Part shown: piece by piece, positions 1-64,000 of the stretch
How positions within the stretch are numbered: position 1 is the first letter of the stretch
Layout: each line of letters opens with the position of its first letter
Assembly: GCA_030655215.1 (NCBI GenBank)
Contig: JAURVZ010000084.1
Coordinates: forward strand, 124,001 to 188,000
Origin: Pseudolabrys sp.
GTDB lineage: Bacteria; Pseudomonadota; Alphaproteobacteria; Rhizobiales; Xanthobacteraceae
Direction: 5' to 3'
Length of the DNA: 64,000 nucleotides
Position numbers and translations under genes: made by a program
The notes under the pieces: generated by a model
The model's input: only the letters and a program-made list of their open reading frames with translations
Told to the model about the DNA's origin: nothing
The model's database searches: none

Positions 1-1023
1 GGCGCGCTGGTCGAGCAGCGGCCCGACCAAAGCATCCGACGTGATCGGGTTGCCAATCGAGATATTCTTGTAGACCGACACCAGCTTCGGGATGAGTGCG
101 TCGTAGACGCTTTCATGCACGATCAAACGCCGCATCGTGGTGCAGCGCTGCCCTGCCGTGCCCATGGCGCCGAAGGCGACCGCACGCAAGGTGAGATCGA
201 GATCGGCCGACGGCGTGACGATCGACGCATTATTGCCGCCCAGTTCGAGAATGGCGCGGCCGAAACGGCGCGCGACACGCTCGCCGACAATGCGGCCCAT
301 GCGGGTCGAGCCAGTGGCGGAGACAACGGGCACACGCGCGTCATCGACCAGCGCTTCGCCAACCTTGGCGCCGCCGATCAACACCGTGAGCAATCCATCC
401 GGCACACCGCCGAACTTCTTGGCGGCGCGCAGGAACAGCGACCGCACCACCAGCGCCGTGAGCGGCGCTTTCTCCGACGGCTTCCAGACGACGGAATCGC
501 CGCAGACGAAAGCCAGCGCCGCATTCCACGACCATACGGCGACGGGAAAATTGAAAGCCGAAATGACGCCGACGACGCCGGCCGGATGCCACTGTTCGGT
601 CAGCCGGTGATCCTCCCGCTCGGACTGGATGACCAGGCCGTAAAGCTGCCGCGACAGGCCAACAGCGAAGTCGCAAATATCGATCATCTCCTGCACTTCG
701 CCCAGCCCTTCGGACGGCGACTTGCCGACCTCCAGGCTGACGAGACGGCCGAGCGCTTCCTTACCGGCGCGCAGTTCTTCATTCAGCAGGCGGACAAACT
801 CGCCACGGCGCGGCGCCGGCACCAGACGCCATGCGAGGAAAGCTTCGTGCGAAGCGCCGATCAGCTTGCCGGCATCGGCAATCGACGTCTCCGGCACAGA
901 AGCGACCACCGAGCCATCAACCGGCGAGACCACATCAAGCGTGCCGCCTTGCGTGTCGGCAGCCGTGACGCCGAGCTTCTCAAGAATGTCGCGGACTTCC
1001 GTCTGGATCGAGGTGTGGCTCAC
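1..1023 (-). CDS. Antiquitin-type (ALDH7/AmaB-like) aldehyde dehydrogenase, partial
   Basis: The left window edge cuts this gene; 341 N-terminal codons remain of a family that is usually about 500 residues. It reads as an NAD(P)-dependent aldehyde dehydrogenase of the antiquitin class (aminoadipate semialdehyde/piperideine-6-carboxylate dehydrogenase). Visible signs are the class-typical GEVQEMIDICDFAVGLSR stretch, EQWHPAGVVG, ELGGNNA with the general-base Glu near residue 260, and GQRCTT with the nucleophilic Cys near 294. The start is a GTG, 26 nt after the stop of the upstream flavin oxidase, behind a weak purine-rich site (AGAGAACGGA). It is the last visible gene of a long leftward operon. 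An oxidase followed by this dehydrogenase matches the AmaA-AmaB order of pipecolate catabolism; the actual substrate is inferred. Confidence 0.9.
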   Translation of the reverse strand, partial: MSHTSIQTEVRDILEKLGVTAADTQGGTLDVVSPVDGSVVASVPETSIADAGKLIGASHEAFLAWRLVPAPRRGEFVRLLNEELRAGKEALGRLVSLEVGKSPSEGLGEVQEMIDICDFAVGLSRQLYGLVIQSEREDHRLTEQWHPAGVVGVISAFNFPVAVWSWNAALAFVCGDSVVWKPSEKAPLTALVVRSLFLRAAKKFGGVPDGLLTVLIGGAKVGEALVDDARVPVVSATGSTRMGRIVGERVARRFGRAILELGGNNASIVTPSADLDLTLRAVAFGAMGTAGQRCTTMRRLIVHESVYDALIPKLVSVYKNISIGNPITSDALVGPLLDQRA

Positions 1024-1049
1024 GATGAATTCCGTTCTCTGTTGATCTA

Positions 1050-2333
1050 TCAGAAGCGCGCGTCGGCGAAATGCGCAACTTGCGCGCCGACTTCATAATA
1101 GACTTCTTTCGCCGCGCGAAGCGACGCCGGTTTGACCGGCGTGACCGGCAACGGCAGGTCGCTTTCGCCGATATTGCCGGTGACAAGCTCGGCAAGGCAG
1201 CGGCCGAAGACCGTGCCGGGCGCGATGCCGCGGCCATTATAGCCGCTGAACGATACTACATTGCGGCCGAGGCGGTGGAAACGCGGCACGTTATCGGCGG
1301 TCATGCCGATCTTGCCATACCATGCGGTCTCGAAATCGACGCCCTTCAACTGCGGGAACAGTTTCGTCATGGCGCGGCGGCCCCAGCTGCGGTGGATCGG
1401 CAAGCCTGGGCCGCGCAAGGCGCCGACGCTGCCGAACACCAGCCGGCCCTCCGCGTCGAAGCGGAATGAGCTGAGGATTTCGCGCGTGTCCCAGGCGCCC
1501 TGCCGCTCCGGCAAAATCGAGCGCCGCAGATTGTCGCTCAGCGGCCGCGTCGCCATGTTGAAATACGGCAGATGCACCAGCTCGGCGCGGACCTGCGGCC
1601 AGACATTGCTGGTGTAGGCATTGGTCGCGACAATAACCCACGGCGCGGTAACGCTGCCCCTTGCCGTGCGCAGTCGCCACGCGGCACCCTCGTCGTCTAC
1701 CGCGATCACCGGGCTCGCTGTGTGGACTTGCGCGCCGGCCGCGATTGCGGCTGTCGCGAGTCCCCGCACATAGGCGAGCGGCTGGATCGTGCCGGCGCGC
1801 TCGTCGAGCAGCGAGCCGGTGTAGGCGTCGGTGCCGACCTTGCGCGCGGTCTCGGTGGCATCGAGCAGGCGCACCGCCGCGCCGCGCGACTGCCATTGCC
1901 GCGCGCGATCCTGCAGATCGGCGAGCCCGTCCTCGCCGACGGCGCAATGCAAGGTGCCGGTGTCCACTGCTTCGCAAGCAATGTTGTGCTTCTTGATCAA
2001 ATCAAAAACGACGCGCGGCGCGCGACCGAGCAGATCGAGCACGCGCGGCCCGTATGTGTTGCCGAGTACGGCGGGGATTTCGTCGGGCTTCACCCACATG
2101 CCGGCATTGACCAGACCGACATTGCGGCCAGAGCCGCCATAGCCAATCTCCATGGCCTCCAGCACAACGACCTTGGCGCCGCTTTCAGCGAGATGCAGCG
2201 CCGCCGACAGGCCGGTGTAACCGGCGCCGACAATGACTGCGTCGGCCTGAATGTCTCCCGCTAACGCGGCCGTCGCCGGTGCCTGTGGCGCCGTGCGTTC
2301 CCACAAGCCGTGGCTGAGTGGGTCGTTGTTCAC
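1050..2333 (-). CDS. FAD-dependent amino/imino acid oxidase (L-pipecolate oxidase AmaA-like)
   Basis: A 427-residue DAO-family flavoprotein. The N-terminal FAD-binding fold shows GAGYTG near residues 37-42, followed by the ribose-binding acid in VVVLEAMEIGYGGSGRN; the GSGRNVGLVNAGMW stretch is typical of the pipecolate/gamma-glutamylputrescine oxidase branch. The length fits AmaA of Pseudomonas (about 428). It would oxidise a secondary amine to an imine whose aldehyde form is handled by the next gene. The start is GTG, overlapping the stop of the mu-crystallin-type reductase gene by 4 nt (GTGA), so the two are translationally coupled. Family assignment is firm; pipecolate as substrate is inference from the neighbouring antiquitin-type dehydrogenase. 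Confidence 0.88.
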   Translation of the reverse strand: MNNDPLSHGLWERTAPQAPATAALAGDIQADAVIVGAGYTGLSAALHLAESGAKVVVLEAMEIGYGGSGRNVGLVNAGMWVKPDEIPAVLGNTYGPRVLDLLGRAPRVVFDLIKKHNIACEAVDTGTLHCAVGEDGLADLQDRARQWQSRGAAVRLLDATETARKVGTDAYTGSLLDERAGTIQPLAYVRGLATAAIAAGAQVHTASPVIAVDDEGAAWRLRTARGSVTAPWVIVATNAYTSNVWPQVRAELVHLPYFNMATRPLSDNLRRSILPERQGAWDTREILSSFRFDAEGRLVFGSVGALRGPGLPIHRSWGRRAMTKLFPQLKGVDFETAWYGKIGMTADNVPRFHRLGRNVVSFSGYNGRGIAPGTVFGRCLAELVTGNIGESDLPLPVTPVKPASLRAAKEVYYEVGAQVAHFADARF

Positions 2334-3283
2334 GTGCGCGAGGCGAGCAAGGTCGCGGCAGCAAGATCCTCGATCGCGGCGCCGACGGACTTGAACAGGG
2401 TAATCTCGCTCGCGTCGCGGCGGCCCTGTTTGGCGCCACTGGTCAATTCATGCAGGTCGCCGCGCACGGCATCCGCTTTCCAAAGGCCCGCAGCGATCGG
2501 CTGCACCAGATCGCCAGCCTCTTTCAGCGCACCTGCATAAGTGTCGACGAAGACGCTGCTGCGCAGCACAGTGTCGTCGTCGCACTCACGCATCTGCGGC
2601 GTGAAGGCGCCGACGAGGTCGACATGCGTACCAGGCTTGAGATGCTTACCAGCCACCAGCGGCTCACTCGCTGTCGTCGCGCAACTGACGATGTCGGATT
2701 GCGCCAGAGCCGCTTCGAGATCGGTGACCGGCTTGGTCGGCAGCCCCTGCTCACTCAGCTTCGTGGCGAGCGCCGCCGCGCGGTCGGCATTGCGACCCCA
2801 GACCATAACATTCTTGATCGGCCGCACGGCCGCATGCGCCAAAGGCAAATGATGCGCGAGATGCCCGGTGCCAATCATCAGCAATGTGGCGCTATCCGGC
2901 CGCGACAAGTAAGTTGAGGCAAGCGCCGAAGCTGCCGCCGTGCGCCGGTTGGTCAATGCCTCGCCGTCAATCATGGCGCGCGGCACGCCGGTTTCGCCAT
3001 CGAGCAACACGTACAGAGATGACACCGCGCCGATGCCGCATGTCGCGTTCTGCGGAAACACCGTCACAAGTTTCACGCCGAGCGACTTGCCGCGCTCCCA
3101 GGCCGGCATGGTCAGCAAATGCGCCGGTGCCCCAACAGCGCCGACCTCATAGCTCTGCCGCACCGGCATCGCCTCGCCGCCTTTGCGGAAGACGTCGCGA
3201 AGCGCCTCGACCAGCAAAGGATAATCGAGAGCGGCGTGAACGTCGGCGGCGGAGAAACTGCGCAGGGTGTCTCCTTGCGTCAC
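2330..3283 (-). CDS. Ornithine cyclodeaminase/mu-crystallin family protein (probable ketimine reductase)
   Basis: 317 residues with the Rossmann-type NAD(P) site of the OCD/mu-crystallin family (MIGTGHLAHHLPLAHA, near residues 135-150) and the PVRQSYEVGAVGAPAHLLTMPAW substrate half. Members are ornithine or alanine dehydrogenases/cyclodeaminases, or NAD(P)H ketimine reductases acting on piperideine- or pyrroline-2-carboxylate. Placed directly before an AmaA-like oxidase and an AmaB-like dehydrogenase, a role as piperideine-2-carboxylate reductase supplying pipecolate is attractive, but this is inference. The start is GTG and overlaps the stop of the VOC gene by 4 nt (GTGA). No lysine cyclodeaminase-specific residue could be judged by eye. 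Confidence 0.87.
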   Translation of the reverse strand: MTQGDTLRSFSAADVHAALDYPLLVEALRDVFRKGGEAMPVRQSYEVGAVGAPAHLLTMPAWERGKSLGVKLVTVFPQNATCGIGAVSSLYVLLDGETGVPRAMIDGEALTNRRTAAASALASTYLSRPDSATLLMIGTGHLAHHLPLAHAAVRPIKNVMVWGRNADRAAALATKLSEQGLPTKPVTDLEAALAQSDIVSCATTASEPLVAGKHLKPGTHVDLVGAFTPQMRECDDDTVLRSSVFVDTYAGALKEAGDLVQPIAAGLWKADAVRGDLHELTSGAKQGRRDASEITLFKSVGAAIEDLAAATLLASRT

Positions 3284-4134
3284 TGAAACTCTTTAATGTC
3301 CGGCTTGGCGCCCCATTTGCAGAAGCCTTTCGGATCCATCGGGAACTGGCGTTCGCGATACAGCAACTCGTCGGCGATCGACCGCACGCCGGACGAATAT
3401 TCGAACACCATGCCGTCCGGGCCTTCAAAATAGAGAAAGCGCGCTGACGACGTTGGATGACGGCCGGGGCCGAACACCATGCGGACCTGCCGCTCATTGA
3501 GGAAGTTGAACGAGCGCATCACGTCATCGCCGGTCTCAACCTGATGATTGATGTGCTGGATGCCGGCCTTGGTCGACGGGAACATGGCAATGGTGTGATG
3601 CACTTCGTCGATGCGCAGCAGCGCGGCATCGCCAATGTGGTCGCTGACGCGGGCATTGCAGACCTGCGTCCAGAACGCTTCGTCGCGCGCCAGATCGGTT
3701 GAGCACAGCCCGACATGGCTGAAGCCGGTGATGCCGGCATCGCGTTCGCCGTGATAGCGCTGGCCGCTATGCGCCGGACGCCAGACGAGTTCGATGTGAT
3801 TGCCGGTCGGGTCGCGGAAACCGATGAAGTCGCGCACCTTGCGGAGCTCAGCTTCTTCCGCCGTGCCGCGATGCACCGGATGACCGAGCTTCTCCAGTTC
3901 GGCCGCCGCCTGATCGAGTTCGGCGCGCGAGCCGATCTCGAAAGCGACGATCTGGTCGGCCGGATCGCCATCGAAATAGCACAGCGTATGTTCGCGCTGA
4001 TCGGATTTGAAATAGACCGAGTTGCGCGTGCGCTCGGAAGCCTCGAGGCCGAGATACTCAGTGGCGAAGTTGCTGGCGCCTTCCAGGTCGCGCGTGCCCA
4101 AGCGGACGTAAGAGACATCCTGAAGTTTGATCAT
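3280..4134 (-). CDS. VOC-superfamily type I extradiol dioxygenase-like protein, metal ligands intact
   Basis: 284 residues forming two vicinal-oxygen-chelate halves (about 5-120 and 136-255). The expected 2-His-1-Glu iron site of type I extradiol dioxygenases is present: His140 (GFSHVGL), His194 (GIQHINHQV) and Glu245 (VFEYSSG), plus the conserved His pair 179-180 (VHHTIAM) that includes the second-sphere acid/base. It should therefore bind Fe(II) and could open a vicinal dihydroxy ring. A good ribosome site (TAGGGAGAT) precedes the ATG. It overlaps the reductase gene by 4 nt and follows a paralogue without these ligands by 37 nt. Substrate unknown. Confidence 0.85.
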   Translation of the reverse strand: MIKLQDVSYVRLGTRDLEGASNFATEYLGLEASERTRNSVYFKSDQREHTLCYFDGDPADQIVAFEIGSRAELDQAAAELEKLGHPVHRGTAEEAELRKVRDFIGFRDPTGNHIELVWRPAHSGQRYHGERDAGITGFSHVGLCSTDLARDEAFWTQVCNARVSDHIGDAALLRIDEVHHTIAMFPSTKAGIQHINHQVETGDDVMRSFNFLNERQVRMVFGPGRHPTSSARFLYFEGPDGMVFEYSSGVRSIADELLYRERQFPMDPKGFCKWGAKPDIKEFQ

Positions 4135-4171
4135 GGCCGCATCTCCCTACCGATTTATCGCCGCGCGCTAT

Positions 4172-5050
4172 TCAAGAGAACTCAGGAATTTCGCAGTCAC
4201 TGCCCCAGTTGCAGAAGGAGGCGCGCCCGCGCGGAAACTGCCGCGGCCGCCGCCCTGAGTCCGGAGCAATGCTATCGCCTTCGGCGACGAAACTGAACAT
4301 CACACCATCATGGCCCATGAATGTGAGGAAAAGTTGGCCCGATGTCGGCCGCCGGCCGGGCCCATCGACGCTTTTCACCTGCGTTGACCGTAGAAAGTAG
4401 TTGTTCTGCATCAGCAGATCGACGTCCTCGACGGCGAATTCGATCGCCAGCACGCCGGGCTTCTTCGACGGATGCAGTGCCAGCCGATGATGCACGGCGT
4501 CAAAACCGACATAAGCCGAGTCGCCGGCCCAGTCGCGCACCTCACCGTTGAACACCTCGGTCCACAGCGCTTCGTCCTTGCCGCCGGAGGTCGAGCGCAT
4601 CGCCACCGCCGCGAGACCCTTGATGCCGGCGTCGCGCGACGGAAAATAGCGCCAACCGGAATTCATCGGCCGGACAACCAGTTCAAAGCGATTGCCGCTG
4701 TCGTCGTTGAAGGTGAGGAAGGCGCGCACCTTGCGCCGGGCTGCTTCGTCGGCCGTTCCAACAGTGACCTTGAGGCCGCGCGCCTCAAGAGCAGTCTTCG
4801 CGCGGTCGAGATCCGCCGGATAACGCACTTCAAAGGCAACCGCCTGCTCGCCCGGCTCGCCGCGGTGATAAACCAGGGTGTGATCGCGATCATCGGAGCG
4901 GAATGTTACCTGATCGTCGGTCTTGTCGATCACCTGCAGGCCGAGAATCCGCTGGGCAAAGTCAGTGGCGGCGGCGAGATCGCGCGTGCCAAGCCGCACA
5001 TAGCGCAAGTGCTCGATGGCGATCCGGGAGTCTGCCGATTCAGGGGTCAT
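4172..5050 (-). CDS. VOC-superfamily dioxygenase paralogue lacking the metal-binding triad
   Basis: 292 residues, clearly homologous to the neighbouring VOC protein along its whole length (shared YVRLGTRDL, RKVRAFL/RKVRDFI, GPGRxPTS, and an FCNWG/FCKWG tail). At the positions of the three iron ligands it has Ala148 (GLAAVAM), Ala202 (GVLAIEF) and Ser253 (MFSFVAEG). The His pair 187-188 is kept. It is therefore unlikely to be an iron dioxygenase on its own; it may be a structural or regulatory partner, or an enzyme with metal-free chemistry. The reading frame is clean, so it is not a decayed pseudogene. The ATG lacks an obvious ribosome site and 76 nt separate it from the barbiturase-family gene. 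Confidence 0.82.
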   Translation of the reverse strand: MTPESADSRIAIEHLRYVRLGTRDLAAATDFAQRILGLQVIDKTDDQVTFRSDDRDHTLVYHRGEPGEQAVAFEVRYPADLDRAKTALEARGLKVTVGTADEAARRKVRAFLTFNDDSGNRFELVVRPMNSGWRYFPSRDAGIKGLAAVAMRSTSGGKDEALWTEVFNGEVRDWAGDSAYVGFDAVHHRLALHPSKKPGVLAIEFAVEDVDLLMQNNYFLRSTQVKSVDGPGRRPTSGQLFLTFMGHDGVMFSFVAEGDSIAPDSGRRPRQFPRGRASFCNWGSDCEIPEFS

Positions 5051-5126
5051 TGAACTATCGCTGCCGACGCTGATTTCGTCGTGCTGGATTGGCTCAGTTC
5101 CCTGAATATTGCAAGCGTGGGCGCGG

Positions 5127-6224
5127 CTAGCGGCTGCGATCGACGATCAAGGCGACAGGCCCGCCGCCATCGGGGCCTTGATGCTCCGCACCACCAGATA
5201 CATAGATCTCGGCGTGGCCAACGAGGCCGCCCAATGCACCAGCGACAAAAGCGCGGGCGTGGCGGGTCGAGGAAATATCGCTGTCGTCGAGCATGGTGTG
5301 GCGTTTGCCGCGCAAAAGGCCGTCATGGCTGGCTTCGGCCTTGCCGAGCAGAGCAACCAAACGTAGCCGATCAATCAAGCAAAGCTGGCCGGGTGTGGAC
5401 AGGCCGAGCCGGGCGAGCGCCGCCCGGACCGGCTCAATATCGATGCCATCGGCCATTACCGCGTGATCGACCGCCAGCGGCCCGGACCATGCCGCTGACA
5501 TGCCGAGCACGACGATCTCGTGGTTGAGCAGCTCAATGCCGGCCGAGGCGCTGGCCCGGCCGGACCACAGGTTCCAGTTGCTGCCAATATCGGCATCCCT
5601 GATCGCCGACGCCTCGAGTTCCCCGAGCGCCACCGCAACGCCGAGCGAGCTGGCTGCGCGGGAGAGGCCCATCGATTTCAGGGTCTCCCGCGTCGCCACG
5701 GTGACGCCCCGCGCATCCGCCTCGGCAATGCGCTGCGCCGTCAGCAGCGGGCATTTGATCTGGACGAAATGAACATCATCCGGGTCGGTAATGCCGGCAT
5801 CCAGCATCGCCGCCCTGACACCTTCAGCAACCTGCTCGATCTGACCGGCCCGGCCGAGCTGCTCGAACGGCAAAGCCGGCGTATGGGCGCGGCCAATGGC
5901 CAGCGCCGGCGACGCACCGCCCTGCCCCTCGCCGCGCTCGAAGACGACCCAGTGTGGCGCCATGCCGCCCTCGGTGCCGCCGGACATGACCAGGCAAATG
6001 AGATCGGCATGCTCGGCCGGCAGGTGCCGGCGAAACATGGCGGTCAGGCTGGTCGTCGCCAGCCCGCGGCTGAAATCATTGACCAGACCATTGCCCTCGG
6101 TCTTGCCGAGGACGGCCAGCACGCCCTTCGGATCGATACGGCCATCGGCGATCGCCGCCTCGATGCCGCTGACATCGTCGGGCGCATTGGCGGAAATACG
6201 ATGAGCCTTGGCGACCGGCATCAT
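5127..6224 (-). CDS. Barbiturase/cyanuric acid amidohydrolase family ring-opening hydrolase
   Basis: About 365 residues, matching the AtzD/TrzD/Bar family (about 363-370). The protein shows the three-fold pseudo-repeat with Ser/Lys pairs: GKTEGNG (Lys41) with MSGGTEGG, IKCPLLT with SASAGIEL, and KAEASHDG with VSGGAEHQGP. This fold hydrolyses cyclic imides such as barbiturate (to ureidomalonate) or cyanuric acid (to biuret); sequence alone does not tell me which. A longer frame begins at 6251, but the ATG at 6224 lies one base after the stop of the preceding amidohydrolase, behind GCGGG, and aligns with family N-termini, so I prefer 6224 (6221 is also possible). Biuret and allophanate hydrolases are absent nearby, which favours a pyrimidine role. 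Confidence 0.9.
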   Translation of the reverse strand: MMPVAKAHRISANAPDDVSGIEAAIADGRIDPKGVLAVLGKTEGNGLVNDFSRGLATTSLTAMFRRHLPAEHADLICLVMSGGTEGGMAPHWVVFERGEGQGGASPALAIGRAHTPALPFEQLGRAGQIEQVAEGVRAAMLDAGITDPDDVHFVQIKCPLLTAQRIAEADARGVTVATRETLKSMGLSRAASSLGVAVALGELEASAIRDADIGSNWNLWSGRASASAGIELLNHEIVVLGMSAAWSGPLAVDHAVMADGIDIEPVRAALARLGLSTPGQLCLIDRLRLVALLGKAEASHDGLLRGKRHTMLDDSDISSTRHARAFVAGALGGLVGHAEIYVSGGAEHQGPDGGGPVALIVDRSR

Positions 6225-6225
6225 A

Positions 6226-7665
6226 TCACCCGCAATAAAACTGACCGGCATAGTGCTTGCGCAAGGCGCCTTTCAGTTCCGGCATGGCGGCGCGCACATC
6301 CGCCGTGGTCGGATAGGCCTTGCGCATGGTCGCCAATAGCTCGGCTTCCATTGCCGGCAGATCGACGCCAGTGACAGCACCATCGCGCACCACATCGCGG
6401 CCATTGATGATCAAGCCTTTGACGTGGCTCTGCTTGCCCTTGGCCAGCACCATGTCGAACGGCGGCACGTCGGGCTCGATCAGTTCGGCGGAAAGCTCTT
6501 TCCAGTCGAGCAGCAGCATATCAGCCGGCGAGCCGGGCGCGACTTGCGAGCCCGACTCGCCGGTCACGGCAAAGCGGCCATTCGCCGTGGCGAAGCGCAT
6601 CAGGTCTGGGCGCGGGAACTTCACGTCGAAGCCCGAACCTTTATGAACGGCATAGGCCAGCCGCATTTCGCGCAAGGCATCCTCGTCCTCATCAAACGCC
6701 AAACCATCGAGGCCCATGGCGACGCGGCAGCCGCGCTTGATGAATTCGGCAATCGGCGCGACGCCGGAGCTGACAATGAAGTTGGATGACGTATTGACGA
6801 CGATGGTGGCGCCGCGCTCGGCGATCAGCTCCATCTCATCAGGCCGCAGATAAATGCAATGCGCGAACGATACGCGCTCGTTCACCAGGCCGATCTCATC
6901 AAGATATTTGACAATGCCTTGCGGGAAATTGCGGTCAGCCCAATTGCGCTGATACTTGGTCTCCAGCAGATGCATGTGGACGCGGCGATTGGTTCGCGCG
7001 GAAGACTCGCCAATCAGCCGCAGCATCGTGTCGGTGCACCACTGCACACCGGCAGGCCCATATTGCACGGTGACGCCGTTGCCTTCGATCTCGGCAGCCA
7101 CCGCCTCGACCATGGCAACCTGCTCCGCCGCGGGCACAGGATTGCGCAGGAAGCGCCGCGTGACGCATTCGCACGCGGCTGGCGACAGATCGGCGAGCAA
7201 CGCATCATGCGCGTCATAGACCAGCGGGTTCATATCGCGGCAATGCACGGCCAAAGCCATGCGGATGCCGACATCGCGCGCCGCCTTGGCGACAGCTTTC
7301 GCTTCGGTCGGGAAATCTGTCAGGCCCTGCACGCGGGTATAATGCGCCATCACTGAGCCAACACCGCCACGCGCCGTGCGCCCGAAAGACACCGCGCTGG
7401 CGAGATAGGGATCGACGGCCGGGATCAGCGTCAGATAAGGCAGCCACGCTTCCAGCGGCACATCATAGCTGCCGACCTGACTGAGCCGCGCAACGCGCGC
7501 ATGGTCATGCGCATTGGCCAGAGGCGGCATGACCAGCAGGCCATCACCAGCACCCTGCTCCATCGAGGCAATCTTGCCGCCGTCGATGACAATCGACTGG
7601 TTGGCCAAAGCCGTCTCCTGGGTGCCGTCCAGCACCCAGGAGGCCTTTATCGTTCGATCGCTCAT
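6226..7665 (-). CDS. Metal-dependent amidohydrolase/deaminase (AtzB/TrzA/cytosine-deaminase-like)
   Basis: 479 residues of the amidohydrolase superfamily. Metal ligands are visible: His53/His55 in NAHDHA, a later His in VHMHLLET, His in SFAHCIYL and Asp in GLDGLAFDEDED. The HLLET and NTSSNF motifs are typical of chlorohydrolases and aminohydrolases acting on triazines, adenosine-type or pyrimidine rings. The open frame extends upstream to 7857, but the ATG at 7665 gives the normal N-terminus (TIKASWVLDGT) and sits 28 nt after the binding-protein gene. It lies one base before the barbiturase-family gene, suggesting it deaminates or dehalogenates the ring that the barbiturase then opens; that order is inference. 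Confidence 0.88.
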   Translation of the reverse strand: MSDRTIKASWVLDGTQETALANQSIVIDGGKIASMEQGAGDGLLVMPPLANAHDHARVARLSQVGSYDVPLEAWLPYLTLIPAVDPYLASAVSFGRTARGGVGSVMAHYTRVQGLTDFPTEAKAVAKAARDVGIRMALAVHCRDMNPLVYDAHDALLADLSPAACECVTRRFLRNPVPAAEQVAMVEAVAAEIEGNGVTVQYGPAGVQWCTDTMLRLIGESSARTNRRVHMHLLETKYQRNWADRNFPQGIVKYLDEIGLVNERVSFAHCIYLRPDEMELIAERGATIVVNTSSNFIVSSGVAPIAEFIKRGCRVAMGLDGLAFDEDEDALREMRLAYAVHKGSGFDVKFPRPDLMRFATANGRFAVTGESGSQVAPGSPADMLLLDWKELSAELIEPDVPPFDMVLAKGKQSHVKGLIINGRDVVRDGAVTGVDLPAMEAELLATMRKAYPTTADVRAAMPELKGALRKHYAGQFYCG

Positions 7666-7693
7666 TGTCTTCAAGTGCCCTTGGCCCGCCGGG

Positions 7694-8728
7694 TTACATC
7701 GCGCCGAGCTTGAGCATCCGATCCGCCTTCGGCGGCAGGAATGAGCGGTCGAACACGTCCTTCGCCGCCGGCGTGTTCGGCAGCTTGTAGGTATCGACCA
7801 GCAGCTTGATGCCCTTGTCCATGCGCGCATCGGAAACATCGCCGAGGCCATTGGCATCGGTCTCCTTGGAGACGAAATGCGTCTTCAGCGCATAGACCAG
7901 ACGCTGCGTCTCAATGTCCGCGTTCATCAGCGGCTCGACCTTCATCATTTCCTTGACGCCGGCCGCCGGGTTGCCAGCAACTTCGATCATCGCCTTGTTC
8001 AGCGCTTTTACGAGACCGGCAACAGCCTTCGGCTTTTCAGCACGCATCTGCTTCGACACCATGATGCCGTTCGAATACAGGTCAATGCCGTAGTCCGAGA
8101 AGTAGAACCAGCGGAAGTCCTTCATCGGATCCATCTTCATGCCGATGAGGTTGGCATAGCTGGTGACGGTGAAGATCGCCGAGAAATCGACGTCGCCCTT
8201 GACCAGCATCTGCTCCTGAAGATTCGGCGCCATGTTGACGACAGGCACCTTGGCGGGATCGACGCCGTTCAGGGCGGCCAGGGCAGAGAACAGAACGCCG
8301 GAAGCGCCGCCCGCGGGCGTGCCCATCTTCTTGCCTTCCATGTCCTTCAGCGTCTTGATCGGGCTGTCGTTCTTGACGATCAGGGCGAAGGGCGGCGTGT
8401 TGTAGATCATGTAGACCATCACCGGCTGCTCGCCCGGCTTGGTGCCGGCGAACTGGATGATGGCGTTCATGTCGCCGAAGCCGGCGTCATAAGTGCCCGA
8501 GGCAATGCGCGACACGGTTGCCGCAGAGCCGGTGCCCTGGTCAATCTCGACATCAAGACCTTCGGCGGCGAAATAGCCCTTGTCCTTGGCCCAGAAAACA
8601 TAGGCGTGCAGGCCCTGATACTTCCAATCCAGCGTGAAGCGGATCTTGGTTTTCTCCTGAGCATGGGCGCCGGAGATGGTGCAGCAGAGACCGAGCAGCA
8701 GCGCGGCAGTGACGCGGAAGAACGACAT
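7694..8728 (-). CDS. ABC transporter substrate-binding protein, NMT1/THI5-like (copy A)
   Basis: 344 residues with an export signal (MSFFRVTAALLLGLCC... cleaved near AHA-QEK) and the NMT1/THI5-like periplasmic-binding fold: LDWKYQGLHAYVFWAKDKGYF, then GTGSAATVSRIASGTYDAGFGD. The ATG at 8728 has a good site (AAGGAG) 8 nt upstream; an earlier ATG at 8761 would add 11 residues ahead of the signal and is not favoured. This fold binds thiamin-pyrimidine precursors, pyrimidines, sulfonates and similar compounds. A second related binding protein lies at 12700-13740 in the same operon, while only one permease and one ATPase gene are present. Confidence 0.9.
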   Translation of the reverse strand: MSFFRVTAALLLGLCCTISGAHAQEKTKIRFTLDWKYQGLHAYVFWAKDKGYFAAEGLDVEIDQGTGSAATVSRIASGTYDAGFGDMNAIIQFAGTKPGEQPVMVYMIYNTPPFALIVKNDSPIKTLKDMEGKKMGTPAGGASGVLFSALAALNGVDPAKVPVVNMAPNLQEQMLVKGDVDFSAIFTVTSYANLIGMKMDPMKDFRWFYFSDYGIDLYSNGIMVSKQMRAEKPKAVAGLVKALNKAMIEVAGNPAAGVKEMMKVEPLMNADIETQRLVYALKTHFVSKETDANGLGDVSDARMDKGIKLLVDTYKLPNTPAAKDVFDRSFLPPKADRMLKLGAM

Positions 8729-8775
8729 AGGGAGCTCCTTGTGAGACGAGTTATCCGGCAAAAAAGTTAGAACGG

Positions 8776-9549
8776 TTAGCCCATTGCGAATTCGTCTTTG
8801 CGATGCGCCCAGCCCGTGATGCGGCCTTCAATCAGCGAGAAAATCGCGTAGAGCGACACGCCGAGGAAGGCGAGGATCATCAACCCGGCAAAGACCAGCG
8901 GCACGTCGAAGTTCGATGATGCGATCATCATCACGTTGCCGATGCCGCGGTTCGACGCGACGGTTTCCGAAATGACAGTGCCGACGAAGGCGAGAGTGAC
9001 CGAGACCTTCAGCGAGGCGAAGAAGAACGGCATGGTGCGCGGCAGGCCGACATTCCAGAGAATGTCCAGCTTGGTCGCGCGCAGCGCGCGCATGACGTCT
9101 TCGAGTTCGGGTTCAGTCGTGGCGAGGCCGGTCGCGACGTTCACGACGATCGGGAAGATGCACATGATCATGGCCGTCAGCACGGCCGGCACCGTGCCGG
9201 AGCCGAACCACAGCACGAAGATCGGCACCACCGCGACTTTCGGGATCGAGGCGAAGCCGACCAGCAGCGGATAGGCGACGTCGTAAGCCAGCTTCGACGA
9301 GCCGATCAGCACGCCGAGTGATATGCCGATGAGAATGCCGAAGCCGAAACCAACCAGCGTGGTGTAGACCGTTTGCAGCGTATGCGGCCACAGCGCCGGC
9401 CCGCGCGCAATCAAGGTGGAGATGATCTGGCTCGGCTTCGGCACGATGATGTCGCTGACATTGAACAGCCAGCACAGCGCCTCCCACAGCACGAAGAAAC
9501 CAACGATGAGAACGGCGGACCAGACTTTACGGCGGGCGTGCGGGCTCAT
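8776..9549 (-). CDS. ABC transporter permease, NMT1/SsuC-type
   Basis: 257 residues with about six hydrophobic segments and the inner-membrane EAA-type loop near ELEDVMRALRATKLDILWNVGLPRTMPFFFASLKV. It belongs to the taurine/sulfonate/pyrimidine-precursor importer permeases. The start is ATG at 9549, overlapping the ATPase stop by one base (TGATG); the longer frame upstream runs through the ATPase gene in another frame and is not coding. It would form the membrane channel with the ATPase at 9549-10388 and the two binding proteins of this operon. Confidence 0.92.
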   Translation of the reverse strand: MSPHARRKVWSAVLIVGFFVLWEALCWLFNVSDIIVPKPSQIISTLIARGPALWPHTLQTVYTTLVGFGFGILIGISLGVLIGSSKLAYDVAYPLLVGFASIPKVAVVPIFVLWFGSGTVPAVLTAMIMCIFPIVVNVATGLATTEPELEDVMRALRATKLDILWNVGLPRTMPFFFASLKVSVTLAFVGTVISETVASNRGIGNVMMIASSNFDVPLVFAGLMILAFLGVSLYAIFSLIEGRITGWAHRKDEFAMG

Positions 9550-10388
9550 CAGACAGTCTCCTTCACCGGCCGCTGCGACACGATCAGTTCGCGCAGACGC
9601 TGCGTCATGGATACGAAAGTCGGCGTGTAGGACATGTCGATGGTGCGCGGCCGCGGGAACGGCACCTCGGCGTCGTCGACGATCTGGCCCGGGCGCGTGC
9701 GCATGACGCAGATGCGGGTGGCGAGATAACCCGCCTCCTTCAGGTCGTGGGTGACGAGAAGCACGGTCGGCTTCAGCTTCATCCACAATTCCTGCATGAC
9801 CGCCCACAATTCCTCGCGGGTGAACTGGTCGAGCGCGCCGAAGGGTTCGTCGAGCAGCAGCAGTTGCGGTTCATGGATCAGCGCGCGGCACAAAGAGGCG
9901 CGCTGCAACATGCCGCCCGACAACTGCCAAGGATGCTTGTCGCCGAAATTGGCGAGGCCGACTTCCTTCAGCAAAGCATCGGCGCGGTCACGAAACTCGG
10001 TTTTCTTCTTGGTGCGGTATTCCTGCCGGAACGGCGGTACGATCTTCAGCGGCATCATGACGTTGTCGCGCACGGTCAGCCAAGGCAGCATGGTCGGGTT
10101 CTGGAACGCCATACCGACGCGGATCGGCGTCGCACCGACCTCCCTGCCCGCGACATAGACATAGCCTTCGGTGGCGGTGATCAGGCCGGTGACCAGCTTG
10201 AGGATGGTCGACTTGCCGCAACCGGACGGGCCGACCAGCGCGACGAAGTCACCCTGATTGACGCGCAGATTGGTCAAGCCAAGCGCGGTCACCTGCTTTT
10301 CACCCCGCCCGTACGTGAGCGTGACGTTCTCCAGTTCGATGAAAGTGTCCTCGGTCCGTGGCAGTTCAGGCGCGGTCGTCATTGCCAT
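9549..10388 (-). CDS. ABC transporter ATP-binding protein, NMT1/SsuB-type
   Basis: 279 residues with Walker A (GPSGCGKST), Q-loop (AFQNPTMLPW), signature (LSGGMLQR), Walker B (LLLLDEP) and the switch His (LLVTHD). The ATG at 10388 lies directly after the stop of the cyclic amidohydrolase (no gap) behind GAAGGGAATAG, a good ribosome site. It energises the importer of this operon. Its position between two ring-hydrolase genes suggests the transported compound is the substrate of those enzymes, which is inference. Confidence 0.93.
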   Translation of the reverse strand: MAMTTAPELPRTEDTFIELENVTLTYGRGEKQVTALGLTNLRVNQGDFVALVGPSGCGKSTILKLVTGLITATEGYVYVAGREVGATPIRVGMAFQNPTMLPWLTVRDNVMMPLKIVPPFRQEYRTKKKTEFRDRADALLKEVGLANFGDKHPWQLSGGMLQRASLCRALIHEPQLLLLDEPFGALDQFTREELWAVMQELWMKLKPTVLLVTHDLKEAGYLATRICVMRTRPGQIVDDAEVPFPRPRTIDMSYTPTFVSMTQRLRELIVSQRPVKETV

Positions 10389-11834
10389 CTATTCCCTTCG
10401 CCCGGCAGAGCATTGAGTAGTAATCGCCTGCATCGTGTGTTCGGCATTGCGCACCTGCGGCGGCGGCATGTGCTGGATTGTGTGCACCGACTGACCCCAG
10501 CCTTTGCTGTCGGCGACCAAAGTGCGGTCTTTCATGACGAAGCGGCCACGCACGATCGTATGGACCGGCAGGCCCTTCACCTTGCGGCCATCCCACGGCG
10601 AGATCTTGGAGCGCGACTGGGTCTCGACATCGCGGATCGTGTGCTCACGGCCGAGGTCGACCATGGCGATGTCGGCATCGGCGCCGACCGACAGCGATCC
10701 CTTCTGCGGATAGAGGCCCCAGATGCGCGCCGGATTGTACGAACTCATGCGCACATAATCAGAGATCGTCATGCGGCCGGCGTTTACCTCGGTGAGCATC
10801 AGTGGCATCTGCGTTTCGACGCCGGGAAAGCCGCAATCGACAGTCCAGATGTCGTTGCGGGTTTTCTCTTCCGGCGTATGCGGCGCATGATCAGTGGCGA
10901 CCATATCGATGCTGCCATTGAGCAGCGCCTGCCAGATCGGCTCCTGATTATGCTTTTGTCGGACCGGCGGATTGACCGCGATGACGCCGGGCACGCGGGT
11001 GTAATCCTCGGTCGACAGCATCAGATAATGCGGACAGGTCTCGCCGGTGATATCGACGCCGCGCGCTTTGGCCTCGCGCAACGGGCGCAGCTCGTCAGCG
11101 GTCGAGATGTGCAGCACATGAATGCGCGCACCGGTCCATTCGGCGAGAATGGCGGCGCGGCTGACCGCCTCGACTGCAACGACTGCCGGCCGGGCTGCGA
11201 GATGGGCGAATTGATCGCGGATGCCGGCGGCCATCAGCCGCTTCTGCCGCCGCTCCATGATGTCGTTGTTCTCGGCATGCAGCGAGACGCGCTTGCCGCT
11301 TTGCGCCGCCACTTCGAATAGTTCGAGCGTCGCGCCGGTGTCGGGCGACGCGATCTTGCCGAAAGTGTTGCCCATATAAAGCTTGAAACCGATGATGCCG
11401 CCTTGGAGCAGTTCCGGCACGGTGGCAAGGTTTTCATCACCGAGCAGCCCGTAGAGGCCGAAATCGATATGCGCCTTGGATTTGGCAATGGCGTGCTTGG
11501 CCGCAAGGATTTCGCCATTGGCCGTTGCCGGGATCGTGTTCGGCATGTCGAACACGGTGGTGACGCCGCCAAAGGCGGCAGCGGCGGTGCCGCTTTCCCA
11601 GTCTTCCTTGTGCGGGTAGCCGGGATCGCGGAAGTGAACATGCACGTCGATCGCGCCCGGCAATATGTGCAAGCCGCTGGCGTCAAAGGTCTCGGTCGCC
11701 GGCGGCATTGCCTCAGGCGCGCCGACGGCGAGCACCTTGCCGTCCTTGATGGCAAGGCTGGCTTCGATCACAGCGTCCGGCGAGACGATCTTGCCATTAT
11801 GAATGACGAGGTCTGCTTTCATGGTGGCGCTCAC
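10389..11834 (-). CDS. Cyclic amidohydrolase (dihydropyrimidinase/allantoinase/dihydroorotase family)
   Basis: 481 residues with the binuclear-zinc site of the cyclic amidohydrolases: DVHVHF, the carbamylated Lys in GFKLYMG, His in IHVLHIST and ETCPHYL, and Asp in ATDHAPHT. These enzymes open dihydropyrimidine, hydantoin, allantoin or dihydroorotate rings. The ATDHAPH motif resembles dihydroorotase/allantoinase more than classical D-hydantoinase, so I leave the substrate open. A GTG at 11834 overlaps the SDR stop by 4 nt (GTGA); an ATG at 11822 is the alternative. The C-terminal tail after residue 440 is longer than usual. Located between SDR and ABC genes in the LysR-divergent operon. Confidence 0.88.
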   Translation of the reverse strand: MSATMKADLVIHNGKIVSPDAVIEASLAIKDGKVLAVGAPEAMPPATETFDASGLHILPGAIDVHVHFRDPGYPHKEDWESGTAAAAFGGVTTVFDMPNTIPATANGEILAAKHAIAKSKAHIDFGLYGLLGDENLATVPELLQGGIIGFKLYMGNTFGKIASPDTGATLELFEVAAQSGKRVSLHAENNDIMERRQKRLMAAGIRDQFAHLAARPAVVAVEAVSRAAILAEWTGARIHVLHISTADELRPLREAKARGVDITGETCPHYLMLSTEDYTRVPGVIAVNPPVRQKHNQEPIWQALLNGSIDMVATDHAPHTPEEKTRNDIWTVDCGFPGVETQMPLMLTEVNAGRMTISDYVRMSSYNPARIWGLYPQKGSLSVGADADIAMVDLGREHTIRDVETQSRSKISPWDGRKVKGLPVHTIVRGRFVMKDRTLVADSKGWGQSVHTIQHMPPPQVRNAEHTMQAITTQCSAGRRE

Positions 11835-12625
11835 AGCATGGCCCAGCCGCCATCGACCGGCAGGTCGACGCCGGTCAGCTGACGCGAGACGTCGCTCGCC
11901 AGGAACAAGCAGGCATTGGCGACGTCGGCATCTTCAGTGACGCGCTTGAGCGCGTAATCGGCGGCATGGCGCTCCATTGCCTCTTCCAGCGTGATGCCGA
12001 GGCGCTGTGCCATGTCGGCGCAGACCTTGTCGCGAAAGCGCGGGCCATCGACCATGCCCGGCGCGACATTGTTGACGTTGATGTTGTACTGGCCGACTTC
12101 GAGCGCGAAGCTCTTGGTAATGCCGCGCAGGCCCCATTTCGACGCTGAATAGGCCAGGCGCCCGGCCTTGCCGCGCATGCCGAATGTGCCGCCGACATTG
12201 ACCACCTTGCCGTAGCGCTGCGCGATCATGGTCGGCAGCACGCTGCGCATGCTGTGAAAGCAGCCGTTCATGTTCAGCTTGACGATGTCTTCGAATTCTT
12301 CCGGCGTGGTGTCGACGCCGCTTTTGCCGACCGGCCCCGAACCGCCGGCGACATTGACGAGAATGTCGATACGGTCGCCGTAGGCTTCTTTAGTCTTCGC
12401 CGCAGCTGCATCGCATTGCGCCGGATCGGTCAGGTCGCACGGCACGATGATTGCCTGCGCGCCCATCTTCTTCACTTCCGCAGCGACCGGCTCGATCGCC
12501 GCAACATCGCGGCCGAGCAGCGCCAGCTTGGCGCCTTCAGTGGCGAAGGCGGTGGTGATGGCGGCGCCCATGCCCTTGGCCGGGCCGGTGATCATCACGA
12601 CTTTGCCGTTGAGGTTCAATTCCAT
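11831..12625 (-). CDS. Short-chain dehydrogenase/reductase
   Basis: 264 residues of a classical SDR: cofactor motif TGPAKGMG near residue 14, NVAGG, and the catalytic YSASK preceded by the Ser/Thr region VVNVGGTFG. The usual catalytic Ser before the Tyr is not obvious (GGT occupies the area), so Thr may serve. I prefer the ATG at 12625, with AAGG 7 nt upstream, over the GTG at 12631. It overlaps the cyclic amidohydrolase by 4 nt and follows the binding protein B gene by 74 nt. Substrate unknown. Confidence 0.88.
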   Translation of the reverse strand: MELNLNGKVVMITGPAKGMGAAITTAFATEGAKLALLGRDVAAIEPVAAEVKKMGAQAIIVPCDLTDPAQCDAAAAKTKEAYGDRIDILVNVAGGSGPVGKSGVDTTPEEFEDIVKLNMNGCFHSMRSVLPTMIAQRYGKVVNVGGTFGMRGKAGRLAYSASKWGLRGITKSFALEVGQYNINVNNVAPGMVDGPRFRDKVCADMAQRLGITLEEAMERHAADYALKRVTEDADVANACLFLASDVSRQLTGVDLPVDGGWAML

Positions 12626-12699
12626 CGCCACACCTTGAGATACTTCGAGAAAGTGGCCGTCCCTCCCCCCACGGAGGAACGCCCAGTTTGCGGGTCGTG

Positions 12700-13740
12700 T
12701 TAGAAAAGCTTGGTCGGCAAATCGGCGACCGGCGGCAGGAACGACCCGTCCCAGACTTCGCTCACTGCCGGCGAACGCGGCAGCGCCGACGCATCGACGA
12801 TGATGTCGATCGACTTCTTCAGCCGCTCGACATCGATGCCGCCGAGACCGACCTTCTTGATTTCCGGATGGTTCATCTCGTCGGCGAAGGTGGCGTCGAA
12901 GCGTTCACGCTCGACATCGAGCTTGATCAGCGGCTCGCGCTTTGCGACCGAGGCAACCGACGCCGCCGGATCCTTGATCGAGTCCTGCATGCCCTTGTTG
13001 AGCGCGCGCAGGAAGCCCTTGACCACTTCCGGCTTTTCCTTGGCCAGCTTCTTCGGCACGATGATGGCGTTGGAATAGAGATCCATGCCGTAATCGCCGT
13101 ATTTGATGTAACGGATCTTGCTCTCTTCGATCTTGGCCAGCTTGGCCGAGAAGCGGATCGTGTTGACGTAACCGAACACGCCATCGACCTGCCCCTGCAT
13201 CAGCATGTTCTCGCGTAGATTCGGCTGCATGTTGGAGAGCTTGACGCCGGTGCAATCGATCTTGGCGAGCTTGCAGAACGCCGGGAACAGCTTGAGCGCT
13301 CCGTCATTGGCCGGGCCGCCGATCGCCTTGCCCTCGAGATCCTTCGGCGTCTTGATCGGTCCGTCGGCCTTCACGGCAATGGCGAAGGGCGGCTGGTTGT
13401 ACATGACGTAAACCGCCACTGGCGCATCTTCAGGCTTCTTTGCCGCCAATTCGATCAGTGCGTTGAGATCGCCGAAGCCGATGTCGTAGGTGCCATTGGC
13501 AACCAAAGCCGGCACACCGCCGGAGCCATTGCCCTGATCAAGCTGCACCTCGATACCTTCGGCTTTGAAATAGCCGCGGTCATCGGCGAGGAAGAACATG
13601 CCCTGCGGACCCTGGTACTTCCAGTTCAGCACGACTTTCAGCTTGGTTTGGGCAGATGCAGGCGTCACGGCGGCGAGCGGGCCACCGAGCGCGATCGCGG
13701 CCGTGGCGGCGATCATCAGGGAACGGGCGGAAAGGGTCAT
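12700..13740 (-). CDS. ABC transporter substrate-binding protein, NMT1/THI5-like (copy B), first gene of the leftward operon
   Basis: 346 residues with a signal peptide (cleavage near ASA-QTK) and the NMT1/THI5-like fold. LNWKYQGPQGMFFLADDRGYFKAEG and QGNGSGGVPALVANGTYDIGFGD parallel copy A. The ATG at 13740 follows AGGAG with 7-nt spacing; the upstream extension to 13782 is rejected. It is promoter-proximal, divergent from the LysR gene, with an inverted repeat in the 143-nt gap. Having two different binding proteins for one permease/ATPase may widen substrate range. Confidence 0.9.
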   Translation of the reverse strand: MTLSARSLMIAATAAIALGGPLAAVTPASAQTKLKVVLNWKYQGPQGMFFLADDRGYFKAEGIEVQLDQGNGSGGVPALVANGTYDIGFGDLNALIELAAKKPEDAPVAVYVMYNQPPFAIAVKADGPIKTPKDLEGKAIGGPANDGALKLFPAFCKLAKIDCTGVKLSNMQPNLRENMLMQGQVDGVFGYVNTIRFSAKLAKIEESKIRYIKYGDYGMDLYSNAIIVPKKLAKEKPEVVKGFLRALNKGMQDSIKDPAASVASVAKREPLIKLDVERERFDATFADEMNHPEIKKVGLGGIDVERLKKSIDIIVDASALPRSPAVSEVWDGSFLPPVADLPTKLF

Positions 13741-13837
13741 AGGCGCACTCCTGTCAGGATTCTGAAGCTCTGCGTCATGCAAGTGTGATGCCGGACGCTA
13801 GCCCCTCGGAGCGCTGCCAACTACTGCCGATTTCTTG

Positions 13838-13868
13838 CTAGAGTGGTGCCGAAAAAGCATCACTCTAG
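13838..13868. promoter_or_regulatory. Inverted repeat, likely LysR operator in the divergent promoter
   Basis: CTAGAGTGGTGC at 13838-13849 is matched by GCATCACTCTAG at 13857-13868: a 12-bp inverted repeat with 11 paired positions and a 7-nt spacer. It is the only long palindrome in the 143 nt between the LysR gene and the leftward operon. It ends 15 nt before the LysR ATG, fitting autoregulation plus control of the divergent operon. Binding by this LysR protein is inferred. Confidence 0.6.
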
Positions 13869-13883
13869 AACCGGCCGTTTTCC

Positions 13884-14786
13884 ATGAAGCACCTGCGCAT
13901 CCTCGATTATGTCGACGCCGTCGGCCGTGCCGGCTCGATCCGCAAGGCGGCCGAGCAACTCAATGTGACTGCCTCAGCGGTCAACCGGCGCATCGCCGAC
14001 TTGGAGGAAGAGCTCGACACGATGTTGTTCGAGCGGCTGCCGCGCGGCGTTCGCCTCACCGCCGCCGGCGAAGTGTTCGTCAATTACCTGCGCAAGCAGG
14101 GCAGCGAAGCCGAGCGCATGAAATCGCAGATCGAAGACCTCAAGGGCATGCGCCGCGGCACGGTGCGCATCGCCTGCAGTCAGGCGCTGGCGCTCGACTT
14201 CCTGCCCAGCATGATCGCCGAATTCCGCAAGACACATCCAAAGGTCAGTTTCGACGTCAAAGTTGTCGACCATGAATTCGCCATGGCGGCGTTGACGGCG
14301 TTTGAAGTCGATCTCGTGCTCGTGTTCCGCCCGTCGTTCCTCGCCAGCTTTCATCCGCTGATGACGCTCGAGCAGCGGCTGGTTGCGGTGATGGCGAAGA
14401 ACCATCCGCTCGCTAAACTACGTAAGCTACGCCTACGCGATTGCGCCGCGCATCCTGTCGCCTTGCCCGATCGCTCGATCGGCGGACGGCAACTGCTTGA
14501 CCAGGTCGCGGCGCGCAGCGGCCTGACTTTCAACATCGCAACGGAATCGAATTCGTTCGAAATGCTGCGCGGCATGGTGACTCATGCTGGCCTGATTTCA
14601 TTTCAAATCAGCATCGGCACCCTGCCGGCCGGCAACAAGTTGGGGCTGGTGGCACGCGAGATCGACGACCGCGATGTGCCGAGCGCCAAGCTCGTCTTCG
14701 GCCAATTGCGCGAACGCGCTTTGCCTGTTGCGACAGCGGTGTTTGCCCAGCACATCATCCGCCGCCTGCAAGCGATGACACAGTAA
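13884..14786 (+). CDS. LysR-family transcriptional regulator
   Basis: 300 residues: an N-terminal winged helix-turn-helix (about residues 1-60; DAVGRAGSIRKAAEQLNVTASAVNRRI) and a type-2 periplasmic-binding-like effector domain from about residue 90. It lies between a 13-gene leftward catabolic operon and the rightward URC genes, so it is the obvious candidate regulator of both. The ATG at 13884 has no clear ribosome site, and an inverted repeat just upstream could overlap the translation start region. Effector unknown; a pyrimidine or its breakdown product is plausible. Confidence 0.92.
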   Translation: MKHLRILDYVDAVGRAGSIRKAAEQLNVTASAVNRRIADLEEELDTMLFERLPRGVRLTAAGEVFVNYLRKQGSEAERMKSQIEDLKGMRRGTVRIACSQALALDFLPSMIAEFRKTHPKVSFDVKVVDHEFAMAALTAFEVDLVLVFRPSFLASFHPLMTLEQRLVAVMAKNHPLAKLRKLRLRDCAAHPVALPDRSIGGRQLLDQVAARSGLTFNIATESNSFEMLRGMVTHAGLISFQISIGTLPAGNKLGLVAREIDDRDVPSAKLVFGQLRERALPVATAVFAQHIIRRLQAMTQ

Positions 14787-14803
14787 CACCATGGTGCCTG
14801 CTC

Positions 14804-14831
14804 TTGCGGACTGGAGAAAAGGGGTTATACT
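14804..14831 (+). promoter_or_regulatory. Candidate sigma-70-type promoter for the URC genes
   Basis: TTGCGG (14804-14809) and TATACT (14826-14831) are separated by 16 nt in the 160-nt gap before URC1. Transcription from here would give a leader of roughly 100 nt. Spacing and -10 are good and the -35 is imperfect. Prediction by eye only. Confidence 0.4.
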
Positions 14832-14854
14832 TTTCTTTTAGAGGCCATGCTCAT

Positions 14855-14888
14855 CCAGCCCTTCGGGGTCCGGGTTCAAGAGCGCTGG
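14855..14888 (+). other. Possible structured 5' leader of URC1
   Basis: Within the leader, CCAGC (14855-14859) can pair with GCTGG (14884-14888). Inside it lies a short CCC-TTCG-GGG hairpin (14859-14868), which shares one base with the outer stem, so the two may be alternatives. AGCGCT occurs at 14881 and again at 14905. The structure is small and no known riboswitch class was recognised; it could be a regulatory leader or chance. Confidence 0.3.
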
Positions 14889-14946
14889 CTTTTAAAACCG
14901 AGTAAGCGCTGAAACGTACTGGCCCGTCCTCATTGGTTTATCCCCA

Positions 14947-16248
14947 ATGGCGGGCCATATCCTTTTTGCTATGGCTCATGGTTTGAAAACGATGACACGA
15001 TCCAACCGGCCCGATCATATCCGCCTCACCTCGCATCCGGCGCCTGGCGGCAAGCTGGCATTCCCGATTAACTGGGGCGCACCGACCGCGCGCGAACGCG
15101 GACCGGTGATCGGCACCGTATCGCGGCCCGGCGACCGCAATGTCATCGGCACGCATGGCGGCTCCTACGCCTTGTATCGCGCGCTGGCGGTATCATCCGG
15201 CGCGCTTGATCCGATCCGCCGCCCCGATCTCACCAATACATTTCCGGCCGCCACCGTTGGCCCTTACGAGCAATGGAACGACCCGAAGCGCATCGTATCG
15301 CTTGATACGTGGGGCCATCTCATCGCCGAAAGCTTCAAGGACGAGATCGCCCAGGGCATGGACATCCGGCCGAGCATCGCCATCACCAAGGCGCGGCTCG
15401 ATCTGCACGAAATGCAGGATGCGATCCGTCAGGGCCGCATCAAGGTCGATGGCGACATCGTTCATAACAATGGCAGCGTCGGTGTTACCAAGATCGCGGT
15501 CGATCCGGTCTGGTATCTGCCCGGCATTGCCGAGCGTTTCAACACCAGCGAGAACGCATTGCGCCGCGTGCTATTTGAACAAACCGCCGGCATGTTCCCT
15601 GAACTGGTGACGCGTCCGGATTTGCAGGTGTTCCTGCCGCCGATTGGCGGCATCACTGTCTATCTGTTCGGCGACCCGACAAAGCTCGCCGACGCAACAA
15701 CAAAGATCACCTGCCGCGTGCATGACGAATGCAATGGCTCGGACGTTTTCGGCTCCGACATATGCACCTGCCGCCCTTATCTCATTCATGGCATCGAGGA
15801 ATGCGCACGCGGCGCGCAGGAAGGCGGCCTCGGCATCATTGTCTACAACCGCAAGGAGGGCCGCGCCCTTGGCGAGGTCACCAAATTCCTTGTCTACAAT
15901 GCGCGCAAGCGGCAGGAAGGCGGCGACGCCGCAGCCGCTTACTTCGAACGCACCGAATGCGTCGCCGGCGTGCAGGACGCGCGCTTCCAGCAATTGATGC
16001 CGGATGTCATCAACTGGCTCGGGCTCAAGCGACTCGACCGCTTCGTCTCGATGAGCGACATGAAATACAATGCTCTGGTCAGCCAGGGCGTCGAGATCGT
16101 CGAGCGCGTGGCGATCCCGGACTATCTCGTACCGGCCGATGCGCATGTCGAGATCGCCGCCAAGAAGGCCGCCGGCTATTACTCGCCGGAAGCGCCAAAG
16201 CCGCAGGACCTGACCGACTCGATCGGCCGCGGCCTCGACAAGTACTAA
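14947..16248 (+). CDS. URC1: URC1: GTP cyclohydrolase II-like uracil-catabolism protein
   Basis: 433 residues, much longer than GTP cyclohydrolase II (about 200), with the cyclohydrolase half in the C-terminal part. The zinc site is intact (Cys262, Cys273 and Cys275 in DEC...SDICTC), and VYNRKEGRALGEV parallels the YLRQEGRGIG loop of RibA. The long N-terminal half (SHPAPGGKLAFPINWG...) is characteristic of URC1 of the yeast and bacterial URC pathway of uracil degradation. Immediately downstream lie URC4 and a uracil phosphoribosyltransferase, the expected partners. It probably acts on a ribosylated uracil intermediate rather than GTP (family knowledge). The start is uncertain: ATGs at 14947, 14971 and 14992 all lack good ribosome sites. 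Confidence 0.88.
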   Translation: MAGHILFAMAHGLKTMTRSNRPDHIRLTSHPAPGGKLAFPINWGAPTARERGPVIGTVSRPGDRNVIGTHGGSYALYRALAVSSGALDPIRRPDLTNTFPAATVGPYEQWNDPKRIVSLDTWGHLIAESFKDEIAQGMDIRPSIAITKARLDLHEMQDAIRQGRIKVDGDIVHNNGSVGVTKIAVDPVWYLPGIAERFNTSENALRRVLFEQTAGMFPELVTRPDLQVFLPPIGGITVYLFGDPTKLADATTKITCRVHDECNGSDVFGSDICTCRPYLIHGIEECARGAQEGGLGIIVYNRKEGRALGEVTKFLVYNARKRQEGGDAAAAYFERTECVAGVQDARFQQLMPDVINWLGLKRLDRFVSMSDMKYNALVSQGVEIVERVAIPDYLVPADAHVEIAAKKAAGYYSPEAPKPQDLTDSIGRGLDKY

Positions 16249-16272
16249 TCGGCTTAGAAATGAACGCTCCCC

Positions 16273-17508
16273 ATGACTCCTGATTCAACTGCGGCCTTTT
16301 CTCTCCTCAGCGCCGAGGCCGTGCGCACGCGTGCGCAACACATGCTGTCGCTCGGCCTTGACGACAAGCTGCCGAACTTTCGCGTTGATCTTACGCAGAT
16401 CGATCCTGTTGCCGAACGCGTCATCGCTGTCACGAAGCAAGCTTATCCGTCGCTTGAGATTCCGTTTCATTCGCGCTGGCGTCATTTCGTTGTCAGCGGC
16501 GTCGATCGCCTTGAAGCCATCGCGCAAGTCGCCGCATTTCCGGACGCCGCGGCGCGCGGCCGCGCCGAATTCGATCTCGCCATTATCAGCGTCTTCCTTG
16601 ACGCCGGCGCAGGCAGCCAGTGGCGCTACGCGGACAAGGAAAGCGGCCAGAGCATCGGCCGCTCCGAAGGTCTTGCCCTGGCCAGCCTCGACATGTTCAT
16701 GCGCGGCGCGTTTTCCGCGAATGCTTCGCAGCCGTTGCGCGTCGATGCATCGGTGCTGGCGCATCTCAGCGCCGAGCAGCTGGCGCAAGGCTTTCAGGTG
16801 ACAGCGAGCAATCCACTTGTCGGGCTGGAGGGACGCGCCGCCTTGCTGCGCCGTCTCGGTGCCCTGGTCGCTGAAAGCCCCGGCGTTTTTGCCCAGCACG
16901 ACAGTCCCCGGCCCGGCGGGCTGTTCGATCACCTTGCCGCGCTCGGCGGTGACAAGACCGTTGCGGCGCCGGAGATCTTGTCCGAACTGCTGCACGAACT
17001 CGGCCCGATCTGGCCGTCGCGTATCTTGCTCGGCGGCATTCCCTTGGGCGATTGCTGGCGGCACGCGTCGATGAAGACAGGCGATGCCACCGATGGTCTG
17101 GTGCCGCTGCACAAGCTGTCGCAATGGCTGGCCTATTCGTTGATCGAGCCGCTGCAACGCGCCAGCATCAAGGTGACCAACATTGATGGCCTCACCGGTC
17201 TTGCCGAATACCGCAATGGCGGCTTGTTCGTTGACGCCGGTGTGCTGAGTTTGCGCGATGCCGGCCAGGCGGCGCACTCACATGATGCCGGCTCCGAACT
17301 CGTTGTCGAATGGCGGACATTGACCGTCGCCCTGCTCGACCGGCTCGCTGCCAAGGTGCGCGAGCGCCTGAACATGAACAGTGAGACATTGCCGCTGGCG
17401 AAGATCCTCGAAGGCGGCACCTGGGCCGCCGGGCGCGCCATTGCCCGCGAGAAGCGCACCGACGGCACGCCGCCGATTACCGTCACCAGCGACGGCACAG
17501 TATTTTAG
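16273..17508 (+). CDS. URC4: URC4/DUF1688 family protein, uracil catabolism
   Basis: 411 residues of the DUF1688 family, whose yeast member URC4 is required for growth on uracil as nitrogen source but has no established enzymatic role. Recognisable parts are [17 protein letters not shown] near residue 70, the GSQWRYAD...[12 protein letters not shown] region and the [18 protein letters not shown] segment near residue 260, with several conserved His/Trp/Arg residues that could form an active site. No signal peptide or membrane segment. It lies 24 nt after URC1 and 14 nt before the uracil phosphoribosyltransferase. Confidence 0.87.
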
Positions 17509-17522
17509 AACGGAGAAGCATT

Positions 17523-18152
17523 ATGGAAGGCGTTACCGTCGTCGACCATCCCTTGGTGCAGCACAAGCTGACCTTGATCCGCGACAAGAATGTGTCGACC
17601 AAATCGTTTCGCGAACTGCTCAGCGAAATCGGTATGCTGCTGTGTTACGAAGTGACGCGCGACCTGCCGCTGGAAATGATCGACATCGAGACGCCGCTCG
17701 CCAAGATGAAAGCGCCGATCCTCGCCGGCAAGAAGCTGGTCTTCGCGCCGATCCTGCGCGCCGGGCTGACCTTCGCCGAAGGCATGCTCGATCTGGTGCC
17801 CGCCGCGCGCGTTGCCCATATCGGGCTGTACCGCGAGCCGGAGACCTTTTCCGCTGTCGAATACTTCTTCAAGGCGCCGCACGACCTGCCCGAGCGTCTG
17901 GTCTTTGTCATCGTCCCGGTACTGGCCACTGCCAATACCGCTGTTGCCGCCGTTGACCGGCTGAAGGAGCGCGGCGCCAATGACATTCGCGTGGTTTGCC
18001 TGATCGCCGCACCGGAAGGCATCGAGCGCCTGCGCGGCATCCATCCGGACGTGCGCATCTGGACCGCCGCCATTGATGACGGCCTGAACGAGCAAGCCTT
18101 CATCGTTCCCGGTCTTGGCGATGCCGGCGACCGCGCCTACGGCACGAAGTAA
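17523..18152 (+). CDS. upp: Uracil phosphoribosyltransferase (URC6-type) with divergent PRPP loop
   Basis: 209 residues, normal Upp length and colinear with it: [24 protein letters not shown] at the N-terminus, PILRAGL (77-82), and the uracil-binding loop [15 protein letters not shown] at the C-terminus (194-208). The PRPP-binding loop, normally DPMLATGGS, here reads VPVLATANT (131-139): the Asp and both Gly are replaced. Catalysis of uracil + PRPP to UMP is therefore doubtful, or PRPP is bound differently. A ribosome site (CGGAGAAG) precedes the ATG. Third gene of the URC set; its stop is 3 nt from the convergent enoyl-CoA hydratase stop. Confidence 0.9.
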
Positions 18153-18155
18153 CCT

Positions 18156-18923
18156 CTAGCGTTTAAACGTTGCGTCGCGGCCTTCACGGAAGGCATTGAT
18201 GCCTTCCATGTGGTCGCCGGCGGCAAAACACATGGCGTTCATCTCATTCTCGTAACGCAAGCCCGCTTCCAGCGTCGATGACAGCGCCATGCGCGCCGCG
18301 GCCTTGACCGCTTGCGTCGCGACCGGGCTGAATCCGGCCATCTTCCGGCACAGCGCTTTCGCGGTTGCGTCCACCTCACTATCCTCGACCAGATATTCGA
18401 CCAGGCCAAGACGATGCACTTCCGCCGCGTCGATGGGCTCGCCGGTCAGCAGCAGCTTCATCGCCTGCCCGTAACCGACAATGCGCGGCAACATTTGCGA
18501 CGCGCCGCCGCCGCCGACCCAGCCGCGCGTCACTTCCGGGAAGCCGAACTTGGTGCTGCGCCCGGCGACACGAATGTCGGCCGCCAAGGCAATCTCGGCG
18601 CCGCCGCCGAGCACCCAGCCCTTCAGCGCGGCAATCACCGGCTTGCGGATGCTGCGAATGGTGTTCTCGTAGATCACGCGGTTGCGGAACGACCAGGTGT
18701 CGGGATATTCAGCCAGCGAGTTCAGATCGCTGCCGGCCGAGAAGGCGCGCTCGCCGGCGCCGCGCACCAGCACGACGCGGACATTGTCGTCGCGCTCCGC
18801 CGACAGGCACACCTCCTGCAAGCTTGCCGCCATTGGCGGCGTGATGGCATTGTGCTTTTGCGGACGATTGAGCACTATCTCGGCGACGTGTTCGTTGACG
18901 CTAAAATTGATTTCGCCGTCCAT
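18156..18923 (-). CDS. Enoyl-CoA hydratase/isomerase family protein
   Basis: 255 residues of the crotonase family. The oxyanion-hole regions (AFSAGSDL, and KGWVLGGGAEIALAAD) and both positions of the catalytic glutamates (GGGAE and FPEVTRG) are present, so hydratase activity is plausible. AGGGAGG lies just before the ATG at 18923. It is divergent from the LacI-type regulator across only 43 nt and convergent with the URC genes. It probably acts with the nearby acyl-CoA dehydrogenase, SDR, CoA-transferase and MaoC hydratase in degrading an organic acid. Confidence 0.9.
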   Translation of the reverse strand: MDGEINFSVNEHVAEIVLNRPQKHNAITPPMAASLQEVCLSAERDDNVRVVLVRGAGERAFSAGSDLNSLAEYPDTWSFRNRVIYENTIRSIRKPVIAALKGWVLGGGAEIALAADIRVAGRSTKFGFPEVTRGWVGGGGASQMLPRIVGYGQAMKLLLTGEPIDAAEVHRLGLVEYLVEDSEVDATAKALCRKMAGFSPVATQAVKAAARMALSSTLEAGLRYENEMNAMCFAAGDHMEGINAFREGRDATFKR

Positions 18924-18966
18924 GATGACCTCCCTCTACAGTCTGGAATAGGAAGCGCGCGTTCCG

Positions 18967-20016
18967 ATGAGCAAGAAGGCCAAGACCAGCAAGGCTAAGA
19001 CCAGCAATGCCCGGCTGACCTTGCGCGACCTTGCCGCGCATGCCGATGTGTCGCCGGCCACCGTGTCGCTGGTGCTGCGCAAAAGTCCGCTGGTGGCCCA
19101 AGTGACGCGCGAGCGCGTGCTCGCCTCGATCGAAACGCTTGGTTATGTCTATAATCGCGGCGCGGCGAGCCTGCGCACACAACGCACGCACACGGTCGGC
19201 GTTGCTATCAACGAACTGGCCAATCCCTATTTCGCCGAGCTGACGGCGGCGATCGAGCGCGCTTTCAACGCCATTGGCTATTCTGTGTTCCTGTCCAATT
19301 CGGCGGAAGACCCGGCACGCCAGGACCAGTTCATCGACACGATGCGCGAATACAATGTCGATGGCTTGATCATCTGTCCCGCCGCCGGCACCACCGCCAA
19401 GTCGATGCAGCGGCTGATCCGCTTCAACATGCCGTGCGTTCAGGTATCGCGCTATGTGCGCGGCGTCGCGCTCGACTTTGCCGGTAACGACAATGTGCGC
19501 GGCACATATCTCGCGACCGAGCATCTGATTGCGCTTGGCCACCGCCGCATTGCCATGATCGGCGGCAACGAAATCACCTCGACCGGTTGGGAGCGCCTGA
19601 AAGGCTATACCGACGCGCTGAAGGCGCATGGCATTGCGATTGACGACGAGCTGATTGTCCCCGCCATTGCCACGCGCGAAAACGGCGCTGACGCCATCAA
19701 GACTTTGCTCAAGCGACCCAACCCGCCGACAGCGGCGGCCTGCTACAACGACCTTATCGCCTTCGGCGTCCTGCTCGGCCTGCGCCAGATCGGCATCGAA
19801 CCGGGCGGCGACTTCGCCGTGGTCGGCTGCGACGATGTCAGCGAGGCGGCACTGTGGCACCCGGCGCTCAGCAGCATCGCCGTCGGCACCGCCGCGATGG
19901 GCGATGTTGCCGCGCGCATGCTGATGGAGCGGATTGCCGATCATGGCGCCAAGCGCCGCGAGATCGTGCTGGAACCGAAGCTGGTGGTACGCGCGTCCAG
20001 CGGCGGCATGCGGTAG
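18967..20016 (+). CDS. LacI-family transcriptional regulator
   Basis: 349 residues: an N-terminal LacI helix-turn-helix (LTLRDLAAHADVSPATVSLVLR, about 17-38) with hinge helix, then a periplasmic-binding-like effector domain (HTVGVAINELANPYFAEL onward). The first 15 residues are a Lys/Ser-rich extension. It is divergent from the enoyl-CoA hydratase gene; the 43-nt gap contains GGAA...TTCC at 18951-18965, a weak candidate operator. The stop is 3 nt from the stop of the convergent SDR gene. It likely controls the surrounding acyl-CoA genes; effector unknown. Confidence 0.92.
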   Translation: MSKKAKTSKAKTSNARLTLRDLAAHADVSPATVSLVLRKSPLVAQVTRERVLASIETLGYVYNRGAASLRTQRTHTVGVAINELANPYFAELTAAIERAFNAIGYSVFLSNSAEDPARQDQFIDTMREYNVDGLIICPAAGTTAKSMQRLIRFNMPCVQVSRYVRGVALDFAGNDNVRGTYLATEHLIALGHRRIAMIGGNEITSTGWERLKGYTDALKAHGIAIDDELIVPAIATRENGADAIKTLLKRPNPPTAAACYNDLIAFGVLLGLRQIGIEPGGDFAVVGCDDVSEAALWHPALSSIAVGTAAMGDVAARMLMERIADHGAKRREIVLEPKLVVRASSGGMR

Positions 20017-20019
20017 TCC

Positions 20020-20790
20020 TCACAGCCTATGAATATGAATGCCGCCGTCGACATGAAATGCGTCGCCGGTGCTGAAGTGAAAATCACCGCCGGCCAGTTG
20101 CACCGCGACGCGGGCGATGTCGCGCGGCTCGCCCCAGCGCGGCGTCGGCGGCACGCCCTCGGCGAGCAGCTTGTCATAGCGATCCTTGACCACCGCGGTC
20201 ATGTCGGTGCGGATGATGCCGGGACGGATTTCGAAGACGCCGATGCCGGAGGCCGCCAGCCGCACCGCGAACAACTTGGTCATCACCGACACGCCCGTCT
20301 TGGACAGGCAATATTCGGCCCGCTCCGGCGCGATGACATAGGCATTCATCGACGACAGGCTGACGATTGACCGTGGGTGCTCTCCGGCCGGCGCCGCCAG
20401 CATGCGGCGCGCCACTTCCTGCGTCAGAAAGAACGGTCCGCGCAGATTGACGTTCATCAGTTCGTCATAGCTCTCCGGCGTCACGTCAAGAATATCGCCG
20501 CGCTTCTTCACCGAAATGCCGGCATTGTTGACCAGGCATTCGAGGCCGCCGAAAGCGGCAAAGGCCTTGTCGGCCAGTGCCGCCGCCTGATCGACCGCGG
20601 CGATGTTGCCGGCGATGAAGGCCGCCCCCGCCCCGCGCTCACGGACACCAGCGAGCGTTTCCGCCGCCGCCTCGTCCTCGACGATATCATTGATGACAAC
20701 GTCGTAACCCTTTTCGGCAAAGCCATAAGCGATGCCGCGGCCAATGCCACGCCTGCCGCCGGTGATGAAAACGCGCGGGCGATTGCTCAT
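20020..20790 (-). CDS. Short-chain dehydrogenase/reductase (FabG-like)
   Basis: 256 residues with TGGRRGIGRGI at residues 10-20, NNAGIS near 88, catalytic Ser (SLSSMNA) and YCLSK, and PGIIRTDM after the active site. The C-terminus GDAFHVDGGIHIHRL is the usual SDR ending. The ATG at 20790 overlaps the acyl-CoA dehydrogenase stop by 4 nt, so the two are coupled. It would oxidise a hydroxyacyl or cyclic alcohol intermediate; substrate unknown. Confidence 0.9.
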   Translation of the reverse strand: MSNRPRVFITGGRRGIGRGIAYGFAEKGYDVVINDIVEDEAAAETLAGVRERGAGAAFIAGNIAAVDQAAALADKAFAAFGGLECLVNNAGISVKKRGDILDVTPESYDELMNVNLRGPFFLTQEVARRMLAAPAGEHPRSIVSLSSMNAYVIAPERAEYCLSKTGVSVMTKLFAVRLAASGIGVFEIRPGIIRTDMTAVVKDRYDKLLAEGVPPTPRWGEPRDIARVAVQLAGGDFHFSTGDAFHVDGGIHIHRL

Positions 20791-21938
20791 GCCAAAGCCT
20801 CGCGCGCGATCAGCATGCGTTGGATCTGGTTGGTTCCTTCATAGATCTGCGTAATTTTTGCGTCGCGATACAGCCGCTCGACTTCCATGCCGCGAATGTA
20901 ACCCATGCCGCCATGCACCTGCACCGCATTGGCGGTGTGCAGGACGGCAGCGTCGGAGGCGAAGCACTTGGCCATCGAACAGGCCGTGGTCGCGCGCGCG
21001 CCGCTGTCGAGTTGCGCGCCGGCGTGCAAGGTCATCAAGCGCGCGGCGTGCACATCCTTGGCCATGTCGGCAATCATCCACTGCACCGCCTGGAAATCCG
21101 CAATGGCCTGGCCGAACTGCTTGCGATCCTTCGCCTGCTTCACCGAGGCATCGAGCGCCGCTTGCAAGATGCCGACAGCGAGCGCTGAAATGCCGACGCG
21201 GCCTTTGTCGAGCACGCTCATCATCATGTGGAAGCCGCGGTTCAGCGGGCCGAGCAGCGCCGCCTTCGGCAGCTCGATATTGTCGAAATGCAGCGCGCCG
21301 ACCGGCGACGCGCGCTGGCCCATCTTGTGCTCCTGCCGGCCGATCTTGTAGCCGGCGCGGTCCGCGTCGACGATGAAAATGCTCATGCCACGCTTGCCGA
21401 GCTCAGGCGCGGTGCGCGCTAGCACGACGGCGAAGTCGGCGACCGGCGCATTGTGGATCCACAATTTGCCGCCGTTGAGCCGCCAGCCATCGGCGGTCTC
21501 GGTCGCCGTGGTCTTGATGCCGGAAACGTCGGAGCCGGCTTCCGCCTCGGTGATGGCATAGGCGCAGCGGCGGTCGGCGGCGAGCAGCGGCCGCAAGTAG
21601 GTTTCCTGCTGCTCTTTGGTGCCATGCGTCGACAGCAAGGTGCCGACCAGCTCGACCAGGCCGCATTGATCAGCCACCGAGGCATAGCCGCGCGACAGCT
21701 CTTCCATGACATGGGCATAGGAAACGGCGTCGGCGCCCGCCCCGCCCAGTTCGTCCGGCACGGTGATGCCGAACATGCCGAGCTGCGCCATTTTCTTGTA
21801 CAGCTCAGACGGAAACCGCTCGGTTTCGTCCAGTTCAGCGGCAATGCCGCGGATTTCGCGGTCGGCGAACTGGCGCGCGGTCTCGCGCATCATTTCGTGG
21901 CGACTTTGTGCGCCGCCGTCGTCTTCAGCAAGTGTCAT
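20787..21938 (-). CDS. Acyl-CoA dehydrogenase
   Basis: 383 residues, normal for the family. Signatures are YAITEAEAGSDVSG (FAD/substrate contact), DRKQFGQ, AVQVHGGMGYIRGMEVERLYRDAKITQIYEGTNQIQR; the Glu in IYEGTNQ is at the common catalytic-base position. An open frame runs up to 22115, but the homologous N-terminus begins at the ATG at 21938; upstream residues look non-coding and would cover the promoter palindrome. The promoter is shared divergently with the CoA-transferase operon. Confidence 0.9.
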   Translation of the reverse strand: MTLAEDDGGAQSRHEMMRETARQFADREIRGIAAELDETERFPSELYKKMAQLGMFGITVPDELGGAGADAVSYAHVMEELSRGYASVADQCGLVELVGTLLSTHGTKEQQETYLRPLLAADRRCAYAITEAEAGSDVSGIKTTATETADGWRLNGGKLWIHNAPVADFAVVLARTAPELGKRGMSIFIVDADRAGYKIGRQEHKMGQRASPVGALHFDNIELPKAALLGPLNRGFHMMMSVLDKGRVGISALAVGILQAALDASVKQAKDRKQFGQAIADFQAVQWMIADMAKDVHAARLMTLHAGAQLDSGARATTACSMAKCFASDAAVLHTANAVQVHGGMGYIRGMEVERLYRDAKITQIYEGTNQIQRMLIAREALA

Positions 21939-22009
21939 GGCGTTCCGACCCTGAAGTTTTTCCGTCTTTGCAGGCATCATAGTTTGTGTTTGACTTGACG
22001 TCACCAAAA

Positions 22010-22027
22010 ATTTAGAACGATCTAAAT
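22010..22027. promoter_or_regulatory. Inverted repeat in the divergent acyl-CoA dehydrogenase/CoA-transferase promoter
   Basis: ATTTAGA (22010-22016) and TCTAAAT (22021-22027) form a perfect 7-bp inverted repeat with a 4-nt spacer. TGACGTCA (21996-22003) and TGACGTAA (22027-22034) lie on either side. This is the layout of a TetR-like or similar dimer operator in a divergent promoter. No TetR gene is in the window, so the regulator is unknown. Confidence 0.5.
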
Positions 22028-22062
22028 GACGTAAAATAAGGCTTTCTGGGAGGCCACCCAAG

Positions 22063-23622
22063 ATGAGACGCGTCACAGCAGACGAAGCCGTGCAACTGGT
22101 GAAGTCCGGCGACACCGTGCTGATCGGTGGCTCCGGCGGCGGTCATGCCGTGCCGGAGGCGCTGCTGGCGGCGCTCGGCCGCCGCTTCGATGCCGAGCAA
22201 GAGCCGCGCAAGATCACCGCCGTTCATCCGGTCGGCCTCGGCGACGGCAAAGGCCTGGGCGCCGGACATCTGGCACGCGAAGGCCTGCTCAAGCGCGTCG
22301 TCTCCGGCACTTTCGTCAATTCGCCGTCGATTTCCGATCTGGCGCTCGCCGACAAGATCGAAGGCTACACGATGCCGCAGGGCGCGCTGTCGCAGCTGAT
22401 GCGCGAGATTGCCTCCGGCCGCGCCGGCCTGCTGACCAAGACCGGGCTGCACTCCTTCGTCGATCCGCGCCATGAAGGCGGCCGCCAGAGCAAGTCGGCC
22501 AAGGAAGACCTCGTCGAATTGGTCCAGTTCCGCGGCGAGGATTACCTGTTCTACAAGCCGTTCAAATTCGACGTCTGCTTCCTGCGCGGCACCACCGCCG
22601 ATGAAGACGGCAATGTGACGATGGAAGAGGAAGCCTTTTTCGGCGAGATGATGTCGGAAGCGCAGGCGACGCGGCGTTGCGGCGGCATTGTCATCGTCCA
22701 GGTCAAGCGCATGGCGCGGCGCGGCACCCTGCCCGCCAAGCAGGTGAAGATCCCCGGCATTCTGGTCGACCTCGTCGTGGTCGAGCCCACCCAGCGCCAG
22801 ACCTATGAAACGGCGTACAGTCCGTCTTATGCCGGTGAACTGAAAATCCCGCTGTCGGATATTCCGGTGTTGCCGCTTGACGCCCGCAAGATCATCGCCC
22901 GGCGCGCGGCGATGGAGCTGTTTCCCGGCGCGATTTGCAATCTCGGCTCCGGCATCTCTACAGGCATTGCCAATATCGCGGCGGAAGAAGACGTGCTCGA
23001 CGACATTTGCCTGACCAACGAACAAGGCATGGTCGGCGGCGCACCGGCTTCCGGCGGCGATGCCGGCGCCGCGCGCAATTTCGCGGCGATGATCGACCAG
23101 CCCTATCAATTCGATTTTTACGACGGTGGCGGGCTCGATCTCGCCTTTCTCTCATTCGCCGAAATCGACGAGAACGGCCACGTCAATGTCAGCCGCTTCG
23201 GTGGCCGCATCGTCGGTCCCGGCGGCTTCATCAATATCAGCCAGAACGCCAAGGCGGTGATCTACAACGGCACCTTCGCCGCCGGCAAAGGCGGCGCGCA
23301 GAAGTTCGTCAAGAACGTCGAGCAGATCACCTATAGCGGCACTTATGGCCAGGAGCGCGGCCAGCGCGTGCTCTACATCACCGAGCGCGCCGTATTCCGG
23401 CTCGGCGCGGGCGGTGTCGAACTGATCGAAATCGCGCCGGGTCTCGATGTCCAGCGCGATATCATTGCCAATATGGGTTTCACGCCCAAGATCGCAGCTG
23501 ACCTGAAGACGATGGACGCCCGGCTGTTCAAGCCGGAGCGTCTCAAGCTCGCCGATGATCTGCATAAGCGCACGCCACCGCCGCGCTCATCGCGCCTCGA
23601 CATGCCGAAAGCCGCGCAATGA
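22063..23622 (+). CDS. Acyl-CoA:acetate/3-ketoacid CoA-transferase, fused alpha-beta (YdiF-type)
   Basis: 519 residues, the fused two-domain form of family I CoA-transferases. The N-terminal domain has the GSGGGHAVPEALLAALGRRF CoA-binding region; the C-terminal domain carries the catalytic glutamate in LTNEQGMVGG, followed by GSGISTGIANIA-like and RFGGRIVGPGGFINISQNAK segments. It transfers CoA from acetyl- or succinyl-CoA to an organic acid to start catabolism. GGGAGG precedes the ATG. First gene of a three-gene operon, overlapping the next gene by 4 nt. Confidence 0.92.
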   Translation: MRRVTADEAVQLVKSGDTVLIGGSGGGHAVPEALLAALGRRFDAEQEPRKITAVHPVGLGDGKGLGAGHLAREGLLKRVVSGTFVNSPSISDLALADKIEGYTMPQGALSQLMREIASGRAGLLTKTGLHSFVDPRHEGGRQSKSAKEDLVELVQFRGEDYLFYKPFKFDVCFLRGTTADEDGNVTMEEEAFFGEMMSEAQATRRCGGIVIVQVKRMARRGTLPAKQVKIPGILVDLVVVEPTQRQTYETAYSPSYAGELKIPLSDIPVLPLDARKIIARRAAMELFPGAICNLGSGISTGIANIAAEEDVLDDICLTNEQGMVGGAPASGGDAGAARNFAAMIDQPYQFDFYDGGGLDLAFLSFAEIDENGHVNVSRFGGRIVGPGGFINISQNAKAVIYNGTFAAGKGGAQKFVKNVEQITYSGTYGQERGQRVLYITERAVFRLGAGGVELIEIAPGLDVQRDIIANMGFTPKIAADLKTMDARLFKPERLKLADDLHKRTPPPRSSRLDMPKAAQ

Positions 23623-24446
23623 GCCAAACACCCGCTAAGACGTTCATCGTCGACGGCAACACCAAGATCTTTCCGGTGATTGGCGATCCCATCGGCCAGG
23701 TGAAATCGCCGGCCGGCATCACCGGTGAATTCCACGCCAAGGGCCAGAACGCCCTCTGCGTGCCATGGCACGTCAAGCCGGACGATTTCGACACGGTGAT
23801 GCGCGGCTTGAAAGCGACGCAGAACTGCGACGGCTATATCGTCACCGTGCCGTACAAGCTGCGCACCCTGCCCTACGTCGAAAATCCGTCACCGCGCGCG
23901 CAACGCGTCGGCGCCGTTAATGTCATCCGCCGTGACGGTCCGAACTCATGGACCGGCGATATGCTCGATGGCTTCGCCATGGTCACCGCCGTGCGCAACA
24001 CCGGTTTCGATTTCACCGGCAAGCGGGTGCTGATCATGGGCTGCGGCGGCGCCGGCAGCGCCATCATCGACGCCGTTGCCGAGGCCGGCGCTGTGGCGAT
24101 CACCATCGCCGACCTCGACCAGGCCAAGGCCAGCGATATCGCCGCCCGCTTCAGCAAAGCGCACAGCGGCTGCACCTTCACCGTCGGCGCCGCCGTCGCC
24201 GAAGGCCACGACCTGATCATCAACGCCACGCCCTATGGCATGGCCAAAGGGGACGGCATGCCGGCACCCTTCGGCAAGCTCGATCCGAACATCGTCGTCG
24301 CCGATGTCATCACCATTCCGGAAATCACGCCGTTGCTGACGCATGCCAAGGCCTGCGGCTGCAAGATATCGACCGGCATCCAGATGTATCAGGCGCAAGC
24401 GGCGATGATCGCCGACTACCTTATTCCGGAGAAGACAAGTGTTTGA
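23619..24446 (+). CDS. Shikimate/quinate dehydrogenase family protein
   Basis: 275 residues with the AroE fold: a substrate domain (PVIGDPIGQVKSPAGITGEF; GYIVTVPYK with the catalytic Lys; GAVNVIRR; TGDMLDGF with the catalytic Asp) and a Rossmann domain with GCGGAGSA. AroE usually has NGD/NTDG; here DMLDG differs. Its place between a CoA-transferase and a MaoC hydratase argues for a catabolic role on a cyclic hydroxyacid rather than aromatic amino acid synthesis; this is inference. It overlaps the CoA-transferase by 4 nt and the MaoC gene by 8 nt. Confidence 0.87.
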   Translation: MSQTPAKTFIVDGNTKIFPVIGDPIGQVKSPAGITGEFHAKGQNALCVPWHVKPDDFDTVMRGLKATQNCDGYIVTVPYKLRTLPYVENPSPRAQRVGAVNVIRRDGPNSWTGDMLDGFAMVTAVRNTGFDFTGKRVLIMGCGGAGSAIIDAVAEAGAVAITIADLDQAKASDIAARFSKAHSGCTFTVGAAVAEGHDLIINATPYGMAKGDGMPAPFGKLDPNIVVADVITIPEITPLLTHAKACGCKISTGIQMYQAQAAMIADYLIPEKTSV

Positions 24447-24876
24447 GTGTCATCTGAAAGTCGGCGAGACGTCCGAATTCACCAAGACCATCACCGAGAC
24501 TGACGTGGCGATGTTCTCCGCCATCACCGCCGACTTCGACCCGATCCATGTCAACGAGGACTATGCGGCCAAGTCACCTTTCGGCAAACGCATCGCCCAT
24601 GGCGGGCTGGTGCTCGGCCTGCTGTCAGGCTGCGCCTCGACCATGTCAAAGCGCTCGGCCGAGCGCGGCGCCAAGGCGGTGTCGGTGTCACTTGGCTATG
24701 ACAAGATCAGGTTTCTGGCGCCGGTGTTCATCGGCGATACCTTGACCGCGCGCTACACGGTCGAGGAAATCGACCCAAGCGCCGCCCGCAGCCGCGCCAA
24801 GATCGAGATCATCAAATCGAACGGCGAACTGTGCCTGGCCGGCGTCCACGTCATGAAGTGGGTCGTGCCGAAGTAA
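24439..24876 (+). CDS. MaoC-like (R)-enoyl-CoA hydratase
   Basis: 145 residues with a single hot-dog domain. The hydratase motif with catalytic Asp and His is intact (ADFDPIHVNEDYA), followed by RIAHGGLVLGLLSG. The start is GTG at 24439, inside the end of the shikimate-dehydrogenase-like gene (8-nt overlap). It likely hydrates an unsaturated acyl-CoA produced by the divergent acyl-CoA dehydrogenase. A small GC hairpin follows the stop. Confidence 0.9.
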   Translation: MFECHLKVGETSEFTKTITETDVAMFSAITADFDPIHVNEDYAAKSPFGKRIAHGGLVLGLLSGCASTMSKRSAERGAKAVSVSLGYDKIRFLAPVFIGDTLTARYTVEEIDPSAARSRAKIEIIKSNGELCLAGVHVMKWVVPK

Positions 24877-24888
24877 GCCCGTTCGGGC
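24877..24888. terminator. Weak hairpin between convergent MaoC and PilZ genes
   Basis: GCCC-GTTC-GGGC forms a 4-bp stem directly after the MaoC stop, in the 23-nt gap to the convergent PilZ gene. There is no T-tract, so at most a weak bidirectional end. Confidence 0.25.
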
Positions 24889-24899
24889 GCCGGCCCGGC

Positions 24900-25199
24900 C
24901 TAGATCTGGAAGACGTCCGCCGGCGGTGGCGGCGCGTCGGGCGGCAGCGCCTCGAACTTCAAGCCCAGATAGCTTTCCTTGCGCCAGACCACCCGGCAGG
25001 GCCGGCTCGGCTGCCCCATCGGATTGAACAGCAGCAGAAAATGGTCCGGAATCCTGGCGTTCTCATCGATCTTGATGCGGGCGCCGCCCTCGGAAATGTC
25101 CGCAAGGATGCAGTCGGTGCGCTGATCCGGGGTGATCGCGATCCAGGCCGGATACCGCACGGCCTTACGCTCATGCTTGCGTCTCTCATCGCCTAGCAA
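24900..25199 (-). CDS. Small PilZ-domain protein (cyclic di-GMP binding)
   Basis: 99 residues, essentially one PilZ domain. The c-di-GMP motif is present as RRKHERKAVRYPAWI (RxxxR part, residues 6-12) and DISEGGARI (D/NxSxxG). Such stand-alone domains regulate motility, polysaccharide or development through partner proteins. It stands alone between catabolic modules and is convergent with the MaoC operon. The proline run DAPPPPAD near the C-terminus is probably disordered. Partner unknown. Confidence 0.85.
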   Translation of the reverse strand: MLGDERRKHERKAVRYPAWIAITPDQRTDCILADISEGGARIKIDENARIPDHFLLLFNPMGQPSRPCRVVWRKESYLGLKFEALPPDAPPPPADVFQI

Positions 25200-25267
25200 G
25201 GGAGTTCGCTCCGGTCAGAATGACGATTCGTCACTGCGACTCGTCATAGCGCGGCGCCTTCCGCGCC

Positions 25268-26002
25268 TCAAGCCGCCCGGTGGTGCAGCCGGTGATCGAG
25301 CCAGAGCATGAAGGCGCTGGCCAACACGGCGGCAATGCCGAGCATGGCGATCACCGCCATGATGGTCGGCACGTCATGCAGGCCGATGGCATTCATGATC
25401 AGGTAGCCCAGCCCCCGCTGCGAGGCGAACATCTCGCCGATCAGCACGCCGAGCAGCGTCAGCGAGAAGCCGATGCGCAGGCCGGACACGATCTCCGGCA
25501 GTGCGCCGGGGATGAACACGGTCAGCAAGGTCTGCGTCCGGGAGAGCCGCAGCACCTTCACGGTCTTCAGATGCACCGGCGCCAGGTTGCGCACGGCATT
25601 CATGGCGAAAATGGCGATCGGGATGATGCCGTGCAGCGTGCCGAAGGCGATTTTGGCCGGCACGCCGAGGCCGAAGATCAGCAGGATCAGCGGATACAGC
25701 GTCACTTTGGGCAGGCTGTAAACCGACACCAGGATCGGCTCGGCCACCTCGGCGCTGGTCCGGTTCAGGCCGAGACCGAGGCCGATGGCCAGCCCTCCGG
25801 CAATCGCCAGCAGCAGCGCATAAAGGAACGCCTTGCCGGTTTCGGCGGCATGCGGCCAGAACGTCGCGCTGTTCAGCATGTTCCAGGCCTTCACCGCGGT
25901 GCCGGCCGGCGACGTCAGGGCATAAGGGACCGCCATATGCAAAAGCTGCCAGATGATGAGGCCGGCGGCGATCAACAGGATGGTGTCTAGGCTGCGCTTC
26001 AT
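25268..26002 (-). CDS. ABC transporter permease (NMT1/SsuC-type), permease 2 of a pair
   Basis: 244 residues, about six membrane segments starting at residue 7, with the EAA-type loop near LKTVKVLRLSRTQTLLTVFIPGALPEIVSGLRIG. It belongs to the nitrate/sulfonate/taurine importer permeases. Last gene of a four-gene set with a second permease, ATPase and binding protein; one base separates it from the previous gene. Two different permease genes imply a heterodimeric channel. Confidence 0.9.
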   Translation of the reverse strand: MKRSLDTILLIAAGLIIWQLLHMAVPYALTSPAGTAVKAWNMLNSATFWPHAAETGKAFLYALLLAIAGGLAIGLGLGLNRTSAEVAEPILVSVYSLPKVTLYPLILLIFGLGVPAKIAFGTLHGIIPIAIFAMNAVRNLAPVHLKTVKVLRLSRTQTLLTVFIPGALPEIVSGLRIGFSLTLLGVLIGEMFASQRGLGYLIMNAIGLHDVPTIMAVIAMLGIAAVLASAFMLWLDHRLHHRAA

Positions 26003-26003
26003 C

Positions 26004-26753
26004 TCAGCGCCCCCACCGGCGCATCAGGCGGCGCTCGTAAGTATAAAAAAGTGCGTTGACGATGGTGACCAGCACGATGATGAAGAACATCAAGGCGTAC
26101 ATTTTACCGTTGTCGAAGTTATTGAAAGCGTAGGCGATTGCGTAGCCCAGGCCGGACGACGCCATGATGAACTCGGCGGCAATGACGCCAATGAAGCAAT
26201 AGGCAATGGCCAGCTTCACGCCGGTGAACAGATATGGCACCGCGCTTGGCAGCTTGATGCGCAACGCGGCCGCGACCGGGCCCATGTGATAAACCTCGGC
26301 CGTACGCACCAGCACGCGCGGAATGCGGTCGAAGCCGTTCAACGTGGCGATGATCATGGCCACGACGCCGAACAGGAAGCCGATCGCCACCACCGCCCCG
26401 CGGCCGAGGCCGAACATGACGATGAACAAGGGATAGAAGGCAAAGAACGGCAGCGCGTAATAGCTCGCCAGGAACGGATCGATGGCGCGGCGCAGGCGCG
26501 GCAGCGCATGGATCGCGGCGCCAATGGCGAAGCCGCCGGACACCGACAGCACCAGCGAGATGGCCACATTGCCCAGCGTCTCGATAATGTCGGCATTGGC
26601 CTGCCCGGACAGAAGCAGCCGGTAAAGGCGAATGGCCATATCAGATGGCGCGATCAGCACACGCGGGCTGATCATGCCGGTGCGGCACAGCAATTCGATG
26701 GCAAGGATGAAGCCGCCGACGACCAGCAGGCGGATCCAGCCGACCCGGCTCAT
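26004..26753 (-). CDS. ABC transporter permease (NMT1/SsuC-type), permease 1 of a pair
   Basis: 249 residues with hydrophobic segments from about residue 10 and the permease loop around RIPRVLVRTAEVYHMGPVAAALRIKLPSAVPYLFTGVKL. Overlaps the ATPase gene start region by 4 nt and precedes the second permease by 1 nt. Substrate unknown; the binding protein of this set belongs to the NMT1/THI5 fold. Confidence 0.9.
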   Translation of the reverse strand: MSRVGWIRLLVVGGFILAIELLCRTGMISPRVLIAPSDMAIRLYRLLLSGQANADIIETLGNVAISLVLSVSGGFAIGAAIHALPRLRRAIDPFLASYYALPFFAFYPLFIVMFGLGRGAVVAIGFLFGVVAMIIATLNGFDRIPRVLVRTAEVYHMGPVAAALRIKLPSAVPYLFTGVKLAIAYCFIGVIAAEFIMASSGLGYAIAYAFNNFDNGKMYALMFFIIVLVTIVNALFYTYERRLMRRWGR

Positions 26754-27613
26754 GCCAATCCTGCCGATGACTTGTTGCCCTGATGAATGGCTTTCAACGA
26801 TTCATCGCGCAACACCGACCACAGCCGTGCGGTGATTTCGCCGAAGGCCGGATTGGCGGCAATGCGGGAGTCACGATCGCGCGGCCATTGCGTCTTGATT
26901 TCCTCGATGATTTTTCCCGGCCGCGCCGACATGATGCCGATGCGGTCGGACAGCATCGCCGCCTCGTCCAAGGCATGGGTGATCAGCACCACGGTGGCGC
27001 CGGTTTCGCGCCAGACTTTGAGCAGTTCGTCGCCCATGATCAGCCGCGTCTGGGCGTCGAGCGCGCCGAACGGCTCGTCGAGCAGGATAATGCGCGGCTG
27101 CATCACCAAAGTGCGGGCAATGCAGACACGCTGCCGCATGCCGCCGGACAATTGCGACGGATAGGACTTGGCGAAATCGGCCAAGCCCATCAGCTTCAGG
27201 GCATAATCGAGCCGGCGCTGGATCTCCGCCGCATCGATGCCCGCCCGGCGCAGGCCGAAGGCTATATTGTCGGCGACGGTGAGCCACGGGAAGCTGGCAT
27301 CCTCCTGAAACACGACGCCAGTGCCTTCCGGCACCCGGCCATCGATCGACTTGCCCTCGAACAGCACCTCGCCCGTGGTCGGCCGCGACAGGCCGGCCAG
27401 CACGTCGAGCAAGGTCGACTTGCCGCAGCCGGACGGGCCGATCACCGAATAGAATTCACCGCGCCGCAGCCGCAGGTCCGTGGCGGCCAACGCCTGGACG
27501 CCGCCAGTCTTGCCGTCACCGCCATACACACGGGTGACGCCGCGCATTTCAGCGTGGACGTCCTTCGACGGTTCGTGCGCGGACTGCGCCGGCTGCAGCG
27601 CGGCTGAATTCAC
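26750..27613 (-). CDS. ABC transporter ATP-binding protein (NMT1/SsuB-type)
   Basis: 287 residues with Walker A (GPSGCGKST), Q-loop (VFQEDASFPWL), signature (LSGGMRQR), Walker B (RIILLDEP) and the switch His (LITHALDE). Overlaps the binding-protein stop and the permease start by 4 nt each, so the four genes form one operon. Confidence 0.93.
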   Translation of the reverse strand: MNSAALQPAQSAHEPSKDVHAEMRGVTRVYGGDGKTGGVQALAATDLRLRRGEFYSVIGPSGCGKSTLLDVLAGLSRPTTGEVLFEGKSIDGRVPEGTGVVFQEDASFPWLTVADNIAFGLRRAGIDAAEIQRRLDYALKLMGLADFAKSYPSQLSGGMRQRVCIARTLVMQPRIILLDEPFGALDAQTRLIMGDELLKVWRETGATVVLITHALDEAAMLSDRIGIMSARPGKIIEEIKTQWPRDRDSRIAANPAFGEITARLWSVLRDESLKAIHQGNKSSAGLA

Positions 27614-28557
27614 TTCATGTAGCTTTCGTCGACGACCTTGCTCCAGTCGACCTTGCCTTCGACTTCACCGACGATCTGCAAGCCCTTGACCATGTTGTCC
27701 ATGGCGTCGAATTCGAATTCGCCGGGGCTCCAGTACTTCATCGCGCTGAGGTTCTTGACGGCGCCGAGAATGATTTTCTCGTCGGTTTCATAATGTTTCG
27801 CGACGATCTTGGCGGTCTCTTCCGGGTTGGCGTAGATAAACTCGACCGCCTTCTTGCGGGCCTGCACGAACTTGCGCAGCTTGTCCTTATTGGCATTGGC
27901 ATATTCGACCGTGGTCACGCCGACCGTCTGCACCATCGCCGGCAACTCGTCCTTGACGAAGAACACCGGCTTGAATTTGGCCTGCACCTTGGACCACACC
28001 GGATCCATGACCGGCGCGGCAACAACCGCCTTCTGCTCGACCATGGTCAGGCCGCCGCCAATGCCGCCGGCGGACACCGTCTCGGCCTTGATACCGTGCT
28101 TATCCATCACCATCGTCAGCAACATGTCGGTGACCGACTTCGGCGAGGTGAAGGCGACTTTCTTGCCGGCCAGATCCTTGACCGAATTGATGCCTGAGTC
28201 CGGCAAGGTCGCCCAAAGGATTTCGCCCGCCGTGCGGACGCCGGAGTGGATGATCTTGAGCTCAATGCCCTGCTTCATCGCCGCCAGCGCGGCAGACAGT
28301 GCGACTTCGCCATAAGGCAGCGGCGATGCCATCACGTTGCGCATGGTCGTGCCGCCCCCTTTCGAGGTGAGCACACCGTCAATGCCGAGACCGGCTTCCT
28401 TGTAATAGCCCTTCTCGATCGCCACCGCGTAAGGCGCGCCATACATCAGCACGCCCCAATGGGTGACCGAGATTTGCTCGGCGAGCGCCGGGCGCGGCGT
28501 CATGGCGGGGGTCATCAGCAGTGCTGCGGCCAAAGCCGCCTTGTACACAACGTTCAT
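27610..28557 (-). CDS. ABC transporter substrate-binding protein, NMT1/THI5-like
   Basis: 315 residues with a signal peptide (cleavage near ALA-EQI) and a type-2 periplasmic-binding fold: VTHWGVLMYGAPYAVAIEKGYYKEAGLGIDGV. It differs from copies A and B (no WKYQG motif), so it serves a different ligand. First gene of the operon, divergent from a GntR-type regulator across 86 nt that contain a TGTATACA palindrome. Confidence 0.9.
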   Translation of the reverse strand: MNVVYKAALAAALLMTPAMTPRPALAEQISVTHWGVLMYGAPYAVAIEKGYYKEAGLGIDGVLTSKGGGTTMRNVMASPLPYGEVALSAALAAMKQGIELKIIHSGVRTAGEILWATLPDSGINSVKDLAGKKVAFTSPKSVTDMLLTMVMDKHGIKAETVSAGGIGGGLTMVEQKAVVAAPVMDPVWSKVQAKFKPVFFVKDELPAMVQTVGVTTVEYANANKDKLRKFVQARKKAVEFIYANPEETAKIVAKHYETDEKIILGAVKNLSAMKYWSPGEFEFDAMDNMVKGLQIVGEVEGKVDWSKVVDESYMK

Positions 28558-28603
28558 AATCGCCTCCCTCTATCTACGCGATTTGATTGTTCTTGGTTCT
28601 ATG

Positions 28604-28613
28604 ATGTATACAA
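28604..28613. promoter_or_regulatory. Candidate FCD-GntR operator (ATGTATACAA)
   Basis: ATGTATACAA, with the perfect 8-bp palindrome TGTATACA at 28605-28612, lies between the divergent binding-protein and GntR genes, 30 nt before the GntR start. TTGTATACAA-like sites are typical of FCD-type GntR regulators, which matches the adjacent gene. Confidence 0.5.
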
Positions 28614-28643
28614 CGCCACGTTCTGTCTAGCGGGAAATGCGCC

Positions 28644-29324
28644 GTGAACAAACCTGAACGCCTGCGCGCCGCCGATTTCGCCTACATATCGATCCGCGAA
28701 GGTCTTTCGGCCGGACGCTGGCCGCCCGGCTCACATTTGCGCGAGACCGAACTGGCGGCGGAACTCAAGATCAGCCGCACGCCGATCCGCGAAGCACTCC
28801 GCAAATTGGCCAGCGAACAACTGGTGCAGTTCGAGCCGCATCTCGGCGCCCGCGTGCCCGGCTGGTCGCATCAGGACATGGAAGAGATTTTTGCGCTGCG
28901 CGTTGAGCTCGAGAGCTTCGCGGCGGGGCAAGCGGCGTTGAACGCCAAACCCGCGCAAGTTGACGAATTGCGAAGTCTCGCGACGGCGATCGAGAAAGCG
29001 GCGTTCGGCGGTGACGCGCCGGACAACGTCAAGATCAGCGAGTTGAACAACCGATTTCACCGGCTGATCGTGCTGGCGTCGGGCAACCGCCGTTTAAACA
29101 GCCTGGTCGCCACCATCATCGACATCCCGCTCGTCGTGCGTACCTTCGCGCGTTTTGATAAAACGGCGATGGCGCGCAGCGTCGGCCATCATTTCGATCT
29201 GGTCGAGGCGATCGCCGGCGGCAATGCCGATTGGGCGGTCGCTGTGATGCGGGCGCATATTCATGCTGGCCGGCAAGTGATGCTGGGCACCGACGCCGGT
29301 GAGTTGCTCGGAAGGCGTCACTGA
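28644..29324 (+). CDS. GntR-family transcriptional regulator, FCD subfamily
   Basis: 226 residues: winged HTH with LRETELAAELKISRTPIREALRKLASEQLV (about 32-61) and an all-helical FCD ligand domain (ALRVELESFAAGQAA; NNRFHRLIV; GHHFDLVEAI), whose Asp/His residues usually bind a metal and a carboxylate effector. The start is GTG at 28644. Divergent from the NMT1-type ABC operon, which it probably represses; it overlaps the convergent flavoprotein gene by 7 nt. Confidence 0.92.
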   Translation: MNKPERLRAADFAYISIREGLSAGRWPPGSHLRETELAAELKISRTPIREALRKLASEQLVQFEPHLGARVPGWSHQDMEEIFALRVELESFAAGQAALNAKPAQVDELRSLATAIEKAAFGGDAPDNVKISELNNRFHRLIVLASGNRRLNSLVATIIDIPLVVRTFARFDKTAMARSVGHHFDLVEAIAGGNADWAVAVMRAHIHAGRQVMLGTDAGELLGRRH

Positions 29325-30709
29325 CGCGCTGCCGCCTGCCCTGCAAGACGGCCAAGGACGGTAGCTGTCAGCAAACCGTTACCTGAGAGATAACCGGCCG
29401 CGGTAGCGCCGGAGACGCCGACAGCGGCGCCGCCGGCGGCAAACAGGTTGGGAAACAAGCTGCCGTCACTGCGCCTGACCCGGGCATTGCCATCCACCGA
29501 CAGACCGCCTTGCGTGTGGAACAGCGCGCCGGTGACTTTAACCGCATGATAGGGCGGCGCGCATTTTTGGTCGGCTGAGAACTGGCGGCCGAAAGCGTCA
29601 CGGCCATTGGCCGCCTTCAGGGCCTCGGCTTCCGCCCATGCCGCGGCCAGCGGTGCGGCCGGCACGCGCATCACAGCCGCGAGCGCTTCAATGCTATCGG
29701 CGCCGAGATTGGCCCCCGCCCGCTCGGCCTCGCGGAAATCCTCGAACTGCCGGGCCACGTCAGCAATCCGGCCGTCGAACACGGTCCAGGCAATGCCATC
29801 CGGCTGGCGCAGCACATCCGCCGCCTGCTCCGAATAGCCGCGCGATTCATCGCAGAAACGGACGCCGTTGCGGTTCACCTGGATGCCGCCCTGCATGATG
29901 GTCGCCCAGCTGATCAGGATGTTGTGCGGCGTGGCCACCGAGCCATGCCCTTGATAGCCGCCGAGATTGCTGACCTGCGCGCCGAGCGCCGTGCCCCACA
30001 GCAAGGCATCGCCGCGGTTGCCCGGATGGCCGAAATAAAGCGCGCCGGCCATGTCAGGTATATGACGGCGGACAAGATCGGGATCGCCCCCGTACCCGTT
30101 GCAAGCCAGAATGAGCGCGCCGCAGCCGATGCGCTCCCGCTGGCCGTCGGCGGCGACGATCTCGACTCCTTCGATGCGGCCTTCAACATCGCTGAACAAT
30201 GTATCGGCAAAACGCTCGGTGATGATGGTGATGCCAACGCCTTCGGCGGCGTTGCGCAGCCTGTCAATCAGTTCGCGGCCGCTGCGCGTCGGCAATCCAT
30301 GCATGCGCATGGCGGAATGGCCGGAGTAATTGAAATTGTCGATGACATCGAAGGGCAGACCGAAGCGATCGGCCAGCCATTCGATGGTCGGTCCGGCGCC
30401 GCGCGCCACCGCCTCGACAATAACCGGGTCGGCTTCGCCATGCGCCTTGGCCTGAATGTCGGCAGCGAATAGTTCAGGACTGTCATCAATGCCCTTGGCG
30501 CGCTGAAAGCGTGTGCCCGCCGCCGGGATCAATCCCGCCGAAAGCGCCGTTGATCCCGACGGAATCCTGTCGCGCTCAATCACCAGCGGGTCGACACCGG
30601 CTTCCTTGGCCGCTAGCGCCGCGCATAGCCCCGCCGCTCCAGCGCCGATGATCAACAGCGGCACCTGCACATCCAGCTTGGCGCCGGATTCCGGCTGAAC
30701 CTCGGTCAT
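29318..30709 (-). CDS. FAD-dependent fumarate reductase/3-ketosteroid dehydrogenase-like flavoprotein
   Basis: 463 residues. The N-terminal FAD motif GAGAAGLCAALAAKEAG follows a short lead; HGEADPVIVEAVARG, the capping domain, and a C-terminal GGLSVDGNARV...AAGGAAVGVSGATAAGYLSGNGLLTATVLGRLAG segment are typical of the FAD_binding_2 family (fumarate reductase, urocanate reductase, KSTD, tricarballylate dehydrogenase). No heme or Fe-S domain. I start it at the ATG at 30709, overlapping the previous stop by 4 nt (ATGA); the frame upstream to 30832 is the neighbour's shadow. Last gene of a long GntR-led operon; electron partner and substrate unknown. Confidence 0.87.
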   Translation of the reverse strand: MTEVQPESGAKLDVQVPLLIIGAGAAGLCAALAAKEAGVDPLVIERDRIPSGSTALSAGLIPAAGTRFQRAKGIDDSPELFAADIQAKAHGEADPVIVEAVARGAGPTIEWLADRFGLPFDVIDNFNYSGHSAMRMHGLPTRSGRELIDRLRNAAEGVGITIITERFADTLFSDVEGRIEGVEIVAADGQRERIGCGALILACNGYGGDPDLVRRHIPDMAGALYFGHPGNRGDALLWGTALGAQVSNLGGYQGHGSVATPHNILISWATIMQGGIQVNRNGVRFCDESRGYSEQAADVLRQPDGIAWTVFDGRIADVARQFEDFREAERAGANLGADSIEALAAVMRVPAAPLAAAWAEAEALKAANGRDAFGRQFSADQKCAPPYHAVKVTGALFHTQGGLSVDGNARVRRSDGSLFPNLFAAGGAAVGVSGATAAGYLSGNGLLTATVLGRLAGQAAARQ

Positions 30710-31296
30710 AACGTCAGGTCTCGCAACGTCTCGGCAATGGTCGCGATCTTCGCCACTGGCCGCAGGCCCTCGATCGCGGCCCGGTGCACTTCCGGCGAAA
30801 AGGCGGCACAGCCGTCCTCCAGCACGACACACTCAAACTCGCGGACATGCGCATCGCGCACGGTCGAGGCGACACCGCCATTGGTGACGATGCCTGCGCA
30901 ATATAATGTCTTGATGTTGTGCTGCCGCAGCATCCATTCCAGCCGCGTCATGTAGAACGCCGAATAGGCGATCTTCTCGACGGTAAAATCGGCCGGCGCC
31001 AGTTCATCGACGACCTGCTGGCCCCAGCCACCGGAAACAAAATCGCCTTTGGCGAGGAACGGCCGCATCTTTTTCAAATGCGACGCAATCATCGGCTCGC
31101 CGCCACGCGTCGTCACCAAAGTAAACAAGGTCGCGCCGATCAAGCTATCATTACTCCGGAACAGCTCGACCAAAGGCTTGAGCCGCGCCGGCACCGCAGC
31201 AATGTCGGCACTGGTCTGACCGGCCCGGCCATAGGCGCCCCTGGGATGCAGGAAGTCGTTCTGCAAATCGAGCAGCATCAAGGCGGCATTCTTCAT
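30706..31296 (-). CDS. Isochorismatase-fold cysteine-hydrolase homologue lacking the catalytic Cys
   Basis: 196 residues of the isochorismatase-like hydrolase fold. The catalytic Asp10 (LLDLQNDF) and Lys108 (VEKIAYSAF) are present, but the nucleophile region, normally xTNxCVxxTxRDA, reads VTNGGVASTVRDA with Gly141 in place of Cys. Cys133 (LYCAG) lies eight residues earlier and is not at the usual position. Isochorismatases proper also lack the Cys, so water-based hydrolysis of a vinyl ether is one option; a lost activity is another. Overlaps HyuA by 4 nt and the flavoprotein gene by 4 nt. Confidence 0.85.
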   Translation of the reverse strand: MKNAALMLLDLQNDFLHPRGAYGRAGQTSADIAAVPARLKPLVELFRSNDSLIGATLFTLVTTRGGEPMIASHLKKMRPFLAKGDFVSGGWGQQVVDELAPADFTVEKIAYSAFYMTRLEWMLRQHNIKTLYCAGIVTNGGVASTVRDAHVREFECVVLEDGCAAFSPEVHRAAIEGLRPVAKIATIAETLRDLTL

Positions 31297-33362
31297 GACG
31301 CCACCCGCTCGACAATGAGATTGCCGAGCTTATCGACGCGACCGCGCAGGCCGGGATCGATGTAGATCGTCGCGTCCGGCTGCTCGAGGATAGCTGGCGC
31401 ATCGATGATGGCGCCGACCGGCAGATCAAGCCGCGACCAGATCGTGGTGTCGCGCCAGGCGCCGTCGATCCAGACCTTGCGCGTGCCCTTGCGCGCCGTC
31501 TCGACCGAGGCATCCGCGCTCGGCGCAAAAGCCGACAGGTCGAGCGCCGGACGCCGGCCAATCGCGGCACTGCGCAGCGACACAATGCGCACCGGCAGGC
31601 CGGACAGCGAACGGCTGAACGACGCTGCATAGGCCGCCTCGAACGCCGTCTTGATCGCCGCCGCTGTCACACCGGTCTTGCCATTATCAATCGTCACCGG
31701 CACCGCTACAGCCACCGTATGCGTCTGGCCGACATAATGCATGTCGAACTCGAAACTGAGATCGATGCGTTCGATCATGCCCGACGCCGCCGCCACCACG
31801 CTGCGCACGTCTTCACCAGCGGCGACCATGCGGCGGTCGAGCGCCTCGATGTCGATACCATCGAGCGGCAGGTTAAGCGTCTGCACCGAGTCATGGCGCA
31901 GGTCGGCAATGATACAGCCGAGCGCCGAAGTGACGCCGGGGAAGCGCGGCACCAGTGCCGCTTCCAGTCCAACTTCCTTGACCATGGCGCCGACATGCAG
32001 CGCGCCGCCACCACCGAACGGCACGGCGGCGAACTTCGCCGGATCATGGCCGCGCTCGATCGACACGAGACGAATAGCGCCGGCCATGCGCGCATCGGCG
32101 ACGCGGACAATCGCTTCAGCCGCCTTCATGGCATCGAGGCCGAGCGGCTCGCCGACATGCTTCAAGATCGCCGCCTTGGCCGCTTCGACATCGAGCCGCG
32201 CCAGCTTGCCGCCAATCGGCTTGTCGGCATTGATGCGGCCCATGACGACATGCGCATCGGTCAATGTCGGGCGGTCATTGCCCTGCCCGTAACAGACCGG
32301 GCCCGGCCGCGAACCGGCGCTCTCGGGACCGACTTGCAGCAAGCCGCCGCGATCGACCCAGGCAATCGAGCCGCCACCGGCGCCGATCGTGGTAATCTCG
32401 ATCATCGGCGTGCGGATGACCATGCCGAAATCGATCGTCGTCTGCGCCGCCAAAGATGCCTTGCCGCCGACAATCACCGAGACGTCGAACGACGTCCCGC
32501 CGAGATCGCCGGTGATGACATTTTCATAGCCGGCTTGCTTGGCAATGCTGGCAGCGGCGATGACGCCGGCCGCGGGGCCTGACAAAGCCGTGCGAATGGG
32601 AAAACGCCGCGCCGTCGCTGTCGACATGACGCCGCCATTCGACTGCACGATGTAGAACTGGCCATCGAACGGCAAGGACTGCAGCGCGCCTTCCAGCTTG
32701 GCGAGATAGCTCGACACCAAAGGCTGCAGATAAGAGTTCAGCGCCGTCGTTGACGAGCGCTCGAACTCACGGATCTCCGGCAGCACCTGATGCGACGCCG
32801 ACAGGAAATCATTGTACCAGACTTCGCGCGCCGCGGCCAAGGCCTTCTGCTCGTTTTCCGGATTGGCATAAGCATTGATGAAGATGATCGCCAACGCCTC
32901 GGCGCCCTGCTGGCGCAGCTTCAGCGCGGCTTCGCGCACGGCGGCAACGTCCACTTCCATATAGATGCTGCCATTGGCGAGCGTGCGCTCTTCAACCTCA
33001 AGACGGAAGTCGCGATCCACAATCGGCGTGAAGTCGCCCCACAGGCCCCAGGTCTGGCGGCGGTCGCGGCGGCGCATTTCCAGCACATCGCGAAAGCCGC
33101 GTGTGGTGATGACGCCGATCTTCGAGCCGCGCCGCTCGAGCAATGAATTGGTGCCGACGGTCGTGCCATGCACGATCGAGCCGATGCTGCTGCCCTGGCT
33201 GACTGCGGCAATGCCGGCCATGAAGCCTGCTGCCTCATCGCCGCGCTGCGACGGCACCTTGGCCACGCGGAACGCCTTGGTGGCGGCGTCATACAGCAAC
33301 AAATCGGTAAAGGTGCCGCCGACATCGACACCAAGCACGCTACTGGTCGAGAACGTCGTCAC
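31293..33362 (-). CDS. hyuA: Hydantoinase/oxoprolinase/acetone-carboxylase family, subunit A
   Basis: 689 residues. The ASKHA ATP-binding fold is recognisable from GVDVGGTFTDLLLYD near the N-terminus, HGTTVGTNSLLERRG, GDLGGTSFDVSVI and TTIGAGGGSIAW. HyuA works with HyuB in ATP-dependent opening of hydantoins or 5-oxoproline, or in carboxylation of ketones. I start it at the GTG at 33362 (VTTFSTSSVLGVDVGG), two bases after the HyuB stop behind GCGAGG; the open frame to 33500 is rejected. Downstream overlaps the cysteine-hydrolase-like gene by 4 nt. Confidence 0.9.
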   Translation of the reverse strand: MTTFSTSSVLGVDVGGTFTDLLLYDAATKAFRVAKVPSQRGDEAAGFMAGIAAVSQGSSIGSIVHGTTVGTNSLLERRGSKIGVITTRGFRDVLEMRRRDRRQTWGLWGDFTPIVDRDFRLEVEERTLANGSIYMEVDVAAVREAALKLRQQGAEALAIIFINAYANPENEQKALAAAREVWYNDFLSASHQVLPEIREFERSSTTALNSYLQPLVSSYLAKLEGALQSLPFDGQFYIVQSNGGVMSTATARRFPIRTALSGPAAGVIAAASIAKQAGYENVITGDLGGTSFDVSVIVGGKASLAAQTTIDFGMVIRTPMIEITTIGAGGGSIAWVDRGGLLQVGPESAGSRPGPVCYGQGNDRPTLTDAHVVMGRINADKPIGGKLARLDVEAAKAAILKHVGEPLGLDAMKAAEAIVRVADARMAGAIRLVSIERGHDPAKFAAVPFGGGGALHVGAMVKEVGLEAALVPRFPGVTSALGCIIADLRHDSVQTLNLPLDGIDIEALDRRMVAAGEDVRSVVAAASGMIERIDLSFEFDMHYVGQTHTVAVAVPVTIDNGKTGVTAAAIKTAFEAAYAASFSRSLSGLPVRIVSLRSAAIGRRPALDLSAFAPSADASVETARKGTRKVWIDGAWRDTTIWSRLDLPVGAIIDAPAILEQPDATIYIDPGLRGRVDKLGNLIVERVAS

Positions 33363-33363
33363 C

Positions 33364-35097
33364 TTAAGCCTCGCTTCGCAATGTCGTCGTCGCCGCCTGA
33401 TCGACCGCGCCGCCCTCGCCGATGACAACGCGATAGTCGCGCCGCGCCGCTTCGCTTGAGATATAGCCAAGCCGTACATCGCGTGCGACGCGCGCCGCAT
33501 CGCGCGTCAGCGGATCACCGAAGCCGCCGCCACCCGGCGTCTCAAGCCGCACATGTTGGCCCTTGGCGATCTTGACGTCGGCGACCTTGCTGACCATTGA
33601 TGGGTTCTTCTCGCCATCAGCGGTGTCATAGAAGAAGCTGTTCAAGGCGGCGCTACCGCCGCCATTGACGCCGAAGGGCGGAAATTTGCCGCGCTCGCCG
33701 AGCAGCGACACATCGGTCGCGCCGTCGGCCAGCGCTTCGATCTCATAGATCGCGCCAAGGCCGCCACGATTGAAACCCGGCCCGCCGGAATCCGGCCGCA
33801 GCGCCCATTGCGTGAACATCACCGGATAGAGCGACTCAAGAATTTCCGCCGGCGGAATGGTCGCGGTCGATATCGGGTTGTTGCCGTGGTTGAGGCCGTC
33901 GGTTTCCGGATTGCCGCCGAGGCCGCCGCCGAAGAAACAGAACATCACCCAGCGCCGGCCATGCTCGCGCCAGCCCGACAGCGAGAGCGCATTGATGGTC
34001 GCGTAAGGGCTGCCATTGGCGCGCTCGGGCGCAACCTTGGCGAAAGCGCCGAACACGGTGTCAATGACGCGCAGGATCGTTTCGGTATAGCCGCCGACCG
34101 GACGCGGCGCCGAGACGCCAAGAAGTGTCGTGTCCGGAATGACGAAGTCGATCGGCGCAAGACATCCGGCATTGGCTGGCACATCGGTGAAGATGTGCTT
34201 CAGCGCGACGTAACAACAGGCAACTGTGGTCGACAGCGCAATGTTGAGGGGTCCATCGCAGGGCGGCGATGAGCGCGAGAAATCGAGCCGCATCGTTTCG
34301 CCGGATACGGTGAGATCGAGCGCGATGCGCAGCGGCTTGTCGGTGATGCCGTCATTGTCGAGGAAGTCGTCATACGAATAGGTGCCGTCCGGCAGCGCCG
34401 CGATATTGGCGCGCATCAGCTTTTCGGCACGCGCGGTCAGCACGTCCATGGCGGTAACGATCAAGTCGTCGCCATAGTCTTCAAGCAAAGCCTTGACGCG
34501 CCGCTCGCCGAGATCGAGCGCATTGAGCTGGCCATTGAGATCGCCCCAGTTCGATTGCGGCACGCGCGAATTGGCCCCGAGAATGTCGATGATGTCATGT
34601 TGCATGACACCGGCGCGCGTCAGCTTGACTGGCGGAATGCGGAAGCCTTCCTGGAAGCTCTCAGTCGCCTTGGCGTTGAAGTTGCCCGGCACATTGCCGC
34701 CGACATCGAGCCAGTGGCCGACCGACGCGAGCCAGCAGAACAACTTGCCGTTCCAGAACAGCGGCCGCACGAGACGGAAGTCGTTCAGATGCGTGCCGCC
34801 GTCATACGGGTCGTTGAAGATATAGGTGTCACCCTCTTCCAGATTGCCGTCGACCTTCGCCTTGTCGATGACGGCCTTGACGGCGAAAGCCATGGCGCCG
34901 ACAAAGATCGGCAGGCCGGTCGTGCCCTGCACCAAGGTCGCGCCGGTCTCGGCATGATAAAGCCCGTGGCAGGCGTCATGCGCCTCGGCGATGATCGGGT
35001 TGAAGGCCGAGCGATACAGCGTGGCGTCCATCTCGTCGGCGATCTGGACAAGACGGCCGTTCAGGACGGCAAGCAGGATCGGATCGATGTCGCTCAT
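33364..35097 (-). CDS. hyuB: Hydantoinase/oxoprolinase/acetone-carboxylase family, subunit B
   Basis: 577 residues of the HyuB family: IDPILLAVLNGRLVQIADEMDATLYRSAFNPIIAEAHDACHGLY at the N-terminus, DPYDGGTHLNDFRLVRP, and a Gly-rich C-terminal end with RLETPGGGGFGDPLTRD. These subunits bind metal and substrate next to HyuA. Starts with ATG at 35097, overlapping the stop of the lyase gene by 4 nt. The substrate cannot be read from sequence; the operon context (lyase plus branched-chain-type importer) suggests a small carbonyl or lactam compound. Confidence 0.9.
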   Translation of the reverse strand: MSDIDPILLAVLNGRLVQIADEMDATLYRSAFNPIIAEAHDACHGLYHAETGATLVQGTTGLPIFVGAMAFAVKAVIDKAKVDGNLEEGDTYIFNDPYDGGTHLNDFRLVRPLFWNGKLFCWLASVGHWLDVGGNVPGNFNAKATESFQEGFRIPPVKLTRAGVMQHDIIDILGANSRVPQSNWGDLNGQLNALDLGERRVKALLEDYGDDLIVTAMDVLTARAEKLMRANIAALPDGTYSYDDFLDNDGITDKPLRIALDLTVSGETMRLDFSRSSPPCDGPLNIALSTTVACCYVALKHIFTDVPANAGCLAPIDFVIPDTTLLGVSAPRPVGGYTETILRVIDTVFGAFAKVAPERANGSPYATINALSLSGWREHGRRWVMFCFFGGGLGGNPETDGLNHGNNPISTATIPPAEILESLYPVMFTQWALRPDSGGPGFNRGGLGAIYEIEALADGATDVSLLGERGKFPPFGVNGGGSAALNSFFYDTADGEKNPSMVSKVADVKIAKGQHVRLETPGGGGFGDPLTRDAARVARDVRLGYISSEAARRDYRVVIGEGGAVDQAATTTLRSEA

Positions 35098-35975
35098 GAT
35101 TTGGGGCCGAACGTCTCAAGGCCTTTGCCGCGCGCGATCATCTCTGGCGTGCCGATCAACTCGTTGAGCGCGTCAAAGTCGAACATGCGGTCGCGGAACG
35201 GCGTGTTGCTGCCATTGGCCGCGAGCGAGCCGTAATAATCCTGCGCCACCTTGGCCAGCGCGCGAACAATGCCGCCGGGGAAAATCACCAGCGAGAAGCC
35301 AATGTCCTGCAGTTCAGCCGCCGTCAGCATCGGCGTCTTTCCGCCTTCGACCATATTGGCCATCAGCGGAATGCCGCCGCCAATGCCGGCGACAATCTTG
35401 GCCAGTTCCTCGCGCGCCTTCGGCGCCTCGACGAACAGCACATCGGCGCCGGCGTCGCGATACAGCAGCGCGCGTTCAATCGCGGCATCAAGCCCTTCAA
35501 CCGCAACGGCATCGGTGCGGGCGATGATCAATGTCTCCTGCGACTGGCGGCTATCGACCGCCGCCTTGATCTTGCCGGCCATTTCCGGCGCGGCGATCAA
35601 TGTCTTGTCATCGAGATGGCCGCAGCGTTTCGGGAATGTCTGATCCTCGATCTGGATAGCGCGCGCGCCTGCCCGCTCGAGCAGCCGCACCGTGCGCTCG
35701 ACATTCAGCGCATTGCCATAGCCGGTGTCGGCATCGACAATGAGATTGGCATCGACGCGGTCGCGGATCAGCGACACGGTCTCGATCACTTCGCTGATGC
35801 TGACGAGCCCAATGTCGGGACGCCCGAGCCGCGAATAGGCAATCGCCGCGCCGGAAATATAGAGCGACTCGAAGCCGGCCTGGGTCGCGATCAACGCCGT
35901 CAGCGGATCATAGATGCCAGGCGCCACGATGATCTGCGGCTGGGAGAGTTGTGTGCGTAAGGTCATCTTGGTCAT
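35094..35975 (-). CDS. Isocitrate lyase/PEP mutase superfamily carbon-carbon lyase (1)
   Basis: 293 residues, the size of methylisocitrate lyase or dimethylmalate lyase. The barrel shows APGIYDPLTALIA, the metal-binding VDADTGYGNALNV, the lyase loop FPKRCGH with the catalytic Cys, and IARTDAVAVEGLDAAIERA. Presence of KRCGH argues for a C-C lyase rather than a PEP mutase. It would cleave a 2-hydroxy-dicarboxylate to pyruvate or glyoxylate plus an acid. Between the importer ATPase gene (3 nt away) and HyuB (4-nt overlap). A related lyase lies at 43354-44211. Confidence 0.9.
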   Translation of the reverse strand: MTKMTLRTQLSQPQIIVAPGIYDPLTALIATQAGFESLYISGAAIAYSRLGRPDIGLVSISEVIETVSLIRDRVDANLIVDADTGYGNALNVERTVRLLERAGARAIQIEDQTFPKRCGHLDDKTLIAAPEMAGKIKAAVDSRQSQETLIIARTDAVAVEGLDAAIERALLYRDAGADVLFVEAPKAREELAKIVAGIGGGIPLMANMVEGGKTPMLTAAELQDIGFSLVIFPGGIVRALAKVAQDYYGSLAANGSNTPFRDRMFDFDALNELIGTPEMIARGKGLETFGPKS

Positions 35976-35978
35976 CGC

Positions 35979-36695
35979 TTATAGTCCGAGGAAGGCGCGT
36001 TTGAGATCCGCATTGGATCGAAGTTCGTCCGGCGTGCCGGACATGACGATGCTGCCATGTTCGAGAATGTAGGCGCGGTGCACGATATCGAGGCTCTGCA
36101 CAACATTCTGCTCGACCAGCAGCACCGCCAGCCCCTCTTTGTTGAGGCGCAGAATCATGCCGAACATCTCTTCGACCAGCAGCGGCGACAGGCCGAGCGA
36201 TGGCTCGTCGAGAATGATCAGCTTTGGCTCGGCCATCAGGCCGCGGCCGATCGCGAGCATTTGCTGTTCGCCACCCGAGAGCGTGCCGGCGCGTTGCGTG
36301 GCGCGTTCGCGCAAGCGCGGGAAGATGGCGAAGACGCGCTCGCGGTTCTGCGCGCGGTGCTTGGCGGCGCGGCGATAGCTGCCGAGATCGAGATTGTCGC
36401 TGACCGACATGTTCGGGAAAATGCGGCGGCCTTCCGGCACATGGATCAGGCCGGAGGCAACAATGGCCGGCGGCCGCTCGCGGTGAATGGCGTGACCATC
36501 AAATTCGATTGTGCCCTGCCGCGCCTTGACGATGCCGGACAGCGCCAGATTGAGCGTCGACTTGCCGACGCCATTCGAGCCGAGCACGGCGACGATGTCA
36601 CCCTGGCCGACTTCAAGGTCGATGCCGCGCAGGATTTCGACTTCGCCATAGCCGGCGTGCAAGCCACTGACTTTGAGGAGCGGGTTAGCCGGCAT
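35979..36695 (-). CDS. Branched-chain-type ABC importer ATPase, LivF-like
   Basis: 238 residues with Walker A (GSNGVGKST), signature (LSGGEQQM) and Walker B (LIILDEP). The ATG at 36695 has a perfect GGAGG five bases before it, inside the end of the LivG-like gene (11-nt overlap); the frame upstream to 36725 is discarded. It pairs with the ATPase at 36685-37440 in a HAAT-family importer, probably for the organic acid, amide or lactam degraded by the downstream enzymes. Confidence 0.93.
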   Translation of the reverse strand: MPANPLLKVSGLHAGYGEVEILRGIDLEVGQGDIVAVLGSNGVGKSTLNLALSGIVKARQGTIEFDGHAIHRERPPAIVASGLIHVPEGRRIFPNMSVSDNLDLGSYRRAAKHRAQNRERVFAIFPRLRERATQRAGTLSGGEQQMLAIGRGLMAEPKLIILDEPSLGLSPLLVEEMFGMILRLNKEGLAVLLVEQNVVQSLDIVHRAYILEHGSIVMSGTPDELRSNADLKRAFLGL

Positions 36696-37440
36696 GCGCG
36701 CCTCCTGCGAGACGAGCAGCGGCACCGGCGCCGAGATAGGCCTCGATCACTTTCGGATCGGCGGCGACGGTCTGCGGCGTGCCTTGCGCGATGACATGGC
36801 CTTCGACCAGCACAAAGATCTGATCGGCGAGGCTCATCACCGCCTGCATGACATGCTCGATCATCAGAATGGTGACGCCGCGCGCAGCAATGGCGCGGAT
36901 GATCGGGATCATGTCGCGGATTTCCGATGGATTGAGACCGGCCAGCACTTCGTCGAGCAGAAGAAGTTTCGGCGCAGTCGCCAAAGCACGCGCGAGTTCG
37001 AGGCGCTTGCGGCCTGCGACGGTCAACGTCGATGCCGGCTGATGGAGCATCGGCGTCAGGCCGACCAGCGCAGCGACTTCCTCCGCTGCCGCCAAAGCCG
37101 CGGCGCGTCCCGGAATATGCAGATGTGAGCCGACGGCGATGTTCTGCAACACGGTCAGCCCGGCGAAAGGCTGCACGATCTGGAAGGTGCGGGCGATGCC
37201 GCGCCGCGCCAGCAAATGCGCCGGAATGCCCGTGATGGCCTCGCCATTATAGGCAATGCGGCCGCTGCTCGGCTTGAGAAAGCCGGTGATCAACGCGAAC
37301 ACGGTCGTCTTGCCGGCGCCGTTCGGGCCGATCAAAGCGGTGATGCGGCCGGCCTCCACCGTAAAGGATGCATCATTGACCGCGCGCAGGCCGCCGAAAT
37401 GCTTGGAGAGGTTTTCGACTGTGAGGATGGGTTCAGCCAT
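36685..37440 (-). CDS. Branched-chain-type ABC importer ATPase, LivG-like
   Basis: 251 residues with Walker A (GPNGAGKTT), Q-loop (TFQIVQPF) and Walker B (LLLLDEVLAGLNP). The signature region reads TVAGRKRLELAR instead of LSGGQ, as is common in LivG-like subunits. The switch His is in MIEHVM. Overlaps the LivM-like gene by 8 nt. Second ATPase of the same importer. Confidence 0.93.
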   Translation of the reverse strand: MAEPILTVENLSKHFGGLRAVNDASFTVEAGRITALIGPNGAGKTTVFALITGFLKPSSGRIAYNGEAITGIPAHLLARRGIARTFQIVQPFAGLTVLQNIAVGSHLHIPGRAAALAAAEEVAALVGLTPMLHQPASTLTVAGRKRLELARALATAPKLLLLDEVLAGLNPSEIRDMIPIIRAIAARGVTILMIEHVMQAVMSLADQIFVLVEGHVIAQGTPQTVAADPKVIEAYLGAGAAARLAGGAHAG

Positions 37441-38419
37441 GAGGCTTTCCCTTCTTCGGCGTCAGCCAGCCCTGCACCTGCGCAACGATGCCGGCAATGC
37501 CGCGCGGCGCGAAAGCAACGATCAGGATCAGCACCATGCCGTACAGCACCAGATCGAGACCCGGCGCGTCGCCGATCAGGTGCTTGGCCGCTTCGCCGAG
37601 CACCTTGATCATCATTGCACCGAGCAGCGGCCCGAACACCGTGCCGATGCCGCCAATGATCGGCGCCAGCAGCGCTTCGACCGAGATCCATGTGCCGTAG
37701 GCAATGCCGGAGTCGATGAAGAGGAAATACTGCGCGTAGAAGCAGCCGGCCGCTGCAGCGAGCGCCGCCGAGACGGTCATCGCGCCAAGCTTGACGCGGG
37801 TGACGTCGACGCCAAGCGCGCGTGCCGCATCTTGGTTCTCGCGCACAGCAACAAGCCAGGCGCCGAAGCGCGATTGCTCGATCAGCCGCGTCACCACCAA
37901 GGCAATCGCGACCAGAGCAAGGATCATCCAGTAAAAGGCGGCGCGACTCTGGAACTGCATCGCCTGCGCGCCGACATTCAGTTTGATCAAGGTACCGGTA
38001 CCGGCGCCAGTGAACGGCGCAACGCTGGCGACGATGCGCAGCACTTCGGCAAAGGCCAATGTCACCAGCGCGAAGTATGACCCGCGCAATCCGGAGCGGA
38101 ATGTCATGGCACCAATGATGGCGCCAACCGCCGCGCCGGCGGCGATGCCAATGGCGAAAGCCGGCCAGGCATTGAAGCCGTAGCGCACCTGCAGGATCGC
38201 GGTGGCGTAAGCGCCGGTGCCGAAGAACGCGGCATGGCCGAACGAATACTGGCCGCCATAACCGCCGAGCACGTTCCAACCCTGCCCGGCCAAGGTCAGC
38301 AGCAGGCCGGTGACGAGGAAGTTGAGCACCGAATTCGACGCCGTCAGGAACGGCACGCAAGCGAGCAGCGCGACAACAATGACGATCGACAGGAAGCCGC
38401 GGTTCATGAGCGTAGTCAT
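37433..38419 (-). CDS. Branched-chain-type ABC importer permease, LivM-like
   Basis: 328 residues with 8-10 hydrophobic segments and the LivM landmarks LAGQGWNVLGGYGGQYSFGHAAFFGTGAYATA near residue 45 and the cytoplasmic loop VRENQDAARALGVDVTRVKL. Ends with a Lys-rich tail (TPKKGKPHG). Overlaps LivG-like by 8 nt and LivH-like by 4 nt. Confidence 0.92.
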   Translation of the reverse strand: MTTLMNRGFLSIVIVVALLACVPFLTASNSVLNFLVTGLLLTLAGQGWNVLGGYGGQYSFGHAAFFGTGAYATAILQVRYGFNAWPAFAIGIAAGAAVGAIIGAMTFRSGLRGSYFALVTLAFAEVLRIVASVAPFTGAGTGTLIKLNVGAQAMQFQSRAAFYWMILALVAIALVVTRLIEQSRFGAWLVAVRENQDAARALGVDVTRVKLGAMTVSAALAAAAGCFYAQYFLFIDSGIAYGTWISVEALLAPIIGGIGTVFGPLLGAMMIKVLGEAAKHLIGDAPGLDLVLYGMVLILIVAFAPRGIAGIVAQVQGWLTPKKGKPHG

Positions 38420-39285
38420 GCGCGCTCTCCCATCAGCCCGCTCGGCCGGAACAGCAGCACCAGAATGAACATGAGGAAGATGCCGATCTGGCCGAGCGAT
38501 TCACCGAGATAAAGCCCGCACAGGCTCTCAACAACGCCGACGAACAGGCCGCCGATCAGCGCGCCCGGGATCGAGCCCATGCCGCCGAGCACGACAATGG
38601 TGAAGGCGACCAGCACGAAGCCGGTGCCGACATGCGGGTTGACGTAATAGGTCGGGATCAGAAGGCAGGCGGCAATGGCGACGCAGGCCGCGCCGAGGCC
38701 GAAGGTGACTGCATAGATATGCGAGACATCGATGCCGGACAGTTCGGCGCCGAGCTTCTCCTTGGCCACGGCGCGGATCGCCTTGCCGGTATCGCTGCGC
38801 GTCAGCAGCGCCCACAGCAGGACGGCGACCAGAACGGCAACGCCGAAGCCAACCAGCCGCGGCACCGACAGGTAAGCGCCGGCCACCGGCACGACACTGA
38901 AGCCGTAGGGTACGTCAATGGTGCGGGTGTCGGCGCGGAAGAAGTGCAGCATGGCATTCTCGATCACCACCGAGAGGCCGAGCGTGACCAGGAGGATATT
39001 GCTGTCGCTGCCATGCGCCGCCGGGCCGATGACAAAGCGCTGCAAGGCATAGCCGAGCGCGAAGAAGGCCGGTGAGAGAATGAAAACGGCGATGTAGGGA
39101 TCGAGGCCGAGCAGCTTGTGCATGAAGAACGCGGCAAACAGCGCCGCCGTCAGCATTGCGCCATGGGCGAAATTGATGATGTGCAGCACGCCATAGACCA
39201 GCGTCAGCCCCAGCGCGATCAGCGCATAGACCGCCCCGGTCAGAAGACCGTTCAGGATAGCAGGGATAAGAATTGTCAGATGCAC
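38416..39285 (-). CDS. Branched-chain-type ABC importer permease, LivH-like
   Basis: 289 residues with the LivH start (LLTGAVYALIALGLTLVYGVLHIINFAHGAMLTAALFAAFF) and the loop AVAKEKLGAELSGIDVSHIYAVTFGLG. Overlaps LivM-like by 4 nt. The 73-nt gap to the upstream binding-protein gene holds a strong hairpin. Confidence 0.92.
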   Translation of the reverse strand: MHLTILIPAILNGLLTGAVYALIALGLTLVYGVLHIINFAHGAMLTAALFAAFFMHKLLGLDPYIAVFILSPAFFALGYALQRFVIGPAAHGSDSNILLVTLGLSVVIENAMLHFFRADTRTIDVPYGFSVVPVAGAYLSVPRLVGFGVAVLVAVLLWALLTRSDTGKAIRAVAKEKLGAELSGIDVSHIYAVTFGLGAACVAIAACLLIPTYYVNPHVGTGFVLVAFTIVVLGGMGSIPGALIGGLFVGVVESLCGLYLGESLGQIGIFLMFILVLLFRPSGLMGERA

Positions 39286-39310
39286 AGGGGCGACACGCTT
39301 TCAGTACAAG

Positions 39311-39352
39311 CAATCGCCGCGGTGCCGGATTGCTCCGGCACCGCATTGATTG
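39311..39352 (-). other. Strong intercistronic hairpin between binding-protein and permease genes
   Basis: GCGGTGCCGG (39319-39328) and CCGGCACCGC (39335-39344) form a perfect 10-bp stem with a 6-nt loop. CAATC (39311-39315) and GATTG (39348-39352) extend it below a 3/3 internal loop. No T-tract follows on the minus strand, so it is more likely an mRNA-stabilising or attenuating element that raises binding-protein expression over the permeases. Confidence 0.65.
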
Positions 39353-39358
39353 AACCCA

Positions 39359-40591
39359 TCACGCTGGCGGCAGCGGGAAAACCGGCTTGGCCGACGCAAA
39401 CGCTTCCGGCAGGATCACCTGGATGTCGTTGCCAATGATCTGCGTGTTGGCCGGCGCCGCACCGGTATTCTGACCGTCAACAAACTTGGTCGGACCGTAC
39501 GGCATGATGTGGTTGGCGAAGGTGGAACTCGCCAAAGCCGCGGTGATTGCCGCGCGATCGGCCGATTTGGCGCGTTCGATGGCGTCGGCGAGCAGGAGGA
39601 CGCAGGAATAGTTGAGATACACTTCGTAGGTGAAGAACTGGCCCGCCGCCTCGACTTTCTTCTTCAGTTCCAAGGCCTTGGCGTTACGCGGGTCGAACCA
39701 GTGATTGCAGTCCATGATGTATTGGGCCGCTTCGTTGAATTCCTTGACGAATTTGTAGGAGGACGCCGCGCCGCCGAGCACCGAGTAAATGGCCGCTTTC
39801 GGCCGCACTTTCTGCTGCTGCATGGTGCGGGCGAGCAACACATACTCATTGTAATAATTGGCCGGAATGACGATGTCCGGATTGGCCGCCTTGATCTTCA
39901 GCACGACATTATTGAAATCGCGCGTCGGCGTCGGATGCGCGATGGTGTCGAGAATTTCGAAGCCGCCGGCCGGCAGCGCCGTATTCAACAGCTTGGCCAG
40001 GCCGGCGCCGAAGGCCGAATCCTCGTGCACGATCATCACGGTCTTGGCCGGCTTATTGGCGTTGTTATTGATGGTAATCAGGTTCTCGATCGCCGCCTTG
40101 GTAATGACGCCGAAGCCGGGGCCGAATCGGAAGGTGTTTTTCAGGCCGCGGGTGACGATAGAATCGGTGACGCCGACATCGACGATGTATGGCAGGTCAT
40201 AGCGCGCGGCGGTCTGCGTGGTGGCCAGACAGATGCCGCTGGCAAAGCCGCCGACAATAGCCGAGACGCCGGCCGAATTCATCTTCTCGACTTCGGCATT
40301 GCCGCCATCGGGCGTCGACTGGGCGTCGCCGAGCACCGGATCGAGCTTGGCGCCGTTCATGCTCTTGATGCCGCCGGCGGCGTTGATCTCGTCGACCGCG
40401 AGTTGCGCGCCCAACCTGCCCTGCTGACCGGAATAAGCCAGCGCGCCGGAAACCGGCGCCAACAGGCCAATCTTCACGCCCGCGCTCTGCGCACGCAGGA
40501 TGGACGGCGCAGCCATTGTGCCGCTCGCTGCGGCGGCAGCGGTCAGTGCGGAGGTTTGCAGAAATTTTCGGCGATCAATCAATATCGACAC
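39359..40591 (-). CDS. Branched-chain-type ABC importer substrate-binding protein, LivK-like
   Basis: 410 residues. The N-terminus MSILIDRRKFLQTSALTAAA has a twin-arginine motif and ends in a signal cleavage near LRA-QSA, so export by the Tat route is likely. The mature part starts VKIGLLAPVSGALAYSGQQGRLGAQLAVDEINAAGGI, the type-1 periplasmic-binding fold. It lies 17 nt after the UTRA-GntR gene, which therefore leads the operon. Ligand unknown. Confidence 0.92.
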   Translation of the reverse strand: MSILIDRRKFLQTSALTAAAAASGTMAAPSILRAQSAGVKIGLLAPVSGALAYSGQQGRLGAQLAVDEINAAGGIKSMNGAKLDPVLGDAQSTPDGGNAEVEKMNSAGVSAIVGGFASGICLATTQTAARYDLPYIVDVGVTDSIVTRGLKNTFRFGPGFGVITKAAIENLITINNNANKPAKTVMIVHEDSAFGAGLAKLLNTALPAGGFEILDTIAHPTPTRDFNNVVLKIKAANPDIVIPANYYNEYVLLARTMQQQKVRPKAAIYSVLGGAASSYKFVKEFNEAAQYIMDCNHWFDPRNAKALELKKKVEAAGQFFTYEVYLNYSCVLLLADAIERAKSADRAAITAALASSTFANHIMPYGPTKFVDGQNTGAAPANTQIIGNDIQVILPEAFASAKPVFPLPPA

Positions 40592-40608
40592 GGAACGTCT
40601 CCCTCGGT

Positions 40609-41427
40609 TTATGTGAACGAATAAGCGGACGGTCTTGGTTTGCCGTTCGGTTTGACCTTGCGAACGGGCGGCGATGTCGCCCAGCTTCGCTTGGTGGCAT
40701 GGCCGGCGCGCACCATGTCGAACTCGAAGCCATAGCGGTCCGGCCGGTACAGTGCGTGCAGGTATTCAACACCGCGATTGTCGCGGTCATAAACGATGCG
40801 CACCAGCTCGATTAGCGGCGAACCCGTGGTGATGCCGAGCGCGGCCGCCACTTCCGGCGCCGCCAGACAGGCTGAGATGCGCTGTGTCGCGCGCTCGACC
40901 TTGACGCCAGAGCGCTCAAGCAACTCGAGCAACGGCCGGTCGGCCAGATCCTTGGCTTTGTAAGTGATGCCGATGCGCTCCGGCACATGGGTGACGAGAT
41001 AGGAAAACGGCACGCCGTCGAGCGAACGCACGCGGACCGCGCGCTGCAGCAAATCCTGATCGCCAACGCCAAGCGCCTCAGCGGCTGCGCCACCGGCCTG
41101 CACGTAATCAAACGACAGCAGCTTGACCTTGGTGCTACGGCCCATACTGGCGATGTTGGCGAGCACGCCGGAAAAGTCGGCGGTCATGCGTGATGGCGAC
41201 GGCCGGTAGATGATGCGGGTGCCGGCGCTGCGCCGCCGCTCGATCAGATGTTCGCGCTGAAGTTCCAGAAGCGCGCGGCGAATGGTGACGCGGGACACGC
41301 CATGCTCAACAGCCAGATCGTTTTCATTAGGAAGCCGCGCCCCGAACTGGACAGCGCCGCTGACGATGCGGTCGCGCAGCACCAGATAGACCTGGCGCGC
41401 CTTTGCTTCCTGCAACCGATCCGCCAC
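40609..41427 (-). CDS. GntR-family transcriptional regulator, HutC/UTRA subfamily (operon leader)
   Basis: 272 residues: winged HTH (RLPNENDLAVEHGVSRVTIRRALLELQREHLI, about 31-62) and a UTRA effector domain from about 90 (RAVRVRSLDGVPFSYLVTHVPERIG). A basic tail (KRSW...RKVKPNGKPRP) follows. The start is GTG at 41427 behind a perfect GGAGG (5-nt spacing). It heads the leftward importer-lyase-HyuBA series, so local autoregulation is probable. AT-rich repeats at 41485-41500 are its likely operator. Confidence 0.9.
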   Translation of the reverse strand: MADRLQEAKARQVYLVLRDRIVSGAVQFGARLPNENDLAVEHGVSRVTIRRALLELQREHLIERRRSAGTRIIYRPSPSRMTADFSGVLANIASMGRSTKVKLLSFDYVQAGGAAAEALGVGDQDLLQRAVRVRSLDGVPFSYLVTHVPERIGITYKAKDLADRPLLELLERSGVKVERATQRISACLAAPEVAAALGITTGSPLIELVRIVYDRDNRGVEYLHALYRPDRYGFEFDMVRAGHATKRSWATSPPVRKVKPNGKPRPSAYSFT

Positions 41428-41484
41428 TCAGGCCTCCGAAACGCGAGGCACACGAAACTGCCCGCGAGCGATAGTCTGCACTAA

Positions 41485-41500
41485 GTATCATTTATCATAC
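41485..41500. promoter_or_regulatory. AT-rich repeat upstream of the GntR-led operon
   Basis: TATCAT occurs twice (41486-41491 and 41493-41498) inside GTAT...ATAC ends, 58 nt before the GntR start. It is the only AT-rich repeated block in the 144-nt gap between this GntR gene and purC, and could be an operator or part of the promoter. Confidence 0.35.
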
Positions 41501-41571
41501 AATAGGAAAAACGCAGGCGCACTGCCTCTTGATCAGCCGCCGGCTGCGCAAGAATGCGGCGCTTGCCTGAC

Positions 41572-42504
41572 TCAAATGGTGTAAGGCGCGAGATTACGGC
41601 CAATGCGGGCTTCGATCGGCGTCTCGCCCGGCTTGAACTTATCGCCGGTGATCTGCTCGTACATCTGGACGTAGCGCCGCGTCATTTCCGTCACCAGTTC
41701 AGCCGGCGCTTCGGGCAGCACCGCGTCCTTGTAAGGATCGCAATTGTCCTTGAACCACAGCCGCAGGAATTCCTTGTCGAAATAATGCGGCTCTTCGTTG
41801 CGCGCGAAGCGTTCTTCATAGCTGTCACGCTGCCAGTAGCGTGACGAATCCGGCGTATGCATTTCGTCGATCAGCACCAGTTCGCCGCTGTCATCGACGC
41901 CGAACTCATATTTGGTATCGACGAGGATCAGCCCCTGCCGCGCCGCGATCTCCTGCCCACGTGCGAACAGAGCGAGCGCGATCTTTTTCATTTTCTCGAA
42001 CAGCGCGGCGGAAATGAAGCCTTCGGCGATCATCTCGGCCGGCGTGATGGCGCGATCATGCGCATCTTCCTTGGTGGTCGGATCGAACACCGGCACCGGC
42101 AATTGCTGGTTCTTTTTCATGCCGTCGGGCAGCGTCAGATCGCCGAATGTCCGCTGGCCGGCGGAATAACGCGTCCAGATTGCCGTGTCGGTCACGCCGG
42201 TGAGATAGCCGCGAATGACAGCCTCAACCGGCACCATCTTGTACTTTTTAGCCACCGTGACATTCGGATCGGGCACGGCATGGACATGATTGCCGACGAT
42301 GTCCTTGGTCCGCTCGAACCACCAGGCACTCAGCTGATTGAGGATCTGCCCCTTCAACGGGATGTGCGCGATGATGCGGTCGAACGACGAGTGCCGGTCG
42401 GTCGAGATCAGGATGAGCTTGTCGCCCTGATCGTAGATATCGCGCACTTTGCCGATTTTCTTCGGCCCGAGAAAATCGAAACTGGTGCTCTTGAGGTCCT
42501 GCAC
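41572..42504 (-). CDS. purC: SAICAR synthase (phosphoribosylaminoimidazole-succinocarboxamide synthase)
   Basis: 310 residues, the long (yeast ADE1-like) form rather than the short 240-residue bacterial one. Signatures: GKVRDIYD, STDRHSSFDRIIAHIPLKGQILNQLSAWWFE, PVEAVIRGYLTG, and LVLIDEMHTPDSSRYW. It catalyses ATP-dependent ligation of aspartate to CAIR in purine synthesis. The start is GTG at 42504 behind GGGAGT. It follows a GntR gene by 35 nt. Alphaproteobacteria often carry a second, canonical purC elsewhere (family knowledge), so this copy may be accessory. Confidence 0.95.
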   Translation of the reverse strand: MQDLKSTSFDFLGPKKIGKVRDIYDQGDKLILISTDRHSSFDRIIAHIPLKGQILNQLSAWWFERTKDIVGNHVHAVPDPNVTVAKKYKMVPVEAVIRGYLTGVTDTAIWTRYSAGQRTFGDLTLPDGMKKNQQLPVPVFDPTTKEDAHDRAITPAEMIAEGFISAALFEKMKKIALALFARGQEIAARQGLILVDTKYEFGVDDSGELVLIDEMHTPDSSRYWQRDSYEERFARNEEPHYFDKEFLRLWFKDNCDPYKDAVLPEAPAELVTEMTRRYVQMYEQITGDKFKPGETPIEARIGRNLAPYTI

Positions 42505-42539
42505 TTGTTACTCCCGCCGTGCGGCGTTTCGCGGCGAAC

Positions 42540-43268
42540 TTAAACGTCGCGCGCCATCTTCATGCGGTAATGGAAGTTCTCGGCGACGTGCCAGTTATAG
42601 CTGGCGATCAGCGTGCCGTTCTTGCTGATGTAGCGGCGCAGCGCACACATGCCGACCGTGCCGGCCTTCACCTGCAATTGACCGGCGATCTCCGCCGTCA
42701 TCGGCGCGCCATGCAGGTCCTGCTCGGCGCCGAGGATTTCCTCAGCCGTGCGCTGCGCCAGATGCGCATAGAACGGCCCGACAACATGTTCGAGTTCGGG
42801 CACATAGACGCCGGCGCGCGGCGCGACATAGGAGATCAGATAGCTGAAAGGCTTGCCGCCCTTCTCGTTGCGCCGCAGACCCTTGAGCTGCCACCATTTT
42901 TCGCCCGCCTCGCCGCCGACGCCGAGCGCAATATCGGCCGCAATCGTGACCTGCTTGCTCGACAGCAATTCGTAATCGGTATCGAGCGCGAACTGGAAAA
43001 GGTCGCCGAGCGACGACAGCGTGTGGACGTAGCGCGCCTGCGGCGTTGCCGAGACGACAACGCTGCCGGCACCCTGCCGCCGTTGCACCATGCCCTGGTC
43101 GACCAGGCGGCGCAGCGACTCGCGCACCGTGAAGCGGCTGGCTTTGAATTCCTCGCAGAGCTCGGACTCGGTCGGCAGGCGCATGCCAACGCGGTATTTG
43201 CCGGCTTCCAGACGACGGCTGAGGACGTTGAATATCTTTACGTAGCGCGGCGCTTCCGTCGTCGTCAT
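42540..43268 (-). CDS. GntR-family transcriptional regulator, HutC/UTRA subfamily
   Basis: 242 residues: winged HTH (RLPTESELCEEFKASRFTVRESLRRLVDQGMVQRRQGAGS, about 24-62) and a UTRA domain ending in RRYISKNGTLIASYNWHVAE. It sits downstream of the lyase gene at 43354-44211 and before purC, all leftward. Its 85-nt upstream gap carries a long inverted repeat. It is the closest regulator to the two divergent promoters with TTGTCCGGACAA palindromes and so a candidate for binding them; this is not shown. Confidence 0.9.
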   Translation of the reverse strand: MTTTEAPRYVKIFNVLSRRLEAGKYRVGMRLPTESELCEEFKASRFTVRESLRRLVDQGMVQRRQGAGSVVVSATPQARYVHTLSSLGDLFQFALDTDYELLSSKQVTIAADIALGVGGEAGEKWWQLKGLRRNEKGGKPFSYLISYVAPRAGVYVPELEHVVGPFYAHLAQRTAEEILGAEQDLHGAPMTAEIAGQLQVKAGTVGMCALRRYISKNGTLIASYNWHVAENFHYRMKMARDV

Positions 43269-43282
43269 GTCTCAACCTTGCA

Positions 43283-43333
43283 GGCGAAATCGAATCGAAT
43301 AACCGGATACCGCTATTCTAGTTCGATTTCGCC
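43283..43333. promoter_or_regulatory. Long inverted repeat upstream of GntR (42540-43268)
   Basis: GGCGAAATCGAA (43283-43294) and TTCGATTTCGCC (43322-43333) are perfect 12-bp inverted copies, with a nested GAAT (43297-43300)/ATTC (43315-43318) pair. It lies between the lyase stop and the GntR start. No T-tract follows, so an operator pair or RNA hairpin is more likely than a terminator. Confidence 0.5.
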
Positions 43334-43353
43334 CGATTTCTATTCCAGTACAA

Positions 43354-44211
43354 CTATTCCTTGTACTTGGCCTCGAAGTCCCAGACGTCCTCAAAACCCA
43401 TCAGCTTGTTGAATTCCGGGAAGTCGTACATCGGCACTGCGTCGGTGTTGGTGCCGTTCTTCTTGAGGTCGGCATAGGCATTGTGCAGCGCCTGGCCGGC
43501 CGACAGGAACCCGGCCGACGGATAGATGGCGATGGAAAAGCCCAGCTTTTTCAACTGATCATTCGGCAGCATCGGGGTGCGGCCGGTATTGACCATGTTG
43601 GCCAGCAGCGGCTTGTCGATGCGGCGGCCGACTTCGGCCAGTTCCTCTTCGCTTTCCGGCGATTCGATGAAGACGATGTCGGCGCCGGCTTTGCCGTAGG
43701 CAATGCCGCGCTTGATCGCCTCTTCCAGGCCAAGGCCGGTGCGCGCATCGGTGCGGGCGATGATCAGGAAGTCGGCGCTGGAGCGGCTGTCATTGGCCAC
43801 TTCGATCTTGCGCACCATGTCTTCCAGCGGGACGACGCGGCGATTCTTGGTGTGGCCGCACTTCTTAGGGAATTCCTGGTCTTCGATCTGGATCGCCGTT
43901 ACGCCGGCCTTCTCATAGCCGCGCACGGTGTGGCGCACATTGAGCAGCCCGCCATAGCCGGTGTCGGCGTCGGCAATCACAGGCGTCTTGGTCATTTCAA
44001 CCATGCGGCCGATGACCTCGATCATCTGGGTGTAAGTGGCCAGCCCTGCGTCCGGCAGGCCGAGCGATGAGGCCACGGTGCCGTACCCGGTCGCGTAAAG
44101 GGCCTTGAAGCCCATGCGGTCGGCGATCAGCGCCGAAACCAGGTCATAAATGCCCGGTGCGGAGATGAATTCGCCCGCTTTAAGTGCCTGGCGGAGTGCG
44201 GGGTCGGCCAT
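43354..44211 (-). CDS. Isocitrate lyase/PEP mutase superfamily carbon-carbon lyase (2)
   Basis: 285 residues with APGIYDLVSALIADRMGF, metal site IADADTGYGGLLNV, the lyase loop FPKKCGH with catalytic Cys, and IARTDARTGLGLEEAIKRG. Related to, but clearly different from, the lyase at 35094-35975. Candidate reactions are dimethylmalate- or methylisocitrate-type cleavage; cannot be decided by eye. Divergent from the maleamate-amidohydrolase-like gene, with two copies of the TTGTCCGGACA palindrome in between, so probably part of the same regulon. Confidence 0.9.
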   Translation of the reverse strand: MADPALRQALKAGEFISAPGIYDLVSALIADRMGFKALYATGYGTVASSLGLPDAGLATYTQMIEVIGRMVEMTKTPVIADADTGYGGLLNVRHTVRGYEKAGVTAIQIEDQEFPKKCGHTKNRRVVPLEDMVRKIEVANDSRSSADFLIIARTDARTGLGLEEAIKRGIAYGKAGADIVFIESPESEEELAEVGRRIDKPLLANMVNTGRTPMLPNDQLKKLGFSIAIYPSAGFLSAGQALHNAYADLKKNGTNTDAVPMYDFPEFNKLMGFEDVWDFEAKYKE

Positions 44212-44250
44212 GTCTGTCTCTTCCCATTCAATCGTTTCTAGCCACTAAGG

Positions 44251-44262
44251 TTGTCCGGACAT
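44251..44262. promoter_or_regulatory. Operator palindrome copy 1 (TTGTCCGGACAT)
   Basis: TTGTCCGGACAT with the perfect core TGTCCGGACA, 40 nt upstream of the lyase start in a 172-nt divergent promoter region. One of three near-identical sites in the window; the TTGTnnnnACAA pattern is GntR-like. Confidence 0.65.
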
Positions 44263-44313
44263 TTGTCTGAAATCAAGCCCTGCGGGAGACTGCCTGCTAT
44301 CTGTGAACCAAAT

Positions 44314-44325
44314 TTGTCCGGACAG
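44314..44325. promoter_or_regulatory. Operator palindrome copy 2 (TTGTCCGGACAG)
   Basis: Second copy of TGTCCGGACA in the same divergent region, 59 nt before the maleamate-amidohydrolase-like gene, flanked by AAATTTG on both sides. The two copies are 63 nt apart, about six helical turns, which would allow looping. Confidence 0.65.
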
Positions 44326-44383
44326 CAAATTTGTGCCAGCGTAGCCAACAATCAAGCGTCCAAAATTCAAGCGCGAGGGTCTC

Positions 44384-45001
44384 ATGTCCGATCTCGACAT
44401 ATATGCGAAACAGGGAATGGGCCAGAAGTCGGGCCTCGGTCAGAAAGTCGCCCTCGTCCTCGTCGATTTCATCAACGGCTTCAACGACCCGGCCCATTTC
44501 GGCGGCGGCAATATCCAGAACGCGGTCGATGCCACCGCCAAGCTTCTTGTCACCGCCCGCGCCCGCAAATGGCCGATCGCGCATACGCGCGTCGTCTATG
44601 CCGATGATGGCTCCGATGCCGGCGCCTTCACCGCGAAGTCGCCTGGCCTGAAGACGCTGACCGAGAACAGCCCCCTCACCCAATTCGTCGATGCGGTGAA
44701 GCCGGCGCCGGGCGAACTGATCCTGCGCAAGCGCCAGGCCTCCGCCTTCTTCGGCACCGAATTCGCCGGCTGGCTCACCTGGAACAAGGTCGACACATTG
44801 CTGGTCGCCGGCGCCACGACATCGGGCTGCGTCCGCGCCACGGTCGTCGACTCAGTGTCGTACAATTTGCGCACCGTCGTGCTGACCGATTGCGTCGGCG
44901 ACCGCGCCCTTGGGCCGCACGAGGCCAATCTGTTCGACATGGGCCAGAAATACGCGGACCTCATGACCAGCGACGAAGTCATCGCTGCCACAGCGAAGTA
45001 A
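44384..45001 (+). CDS. Isochorismatase-fold amidohydrolase (maleamate amidohydrolase/N-carbamoylsarcosine amidase-like)
   Basis: 205 residues with the full cysteine-hydrolase triad: Asp28 (VLVDFINGF), Lys116 (ILRKRQASAF) and Cys149 (GATTSGCVRATVVDS). The TTSGCVRATVVD motif is that of N-carbamoylsarcosine amidase and maleamate amidohydrolase (NicF). It is followed by a maleate-isomerase-family gene 16 nt downstream, as in nicotinate clusters. Release of ammonia from an unsaturated half-amide is the best guess. Contrast with the Cys-less homologue at 30706-31296. Confidence 0.88.
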   Translation: MSDLDIYAKQGMGQKSGLGQKVALVLVDFINGFNDPAHFGGGNIQNAVDATAKLLVTARARKWPIAHTRVVYADDGSDAGAFTAKSPGLKTLTENSPLTQFVDAVKPAPGELILRKRQASAFFGTEFAGWLTWNKVDTLLVAGATTSGCVRATVVDSVSYNLRTVVLTDCVGDRALGPHEANLFDMGQKYADLMTSDEVIAATAK

Positions 45002-45017
45002 TCCGGAGACCAAGACA

Positions 45018-45767
45018 ATGCTGAAAGACGCACAAGGCTTTCGCCGCAAGTTCGGCGTTCTCGGGCCGTCGACCAACACGATCGTGCAGCCCGATTTCGA
45101 CGACATGCGCCCTTATGGCGTCACCAATCACTACAGCCGCATCTACACGCCGAACGCCGATGCCGTGAGCAATGAGAGCTTCCGCGCCGCCGCTGAGGTC
45201 ATTGCCGGCAATACGCTGGACGCCGTGCGCAGCGTGATGACGGCGAAGGTCGATTATCTTGTCATGGGCATGTCGGCCGTCACCTTCTTCGACGGCGAAA
45301 AAGGCGCCGACCGCTTCACCAAATCGGTCGAGGATGTCGCCGGCGTCAAGCTCTCGATCGGCAGCGATGCCTGCACCGCGGCGATGCGCAGCTATGGCGG
45401 CATCAAGAACATTGCTGTCCTGTCGCCGTACTGGCCGTCAATGAACACCGAAGTCGCGCGCTATTTCGGCGACAAGGGCTTTACGGTAAAGCGCGACAAG
45501 GCGCTGCAATGTACGTCATGGATCAACATTGCCGAGCAGACCGACGAGACGTTGCGCGCTGAGCTGATGAAGCTCGATGGCGACGATATCGACGCCATCG
45601 TCCAGGTCGGCACCAATCTATCGATGGTGCGCCTTGCCGCCGCCGCCGAACTCTGGCTCGGCAAGCCGATCATCGCCATCAACACCGCGACCTACTGGCA
45701 CGCGCTGCGCGCCAACGGCATCAAGGATCAGATGAAGGGCTTCGGCCGTCTGCTCTCCGACTTCTAA
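45018..45767 (+). CDS. Maleate isomerase/arylmalonate decarboxylase-family protein without the usual cysteines
   Basis: 249 residues of the Asp/Glu racemase superfamily, maleate isomerase branch: KFGVLGPSTNTIVQPDFDDM at the N-terminus and LGKPIIAINTATYWHALRANG at the C-terminus. Maleate isomerases need a Cys in each half; here the first position lies in MGMSAVTFFDG (Met85/Ser86) and the second in VQVGTNLSM (Gly198). The MGxS stretch resembles the oxyanion loop of arylmalonate decarboxylase (MGTSLSFY), but its single Cys is also absent. The function is therefore open. A good ribosome site (GGAGACCAAG) precedes the ATG. Confidence 0.85.
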   Translation: MLKDAQGFRRKFGVLGPSTNTIVQPDFDDMRPYGVTNHYSRIYTPNADAVSNESFRAAAEVIAGNTLDAVRSVMTAKVDYLVMGMSAVTFFDGEKGADRFTKSVEDVAGVKLSIGSDACTAAMRSYGGIKNIAVLSPYWPSMNTEVARYFGDKGFTVKRDKALQCTSWINIAEQTDETLRAELMKLDGDDIDAIVQVGTNLSMVRLAAAAELWLGKPIIAINTATYWHALRANGIKDQMKGFGRLLSDF

Positions 45768-45776
45768 GGCCTGATC

Positions 45777-46658
45777 ATGCAGAAGGCCGCGCAATATGGT
45801 AGCGCCAGCGTTCACCGCGTGATCGATATCGATCCCTTCACACTGCCGCTGCCATTTCTGTTTCCCGGCGCCTCAATCGAGGCGCTGGGCGACGCTGCCG
45901 GCAAACTCGACGGTACGCATGTCGATGTCGCCAATAGCGGCGTGCACCTCGCCGTGCAGAGTCATCTGATCCGCTTTGCCGGCAAAACCATCCTGCTCGA
46001 CGCTTGCGTCGGCGAGCACAAGCCGCGCCCGGCGCGGCCGGCCTGGCACCAGCGCAGCGACAGCCCTTATCTCGCCAATCTTGCCGCTTGCGGCTGTACG
46101 CCGGACGACATCGACATCGTCATGTGCACGCATCTGCATACCGATCATATCGGCTGGAATACGCGATTGGTGTCGGGGCAATGGGTGCCGACCTTCGCCA
46201 AGGCGCGCTACTTGGTGAGTCAGACTGAGCTTGATCTCACCACTAAAGAAGCAACCGAGCGACCCGAAGCCAACCATGGCAGCTATCAGGACAGCGTCCT
46301 GCCGATCGTCGAACGCGGCCTGTTCGATGTGGTCAATGGCGGTGACATGATTGTGGATGGCGCGACCATCCTGCCGCTGCCCGGTCATACGGCGGGGCAG
46401 ATCGGCCTGGAATTGGCCAGCGGCGGCAGTTCAAACACCGTATTCTGCGGCGATGCCATTCACAGCCCGGTGCAGGTCTATCAACCGCAATGGACCAGCG
46501 CCTTTTGCCAGAATGCGCCGCAGGCCATTGCGACCCGCGCCGCCTTGCTGGCGCGCGCCGTGGCGGAAGACCTCACCTTGGTCCCGGCGCACTTGCGCGC
46601 CACACATATGCACATCCGCGAAACGAAGACCGGCTTGATGCCGGTCTTCGATATTTAG
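45777..46658 (+). CDS. Metallo-beta-lactamase-fold hydrolase
   Basis: 293 residues with the binuclear zinc motif HLHTDH (CTHLHTDHIGWN), the later His of GHTAGQ, Asp of FCGDAIHSP and His of PAHLRATHMH. The fold covers lactonases, deformylases and other hydrolases. Its place after an amidohydrolase and an isomerase-like gene suggests opening of a lactone or removal of a formyl group in the pathway; it could fill the role that NicD has in nicotinate breakdown, but that is a guess. Ends adjacent to the stop of the convergent monooxygenase, with a strong hairpin inside its last codons. Confidence 0.88.
   Translation: MQKAAQYGSASVHRVIDIDPFTLPLPFLFPGASIEALGDAAGKLDGTHVDVANSGVHLAVQSHLIRFAGKTILLDACVGEHKPRPARPAWHQRSDSPYLANLAACGCTPDDIDIVMCTHLHTDHIGWNTRLVSGQWVPTFAKARYLVSQTELDLTTKEATERPEANHGSYQDSVLPIVERGLFDVVNGGDMIVDGATILPLPGHTAGQIGLELASGGSSNTVFCGDAIHSPVQVYQPQWTSAFCQNAPQAIATRAALLARAVAEDLTLVPAHLRATHMHIRETKTGLMPVFDI
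46624..46650. terminator. Hairpin in the 3' end of the hydrolase gene, likely bidirectional terminator
   Basis: CGAAGACCGGC (46624-46634) and GCCGGTCTTCG (46640-46650) form a perfect 11-bp stem with a 5-nt loop, within the last codons before the hydrolase stop. ATATTTAG follows on the plus strand and TTTCGTTT-like sequence on the minus side. It sits where two convergent operons meet. T-tracts are short, so strength is uncertain. Confidence 0.5.
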
Positions 46659-47864
46659 CTAGTCGATCTTCTCAACGTCGCGCAGCGACTGGATCATCGA
46701 CGTCCGCATGACGAACTCTCGATGCTTCTCCGGATCCTCGGCGGTGCGGCGCAAATCGTCGTAATAAGCCTGACGCGCCGCCGGTTCGCGGGTGTTGAGA
46801 ATGGCGCGGTTGCGCAAGGTCGTCTGCTGCACAACGTCGAGCGCCACCTTGCGGCGCTGGCGGCCATAGCGCTCGAGCGTCTCAAGCGGCGCGCCCTGCA
46901 CCACCTTGGTGATCTTCTCCGCCAGATTGAAGGCATCGTGAATGCCGCCATTCAGGCCCATGCCGCCAAGCGGATTGTTCACATGCGCGGCGTCGCCCGC
47001 GATCATCATGCGGCCATTGACGTATTTTGAGGCGACGCGTTCGTGCACGCGATAGGCGGTGCCATGCGTGACTTCAAAGTCCTTGTGACCCGGCGCCGCG
47101 CCTTCGAGCAGCTTCTGCGCCCGCGCTGGCGATGTGACGTCCTTGTCGTCGAGCGTCGCGTCGACCGGGAACAGCGCGCGCCAGACCTTGGCGGTGCGGA
47201 TCAGCACGTACCATTCGTTCGGATCGGACAGATACGCGATGTTGGCGATGTCCGGCATCACGGTGCGGAAGTCGAAAGGCGTCGACACGGTGAGGAAGAG
47301 TTCGGGGATCGTAATGCCGTCGAACTCGGCGCCGACCGCCTTGCGCACGACGCTGCCGATGCCGTCGGCGCCAACAAGGAAATCGCCTTTCAGCGTTTCG
47401 GTCTTGCCGTCGGCCGTCTTGACATCGAGTTCGACGCCGTCGGCGCTCTGGCGCGCCGCGGTCGCCGCCGTGCCGAGATGGACCGTGACCAGCGGGTTTG
47501 TCTTCAACTGGTCGTACAGCAGGTCGCCGAGGCGCCACTGTTCGCACTGCAGCCGGTACGGATGCTTGGTGTCGGGCAGCAGCCGCGACAATTCATAGGT
47601 GGCGACGACGCCCGCGGTGCGGTCGCGGAATTGCCAGGTGGGGCAAATCAGGCCCACGTCGATCATGGTCTGCACGACGCCGAAACGCTCCAGCATATCA
47701 AGCGTCGGCGGGTGGAATGTCGAGGCGCGCAGGTCGTGCGGTAACTCGGTGTGGGTCTCGACCAGGGTCACTTTAATGCCCTCGGCAGCGAGCAGGCTGG
47801 TCGCCACAAGGCCAACCGGACCGGCGCCAACAACAAGTACGTGAGCAGTTCTGGGGGTTACCAT
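46659..47864 (-). CDS. FAD-dependent aromatic monooxygenase (PobA/NicC-like)
   Basis: 401 residues of the class A flavin hydroxylases: FAD motif GAGPVGLVATSLLAAEG near the N-terminus, the DG motif LVGADGIGSVVRKAVG, and GRMMIAGDAAHVNNPLGGMGLNGGIHDAFNL (second FAD motif). Length fits p-hydroxybenzoate or 6-hydroxynicotinate hydroxylases (380-400) better than phenol hydroxylases (600). I start it at the ATG at 47864, with AAGG 6 nt upstream; extensions to 47870 or 47960 lack sites and would run through the operator. Divergent from the deacetylase gene. Confidence 0.88.
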   Translation of the reverse strand: MVTPRTAHVLVVGAGPVGLVATSLLAAEGIKVTLVETHTELPHDLRASTFHPPTLDMLERFGVVQTMIDVGLICPTWQFRDRTAGVVATYELSRLLPDTKHPYRLQCEQWRLGDLLYDQLKTNPLVTVHLGTAATAARQSADGVELDVKTADGKTETLKGDFLVGADGIGSVVRKAVGAEFDGITIPELFLTVSTPFDFRTVMPDIANIAYLSDPNEWYVLIRTAKVWRALFPVDATLDDKDVTSPARAQKLLEGAAPGHKDFEVTHGTAYRVHERVASKYVNGRMMIAGDAAHVNNPLGGMGLNGGIHDAFNLAEKITKVVQGAPLETLERYGRQRRKVALDVVQQTTLRNRAILNTREPAARQAYYDDLRRTAEDPEKHREFVMRTSMIQSLRDVEKID

Positions 47865-47904
47865 GGTCATCCTTGACAGGCGCTTCAGGTTGGTCAGTAA
47901 TAGG

Positions 47905-47916
47905 TTGTCCGGACAA
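47905..47916. promoter_or_regulatory. Operator palindrome copy 3 (TTGTCCGGACAA)
   Basis: A perfect 12-bp palindrome in the 122-nt gap between the flavin monooxygenase and the deacetylase, identical in its 11 left bases to copy 1. It links this promoter with the one at 44212-44383. Confidence 0.7.
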
Positions 47917-47986
47917 AGATGACCCTCTTTGCCAGCCCGGGCAAGCAAATATTTGAACACCGTGCCCAGAAAGGCCGTGACCGGCG

Positions 47987-48901
47987 ATGCACTATCCCTT
48001 CGTGCCTTTTCCAGAACGTGGCCCGCTCAAATGGCCGGAGGGCAAGCGCCTCGCGCTGATCGTCACCATCAATCTTGAATACTGGGACCTGTTGAAGGAC
48101 TCGCCGAAGCCTTACTACGCTGGCGGCCCGGCGATCTTGCCGGATCAACTGCCCGGCAACATTCCGGATTTCCCCAACTTCTCTTGGCGTGAATACGGCC
48201 AGCGCATGGGCGTCTGGCGCCTGTTCGATGCCTTCGTCGAAGCAGGCGTGCGCGCCAGCTGCACGATGAACGCCAAGATGGGCCTTGAGCGCCGCGCAGT
48301 CATCGATGGCGCGTTGGAGCGCGGCTTTGAGCTGATCCCGCACAATTATGAGCAGGGCGAACTGCTCTGCCACTTGCAGCACAATCCCGACGAAGAGCGC
48401 CGCGTCATTGAGACGACGCTGGAAGTTTACGAGAAAGTGACAGGCCGCAAGCCGCAAGGCTGGCTGTCGTCATCGCTGCGCGGCACCACCAACACGCCGG
48501 CCATTCTCGCCGAGAACGGCCTGAAGTTCTGGTGCGATCTCATGAATGACGACCAGCCCTTCATGATCGGCACGCCGAAAGGCCAGATCGTCGGCCTGCC
48601 CTACTCGATCGAGATGAACGACTTCACGCTGTTGCAGCGCCGCGGCCTCACCAACGACGCCGCGCTCGACAGCATGAAGGAGCAGTTCGACGTGCTGTAT
48701 GCCGAAGGCGAGAAGACCGGCATGATGATGAATGTCGGCCTGCATCCGCATGTCATCGGCGTGCCGCATCGCGCCAATCTGCTGCGCAGATTCCTCGCCT
48801 ACGCCAAGCAATTCGACGGCGTCTGGTTTGCGACCCGCGAAGAAGTGGCCAACTCCTATCTCGGCCAGCACGAAACCCACATTCCGGCTGGCGCAAAATG
48901 A
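47987..48901 (+). CDS. Polysaccharide-deacetylase-family hydrolase (PuuE allantoinase-like)
   Basis: 304 residues of the NodB/PuuE family. The start MHYPFVPFPERGPLKWPEGKRLALIVTINLEYWD and IPHNYEQGELL are typical of the branch that contains metal-independent allantoinase PuuE and related amide hydrolases rather than chitin or peptidoglycan deacetylases. No signal peptide, so it acts in the cytoplasm. It overlaps the first gene of an ABC importer by 4 nt, so its substrate is probably imported by that system. Likely role: hydrolysis of a ring amide or formyl group. Confidence 0.87.
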   Translation: MHYPFVPFPERGPLKWPEGKRLALIVTINLEYWDLLKDSPKPYYAGGPAILPDQLPGNIPDFPNFSWREYGQRMGVWRLFDAFVEAGVRASCTMNAKMGLERRAVIDGALERGFELIPHNYEQGELLCHLQHNPDEERRVIETTLEVYEKVTGRKPQGWLSSSLRGTTNTPAILAENGLKFWCDLMNDDQPFMIGTPKGQIVGLPYSIEMNDFTLLQRRGLTNDAALDSMKEQFDVLYAEGEKTGMMMNVGLHPHVIGVPHRANLLRRFLAYAKQFDGVWFATREEVANSYLGQHETHIPAGAK

Positions 48902-49917
48902 CCGACACGGGCAGCCTGGCGAAACCCCGATTTACATTGCCAGGCCCGGCCATTGCCGCGCTGGTCGTTGTCGTCCTCATTGGCATCGCGATCGCCATTG
49001 GCGGTCAGGTCATTGCGCGGCAGGTCGTCTCCGGCCTGATGCTCGGCGCCATCTATATGACGGTTGCCGTCGCCTTCACCTTGACCATCGGCGTCCTGAA
49101 CTTCCTCAACTTCACCATCCCGACCTTGTTCATGCTGACCGGCATGGTGGCTTGGGGCGTGCTGTCGCAGGGCTATCTCAGCTTCGCCGGCAATGCCGCC
49201 TGGCTGCTGGCGCTGTTTATTGGCGTTGCGGTGGCCGTCGTCGCCTCGCTGATCGTCGAGCGCTTCACCTTCCGTTATTTGAAGATGAAACATGGCGACT
49301 CGACCGAGCACGCCATCCCGCTGGTGTCGTCGCTCGGCTTCCTGCTGATCTTTGAAAATCTTGTGCTGATCGCCTTCGGCTCGGACTCGCAGCGCTTCAA
49401 GGTGCCGTTCAACGCCGATCTGCGCATCGGCAACATCGTGCTTGGTGTGCCGCAAATCGCCAGCTGCATCGTCGCCGTCGCCGCGGTCGCCGCGCTGACC
49501 TACATTCTCAAGCGCACCAAGATCGGCCGCGCGCTGCGCACCATTGCCGAAAATCCGGACACCGCCCTGCTGCTCGGCGTCGATGTCAGCCGCGTTGTCC
49601 CGGTCGTGTTCATTCTCACCGGCGTTCTGGCCGGCGTTGCCGGCGCGCTGTTCACCGTCAATTACGGCGATGTCTCTGCCTTCATGGGCGACAACGTCGG
49701 CACCAAGGCGATTGCCGCCATGGTGCTTGGCGGCATCGGCTCGATCTGGGGCGCGATCGCCGGCGGCATTGTCGTCGGCGTCGCTGAGACCTTGTCGATC
49801 CAGTATTTCGGCGGCAATTCCGTGCAGATGACGGTGTGGGGCCTCGTTCTGGTCATCATCATCCTGCGGCCCAAGGGGCTGTTCGGCGGCTCGGCCGTCG
49901 GTAAAGGGAAGATGTAA
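48898..49917 (+). CDS. Branched-chain-type ABC importer permease, LivH-like
   Basis: 339 residues; a 20-residue cytoplasmic lead, then membrane segments and the LivH core GLMLGAIYMTVAVAFTLTIGVLNFLNFTIPTLFMLTGMVAWG. The loop TIAENPDTALLLGVDVSRVV is the EAA-type contact. Overlaps the deacetylase gene by 4 nt and the LivM-like gene by 1 nt (TAATG). Confidence 0.92.
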   Translation: MTDTGSLAKPRFTLPGPAIAALVVVVLIGIAIAIGGQVIARQVVSGLMLGAIYMTVAVAFTLTIGVLNFLNFTIPTLFMLTGMVAWGVLSQGYLSFAGNAAWLLALFIGVAVAVVASLIVERFTFRYLKMKHGDSTEHAIPLVSSLGFLLIFENLVLIAFGSDSQRFKVPFNADLRIGNIVLGVPQIASCIVAVAAVAALTYILKRTKIGRALRTIAENPDTALLLGVDVSRVVPVVFILTGVLAGVAGALFTVNYGDVSAFMGDNVGTKAIAAMVLGGIGSIWGAIAGGIVVGVAETLSIQYFGGNSVQMTVWGLVLVIIILRPKGLFGGSAVGKGKM

Positions 49918-50774
49918 TGAGCGGTTATCTCGCCGGCACGCTTGCCATCCTCTGTATCAACCTGATCTTTGCCTACGGGATCTTTGTCAGCGCCGCGGCG
50001 GGACAGATCAATCTCGGCGGCGCCGGCTTTCAGGCCATCGGCGCCTATGCCACCGGCTTTATCGCCGGCACGCTGGGCCTGCCGGTCTGGTTTTCAATTC
50101 CAGCGGCAGCAACGATCTCCGCTTTCATCGGCTTCCTCATCGCCTTCCCGGTACTGCGCACGCGCGGCGTTTATCTGGTGCTGGCGACCTTTGCGTTCGG
50201 TGAAGTCGTGTCCGGCTTCCTGCTGCATACCGATACGTTCGGCGGCGCGATGGGCATGGTCGTGCCGGTGCACATCGAACTCTGGGTTCTGATGCTGTGC
50301 GCCATCGTCGTCACCTTGCTGACTTTCTATCTGATGGCGACGCGCCTCGGCCTGGCCATGCGCTCGATCAATGACGACGAGGAAGCGACTGTTGTCATCG
50401 GCGTCAACGTGCGCGCCGTGCAAGTGGCGGCCTTCACCATTGGCGGCGCCTTCACCGGCCTGTCCGGCGCGCTCTACGCGCATAATTACGGCTTCGTCGA
50501 AGCGCAGTATTTCAACGCCCTGCTGTCGATCTACGTCCTGCTCTTCGTCCTCATCGGCGGCGCGCAGACGGCCTGGGGCCCGCTCGCCGGCAGCCTGTTC
50601 TTCACCGTGCTGCCGGAGCTATTCCGCGTCGGCGGCGCCTGGCGCTATGTGATCTTCGGCGTGTTGATCGTGTTGATGATGGTCATCCGCCCCGAGGGCA
50701 TGGTGACGCGCGACCTGGTGCGCAAATTGTCGCCGCGCCAATGGTGGGCGCGCCGCGCGGCGGTGGGGAGCTGA
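49917..50774 (+). CDS. Branched-chain-type ABC importer permease, LivM-like
   Basis: 285 residues with the LivM landmark SAAAGQINLGGAGFQAIGAYATGFIAG and the loop SINDDEEATVVIGVNVRAVQVAAF. Somewhat short for LivM because the extra N-terminal segments are missing. Followed after 2 nt by the LivG-like ATPase. Confidence 0.92.
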   Translation: MSGYLAGTLAILCINLIFAYGIFVSAAAGQINLGGAGFQAIGAYATGFIAGTLGLPVWFSIPAAATISAFIGFLIAFPVLRTRGVYLVLATFAFGEVVSGFLLHTDTFGGAMGMVVPVHIELWVLMLCAIVVTLLTFYLMATRLGLAMRSINDDEEATVVIGVNVRAVQVAAFTIGGAFTGLSGALYAHNYGFVEAQYFNALLSIYVLLFVLIGGAQTAWGPLAGSLFFTVLPELFRVGGAWRYVIFGVLIVLMMVIRPEGMVTRDLVRKLSPRQWWARRAAVGS

Positions 50775-50776
50775 TC

Positions 50777-51562
50777 GTGACCACTGCGCTCTCCGTCACC
50801 AATGTCACCAAGCGTTTCGGCGGCCTGACCGTTGCCGACAATGTGTCGTTCGACGTGCCGCAAGGCGCGCGCATGGCGCTGATCGGTCCGAACGGCGCCG
50901 GCAAGACGACCTTGTTCAACCTGATCTCCGGCGTGCACAAGATCGATGCCGGCAGCATCACGCTCGACGGCAAGGAGATCAAGGATCTGGCGCCGCGCAC
51001 CCGCGTGCATGCCGGCCTGTCGCGCTCGTTCCAGAACATTCGTTTGATGCCGCATCTGTCGGTCATCGAGAACATCATGCTCGGCCAGCATACACAGGCC
51101 AGCGGACTCGGCGCGCTGTTGCAACCGATAGCCTGGCAGCGCAAGAGCATCTGGCGTGAGCGCGCGATTGAGAGCATGCACAGCGCCGGCATCAAGGTCG
51201 ATCCGGATGCCAGTGTCGGCGGCCTGCCCTATGGCGTGCGCAAGAAGATCGAAGTCGTGCGCGCGCTGATGAGCCGCCCGCGTTTGCTGATGCTCGATGA
51301 ACCCGCGGCCGGTCTCAATCCGCGCGAGACTGCCGAACTGTCGGCGTTCCTGAAAGCTGTCGCCTGGGAAGGCCTGACGCTGCTCGTCGTCGAGCACGAC
51401 ATGTCCTTCGTCAACGATCTCTGTGAGCACACCGTGGTGCTGAACTTCGGCCGCCTGATCTACAACGGCCCGACCGCCGGCGTGCATGTCGACCCGCAGG
51501 TGCGTGAAGCCTATTTGGGCACCCGCAAGTCCGACAAGAAGGAGCCAAGCCATGTTGCTTGA
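50777..51562 (+). CDS. Branched-chain-type ABC importer ATPase, LivG-like
   Basis: 261 residues with Walker A (GPNGAGKTT), Q-loop (SFQNIRLM) and Walker B (LLMLDEPAAGLNP). The signature area is GVRKKIEVVRAL, the usual degenerate form. The GTG at 50777 has GGGGAG 6 nt upstream and starts 2 nt after the LivM-like stop; the in-frame ATG at 50741 lies inside LivM and is rejected. Confidence 0.93.
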   Translation: MTTALSVTNVTKRFGGLTVADNVSFDVPQGARMALIGPNGAGKTTLFNLISGVHKIDAGSITLDGKEIKDLAPRTRVHAGLSRSFQNIRLMPHLSVIENIMLGQHTQASGLGALLQPIAWQRKSIWRERAIESMHSAGIKVDPDASVGGLPYGVRKKIEVVRALMSRPRLLMLDEPAAGLNPRETAELSAFLKAVAWEGLTLLVVEHDMSFVNDLCEHTVVLNFGRLIYNGPTAGVHVDPQVREAYLGTRKSDKKEPSHVA

Positions 51563-52262
51563 GGTCTCCGAACTCGACGTTCGCTACGGCCGCAACCATG
51601 CGGTCAAGAAATTGTCATTGAGTGTCGGCAGCGACGAGATCGTCACCGTGCTCGGCTCGAACGGCGCCGGCAAGACATCGCTGTTGCGCGCCATCCAGGG
51701 CCTCTGCCCGGTCGCTAGCGGCTTCGTCCGCTTCGATGGCGAAGACATCACCAACATGACGCCGCCGGAGCGGCTGCGCCGCCAGCTCGCTTTGGTGCCG
51801 GAAGGCCGCCAGATCGCGCTCAGCCTGACGATTCACGAAAACCTGCAAATGGGCGCCTATTGCCGGACCGACGGCAACGTGCAGCGCGACATTGATGCAA
51901 TCTACGACCGCTTTTCCAATCTCGGCGCGCGGCGCAAAATGCCGGCCTCGGTGCTCTCCGGCGGCGAACAGCAAATGCTGGCGATCAGCCGCGCGCTGCT
52001 GGCGCGTCCGAAGCTGATGATGCTCGACGAGCCGTCGCTCGGCCTGTCGCCGCTTCTTGTCGAGCGCCTCTTTGAATTGATCGTCAGCCTTCGCAAGGAA
52101 GGCATCGCGATCCTGCTGGTCGAGCAGAACACTCACATGGCGCTTGAGGTCGCATCGCGCGGCCTCGTCATGGAACTGGGCAATGTCGTTCTCGAAGGGT
52201 CTGCCGCGGAGCTCCGCGACAACGACAAACTTGCAGACGCTTATCTCGGTCACGCTAACTAA
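51552..52262 (+). CDS. Branched-chain-type ABC importer ATPase, LivF-like
   Basis: 236 residues with Walker A (GSNGAGKTS), signature (LSGGEQQM) and Walker B (LMMLDEPSLGLSP). The ATG at 51552 overlaps the LivG-like stop by 11 nt behind GGAGCC; the longer frame from 51486 is rejected. The same 11-nt LivG/LivF overlap occurs in the other branched-chain-type importer of the window. Confidence 0.93.
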   Translation: MLLEVSELDVRYGRNHAVKKLSLSVGSDEIVTVLGSNGAGKTSLLRAIQGLCPVASGFVRFDGEDITNMTPPERLRRQLALVPEGRQIALSLTIHENLQMGAYCRTDGNVQRDIDAIYDRFSNLGARRKMPASVLSGGEQQMLAISRALLARPKLMMLDEPSLGLSPLLVERLFELIVSLRKEGIAILLVEQNTHMALEVASRGLVMELGNVVLEGSAAELRDNDKLADAYLGHAN

Positions 52263-52287
52263 CGGCAACATCTGAGGGGATGATAAC

Positions 52288-53484
52288 ATGAAGACGAAAC
52301 ATCTGATTACAGCCGCCGTGGCGGCACTTGCCATCGGCACATCGGCTCCCGCCTTCGCGCAGGAGATCGTCATCGGCCTGAACACGGTCATGTCCGGCGT
52401 GCTCAAGACCGTCGGCGAAACCACCGTCACCGCCGTCGACATCGCGGTCGACGAGATCAACGCCAAGGGCGGCATCAACGGCAAGAAGATCAAGCTCGTG
52501 CGCTTCGACACCGGCAGCGATCCGAAGCAGGCCGCGACCGGCACGCAGAAATTCGCGTCGGACGACAAGGCGCTGGCCATCATCGGCCCGTTCTCGTCCG
52601 GCGAAGCGGCCGTCGCCTTCCCGGTCGGCGAGCGCCTCGGCATTGTCGAAATCCCGAACGCCGCCTCGACCCCCGGCCTGACCAAGGGCTTCAGCTACGC
52701 CTGGCGCCTGACCGCCGATGAAGGCACGCAGTTCACCCGCCTGATCAAGACGCTGCAGAAGAAGGGCATCAAGACCGAGAAGGCCGAGATCATCTACGCC
52801 TCGGACGAACGCGTCTCGAATATCTCGGGCACCAACTTCTACCCGGCGATCTTCAAGGCCAACAACGTCGCCTTCGGCGAACCGATCGGCATCCAGCTGA
52901 AGAGCTTCGACGTGTCGGCGCAGGTCGCGCAGGCGCTCGAGCGCAAGCCGGACGTTATGGCGATCGCCTCGACCCCGGACGCCGCCGGCAAGGTCATCAA
53001 GGAACTGCGCCGCCAGGGCTTCAAGGGCCGCGTCATTGGCTCGCAGATCTTCGCCGACCCGAACGCACTCGACCTGTTCGGCGCCGACGCCAATGGCATG
53101 ATCATCGTCGCCGGCTTCTGGTGGGACCGCACCGATGCGACCCGCGCCTTCACCAAGAAGTTCGCCGAACTGAACGCCACGCGTAACCTGCCGACCAAGA
53201 AGATCCCGCATCACACCGATGCGCAGGCTTACGACATCGTCTATCTGCTCAAGCAGGCGATGGAAAAAGCCAAGGTGACGGGCGATGAGTCGAAGCTCGC
53301 CGCCGAGCGCACCGCGATACGCGATGCACTCAACGGCATCAGCTTCACCGGCATCACCGGCGACAACACCTGCTTCAACGCCGATCACGATGCGCGCCTC
53401 GCCGGCTTCGTCATCGAGATCAAGGATCAGAAGTGGGACCTGTATGATTCATGGCCGGCCGATCCGTCGACCTGCGTCAAGTAG
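52288..53484 (+). CDS. Branched-chain-type ABC importer substrate-binding protein, LivK-like
   Basis: 398 residues with a Sec signal peptide (MKTKHLITAAVAALAIGTSA, cleavage near AFA-QEI) and the type-1 periplasmic-binding fold (IVIGLNTVMSGVLKTVGETTVTAVDIAVDEINAKGGINGKK). Unlike the other LivK-like protein it has no Tat motif and lies last, after the ATPases. A C-terminal Cys pair (TCFNADH and STCVK) could form a disulfide. GAGGGGATGATAAC precedes the ATG. Confidence 0.92.
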   Translation: MKTKHLITAAVAALAIGTSAPAFAQEIVIGLNTVMSGVLKTVGETTVTAVDIAVDEINAKGGINGKKIKLVRFDTGSDPKQAATGTQKFASDDKALAIIGPFSSGEAAVAFPVGERLGIVEIPNAASTPGLTKGFSYAWRLTADEGTQFTRLIKTLQKKGIKTEKAEIIYASDERVSNISGTNFYPAIFKANNVAFGEPIGIQLKSFDVSAQVAQALERKPDVMAIASTPDAAGKVIKELRRQGFKGRVIGSQIFADPNALDLFGADANGMIIVAGFWWDRTDATRAFTKKFAELNATRNLPTKKIPHHTDAQAYDIVYLLKQAMEKAKVTGDESKLAAERTAIRDALNGISFTGITGDNTCFNADHDARLAGFVIEIKDQKWDLYDSWPADPSTCVK

Positions 53485-53494
53485 ACGGGATCTG

Positions 53495-54238
53495 ATGACC
53501 AAACGTAGAATATGCATCCTGGGAGGCTGCGGCGGTATTGGCCGCAGCCTCGTTACGTCCTTGCTCGCCAATGGCGACGACGTGGCAGTGATGGACCTGC
53601 CACAGGTTCTTGACCGCCACCCGCCGTCGCCGGGCGTCATCGCTATCGCTGTTGAAGGTTCGAACGAAGACTCGGTGCGCCGGGCTTTCGATGAGCTGGC
53701 AACGCGATGGGGCGCGCTTGACGGCTTCGTCAATGCGGCGGGATTTGTGATTGAAAAGCGCAAGCTGGTCGACACCCCGACGAGCGAATTCGACATCACC
53801 ATGTCCGGCAACCTGCGCACCACGTTCCTGGCGTGCAAGGCAGCCATGGCGCTGCTCGACAAAGGCAATGCGCCGAGCATGGTCAATATCGCATCCGGCC
53901 TCGGCGCCTTTATCCGTCCGGACTTTGGGCCCTATGCCGCGGCCAAGGCCGGCATGATCGCACTGACCAAGACCTTCGCGCTTGAACACGCGCCCAAGGT
54001 CCGCGCCAATTGTGTTGCGCCGGGTCCCGTGGATACCGCGTTCCTGCGTGGCGGTACGGCCGCCGCCGAACAATCCAAGTCGCACGCCGATATCAATGCG
54101 TTCAATGCCTTGATCCCGCTGCGGCGCATTGCCGTTCCGGAAGACATTGTCGGGCCGGTCATGTTCCTGCTGGGGCCGCAGAGCGCCTATATGACCGGGC
54201 AGACGTTGTGGCTTAACGGCGGCGCCTACATGCCGTGA
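53495..54238 (+). CDS. Short-chain dehydrogenase/reductase, tandem copy 1
   Basis: 247 residues. The cofactor loop is GGCGGIG (residues 9-15), with Gly where most SDRs have Thr; NAAGF, the Ser of NIASGLGAF, YAAAK and PGPVDTAFLRGG follow. Clearly paralogous to the next gene (shared long stretches such as SEFDITM-GNLR and LGPQSAYMTGQTLW). The ATG at 53495 follows GACGGGATCTG, 10 nt after the binding-protein stop. Substrate unknown. Confidence 0.9.
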   Translation: MTKRRICILGGCGGIGRSLVTSLLANGDDVAVMDLPQVLDRHPPSPGVIAIAVEGSNEDSVRRAFDELATRWGALDGFVNAAGFVIEKRKLVDTPTSEFDITMSGNLRTTFLACKAAMALLDKGNAPSMVNIASGLGAFIRPDFGPYAAAKAGMIALTKTFALEHAPKVRANCVAPGPVDTAFLRGGTAAAEQSKSHADINAFNALIPLRRIAVPEDIVGPVMFLLGPQSAYMTGQTLWLNGGAYMP

Positions 54239-54258
54239 TGGCATCGGCGTTCAGCACC

Positions 54259-55005
54259 ATGAGCAAGCGGCGAATTTGCATTCTTGGCGGCTGTGGCGGC
54301 ATTGGCCGCAGCCTCGTCGCGGCTTGTGTCGAGAACGGCGCCGACGTCGCCGTCATGGATCTGAAATCCGCGCTTGAGCGTCATCCGCCGCCGCCTTCGG
54401 TGATGAGCATCGAAATAGACGGGACCGATGAGGCTTCGGTCACCACGGCCTTCGGCAGACTTGAGGCAAGCTGGGGAGCGCTGGACGGCTTCGTCAATTC
54501 CGCCGGTTTTCTCATCGAGAAGCGCAAACTGGCCGACACACCGGCCAGCGAATTCGACATCACCATGGCCGGCAATTTGCGCATGACCTTCCTGGTCAGC
54601 AAAGCAGCGATGAAGCTGCTGGAAAAGGGCGACGCGCCGAGCCTGGTCAACATCTCGTCCGGCCTCGCCGCTCTGGTCCGGCCGGACTATGGCCCCTATG
54701 GCGCGACCAAAGCCGCCATGATCGCGCTGACCAAGACCCTGGCGCTGGAACATGCGCCGCGCGTGCGCTGCAATGCCATCGGCCCCGGCCTTGTCGATAC
54801 CGCCTTCCTGCGCGGCGGCACTGGCCGCTCCGACGAAAACAAGACCATCAATGTCGACGTCAGCCTCTATAATGCGACGATTCCGATGCGGCGCATTGCC
54901 GTGCCGGACGATCTGGTCGAGCCGGTCATGTTCCTGCTCGGCCCGCAAAGCGCCTACATGACCGGGCAGACTTTATGGGTCAACGGCGGCGCCTATATGC
55001 CGTGA
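54259..55005 (+). CDS. Short-chain dehydrogenase/reductase, tandem copy 2
   Basis: 248 residues from the ATG at 54259, chosen because it aligns with the start of copy 1 (MSKRRICILGGCGGIG); an ATG at 54238, and a GTG at 54235 overlapping the previous stop, are alternatives. Same motifs as copy 1: NSAGF, NISSGLAAL, YGATK. The N-terminal third and the region around GGTGRSDENKTINVDVSLYN differ most, so the two may have different substrates or form a heteromer. Confidence 0.88.
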   Translation: MSKRRICILGGCGGIGRSLVAACVENGADVAVMDLKSALERHPPPPSVMSIEIDGTDEASVTTAFGRLEASWGALDGFVNSAGFLIEKRKLADTPASEFDITMAGNLRMTFLVSKAAMKLLEKGDAPSLVNISSGLAALVRPDYGPYGATKAAMIALTKTLALEHAPRVRCNAIGPGLVDTAFLRGGTGRSDENKTINVDVSLYNATIPMRRIAVPDDLVEPVMFLLGPQSAYMTGQTLWVNGGAYMP

Positions 55006-55039
55006 AGGCATTCTACCTGGATTGTGCAAGAGCAAGCTC

Positions 55040-56461
55040 ATGAATGAGACCACTCCAACGACCCTGTTCGACAAGCTCTGGGCGAGCCACGAGATCGTCG
55101 CGCGCGACGGCGAGAGCCTGCTCTGGGTCGACCGGCATTACATTCACGAAGGCGCCTTCGAGGGTTTCACTCAGCTGCGCCGCCGCGGCGCGCAGGTGGC
55201 CGAGCCGTCGCTGACCTTCGGCGTTGCCGACCACTATGTGCCGACCCGCCGCAGCCAGGGCGGCGGCCCTATCGCCGATCCCGAAATCGCCCGCATGGTC
55301 GAGCAGTTCAACGTCAACATGGCGGCGAACAACATCCGCGCCTTTGACCTGAACGACCGCCGCCAGGGGATTGTCCACGTCGTCGGCCCGGAACTCGGGC
55401 TCACATTGCCCGGCTTGCTGATCGTCTGCGGCGACAGCCACACCTCGACCCATGGCGCGATGGGCGCCTATGCCTTCGGCATCGGCTCGTCGGAAGTCGC
55501 GCATGTGCTGATGACGCAGACTTTGTGGCAAAAGAAGCCGAAGACCATGCGGATCACCGTCGAAGGCACCCTGGCCGAGGGCTTCAGCGCCAAGGACGTG
55601 GCGCTGTCGATCATTTCGACCATCGGCACCAACGGCGCCAGCGGCCATGCCATCGAATTCGCCGGCCCGGCCATTCGCGGCCTGTCGATGGAAGCCCGGT
55701 TGACGCTCTGCAACATGGCGATCGAGGCCGGGGCCCGTTGCGGCATGGTGGCGCCGGACGACACCACCTTCGCCTATCTCAAGGGCCGCGAATATGCGCC
55801 CGTCGGGGACGATTTCGACCGCGCCGTCACCGAATGGCGCAAGCTGAAGACCGATCCGGGCGCCCAATTTGACCGTGAAGTGTCGCTCGACGCCGGCCAC
55901 CTCGCGCCGATCGTCACCTGGGGCACCAGCCCGGAGGATGCGCTGCCGATCGACGGCCGGGTTCCCGATCCGGCTAACGAGAGCAATCCGGAACGGGCCA
56001 GCTATCTGAAAGGCGCCCTCGACTATATGGGTCTGACGGCAAACGAGAAATTGACCGACATCGCCATCGACCGGGTCTTCATCGGCTCCTGCACCAATGC
56101 CCGCATCGAAGATCTCCGCGCCGCAGCCGCCGTACTGACCGGCCGCGTGTGTAAAGTGCCCGGTATGGTGTCGCCGGGCTCGTCGGCGGTGAAGCGGCAA
56201 GCCGAAGAAGAAGGTCTCGACCGCCTGTTCCGCGATGCCGGGCTCGAATGGGTCGATTCAGGTTGCTCGATGTGCGTCGGCATCAATGGCGATACTGTTG
56301 CCTCAGGCGAGCGTTGCGCCTCGACCACCAATCGAAACTTCCGCGGCCGCCAGGGCGCCGGTGCGCGCACCCATATCATGTCGCCGGCGATGGTCGCGGC
56401 CGCTGCCGTGTCGGGTCATCTCGCCGACATGCGGCCGTTAATGGCCGGACGGAAGGTTTAG
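55040..56461 (+). CDS. leuC: LeuC-type hydro-lyase large subunit (isopropylmalate/maleate hydratase-like)
   Basis: 473 residues from the ATG at 55040. The aconitase-family [4Fe-4S] ligands are present (GSCTNAR, and GCSMC), with CGDSHTSTHGAMGA and ERCASTTNRNFRGRQG. Colinear with LeuC but in a catabolic operon beside maleamate-type genes; the HbzIJ maleate hydratase belongs to the same family, so hydration of maleate or a substituted maleate to a D-malate is a good alternative to leucine synthesis. An in-frame TTG at 55022 is not preferred. Confidence 0.9.
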   Translation: MNETTPTTLFDKLWASHEIVARDGESLLWVDRHYIHEGAFEGFTQLRRRGAQVAEPSLTFGVADHYVPTRRSQGGGPIADPEIARMVEQFNVNMAANNIRAFDLNDRRQGIVHVVGPELGLTLPGLLIVCGDSHTSTHGAMGAYAFGIGSSEVAHVLMTQTLWQKKPKTMRITVEGTLAEGFSAKDVALSIISTIGTNGASGHAIEFAGPAIRGLSMEARLTLCNMAIEAGARCGMVAPDDTTFAYLKGREYAPVGDDFDRAVTEWRKLKTDPGAQFDREVSLDAGHLAPIVTWGTSPEDALPIDGRVPDPANESNPERASYLKGALDYMGLTANEKLTDIAIDRVFIGSCTNARIEDLRAAAAVLTGRVCKVPGMVSPGSSAVKRQAEEEGLDRLFRDAGLEWVDSGCSMCVGINGDTVASGERCASTTNRNFRGRQGAGARTHIMSPAMVAAAAVSGHLADMRPLMAGRKV

Positions 56462-56464
56462 GTC

Positions 56465-57085
56465 ATGGACAAAGTCACCCGCATCAGCGCCACCGCCTGC
56501 CCGTTGCCGACTGAGAACATAGACACCGACCAAATCCTGCCGGCGCGCTTTCTGAAATTGCCGCGCAACGGCAAACACGGCGAAGTGCTGTTCCGCGATC
56601 TGCGCTTCGATGCAGCGGACAAGGAGATCACCGACTTTCCGCTCAATCGCCCGGAATGGCGCGATGCCAAGATCATTGTCTCGGGCACGAATTTCGGCGG
56701 CGGCTCGTCGCGCGAGAGCGCGGTCTATGCACTATATGATTACGGCATTCGCGCCGTCATCGCGCCGTCCTTCGGCGACATCTTTTCGCAGAACTCGGCA
56801 AAAAACGGATTGCTGACGGCGGTTGTTACGGAAGCCGAATATGAGGCACTGGCCGCGGCGCTCGAGCGCGTACCGAACCTGCCGATCACCATCGATCTTG
56901 AAACGCAGACCATTGTCTGCGGCAATCTCTCGTTCAGCTTCACCATTGATGGCGCGCGCAAGGCCCGGCTATTGAACGGCTGGGACGATATCGATCTGAC
57001 GAATTCGTTTCGCGACAAGATCGACACGTTCAAGGCGACGCATACGCAAGCGCAGCCCTGGGCCGTACCGAAAGCACGCGCGTAG
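56465..57085 (+). CDS. leuD: LeuD-type hydro-lyase small subunit
   Basis: 206 residues: ACPLPTENIDTDQILPARFLK at the N-terminus and the swivelling-domain signature SGTNFGGGSSRESAVYALYDYGIRAVIAPSFGDIFSQN. It forms the active hydro-lyase with the large subunit 3 nt upstream. Its stop is 3 nt from the stop of the convergent gmd. Physiological substrate undecided, as for the large subunit. Confidence 0.92.
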   Translation: MDKVTRISATACPLPTENIDTDQILPARFLKLPRNGKHGEVLFRDLRFDAADKEITDFPLNRPEWRDAKIIVSGTNFGGGSSRESAVYALYDYGIRAVIAPSFGDIFSQNSAKNGLLTAVVTEAEYEALAAALERVPNLPITIDLETQTIVCGNLSFSFTIDGARKARLLNGWDDIDLTNSFRDKIDTFKATHTQAQPWAVPKARA

Positions 57086-57088
57086 CGA

Positions 57089-58150
57089 TCAGCGCGTACC
57101 TTCGCGCTGGCCCGCCATAAGTTTGAGATCGTTCGCCATCATTTCCCGGACGAGATCCTTGAAGCCAACCTTGTGCCGCCAGCCGAGCTTCTCCCGCGCT
57201 TTGGCCGGATTGCCGCGAAGATTGTCGACTTCAGTCGGCCGGAAGTAGCGCGGATCAATCCGCACCAAGGTTCGCTCGGTCTTCTTGCAGACCCCGCACT
57301 CGTCCTGGCCGGCGCCCTGCCATTCTATTTCAATTCCGACTTCCGCGAAGGCCACGTCAACGAATTCACGAACGGAATGGGCCTCACCCGTCGCCAGGAC
57401 GTAGTCATCCGGGCGATCCTGCTGCATCATGAGCCACATGCCCTCGGCATAATCCCGCGCATGGCCCCAATCCCGCTGCGCATCGATGTTGCCGAGATAC
57501 AAGCAGTCCTGCTGGCCGAGATGGATTGCGGCGACGGCTTGCGTAATCTTCCGGGTTACAAATGTCTCGCCGCGCCGTGGGCCTTCATGATTGAACAGAA
57601 TGCCGTTCGAGGCGTGGAAATGATAAGCTTCGCGATAATTGACGGTGATCCAGTATGCGTAGAGCTTGGCGGCTGCATAAGGACTGCGCGGATAGAACGG
57701 TGTTGTTTCCGACTGCGGTGTTTCCTGCGCCTTGCCGTAGAGTTCGGAGGTCGAGGCCTGATAGAAACGGACGCGATCCTTCAGGCCTAGAATGCGAATG
57801 CCCTCAAGCAGCCGCAAGACGCCGAGCGCGTCCGCATTGGCGGTGTATTCCGGCGTTTCAAAGCTGACCTGAACATGGCTCTGCGCCGCGAGATTATAAA
57901 TCTCCGCCGGCCGAACTTCCTGAATGATGCGGATCAGATTTGTCGCGTCTGTCAGATCGCCATAGTGCAGGAACAACTGCGTGTTGGGAAGATGCGGGTC
58001 TTGATAAAGGTGATCGATACGCTCTGTATTGAAGGACGACGACCGCCGCTTGACGCCGTGAACCTCATAGCCCTTCTTCAACAAAAGCTCGGCCAGGTAG
58101 CTGCCATCCTGGCCGGCAATTCCGGTAATGAGTGCAACAGGTCTTGGCAT
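57089..58150 (-). CDS. gmd: GDP-mannose 4,6-dehydratase
   Basis: 353 residues. NADP motif [42 protein letters not shown], the catalytic Thr/Glu (STSELYG) and YxxxK (YAAAK), and the [17 protein letters not shown] loop identify Gmd. It converts GDP-mannose to GDP-4-keto-6-deoxymannose. The ATG at 58150 has GGGGGGAGCCA before it; the frame to 58243 is rejected. 34 nt after fcl, so the pair makes GDP-L-fucose for surface polysaccharide. Confidence 0.96.
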
Positions 58151-58184
58151 TGGCTCCCCCCATCCGCCTCGCCCGAACTCGCTT

Positions 58185-59144
58185 CTATGTAACGCCACGC
58201 CCGCCATTGGCGAGAAAATTCGAATAGGCCCGCGCCAATCCATCGCGCAATGTCACCTTTGGCGACCAACCGAGTTGCCGCAACTTGCTGCTGTCAACCA
58301 GCTTCCGCGGCGCGCCATCCGGGCGCGATGTGTCATAAACAATATCGCCGTCAAAGCCGACGACGTCAGCAACGATCCCTGCAAACTGGTTGATCGCCAC
58401 TTCCTCGCCGGAGCCGGCGTTCAGGAAGCTAGCGCCTGAATAATGCTTCATCGCGAAGACGCACGCATCGGCGGCATCGTCCGCATAAAGAAATTCACGC
58501 AGGGGCGCACCGGTCCCCCACACCTCCACCGCCTGCGCCTTGCCGACCTTGGCTTCATGAAACCGGCGAATGAGTGCGGCCGGGACATGGCTGTCTTCCG
58601 GATGATAATTGTCACCGAGCCCATACAAATTGGTAGGCACCACGGAAATGAAATCGCTTCCATGTTGCTGGCGATAGGCCTCGCAAAGCTTGATCGCCGC
58701 GATCTTGGCAACGGCGTACCATTCATTGGTCGGCTCTAGCGGCCCCGTCAGCAGCGCCTCTTCCGTCATCGGCTGCGGCGCAAATTTCGGATACATGCAC
58801 GAAGAACCGAGGGCGAGCAGCTTCTTGACGCCTGCCCTGTGCGCGCCGCGAATGACATTCAGAGAGATCTCAAGATTGTCCGCGATAAAATCGGCCGGGT
58901 AACTGCTGTTGGCTTGAATGCCACCGACCCGGGCAGCGGCGAGAAAAATTGCGTCCGGGCGCGTGCGAGACAGCCAGGCTTCGGTACTGTGTTGATCGGT
59001 CAAATCGAGGGATTGCCGATCGGCGACCAGTATGTCGCAATTCTCCTGGGCAAGACGGCGCACGATGGCCGAGCCGACCATGCCGGTATGGCCGGCGACA
59101 TAGACGCGCTTGTCCTTGAGCTCGAAAACAGCTGACGGCGACAT
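58185..59144 (-). CDS. fcl: GDP-L-fucose synthase
   Basis: 319 residues. [18 protein letters not shown] at the N-terminus, [53 protein letters not shown] with Cys and YxxxK, and [13 protein letters not shown]. It is the epimerase/reductase that follows Gmd. Upstream, in the 64-nt gap, is the palindrome TACCAATTTGGTA, a candidate operator. Confidence 0.96.
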
Positions 59145-59182
59145 CGGCCTGCCCGGGTTACGGGCGCAGCATATCAGCAGGC

Positions 59183-59195
59183 TACCAATTTGGTA
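59183..59195. promoter_or_regulatory. Palindrome upstream of fcl-gmd
   Basis: TACCAA-T-TTGGTA, a 6-bp perfect inverted repeat with a single central base, lies 39 nt before the fcl start and just after the ketopantoate-reductase-like stop. Candidate operator or chance. Confidence 0.3.
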
Positions 59196-59208
59196 TCGCT
59201 CAGTCCGC

Positions 59209-60243
59209 CTAGGCCCTTGCCCCGATCATATCCTGCAGCAGTGCAATGTTCTCCGGCCCCGGCTTCAGGGTGCCCTGCTCGACCCGGCGCGCCAGCTCGA
59301 AAAAGGCCGCGTTGACCGGCGTGGCAATGCCAAGCTCTTTGGCCTTCGCCGCGACATGGCCGTTAAGGCCGTCGGCCTCGCTGCGGCGGCCCTTCTGCCA
59401 ATCCTGCAAAACCGTGGTGGTCGTATTGGCGAGGGTGAAGCCCTCGACCAGCGTATCGAGCAAGGTCTCGACCAGCCGGTTGGACGCGCGGACATCCTCC
59501 GCCTTCATGCCGAAGATCGGCACGACCGGATGGCCGATGGCCTTGCCGGTATCGAGCGCTTCCTGGCCTGAGCGCAGCATGATCTCGCGCATCGCCGGCG
59601 TCACCGATGCATCATAGATCGACTCGCCGAACACTGCGGTGGTCACCAGTGTGGTGCAATTGCTGACCAGCTTCATCCATTTACTGGCCTGGATATCGTC
59701 GACGTATTCCACCGTACCGGCGCATTTCAGCAGATCGCCCACTTCGTGCTCGCGACCCTTGGTCGAGGGATGAATGCTACCGACGGCAAACCAAGACCGG
59801 TTCGGCGGCGAATCGCGCCGCACCACGCCGGGATCGAACATGGTCGACGACACTTCGATGACGCAGCCCATGGTGCGCTCGGGACCAACGACGTCGGCAA
59901 TCACGTCGGTGGTCATGCCGTTCTGCACGCCGGCTATGAGACCGTCGGGCTTCAGATACGGCTTGATCAATTCGCAGGCCCAGCGCGTGTCATAGGCCTT
60001 CATCAGCAACAGCACGATGTCGAACGGCTCGGTGAAGGTGCAGACGTCGCACAGATTATAGGCGCGGACCTTGGTGACTTGCCTCTCATGCGGCATGTTG
60101 ATGGTGATGCCGGCCGAACGCATGACGGCAACGTGCTCCGGCCACTGGTCGATCAGCACGACATCGTGCCCTGCCCGCGTAATATCCGCGCCAATCGACG
60201 CGCCATTCGCGCCAGCACCCAGAACCGCAATCTTTTTCGCCAT
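59209..60243 (-). CDS. 2-dehydropantoate 2-reductase family protein
   Basis: 344 residues with the Rossmann motif GAGANGASIGADITRAG, VQNGMTTDVIADVVG, and the C-terminal helical domain (KWMKLVSNCTTLVTTAVFG with the conserved Lys). The family includes ketopantoate reductase (PanE) but also many enzymes acting on other 2-ketoacids; length above PanE (about 300) and the catabolic surroundings argue for the latter. The ATG at 60243 follows AGGGA with 9-nt spacing (60252 would be too close). A strong terminator separates it from the ribose-type importer genes. Confidence 0.87.
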   Translation of the reverse strand: MAKKIAVLGAGANGASIGADITRAGHDVVLIDQWPEHVAVMRSAGITINMPHERQVTKVRAYNLCDVCTFTEPFDIVLLLMKAYDTRWACELIKPYLKPDGLIAGVQNGMTTDVIADVVGPERTMGCVIEVSSTMFDPGVVRRDSPPNRSWFAVGSIHPSTKGREHEVGDLLKCAGTVEYVDDIQASKWMKLVSNCTTLVTTAVFGESIYDASVTPAMREIMLRSGQEALDTGKAIGHPVVPIFGMKAEDVRASNRLVETLLDTLVEGFTLANTTTTVLQDWQKGRRSEADGLNGHVAAKAKELGIATPVNAAFFELARRVEQGTLKPGPENIALLQDMIGARA

Positions 60244-60277
60244 CGCCGTCATTCCCTAGAGCGTCTTCGCAACTTCA

Positions 60278-60318
60278 AATAAAAACGGCGGCGCTTGCCA
60301 AATCGGGCAGCGCCGCCG
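60278..60318 (-). terminator. Rho-independent terminator of the ribose-type ABC operon
   Basis: On the minus strand a GC-rich stem (60306-60318 pairing with 60286-60299, one bulge) with a short loop is followed by TTTTTATTTG. It lies 25 nt after the binding-protein stop and is the clearest intrinsic terminator in the window. Confidence 0.85.
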
Positions 60319-60342
60319 CCATCACATTCTAAACCGATAGGC

Positions 60343-61302
60343 TTACTTCGAAGCGATCTCTTCGATCTTCGGGCAGACACGCGACGACACCGGCACGTCG
60401 TATTGCTTGGTGTTGGTCGAATCGATGACATACGGGGTGACCAGGATTTCCTTGGCCACCGGCAAGCCGCGCAGCGCGCGCAACGTGGTCAGCAGGCCGA
60501 CGCAGCCCTGCATGAACGGATCCGACGAGCTGGTGACGTGCATCTTGCCGGCCTTGATCAGGTCGATCGCTTCCTGGCTGCCGTTGATGCTGGCGATGAT
60601 CGCCTTGCGGTTCGCGGCCGCCATCGCCTCGACAACGCCGGTCGCCATCGCGTCATTGGCGGTGAACACGCCGTCGATCTGCGGATGGGTTTGCATGATG
60701 TTCTCCATCACCTGGAGCGCCTGCAGACGCTGGTAGTTCGCCGGCTGCTGGGTCAGCAGCTTGACGTTCGGCGCTTCCTTCAGCGCCTTGGTGAAGCCGG
60801 CCATGCGGTCGGTGTTGCCGATCGTGCCCTTCACGCCTTCCAGCGCGATGACATTGCCCTTGCCGCCCAGCGCCTTCATCAGGCTCTGGCCGCTCTCGTA
60901 ACCGAGGCGGAAGTCTTCGGCGCCCACGAACGACACGACCTGGCCACCGGCCAGCTTGTCGGTGAGCGTGGTCACCGGAATGCCGGCGGCATTGACCTTT
61001 TCGATGGCCGGAACCAGCGCCTTGTAGTCGACCGGCGTGAACAGCAGCGCGTTCGGCTTCTTGACGATGGCGTCTTCAACCTGGCTGGTCTGCTCCGGAA
61101 TGCTGTCCGGTTTAACCGGGATATATTGAATGATCTTGACGCCATTGGCCTTGGCGGCAGCGGCGGCGCCGATGCGAACCGATTCAAAGAACGGATTGGT
61201 CTGGTTCTTGGTGAAAACGGCGATCGTTTCGCCATCGGCGAAGGCCGGACCGGCAAAGCCGGCAATGCTCAGGATCGAAACCAATAGGACTGCTTTTTTC
61301 AT
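60343..61302 (-). CDS. Ribose-type ABC importer substrate-binding protein (RbsB-like)
   Basis: 319 residues with a signal peptide (MKKAVLLVSILSIAGFAGPA, cleavage near AFA-DGE) and the sugar-binding fold: IAVFTKNQTNPFFESVRIGAAAAAKANGV, GVFTANDAMATGVVEAM. Pentose- or autoinducer-type ligands are usual. Last gene of the operon, followed by a terminator; 56 nt after the permease gene. Confidence 0.92.
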   Translation of the reverse strand: MKKAVLLVSILSIAGFAGPAFADGETIAVFTKNQTNPFFESVRIGAAAAAKANGVKIIQYIPVKPDSIPEQTSQVEDAIVKKPNALLFTPVDYKALVPAIEKVNAAGIPVTTLTDKLAGGQVVSFVGAEDFRLGYESGQSLMKALGGKGNVIALEGVKGTIGNTDRMAGFTKALKEAPNVKLLTQQPANYQRLQALQVMENIMQTHPQIDGVFTANDAMATGVVEAMAAANRKAIIASINGSQEAIDLIKAGKMHVTSSSDPFMQGCVGLLTTLRALRGLPVAKEILVTPYVIDSTNTKQYDVPVSSRVCPKIEEIASK

Positions 61303-61358
61303 CGTTTACTCCCGTTTGTATTATTCAGTTTTAAGTGCATTTCATCGGCGATAGCGTT

Positions 61359-62336
61359 CTATCCGTCCGTCTTGGACCGCGTCTTCATGTCGAGCCAGAC
61401 AGCGAGAAGCACGATCACGCCCGTCACCAGCGGCTGCCAGTTGGCGTTCATATTGACGAGGTTCATGCCGTTCAGGATCAGCGTCAGGATCAACCCTCCG
61501 ATGAAGGTGCCGAACAGCGAGCCGACGCCCCCGAACAGCGACGTGCCGCCGATCACGACAGCGGCAATGGTCGGCAAGGTCAGCGTTTCGCCGATGTCGC
61601 CTTCCGCCGAGTTCAGACGCGCGAGATAGATCAGCGAGGCCAGACCCGCCATGGCGCCGGACAGGATGAACACAAGGTTGAGCCGGCTGTTGACCGGAAT
61701 GCCGGAGAGCCGCGCGGCAACCGTATTGGCGCCGGTGGCGTAGATTTGCTGGCCCCAGGTCGTTCGCTTGGTGAAGAAGTAGCCGATGATCAGGAAGGCG
61801 ACCATCAGATAGACGGGGATCGGAATGCCGAGCAGATAGCCGCTGCCGAGCGCGCGGAAGCCAGCCGGGAAGCCGTAAACCGATTGGCCGCTCATGTAGT
61901 AATAGGTTGCGCCCTGCACGACCCAGAGCATGCCGTAGGTCGCGATGAAGGACGGAATGCGCAGCTTGGTGACCATCAGGCCGTTGCCGAGGCCGACAAT
62001 GGCGCCGATGCCAATGGCCGCGCCGGCGCCGAGCCAGGGCGAACCGGTCGACTTGATCACCGTCGCCGCGACGCAGGCGCTGAGGCCCACGGTCGCGCCG
62101 ATCGACAGATCGATCTTGCCGGTCAGGATGACAAGCGTCAGGCCCGACGCCATGAAGAAGACAAGGCTCGCCTGCCGCAGGACGTTCAGCAGGTTGTTGG
62201 CGGTGAGGAACGCGTCGCTGGCAATCGACAGCACCACGCAGATGATGGCGACAGCCAGCAGCCGGTAGGCAACGTCGGTGACGTCGCGCGACAGCGTCAG
62301 CTTGAACTTGGGAGCGACTGCTTCAACCTGGCTCAT
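61359..62336 (-). CDS. Ribose-type ABC importer permease (RbsC-like), 2
   Basis: 325 residues with about eight to ten membrane segments and the family motif VILTGKIDLSIGATVGLSACVAATVI, and GGTSLFGGVGSLFGTFIGGLIL. Overlaps the other permease gene by 4 nt. Two distinct permeases imply a heterodimeric channel. Confidence 0.92.
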   Translation of the reverse strand: MSQVEAVAPKFKLTLSRDVTDVAYRLLAVAIICVVLSIASDAFLTANNLLNVLRQASLVFFMASGLTLVILTGKIDLSIGATVGLSACVAATVIKSTGSPWLGAGAAIGIGAIVGLGNGLMVTKLRIPSFIATYGMLWVVQGATYYYMSGQSVYGFPAGFRALGSGYLLGIPIPVYLMVAFLIIGYFFTKRTTWGQQIYATGANTVAARLSGIPVNSRLNLVFILSGAMAGLASLIYLARLNSAEGDIGETLTLPTIAAVVIGGTSLFGGVGSLFGTFIGGLILTLILNGMNLVNMNANWQPLVTGVIVLLAVWLDMKTRSKTDG

Positions 62337-63304
62337 GAGTCGTGTGCCTTCCGCACGCCGTCGAAGAACAGCGCGACAATGACGAGCAGCCCGACGCAGA
62401 TAACCTGGATCGAGGACGGCATCGCCAGCAGATTAAGTCCGTTGCGCAACACACCGATGGTGACAACGCCGAGCAGCGTGCCGAGCAACCAGCCCTCACC
62501 GCGTTCGAACTGGGTGCCACCGACCGCGACGGCGGCGATGGCGTCGAATTCCATGCCGATGGCGGCGGTGGGATGCGCCGAGCTGATGCGCGACGTCAGC
62601 AGCAAGGCGCCGATGCCGGCCATCAGGCCGCCAATGCCATAGACGATGGCAAGAACGCGCCGGTCATTGATGCCGGCATGCCGCAGCGCTTCGCGGTTAC
62701 CGCCGAGCGCCGGCACGTAGGTGCCGAAGCGCGTGTGGTAGAGGATGCCGTGCATCACCGCATAGGCGACCGCTGCGAGGATGAGCGGAAACGGAATGCC
62801 GAGCACCGTGCCGGAATAAAAGAAGTGCAGTGATGGCGGCATGCCGACAATGCTGGTGCCGTCGGTAATGACAAGGCAAAGACCCTGCGCAATGCCCAAC
62901 GTGCCGAGCGTGGTTACGAAGGGCGGGATGTCGATCCAGGCAATCAGCCAGCCATTGAGCAGGCCGAAGGCCAGACCGATCGCAACAGCGGCGATGAAGG
63001 CAATCGTCAGCGAGCCGGTCGACACCGCGACCGAGGCGAGCACGACCGAACCGAGGGTCAGCACCGCGCCGATCGACAGGTCGAGGCCTTCAGTCATGAT
63101 GATGAAGGTCATCGGCAAAGCGAGCAGCAGCAGGATCGACGACTGCACCAGGATGTTGCTGAGGTTGGGCGCAGTCGAGAACCCGGGGCTCATGGCGGCG
63201 AAGATCGCGAACAAGGCGACCAGCACGAAAGCGACGCCGGGCACGCGGCCCAGCGTTGCCATGCCTTGCGCCATGACGCCTCCACTGAGGGCGCGATCAC
63301 TCAT
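62333..63304 (-). CDS. Ribose-type ABC importer permease (RbsC-like), 1
   Basis: 323 residues with IIMTEGLDLSIGAVLTLGSVVLASVAV and the C-terminal AVGGTQFERGEGWLLGTLLGVV motif. Overlaps the ATPase gene by 8 nt (ATGAGTGA) and the second permease by 4 nt. Confidence 0.92.
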   Translation of the reverse strand: MSDRALSGGVMAQGMATLGRVPGVAFVLVALFAIFAAMSPGFSTAPNLSNILVQSSILLLLALPMTFIIMTEGLDLSIGAVLTLGSVVLASVAVSTGSLTIAFIAAVAIGLAFGLLNGWLIAWIDIPPFVTTLGTLGIAQGLCLVITDGTSIVGMPPSLHFFYSGTVLGIPFPLILAAVAYAVMHGILYHTRFGTYVPALGGNREALRHAGINDRRVLAIVYGIGGLMAGIGALLLTSRISSAHPTAAIGMEFDAIAAVAVGGTQFERGEGWLLGTLLGVVTIGVLRNGLNLLAMPSSIQVICVGLLVIVALFFDGVRKAHDS

Positions 63305-64000
63305 GGTGCATTCCTAACTGCAAGATGTTTTCTTCATTCAGCCGCTCGCGCGACAGTTCGCCGGCAATGATGCCCTCACGCATGACGTAGGCGCGGTCGC
63401 AAACATTGACGATCTCGCTGAGCTCGGAGCTGATCATCAGGATAGCGGCGCCATTCTCGACCAGGTCGTACATCAGCGCGAAAATTTCAGCCTTGGCGCC
63501 GACGTCGATGCCGCGCGTTGGCTCGTCGAAGATGAACAGCTTCGCTTCGGCCGCCAGCCACTTGCCGATGACAACCTTCTGCTGATTGCCGCCGGACAGC
63601 ACCTGCACCGCGCGGCGTGGCGACGGTGTTGCAATGCGCAGCTTCTTGATCATTGCCTGCGCGACTTTGGCGGCCTTGCCGGGATGAAAGATGTGCGACG
63701 GAAACAGCTTGTCGAGCGACGACACGACAATGTTGTCGCCAACCGAACGGATCAACGCCAGGCCTTGCGACTTGCGGCTTTCCGGGATCAGCGCAACGCC
63801 CATGCGGGTCGCTTCGTCCGGCCCGCCACTGAAACGCTTGCCGAAGAACGTCACCTCACCGGCCGTGATCCGGTCGGCGCCGAAAATGGCGCGCGCCACT
63901 TCGGTGCGGCCGGAGCCGACCAGCCCGCAAAGGCCGACGATTTCGCCGGCGCGGACGTTGAGATTGATGTCGGAAATGCCGCTCGGCCCGGTCAGGCCCT
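63297..64000 (-). CDS. Ribose-type ABC importer ATPase (RbsA-like), partial
   Basis: The right window edge cuts the 5' part; about 234 C-terminal residues remain, corresponding to the second nucleotide-binding half of a 500-residue RbsA-type protein. The visible P-loop is GLVGSGRTE, followed by the signature LSGGNQQK, Walker B FIFDEPTRGIDVGAK and the switch region ISSELSE. The GLxGxGRTE P-loop without Lys is normal for the second half of this family. The frame is open through the window end with no start seen. Confidence 0.93.
   Translation of the reverse strand, partial: GLTGPSGISDINLNVRAGEIVGLCGLVGSGRTEVARAIFGADRITAGEVTFFGKRFSGGPDEATRMGVALIPESRKSQGLALIRSVGDNIVVSSLDKLFPSHIFHPGKAAKVAQAMIKKLRIATPSPRRAVQVLSGGNQQKVVIGKWLAAEAKLFIFDEPTRGIDVGAKAEIFALMYDLVENGAAILMISSELSEIVNVCDRAYVMREGIIAGELSRERLNEENILQLGMHHE

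Follow-up and report, generated by a model that had tools for sequence, protein, structure and literature searches.

The locus studied here has counterparts in fungi. In Lachancea kluyveri the uracil-degrading URC pathway (URC1, URC4 and URC6), and in fission yeast the urg1-urg2-urg3 set, bring together the same three families (PMC7530994, PMC3869809 and PMC2174524), the loops of URC6 and urg2 lying outside our comparison. According to PMC7530994, some steps of this pathway remain uncharacterised even in the yeast studied. One of the families is that of the uracil phosphoribosyltransferases (UPRT, Upp; TIGR01091, PF14681), represented by the enzyme of Bacillus caldolyticus (1i5e). In other UPRTs, Arg79 and Arg104 have been proposed to act in PRPP binding or catalysis and Asp200 in catalysis (B. 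caldolyticus numbering; PMC3570474), and we carried this numbering over to the protein described below.

The window, a stretch of 64,000 nucleotides from a Pseudolabrys contig, holds the same three families in one operon. On the forward strand the genes follow each other in the order LysR regulator, URC1, URC4 and UPRT (Table 1), and the adjacency of URC1 and URC4 (14947-17508) is found in relatives as well. Regulators with 67-81% identity to that of the window adjoin URC at five other loci (L204, L205, L209, L212 and L235). The product of URC1 contains a C-x10-C-x-C arrangement (CNGSDVFGSDICTC), which presumably resembles the zinc site of GTP cyclohydrolase II. A ring-opening N-heterocycle cluster lies close to the URC operon. 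Its members are the cyanuric acid amidohydrolase AtzD (5127-6251, reverse strand; NF052395, 547.1 bits, cut-off 360) and, after it, an Amidohydro_1 protein at 6226-7857, a binding protein of the NMT1 type at 7694-8761 and an ABC permease at 8776-9807.

Table 1. Coordinates of the URC operon, of the loops of its UPRT and of the neighbouring genes in the window.
Feature	Position	Strand	Basis or remark
ABC transporter ATPase	9549..10388	-	same module as NMT1-type protein
Hydantoinase/allantoinase/dihydroorotase-like amidohydrolase	10389..11834	-	same module as NMT1-type protein
Short-chain dehydrogenase	11831..12631	-	same module as NMT1-type protein
NMT1-type ABC substrate-binding protein	12700..13782	-	kept beside some URC operons
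LysR-type regulator	13884..14786	+	profile match; upstream of URC1
URC1, GTP-cyclohydrolase-II-like (GTP_CH_N + GTP_cyclohydro2)	14947..16248	+	NF005536, 742.6 bits
URC4 (DUF1688), predicted Qng1-like N-glycosidase	16273..17508	+	DUF1688, 497 bits
Asp-less uracil phosphoribosyltransferase (UPRT, 209 aa)	17523..18152	+	third URC operon gene
Altered PRPP loop VPVLATANT, residues 131-139	17913..17939	+	translation and alignment
Intact uracil-binding loop, residues 194-208, with proposed catalytic Asp200	18102..18146	+	alignment

The UPRT reading frame is uninterrupted and its translation in the window gives an intact protein, which passes the whole-protein curated models PF14681 (239.7 bits, cut-off 27) and TIGR01091 upp (258.4 bits, cut-off 208.35). 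The UPRT fold is present and unchanged, and Arg79, Arg104, Asp200 and the uracil loop are all kept. However, the PRPP loop lacks the Asp of the family pattern DPM-x-AT: compared with Upp proteins such as 1i5e, Asp131 has been replaced by Val (codon 17913-17915) and Met133 also by Val. Because of this missing Asp, we place the protein in the UPRT sequence and fold family, not among proven enzymes. The initial annotation had reported an altered loop in an otherwise Upp-like protein with a preserved uracil loop, and this description proved to be correct. Neither chance nor a sequencing or assembly error accounts for the loop, since exactly VPVLATANT occurs in 15 distinct proteins and Asp131 is missing in 104 of the 232 distinct full-length UPRTs that we collected. 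The gene is the sole match above the UPRT family cut-off in its draft genome (3.64 Mb, rated 80% complete), and among its closest named relatives are isolates and MAGs of Pseudolabrys as well as a single MAG under the name Rhizobium.

The same annotation had stressed that the Asp and both Gly of the loop were gone. The loss of the Asp, together with the change of Met133 to Val, is indeed unusual, but that of the Gly residues is common: neither is present in 63 of 128 distinct Asp-bearing UPRTs and both are found in 2, while among the 47 Asp-bearing UPRTs not seen linked to URC, 20 have neither. The UPRT of Sulfolobus solfataricus (1vst, 1xtt, 3g6w), whose loop reads DPMIATAST, is likewise devoid of either Gly, although unlike the window protein it keeps the Asp; its kinetics have been published (cited in PMC3570474), so that a UPRT can evidently dispense with both Gly residues. 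On the basis of this loop and of the 63 Asp-bearing proteins without Gly, we rejected Gly loss as a sign of altered function. Variation at other loop positions, as in S. solfataricus and in the aligned chains of 1upf and 1bd3 (DPMCATAGS), which we take to be the T. gondii UPRT, would also agree, like the unchanged fold, with an ordinary enzyme of normal kinetics in whose lineage the Asp is unimportant. We consider this quite unlikely, as Asp131 is present in every PDB UPRT among the matches listed and in 47 of the 48 distinct UPRTs for which no link to URC was seen, the exception lying at a contig end, and as other changes in the active site go along with its loss.

The UPRTs compared were obtained from 150 relatives, a family-wide pattern scan, 80 named loci and URC4-based searches; as the sampling thus followed resemblance to the window protein or the presence of URC4, the counts given here are not population frequencies. 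A UPRT match was found in 75 of the 150 relatives (that of G082 being weak and partial), and the pattern scan matched 154 of 341 genomes, chance hits included, UPRTs being taken from among the matches listed. In the 104 Asp-less proteins, residue 131 is T in 45, S in 22, V in 16, A in 10, H in 9 and N in 2. The fetched flanks revealed a URC1/URC4 neighbour for 103 of them, while the remaining one (L176/L216, Bradyrhizobium sp. STM 3843, G684) lies near a contig end and has URC4 on another contig. The reverse is not true, because 81 of the 128 Asp-bearing UPRTs are also URC-linked; the other 47 were not seen linked, which may reflect the short flanks fetched around the UPRT. Thus, the co-occurrence that had been put forward as a check of the initial annotation runs in one direction, from Asp loss to URC1/URC4. 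The 80 named loci comprised 44 with an Asp-less UPRT and URC, 1 with an Asp-less UPRT near a contig end, 25 with Asp and URC, and 10 with Asp but without URC.

Seventy genomes were chosen for matches of the Asp-less type, a few of them by genus, and 66 contained URC4. The four without it were G014, G085, G556 and G702, the last with its UPRT at a contig end. The pattern matches of G014, G085 and G556, as well as G703:C67 (family f1), were rejected, as they are not UPRTs; these four genomes had entered the set through false matches. Two class-wide scans looked for Asp-less UPRTs away from URC. The first (385 genomes; second base of codon 131 C or T, Asn138 required) matched 14 genomes, with UPRTs only in G000 and G066, and the second (372 genomes; second base of codon 131 A, first base not G, purine-purine codon 138) matched 7 genomes, none with a UPRT; since both leave out codons with second-base G, GAR (Glu) and other loop spellings, the absence of such UPRTs falls short of being proven. 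Among plasmids, 3 of 87 records were read and the UPRT was Asp-bearing in all 3. Together, these results identify the Asp-less UPRT as a real, lineage-wide variant tied to URC in Pseudolabrys and Bradyrhizobium, and in the genomes examined only copies linked to URC were seen to lack the Asp. The reading of the initial annotation, in which a changed phosphosugar site points to a different donor or product or to a non-catalytic role, is supported in part: the Asp loss and its one-way co-occurrence with URC speak for a changed site, the Gly residues do not, and none of the comparisons demonstrates a new donor or product, or that catalysis is lost. We found no description of an Asp-less UPRT, and identified no mutant data on the loop Asp, among the open-licence PMC papers listed.

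The number of losses was estimated on a tree of 84 rows, from which the loop columns and the long-branched L074, L078, L079 and L080 were left out and in which near-identical rows were merged. On this tree the Asp trait changes 3 times. A single clade of all Asp-less rows is rejected (p 0.013), whereas one of the V/A/S/T rows is not (p 0.426), so that a small Asp-bearing group inside it may have regained the Asp or be misplaced. A quick tree of 148 rows made earlier, of poorer quality, gave two changes and left the single Asp-less clade unrejected (AU p 0.675). A further loss, NPLLATGGT beside URC4, was found outside both trees in G1002 and G1086, two species of one genus from another family in which Asp-bearing URC-linked UPRTs are also present. 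About three losses, every one in URC-linked copies, are suggestive of a tie between Asp loss and URC. However, an independent-pairs test of the two traits had just 2-3 independent pairs, and since the losses number about three and entire clades inherit the linkage, a causal role of URC is short of proof.

Asp-less UPRTs are under purifying selection, with a median dN/dS of 0.18 for the V/A/S/T group and 0.171 for the His group; the values of Asp-bearing genes (0.269 for 16 URC-linked genes and 0.252 for 14 others) derive from few genes and offer no fair contrast with the Asp-less ones. Furthermore, Arg79, Arg104, Thr136 and Asp200 were invariant in 71 of 71 Asp-less sequences, and this conservation of the proposed catalytic and PRPP residues favours a changed but working UPRT.

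The active site is remodelled near the lost Asp. Among columns whose conservation reached 95% or more in 77 Asp-bearing UPRTs, those altered in the 71 Asp-less sequences amounted to 13 of 31 in active-site motifs and 3 of 38 elsewhere (p 0.0013), or to 10 of 25 and 3 of 38 when the PRPP loop itself was left out (p 0.0035); the p-values are indicative, as the motif borders were set after viewing the alignment and the columns are not independent. Two Asp-bearing control clades showed no such bias (3/34 in motifs vs 4/36 elsewhere, and 1/32 vs 3/39). With respect to Upp, the Asp-less group is remodelled at columns 83, 105, 163-166 and 193. In the V/A/S/T group (n=63), G83 became T in 61, D105 became E in 52, M133 became V or I in all 63 and Y193 became F in 57, residues 163-166 being changed too; this AAPEG motif (163-166) is altered in Asp-less UPRTs, most in the His group.

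In the V/A/S/T group, the changes at 83, 105, 133, 163-166 and 193 that go with Asp loss could mean that the pocket accepts a different phosphosugar or a substrate lacking free ribose hydroxyls, or that the enzyme runs in reverse. The transporter and hydantoinase-like module that adjoins some such operons would agree with this. The module (binding protein, dehydrogenase, hydantoinase-like enzyme and ATPase; Table 1) recurs at 68-88% identity in the Asp-less loci L209, L212 and L235, and part of it, within the same range, in L204 and L205, which have no UPRT. The Asp-bearing loci of the compared set did not show it, nor did the Asp-less locus L215 of Pseudolabrys or the loci of Bradyrhizobium, in which matches to its proteins stay at or below 41%. 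Nevertheless, a changed donor or product seems to us very unlikely: the proposed PRPP-binding residues are kept, the uracil loop is intact, the neighbourhood points to no candidate donor, and the occurrence of V, A, S, T, H and N at one place fits the loss of a contact better than the gain of one.

The genomes differ in their UPRT content. URC4 was found in 53 of the 150 relatives. In eight single-contig genomes (G010, G079, G553, G602, G704, G743, G770 and G772; 99-100% complete) the Asp-less copy is the only full-length UPRT. G066, G084 and others combine it with a DPMLATGNS UPRT that has no URC neighbour in the 3 kb fetched, and a second, Asp-bearing UPRT is present in many genomes of a Bradyrhizobium-like genus, among the matches listed. 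Three genomes (G051, G075 and G083; 99, 95 and 82% complete; loci L203, L204 and L205) carry URC1-URC4 and no UPRT above the family cut-off, and in G993 (L314), from another class, URC1-URC4 lie close to a DeoC-like aldolase and a nucleoside phosphorylase (PNP_UDP_1), the 12 kb read containing no UPRT. These cases imply that URC can apparently be fed without a UPRT of its own, and that this enzyme is not always needed.

Such genomes, and those with a second Asp-bearing UPRT, are what would be expected if the Asp-less protein were a pseudoenzyme that makes no use of PRPP and instead binds uracil or UMP to regulate URC1 and URC4 or to serve as their scaffold, UMP being supplied by the second UPRT or by nucleotide turnover. 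The variety of residues at the place of the Asp points the same way, as do the few copies with further erosion of the loop: TSVVATANT, with Pro132 changed to Ser, at two loci (L188 and L191), and a change of Ser/Thr139 to Leu in 4 of the 232 distinct proteins, e.g. SPVLATANL. These two kinds of replacement suggest that the demands on the whole PRPP loop may be looser than a working enzyme might allow, and the altered AAPEG motif likewise speaks against a UMP-forming enzyme. We regard a pseudoenzyme as unlikely, given its low dN/dS, the retention of the proposed catalytic residues in 71 of 71 sequences and the eight genomes in which it is the only full-length UPRT. Even so, the eroded loops and the three URC genomes without UPRT keep more radical readings alive. 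It is conceivable, if rather doubtful, that in Pseudolabrys and Bradyrhizobium the UPRT-like protein of the operon does not supply URC with UMP made from PRPP; it would instead sense uracil or nucleotides, serve as a scaffold or use another phosphosugar as an enzyme, and URC1 and the Qng1-like URC4 would degrade pyrimidine nucleotides from elsewhere.

URC4, a protein of unassigned function, is predicted to be a Qng1-like N-glycosidase. Its fold is like that of structures 7u91, 7ulc and 7ugk (DUF2419, queuine salvage enzyme), at 15-21% identity; we take these to be Qng1, an N-glycosidase. When paired by eye, Lys281 and Glu312 of URC4 appear to occupy the places of Lys199 and Asp231, the active-site residues of Qng1 mutated in 7u5a and 7ulc, and both were present in 27 of 27 URC4 proteins in a by-eye motif alignment. 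The two proteins differ in the acidic residue, Asp in Qng1 and Glu in URC4, and belong to separate Pfam families: a Pfam search with URC4 returned DUF1688 only, at E up to 0.001, and its profile found no DUF2419 chain among PDB sequences at E up to 10, two matches at E 0.58 and 1.1 being taken as chance. No literature joining DUF1688, URC4 or urg3 with Qng1 was found among the open-licence PMC papers listed. The Qng1-like fold opens URC4 to testing as an N-glycosidase. It also suggests a phosphoribosyl carrier for URC, which would account for the place of UPRT in the pathway.

If URC4 acts on a 5'-phosphorylated ribosylurea, a uridine nucleotide would be the expected substrate of URC1, and UPRT the obvious enzyme to load uracil onto the phosphoribosyl carrier. 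The explanation that we prefer, and to which we give an even chance, is that the Asp-less UPRT is a variant dedicated to URC which still makes UMP from uracil and PRPP, as a weak-binding catabolic form. The Asp-less UPRT would most likely transfer uracil onto PRPP to yield UMP, URC1 would open UMP to give ribosylurea (5'-phosphate) and a three-carbon unit, and URC4 would free urea and ribose-(5-phosphate). In phosphoribosyltransferases of this class, the acidic residue that starts the PRPP loop holds the ribose hydroxyls. As various residues have taken the place of the Asp, a contact appears to have been removed rather than a new one gained, and this would weaken the binding of PRPP and UMP alike. 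Such a change might make a catabolic enzyme with weak binding out of a salvage enzyme with tight binding; UMP would inhibit it less, and it would not drain PRPP when uracil is scarce. The comparisons themselves show the loss of the Asp, seen in no copy without a URC link, purifying selection, the kept catalytic residues, the remodelling nearby, and the UPRT and Qng1-like folds, whereas UMP formation, the effect on kinetics and the chemistry of URC1 and URC4 are inferred.

The natural series formed by an Asp-bearing URC copy, an Asp-less URC copy, a separate salvage copy or none allows a direct test of the role of UPRT in URC, and Bradyrhizobium with both kinds of UPRT are well suited for it. 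Short and weak UPRT-like fragments with an internal stop were detected at G586:C97:496388-496480 and G782:C35:442403-442648; these are perhaps remnants of a lost second UPRT, with only the Asp-less one left. A second URC copy was also observed in G011:C116 (L010), where the URC4 match is in two pieces, one of them with an internal TGA, and adjoins a full-length Asp-less UPRT.
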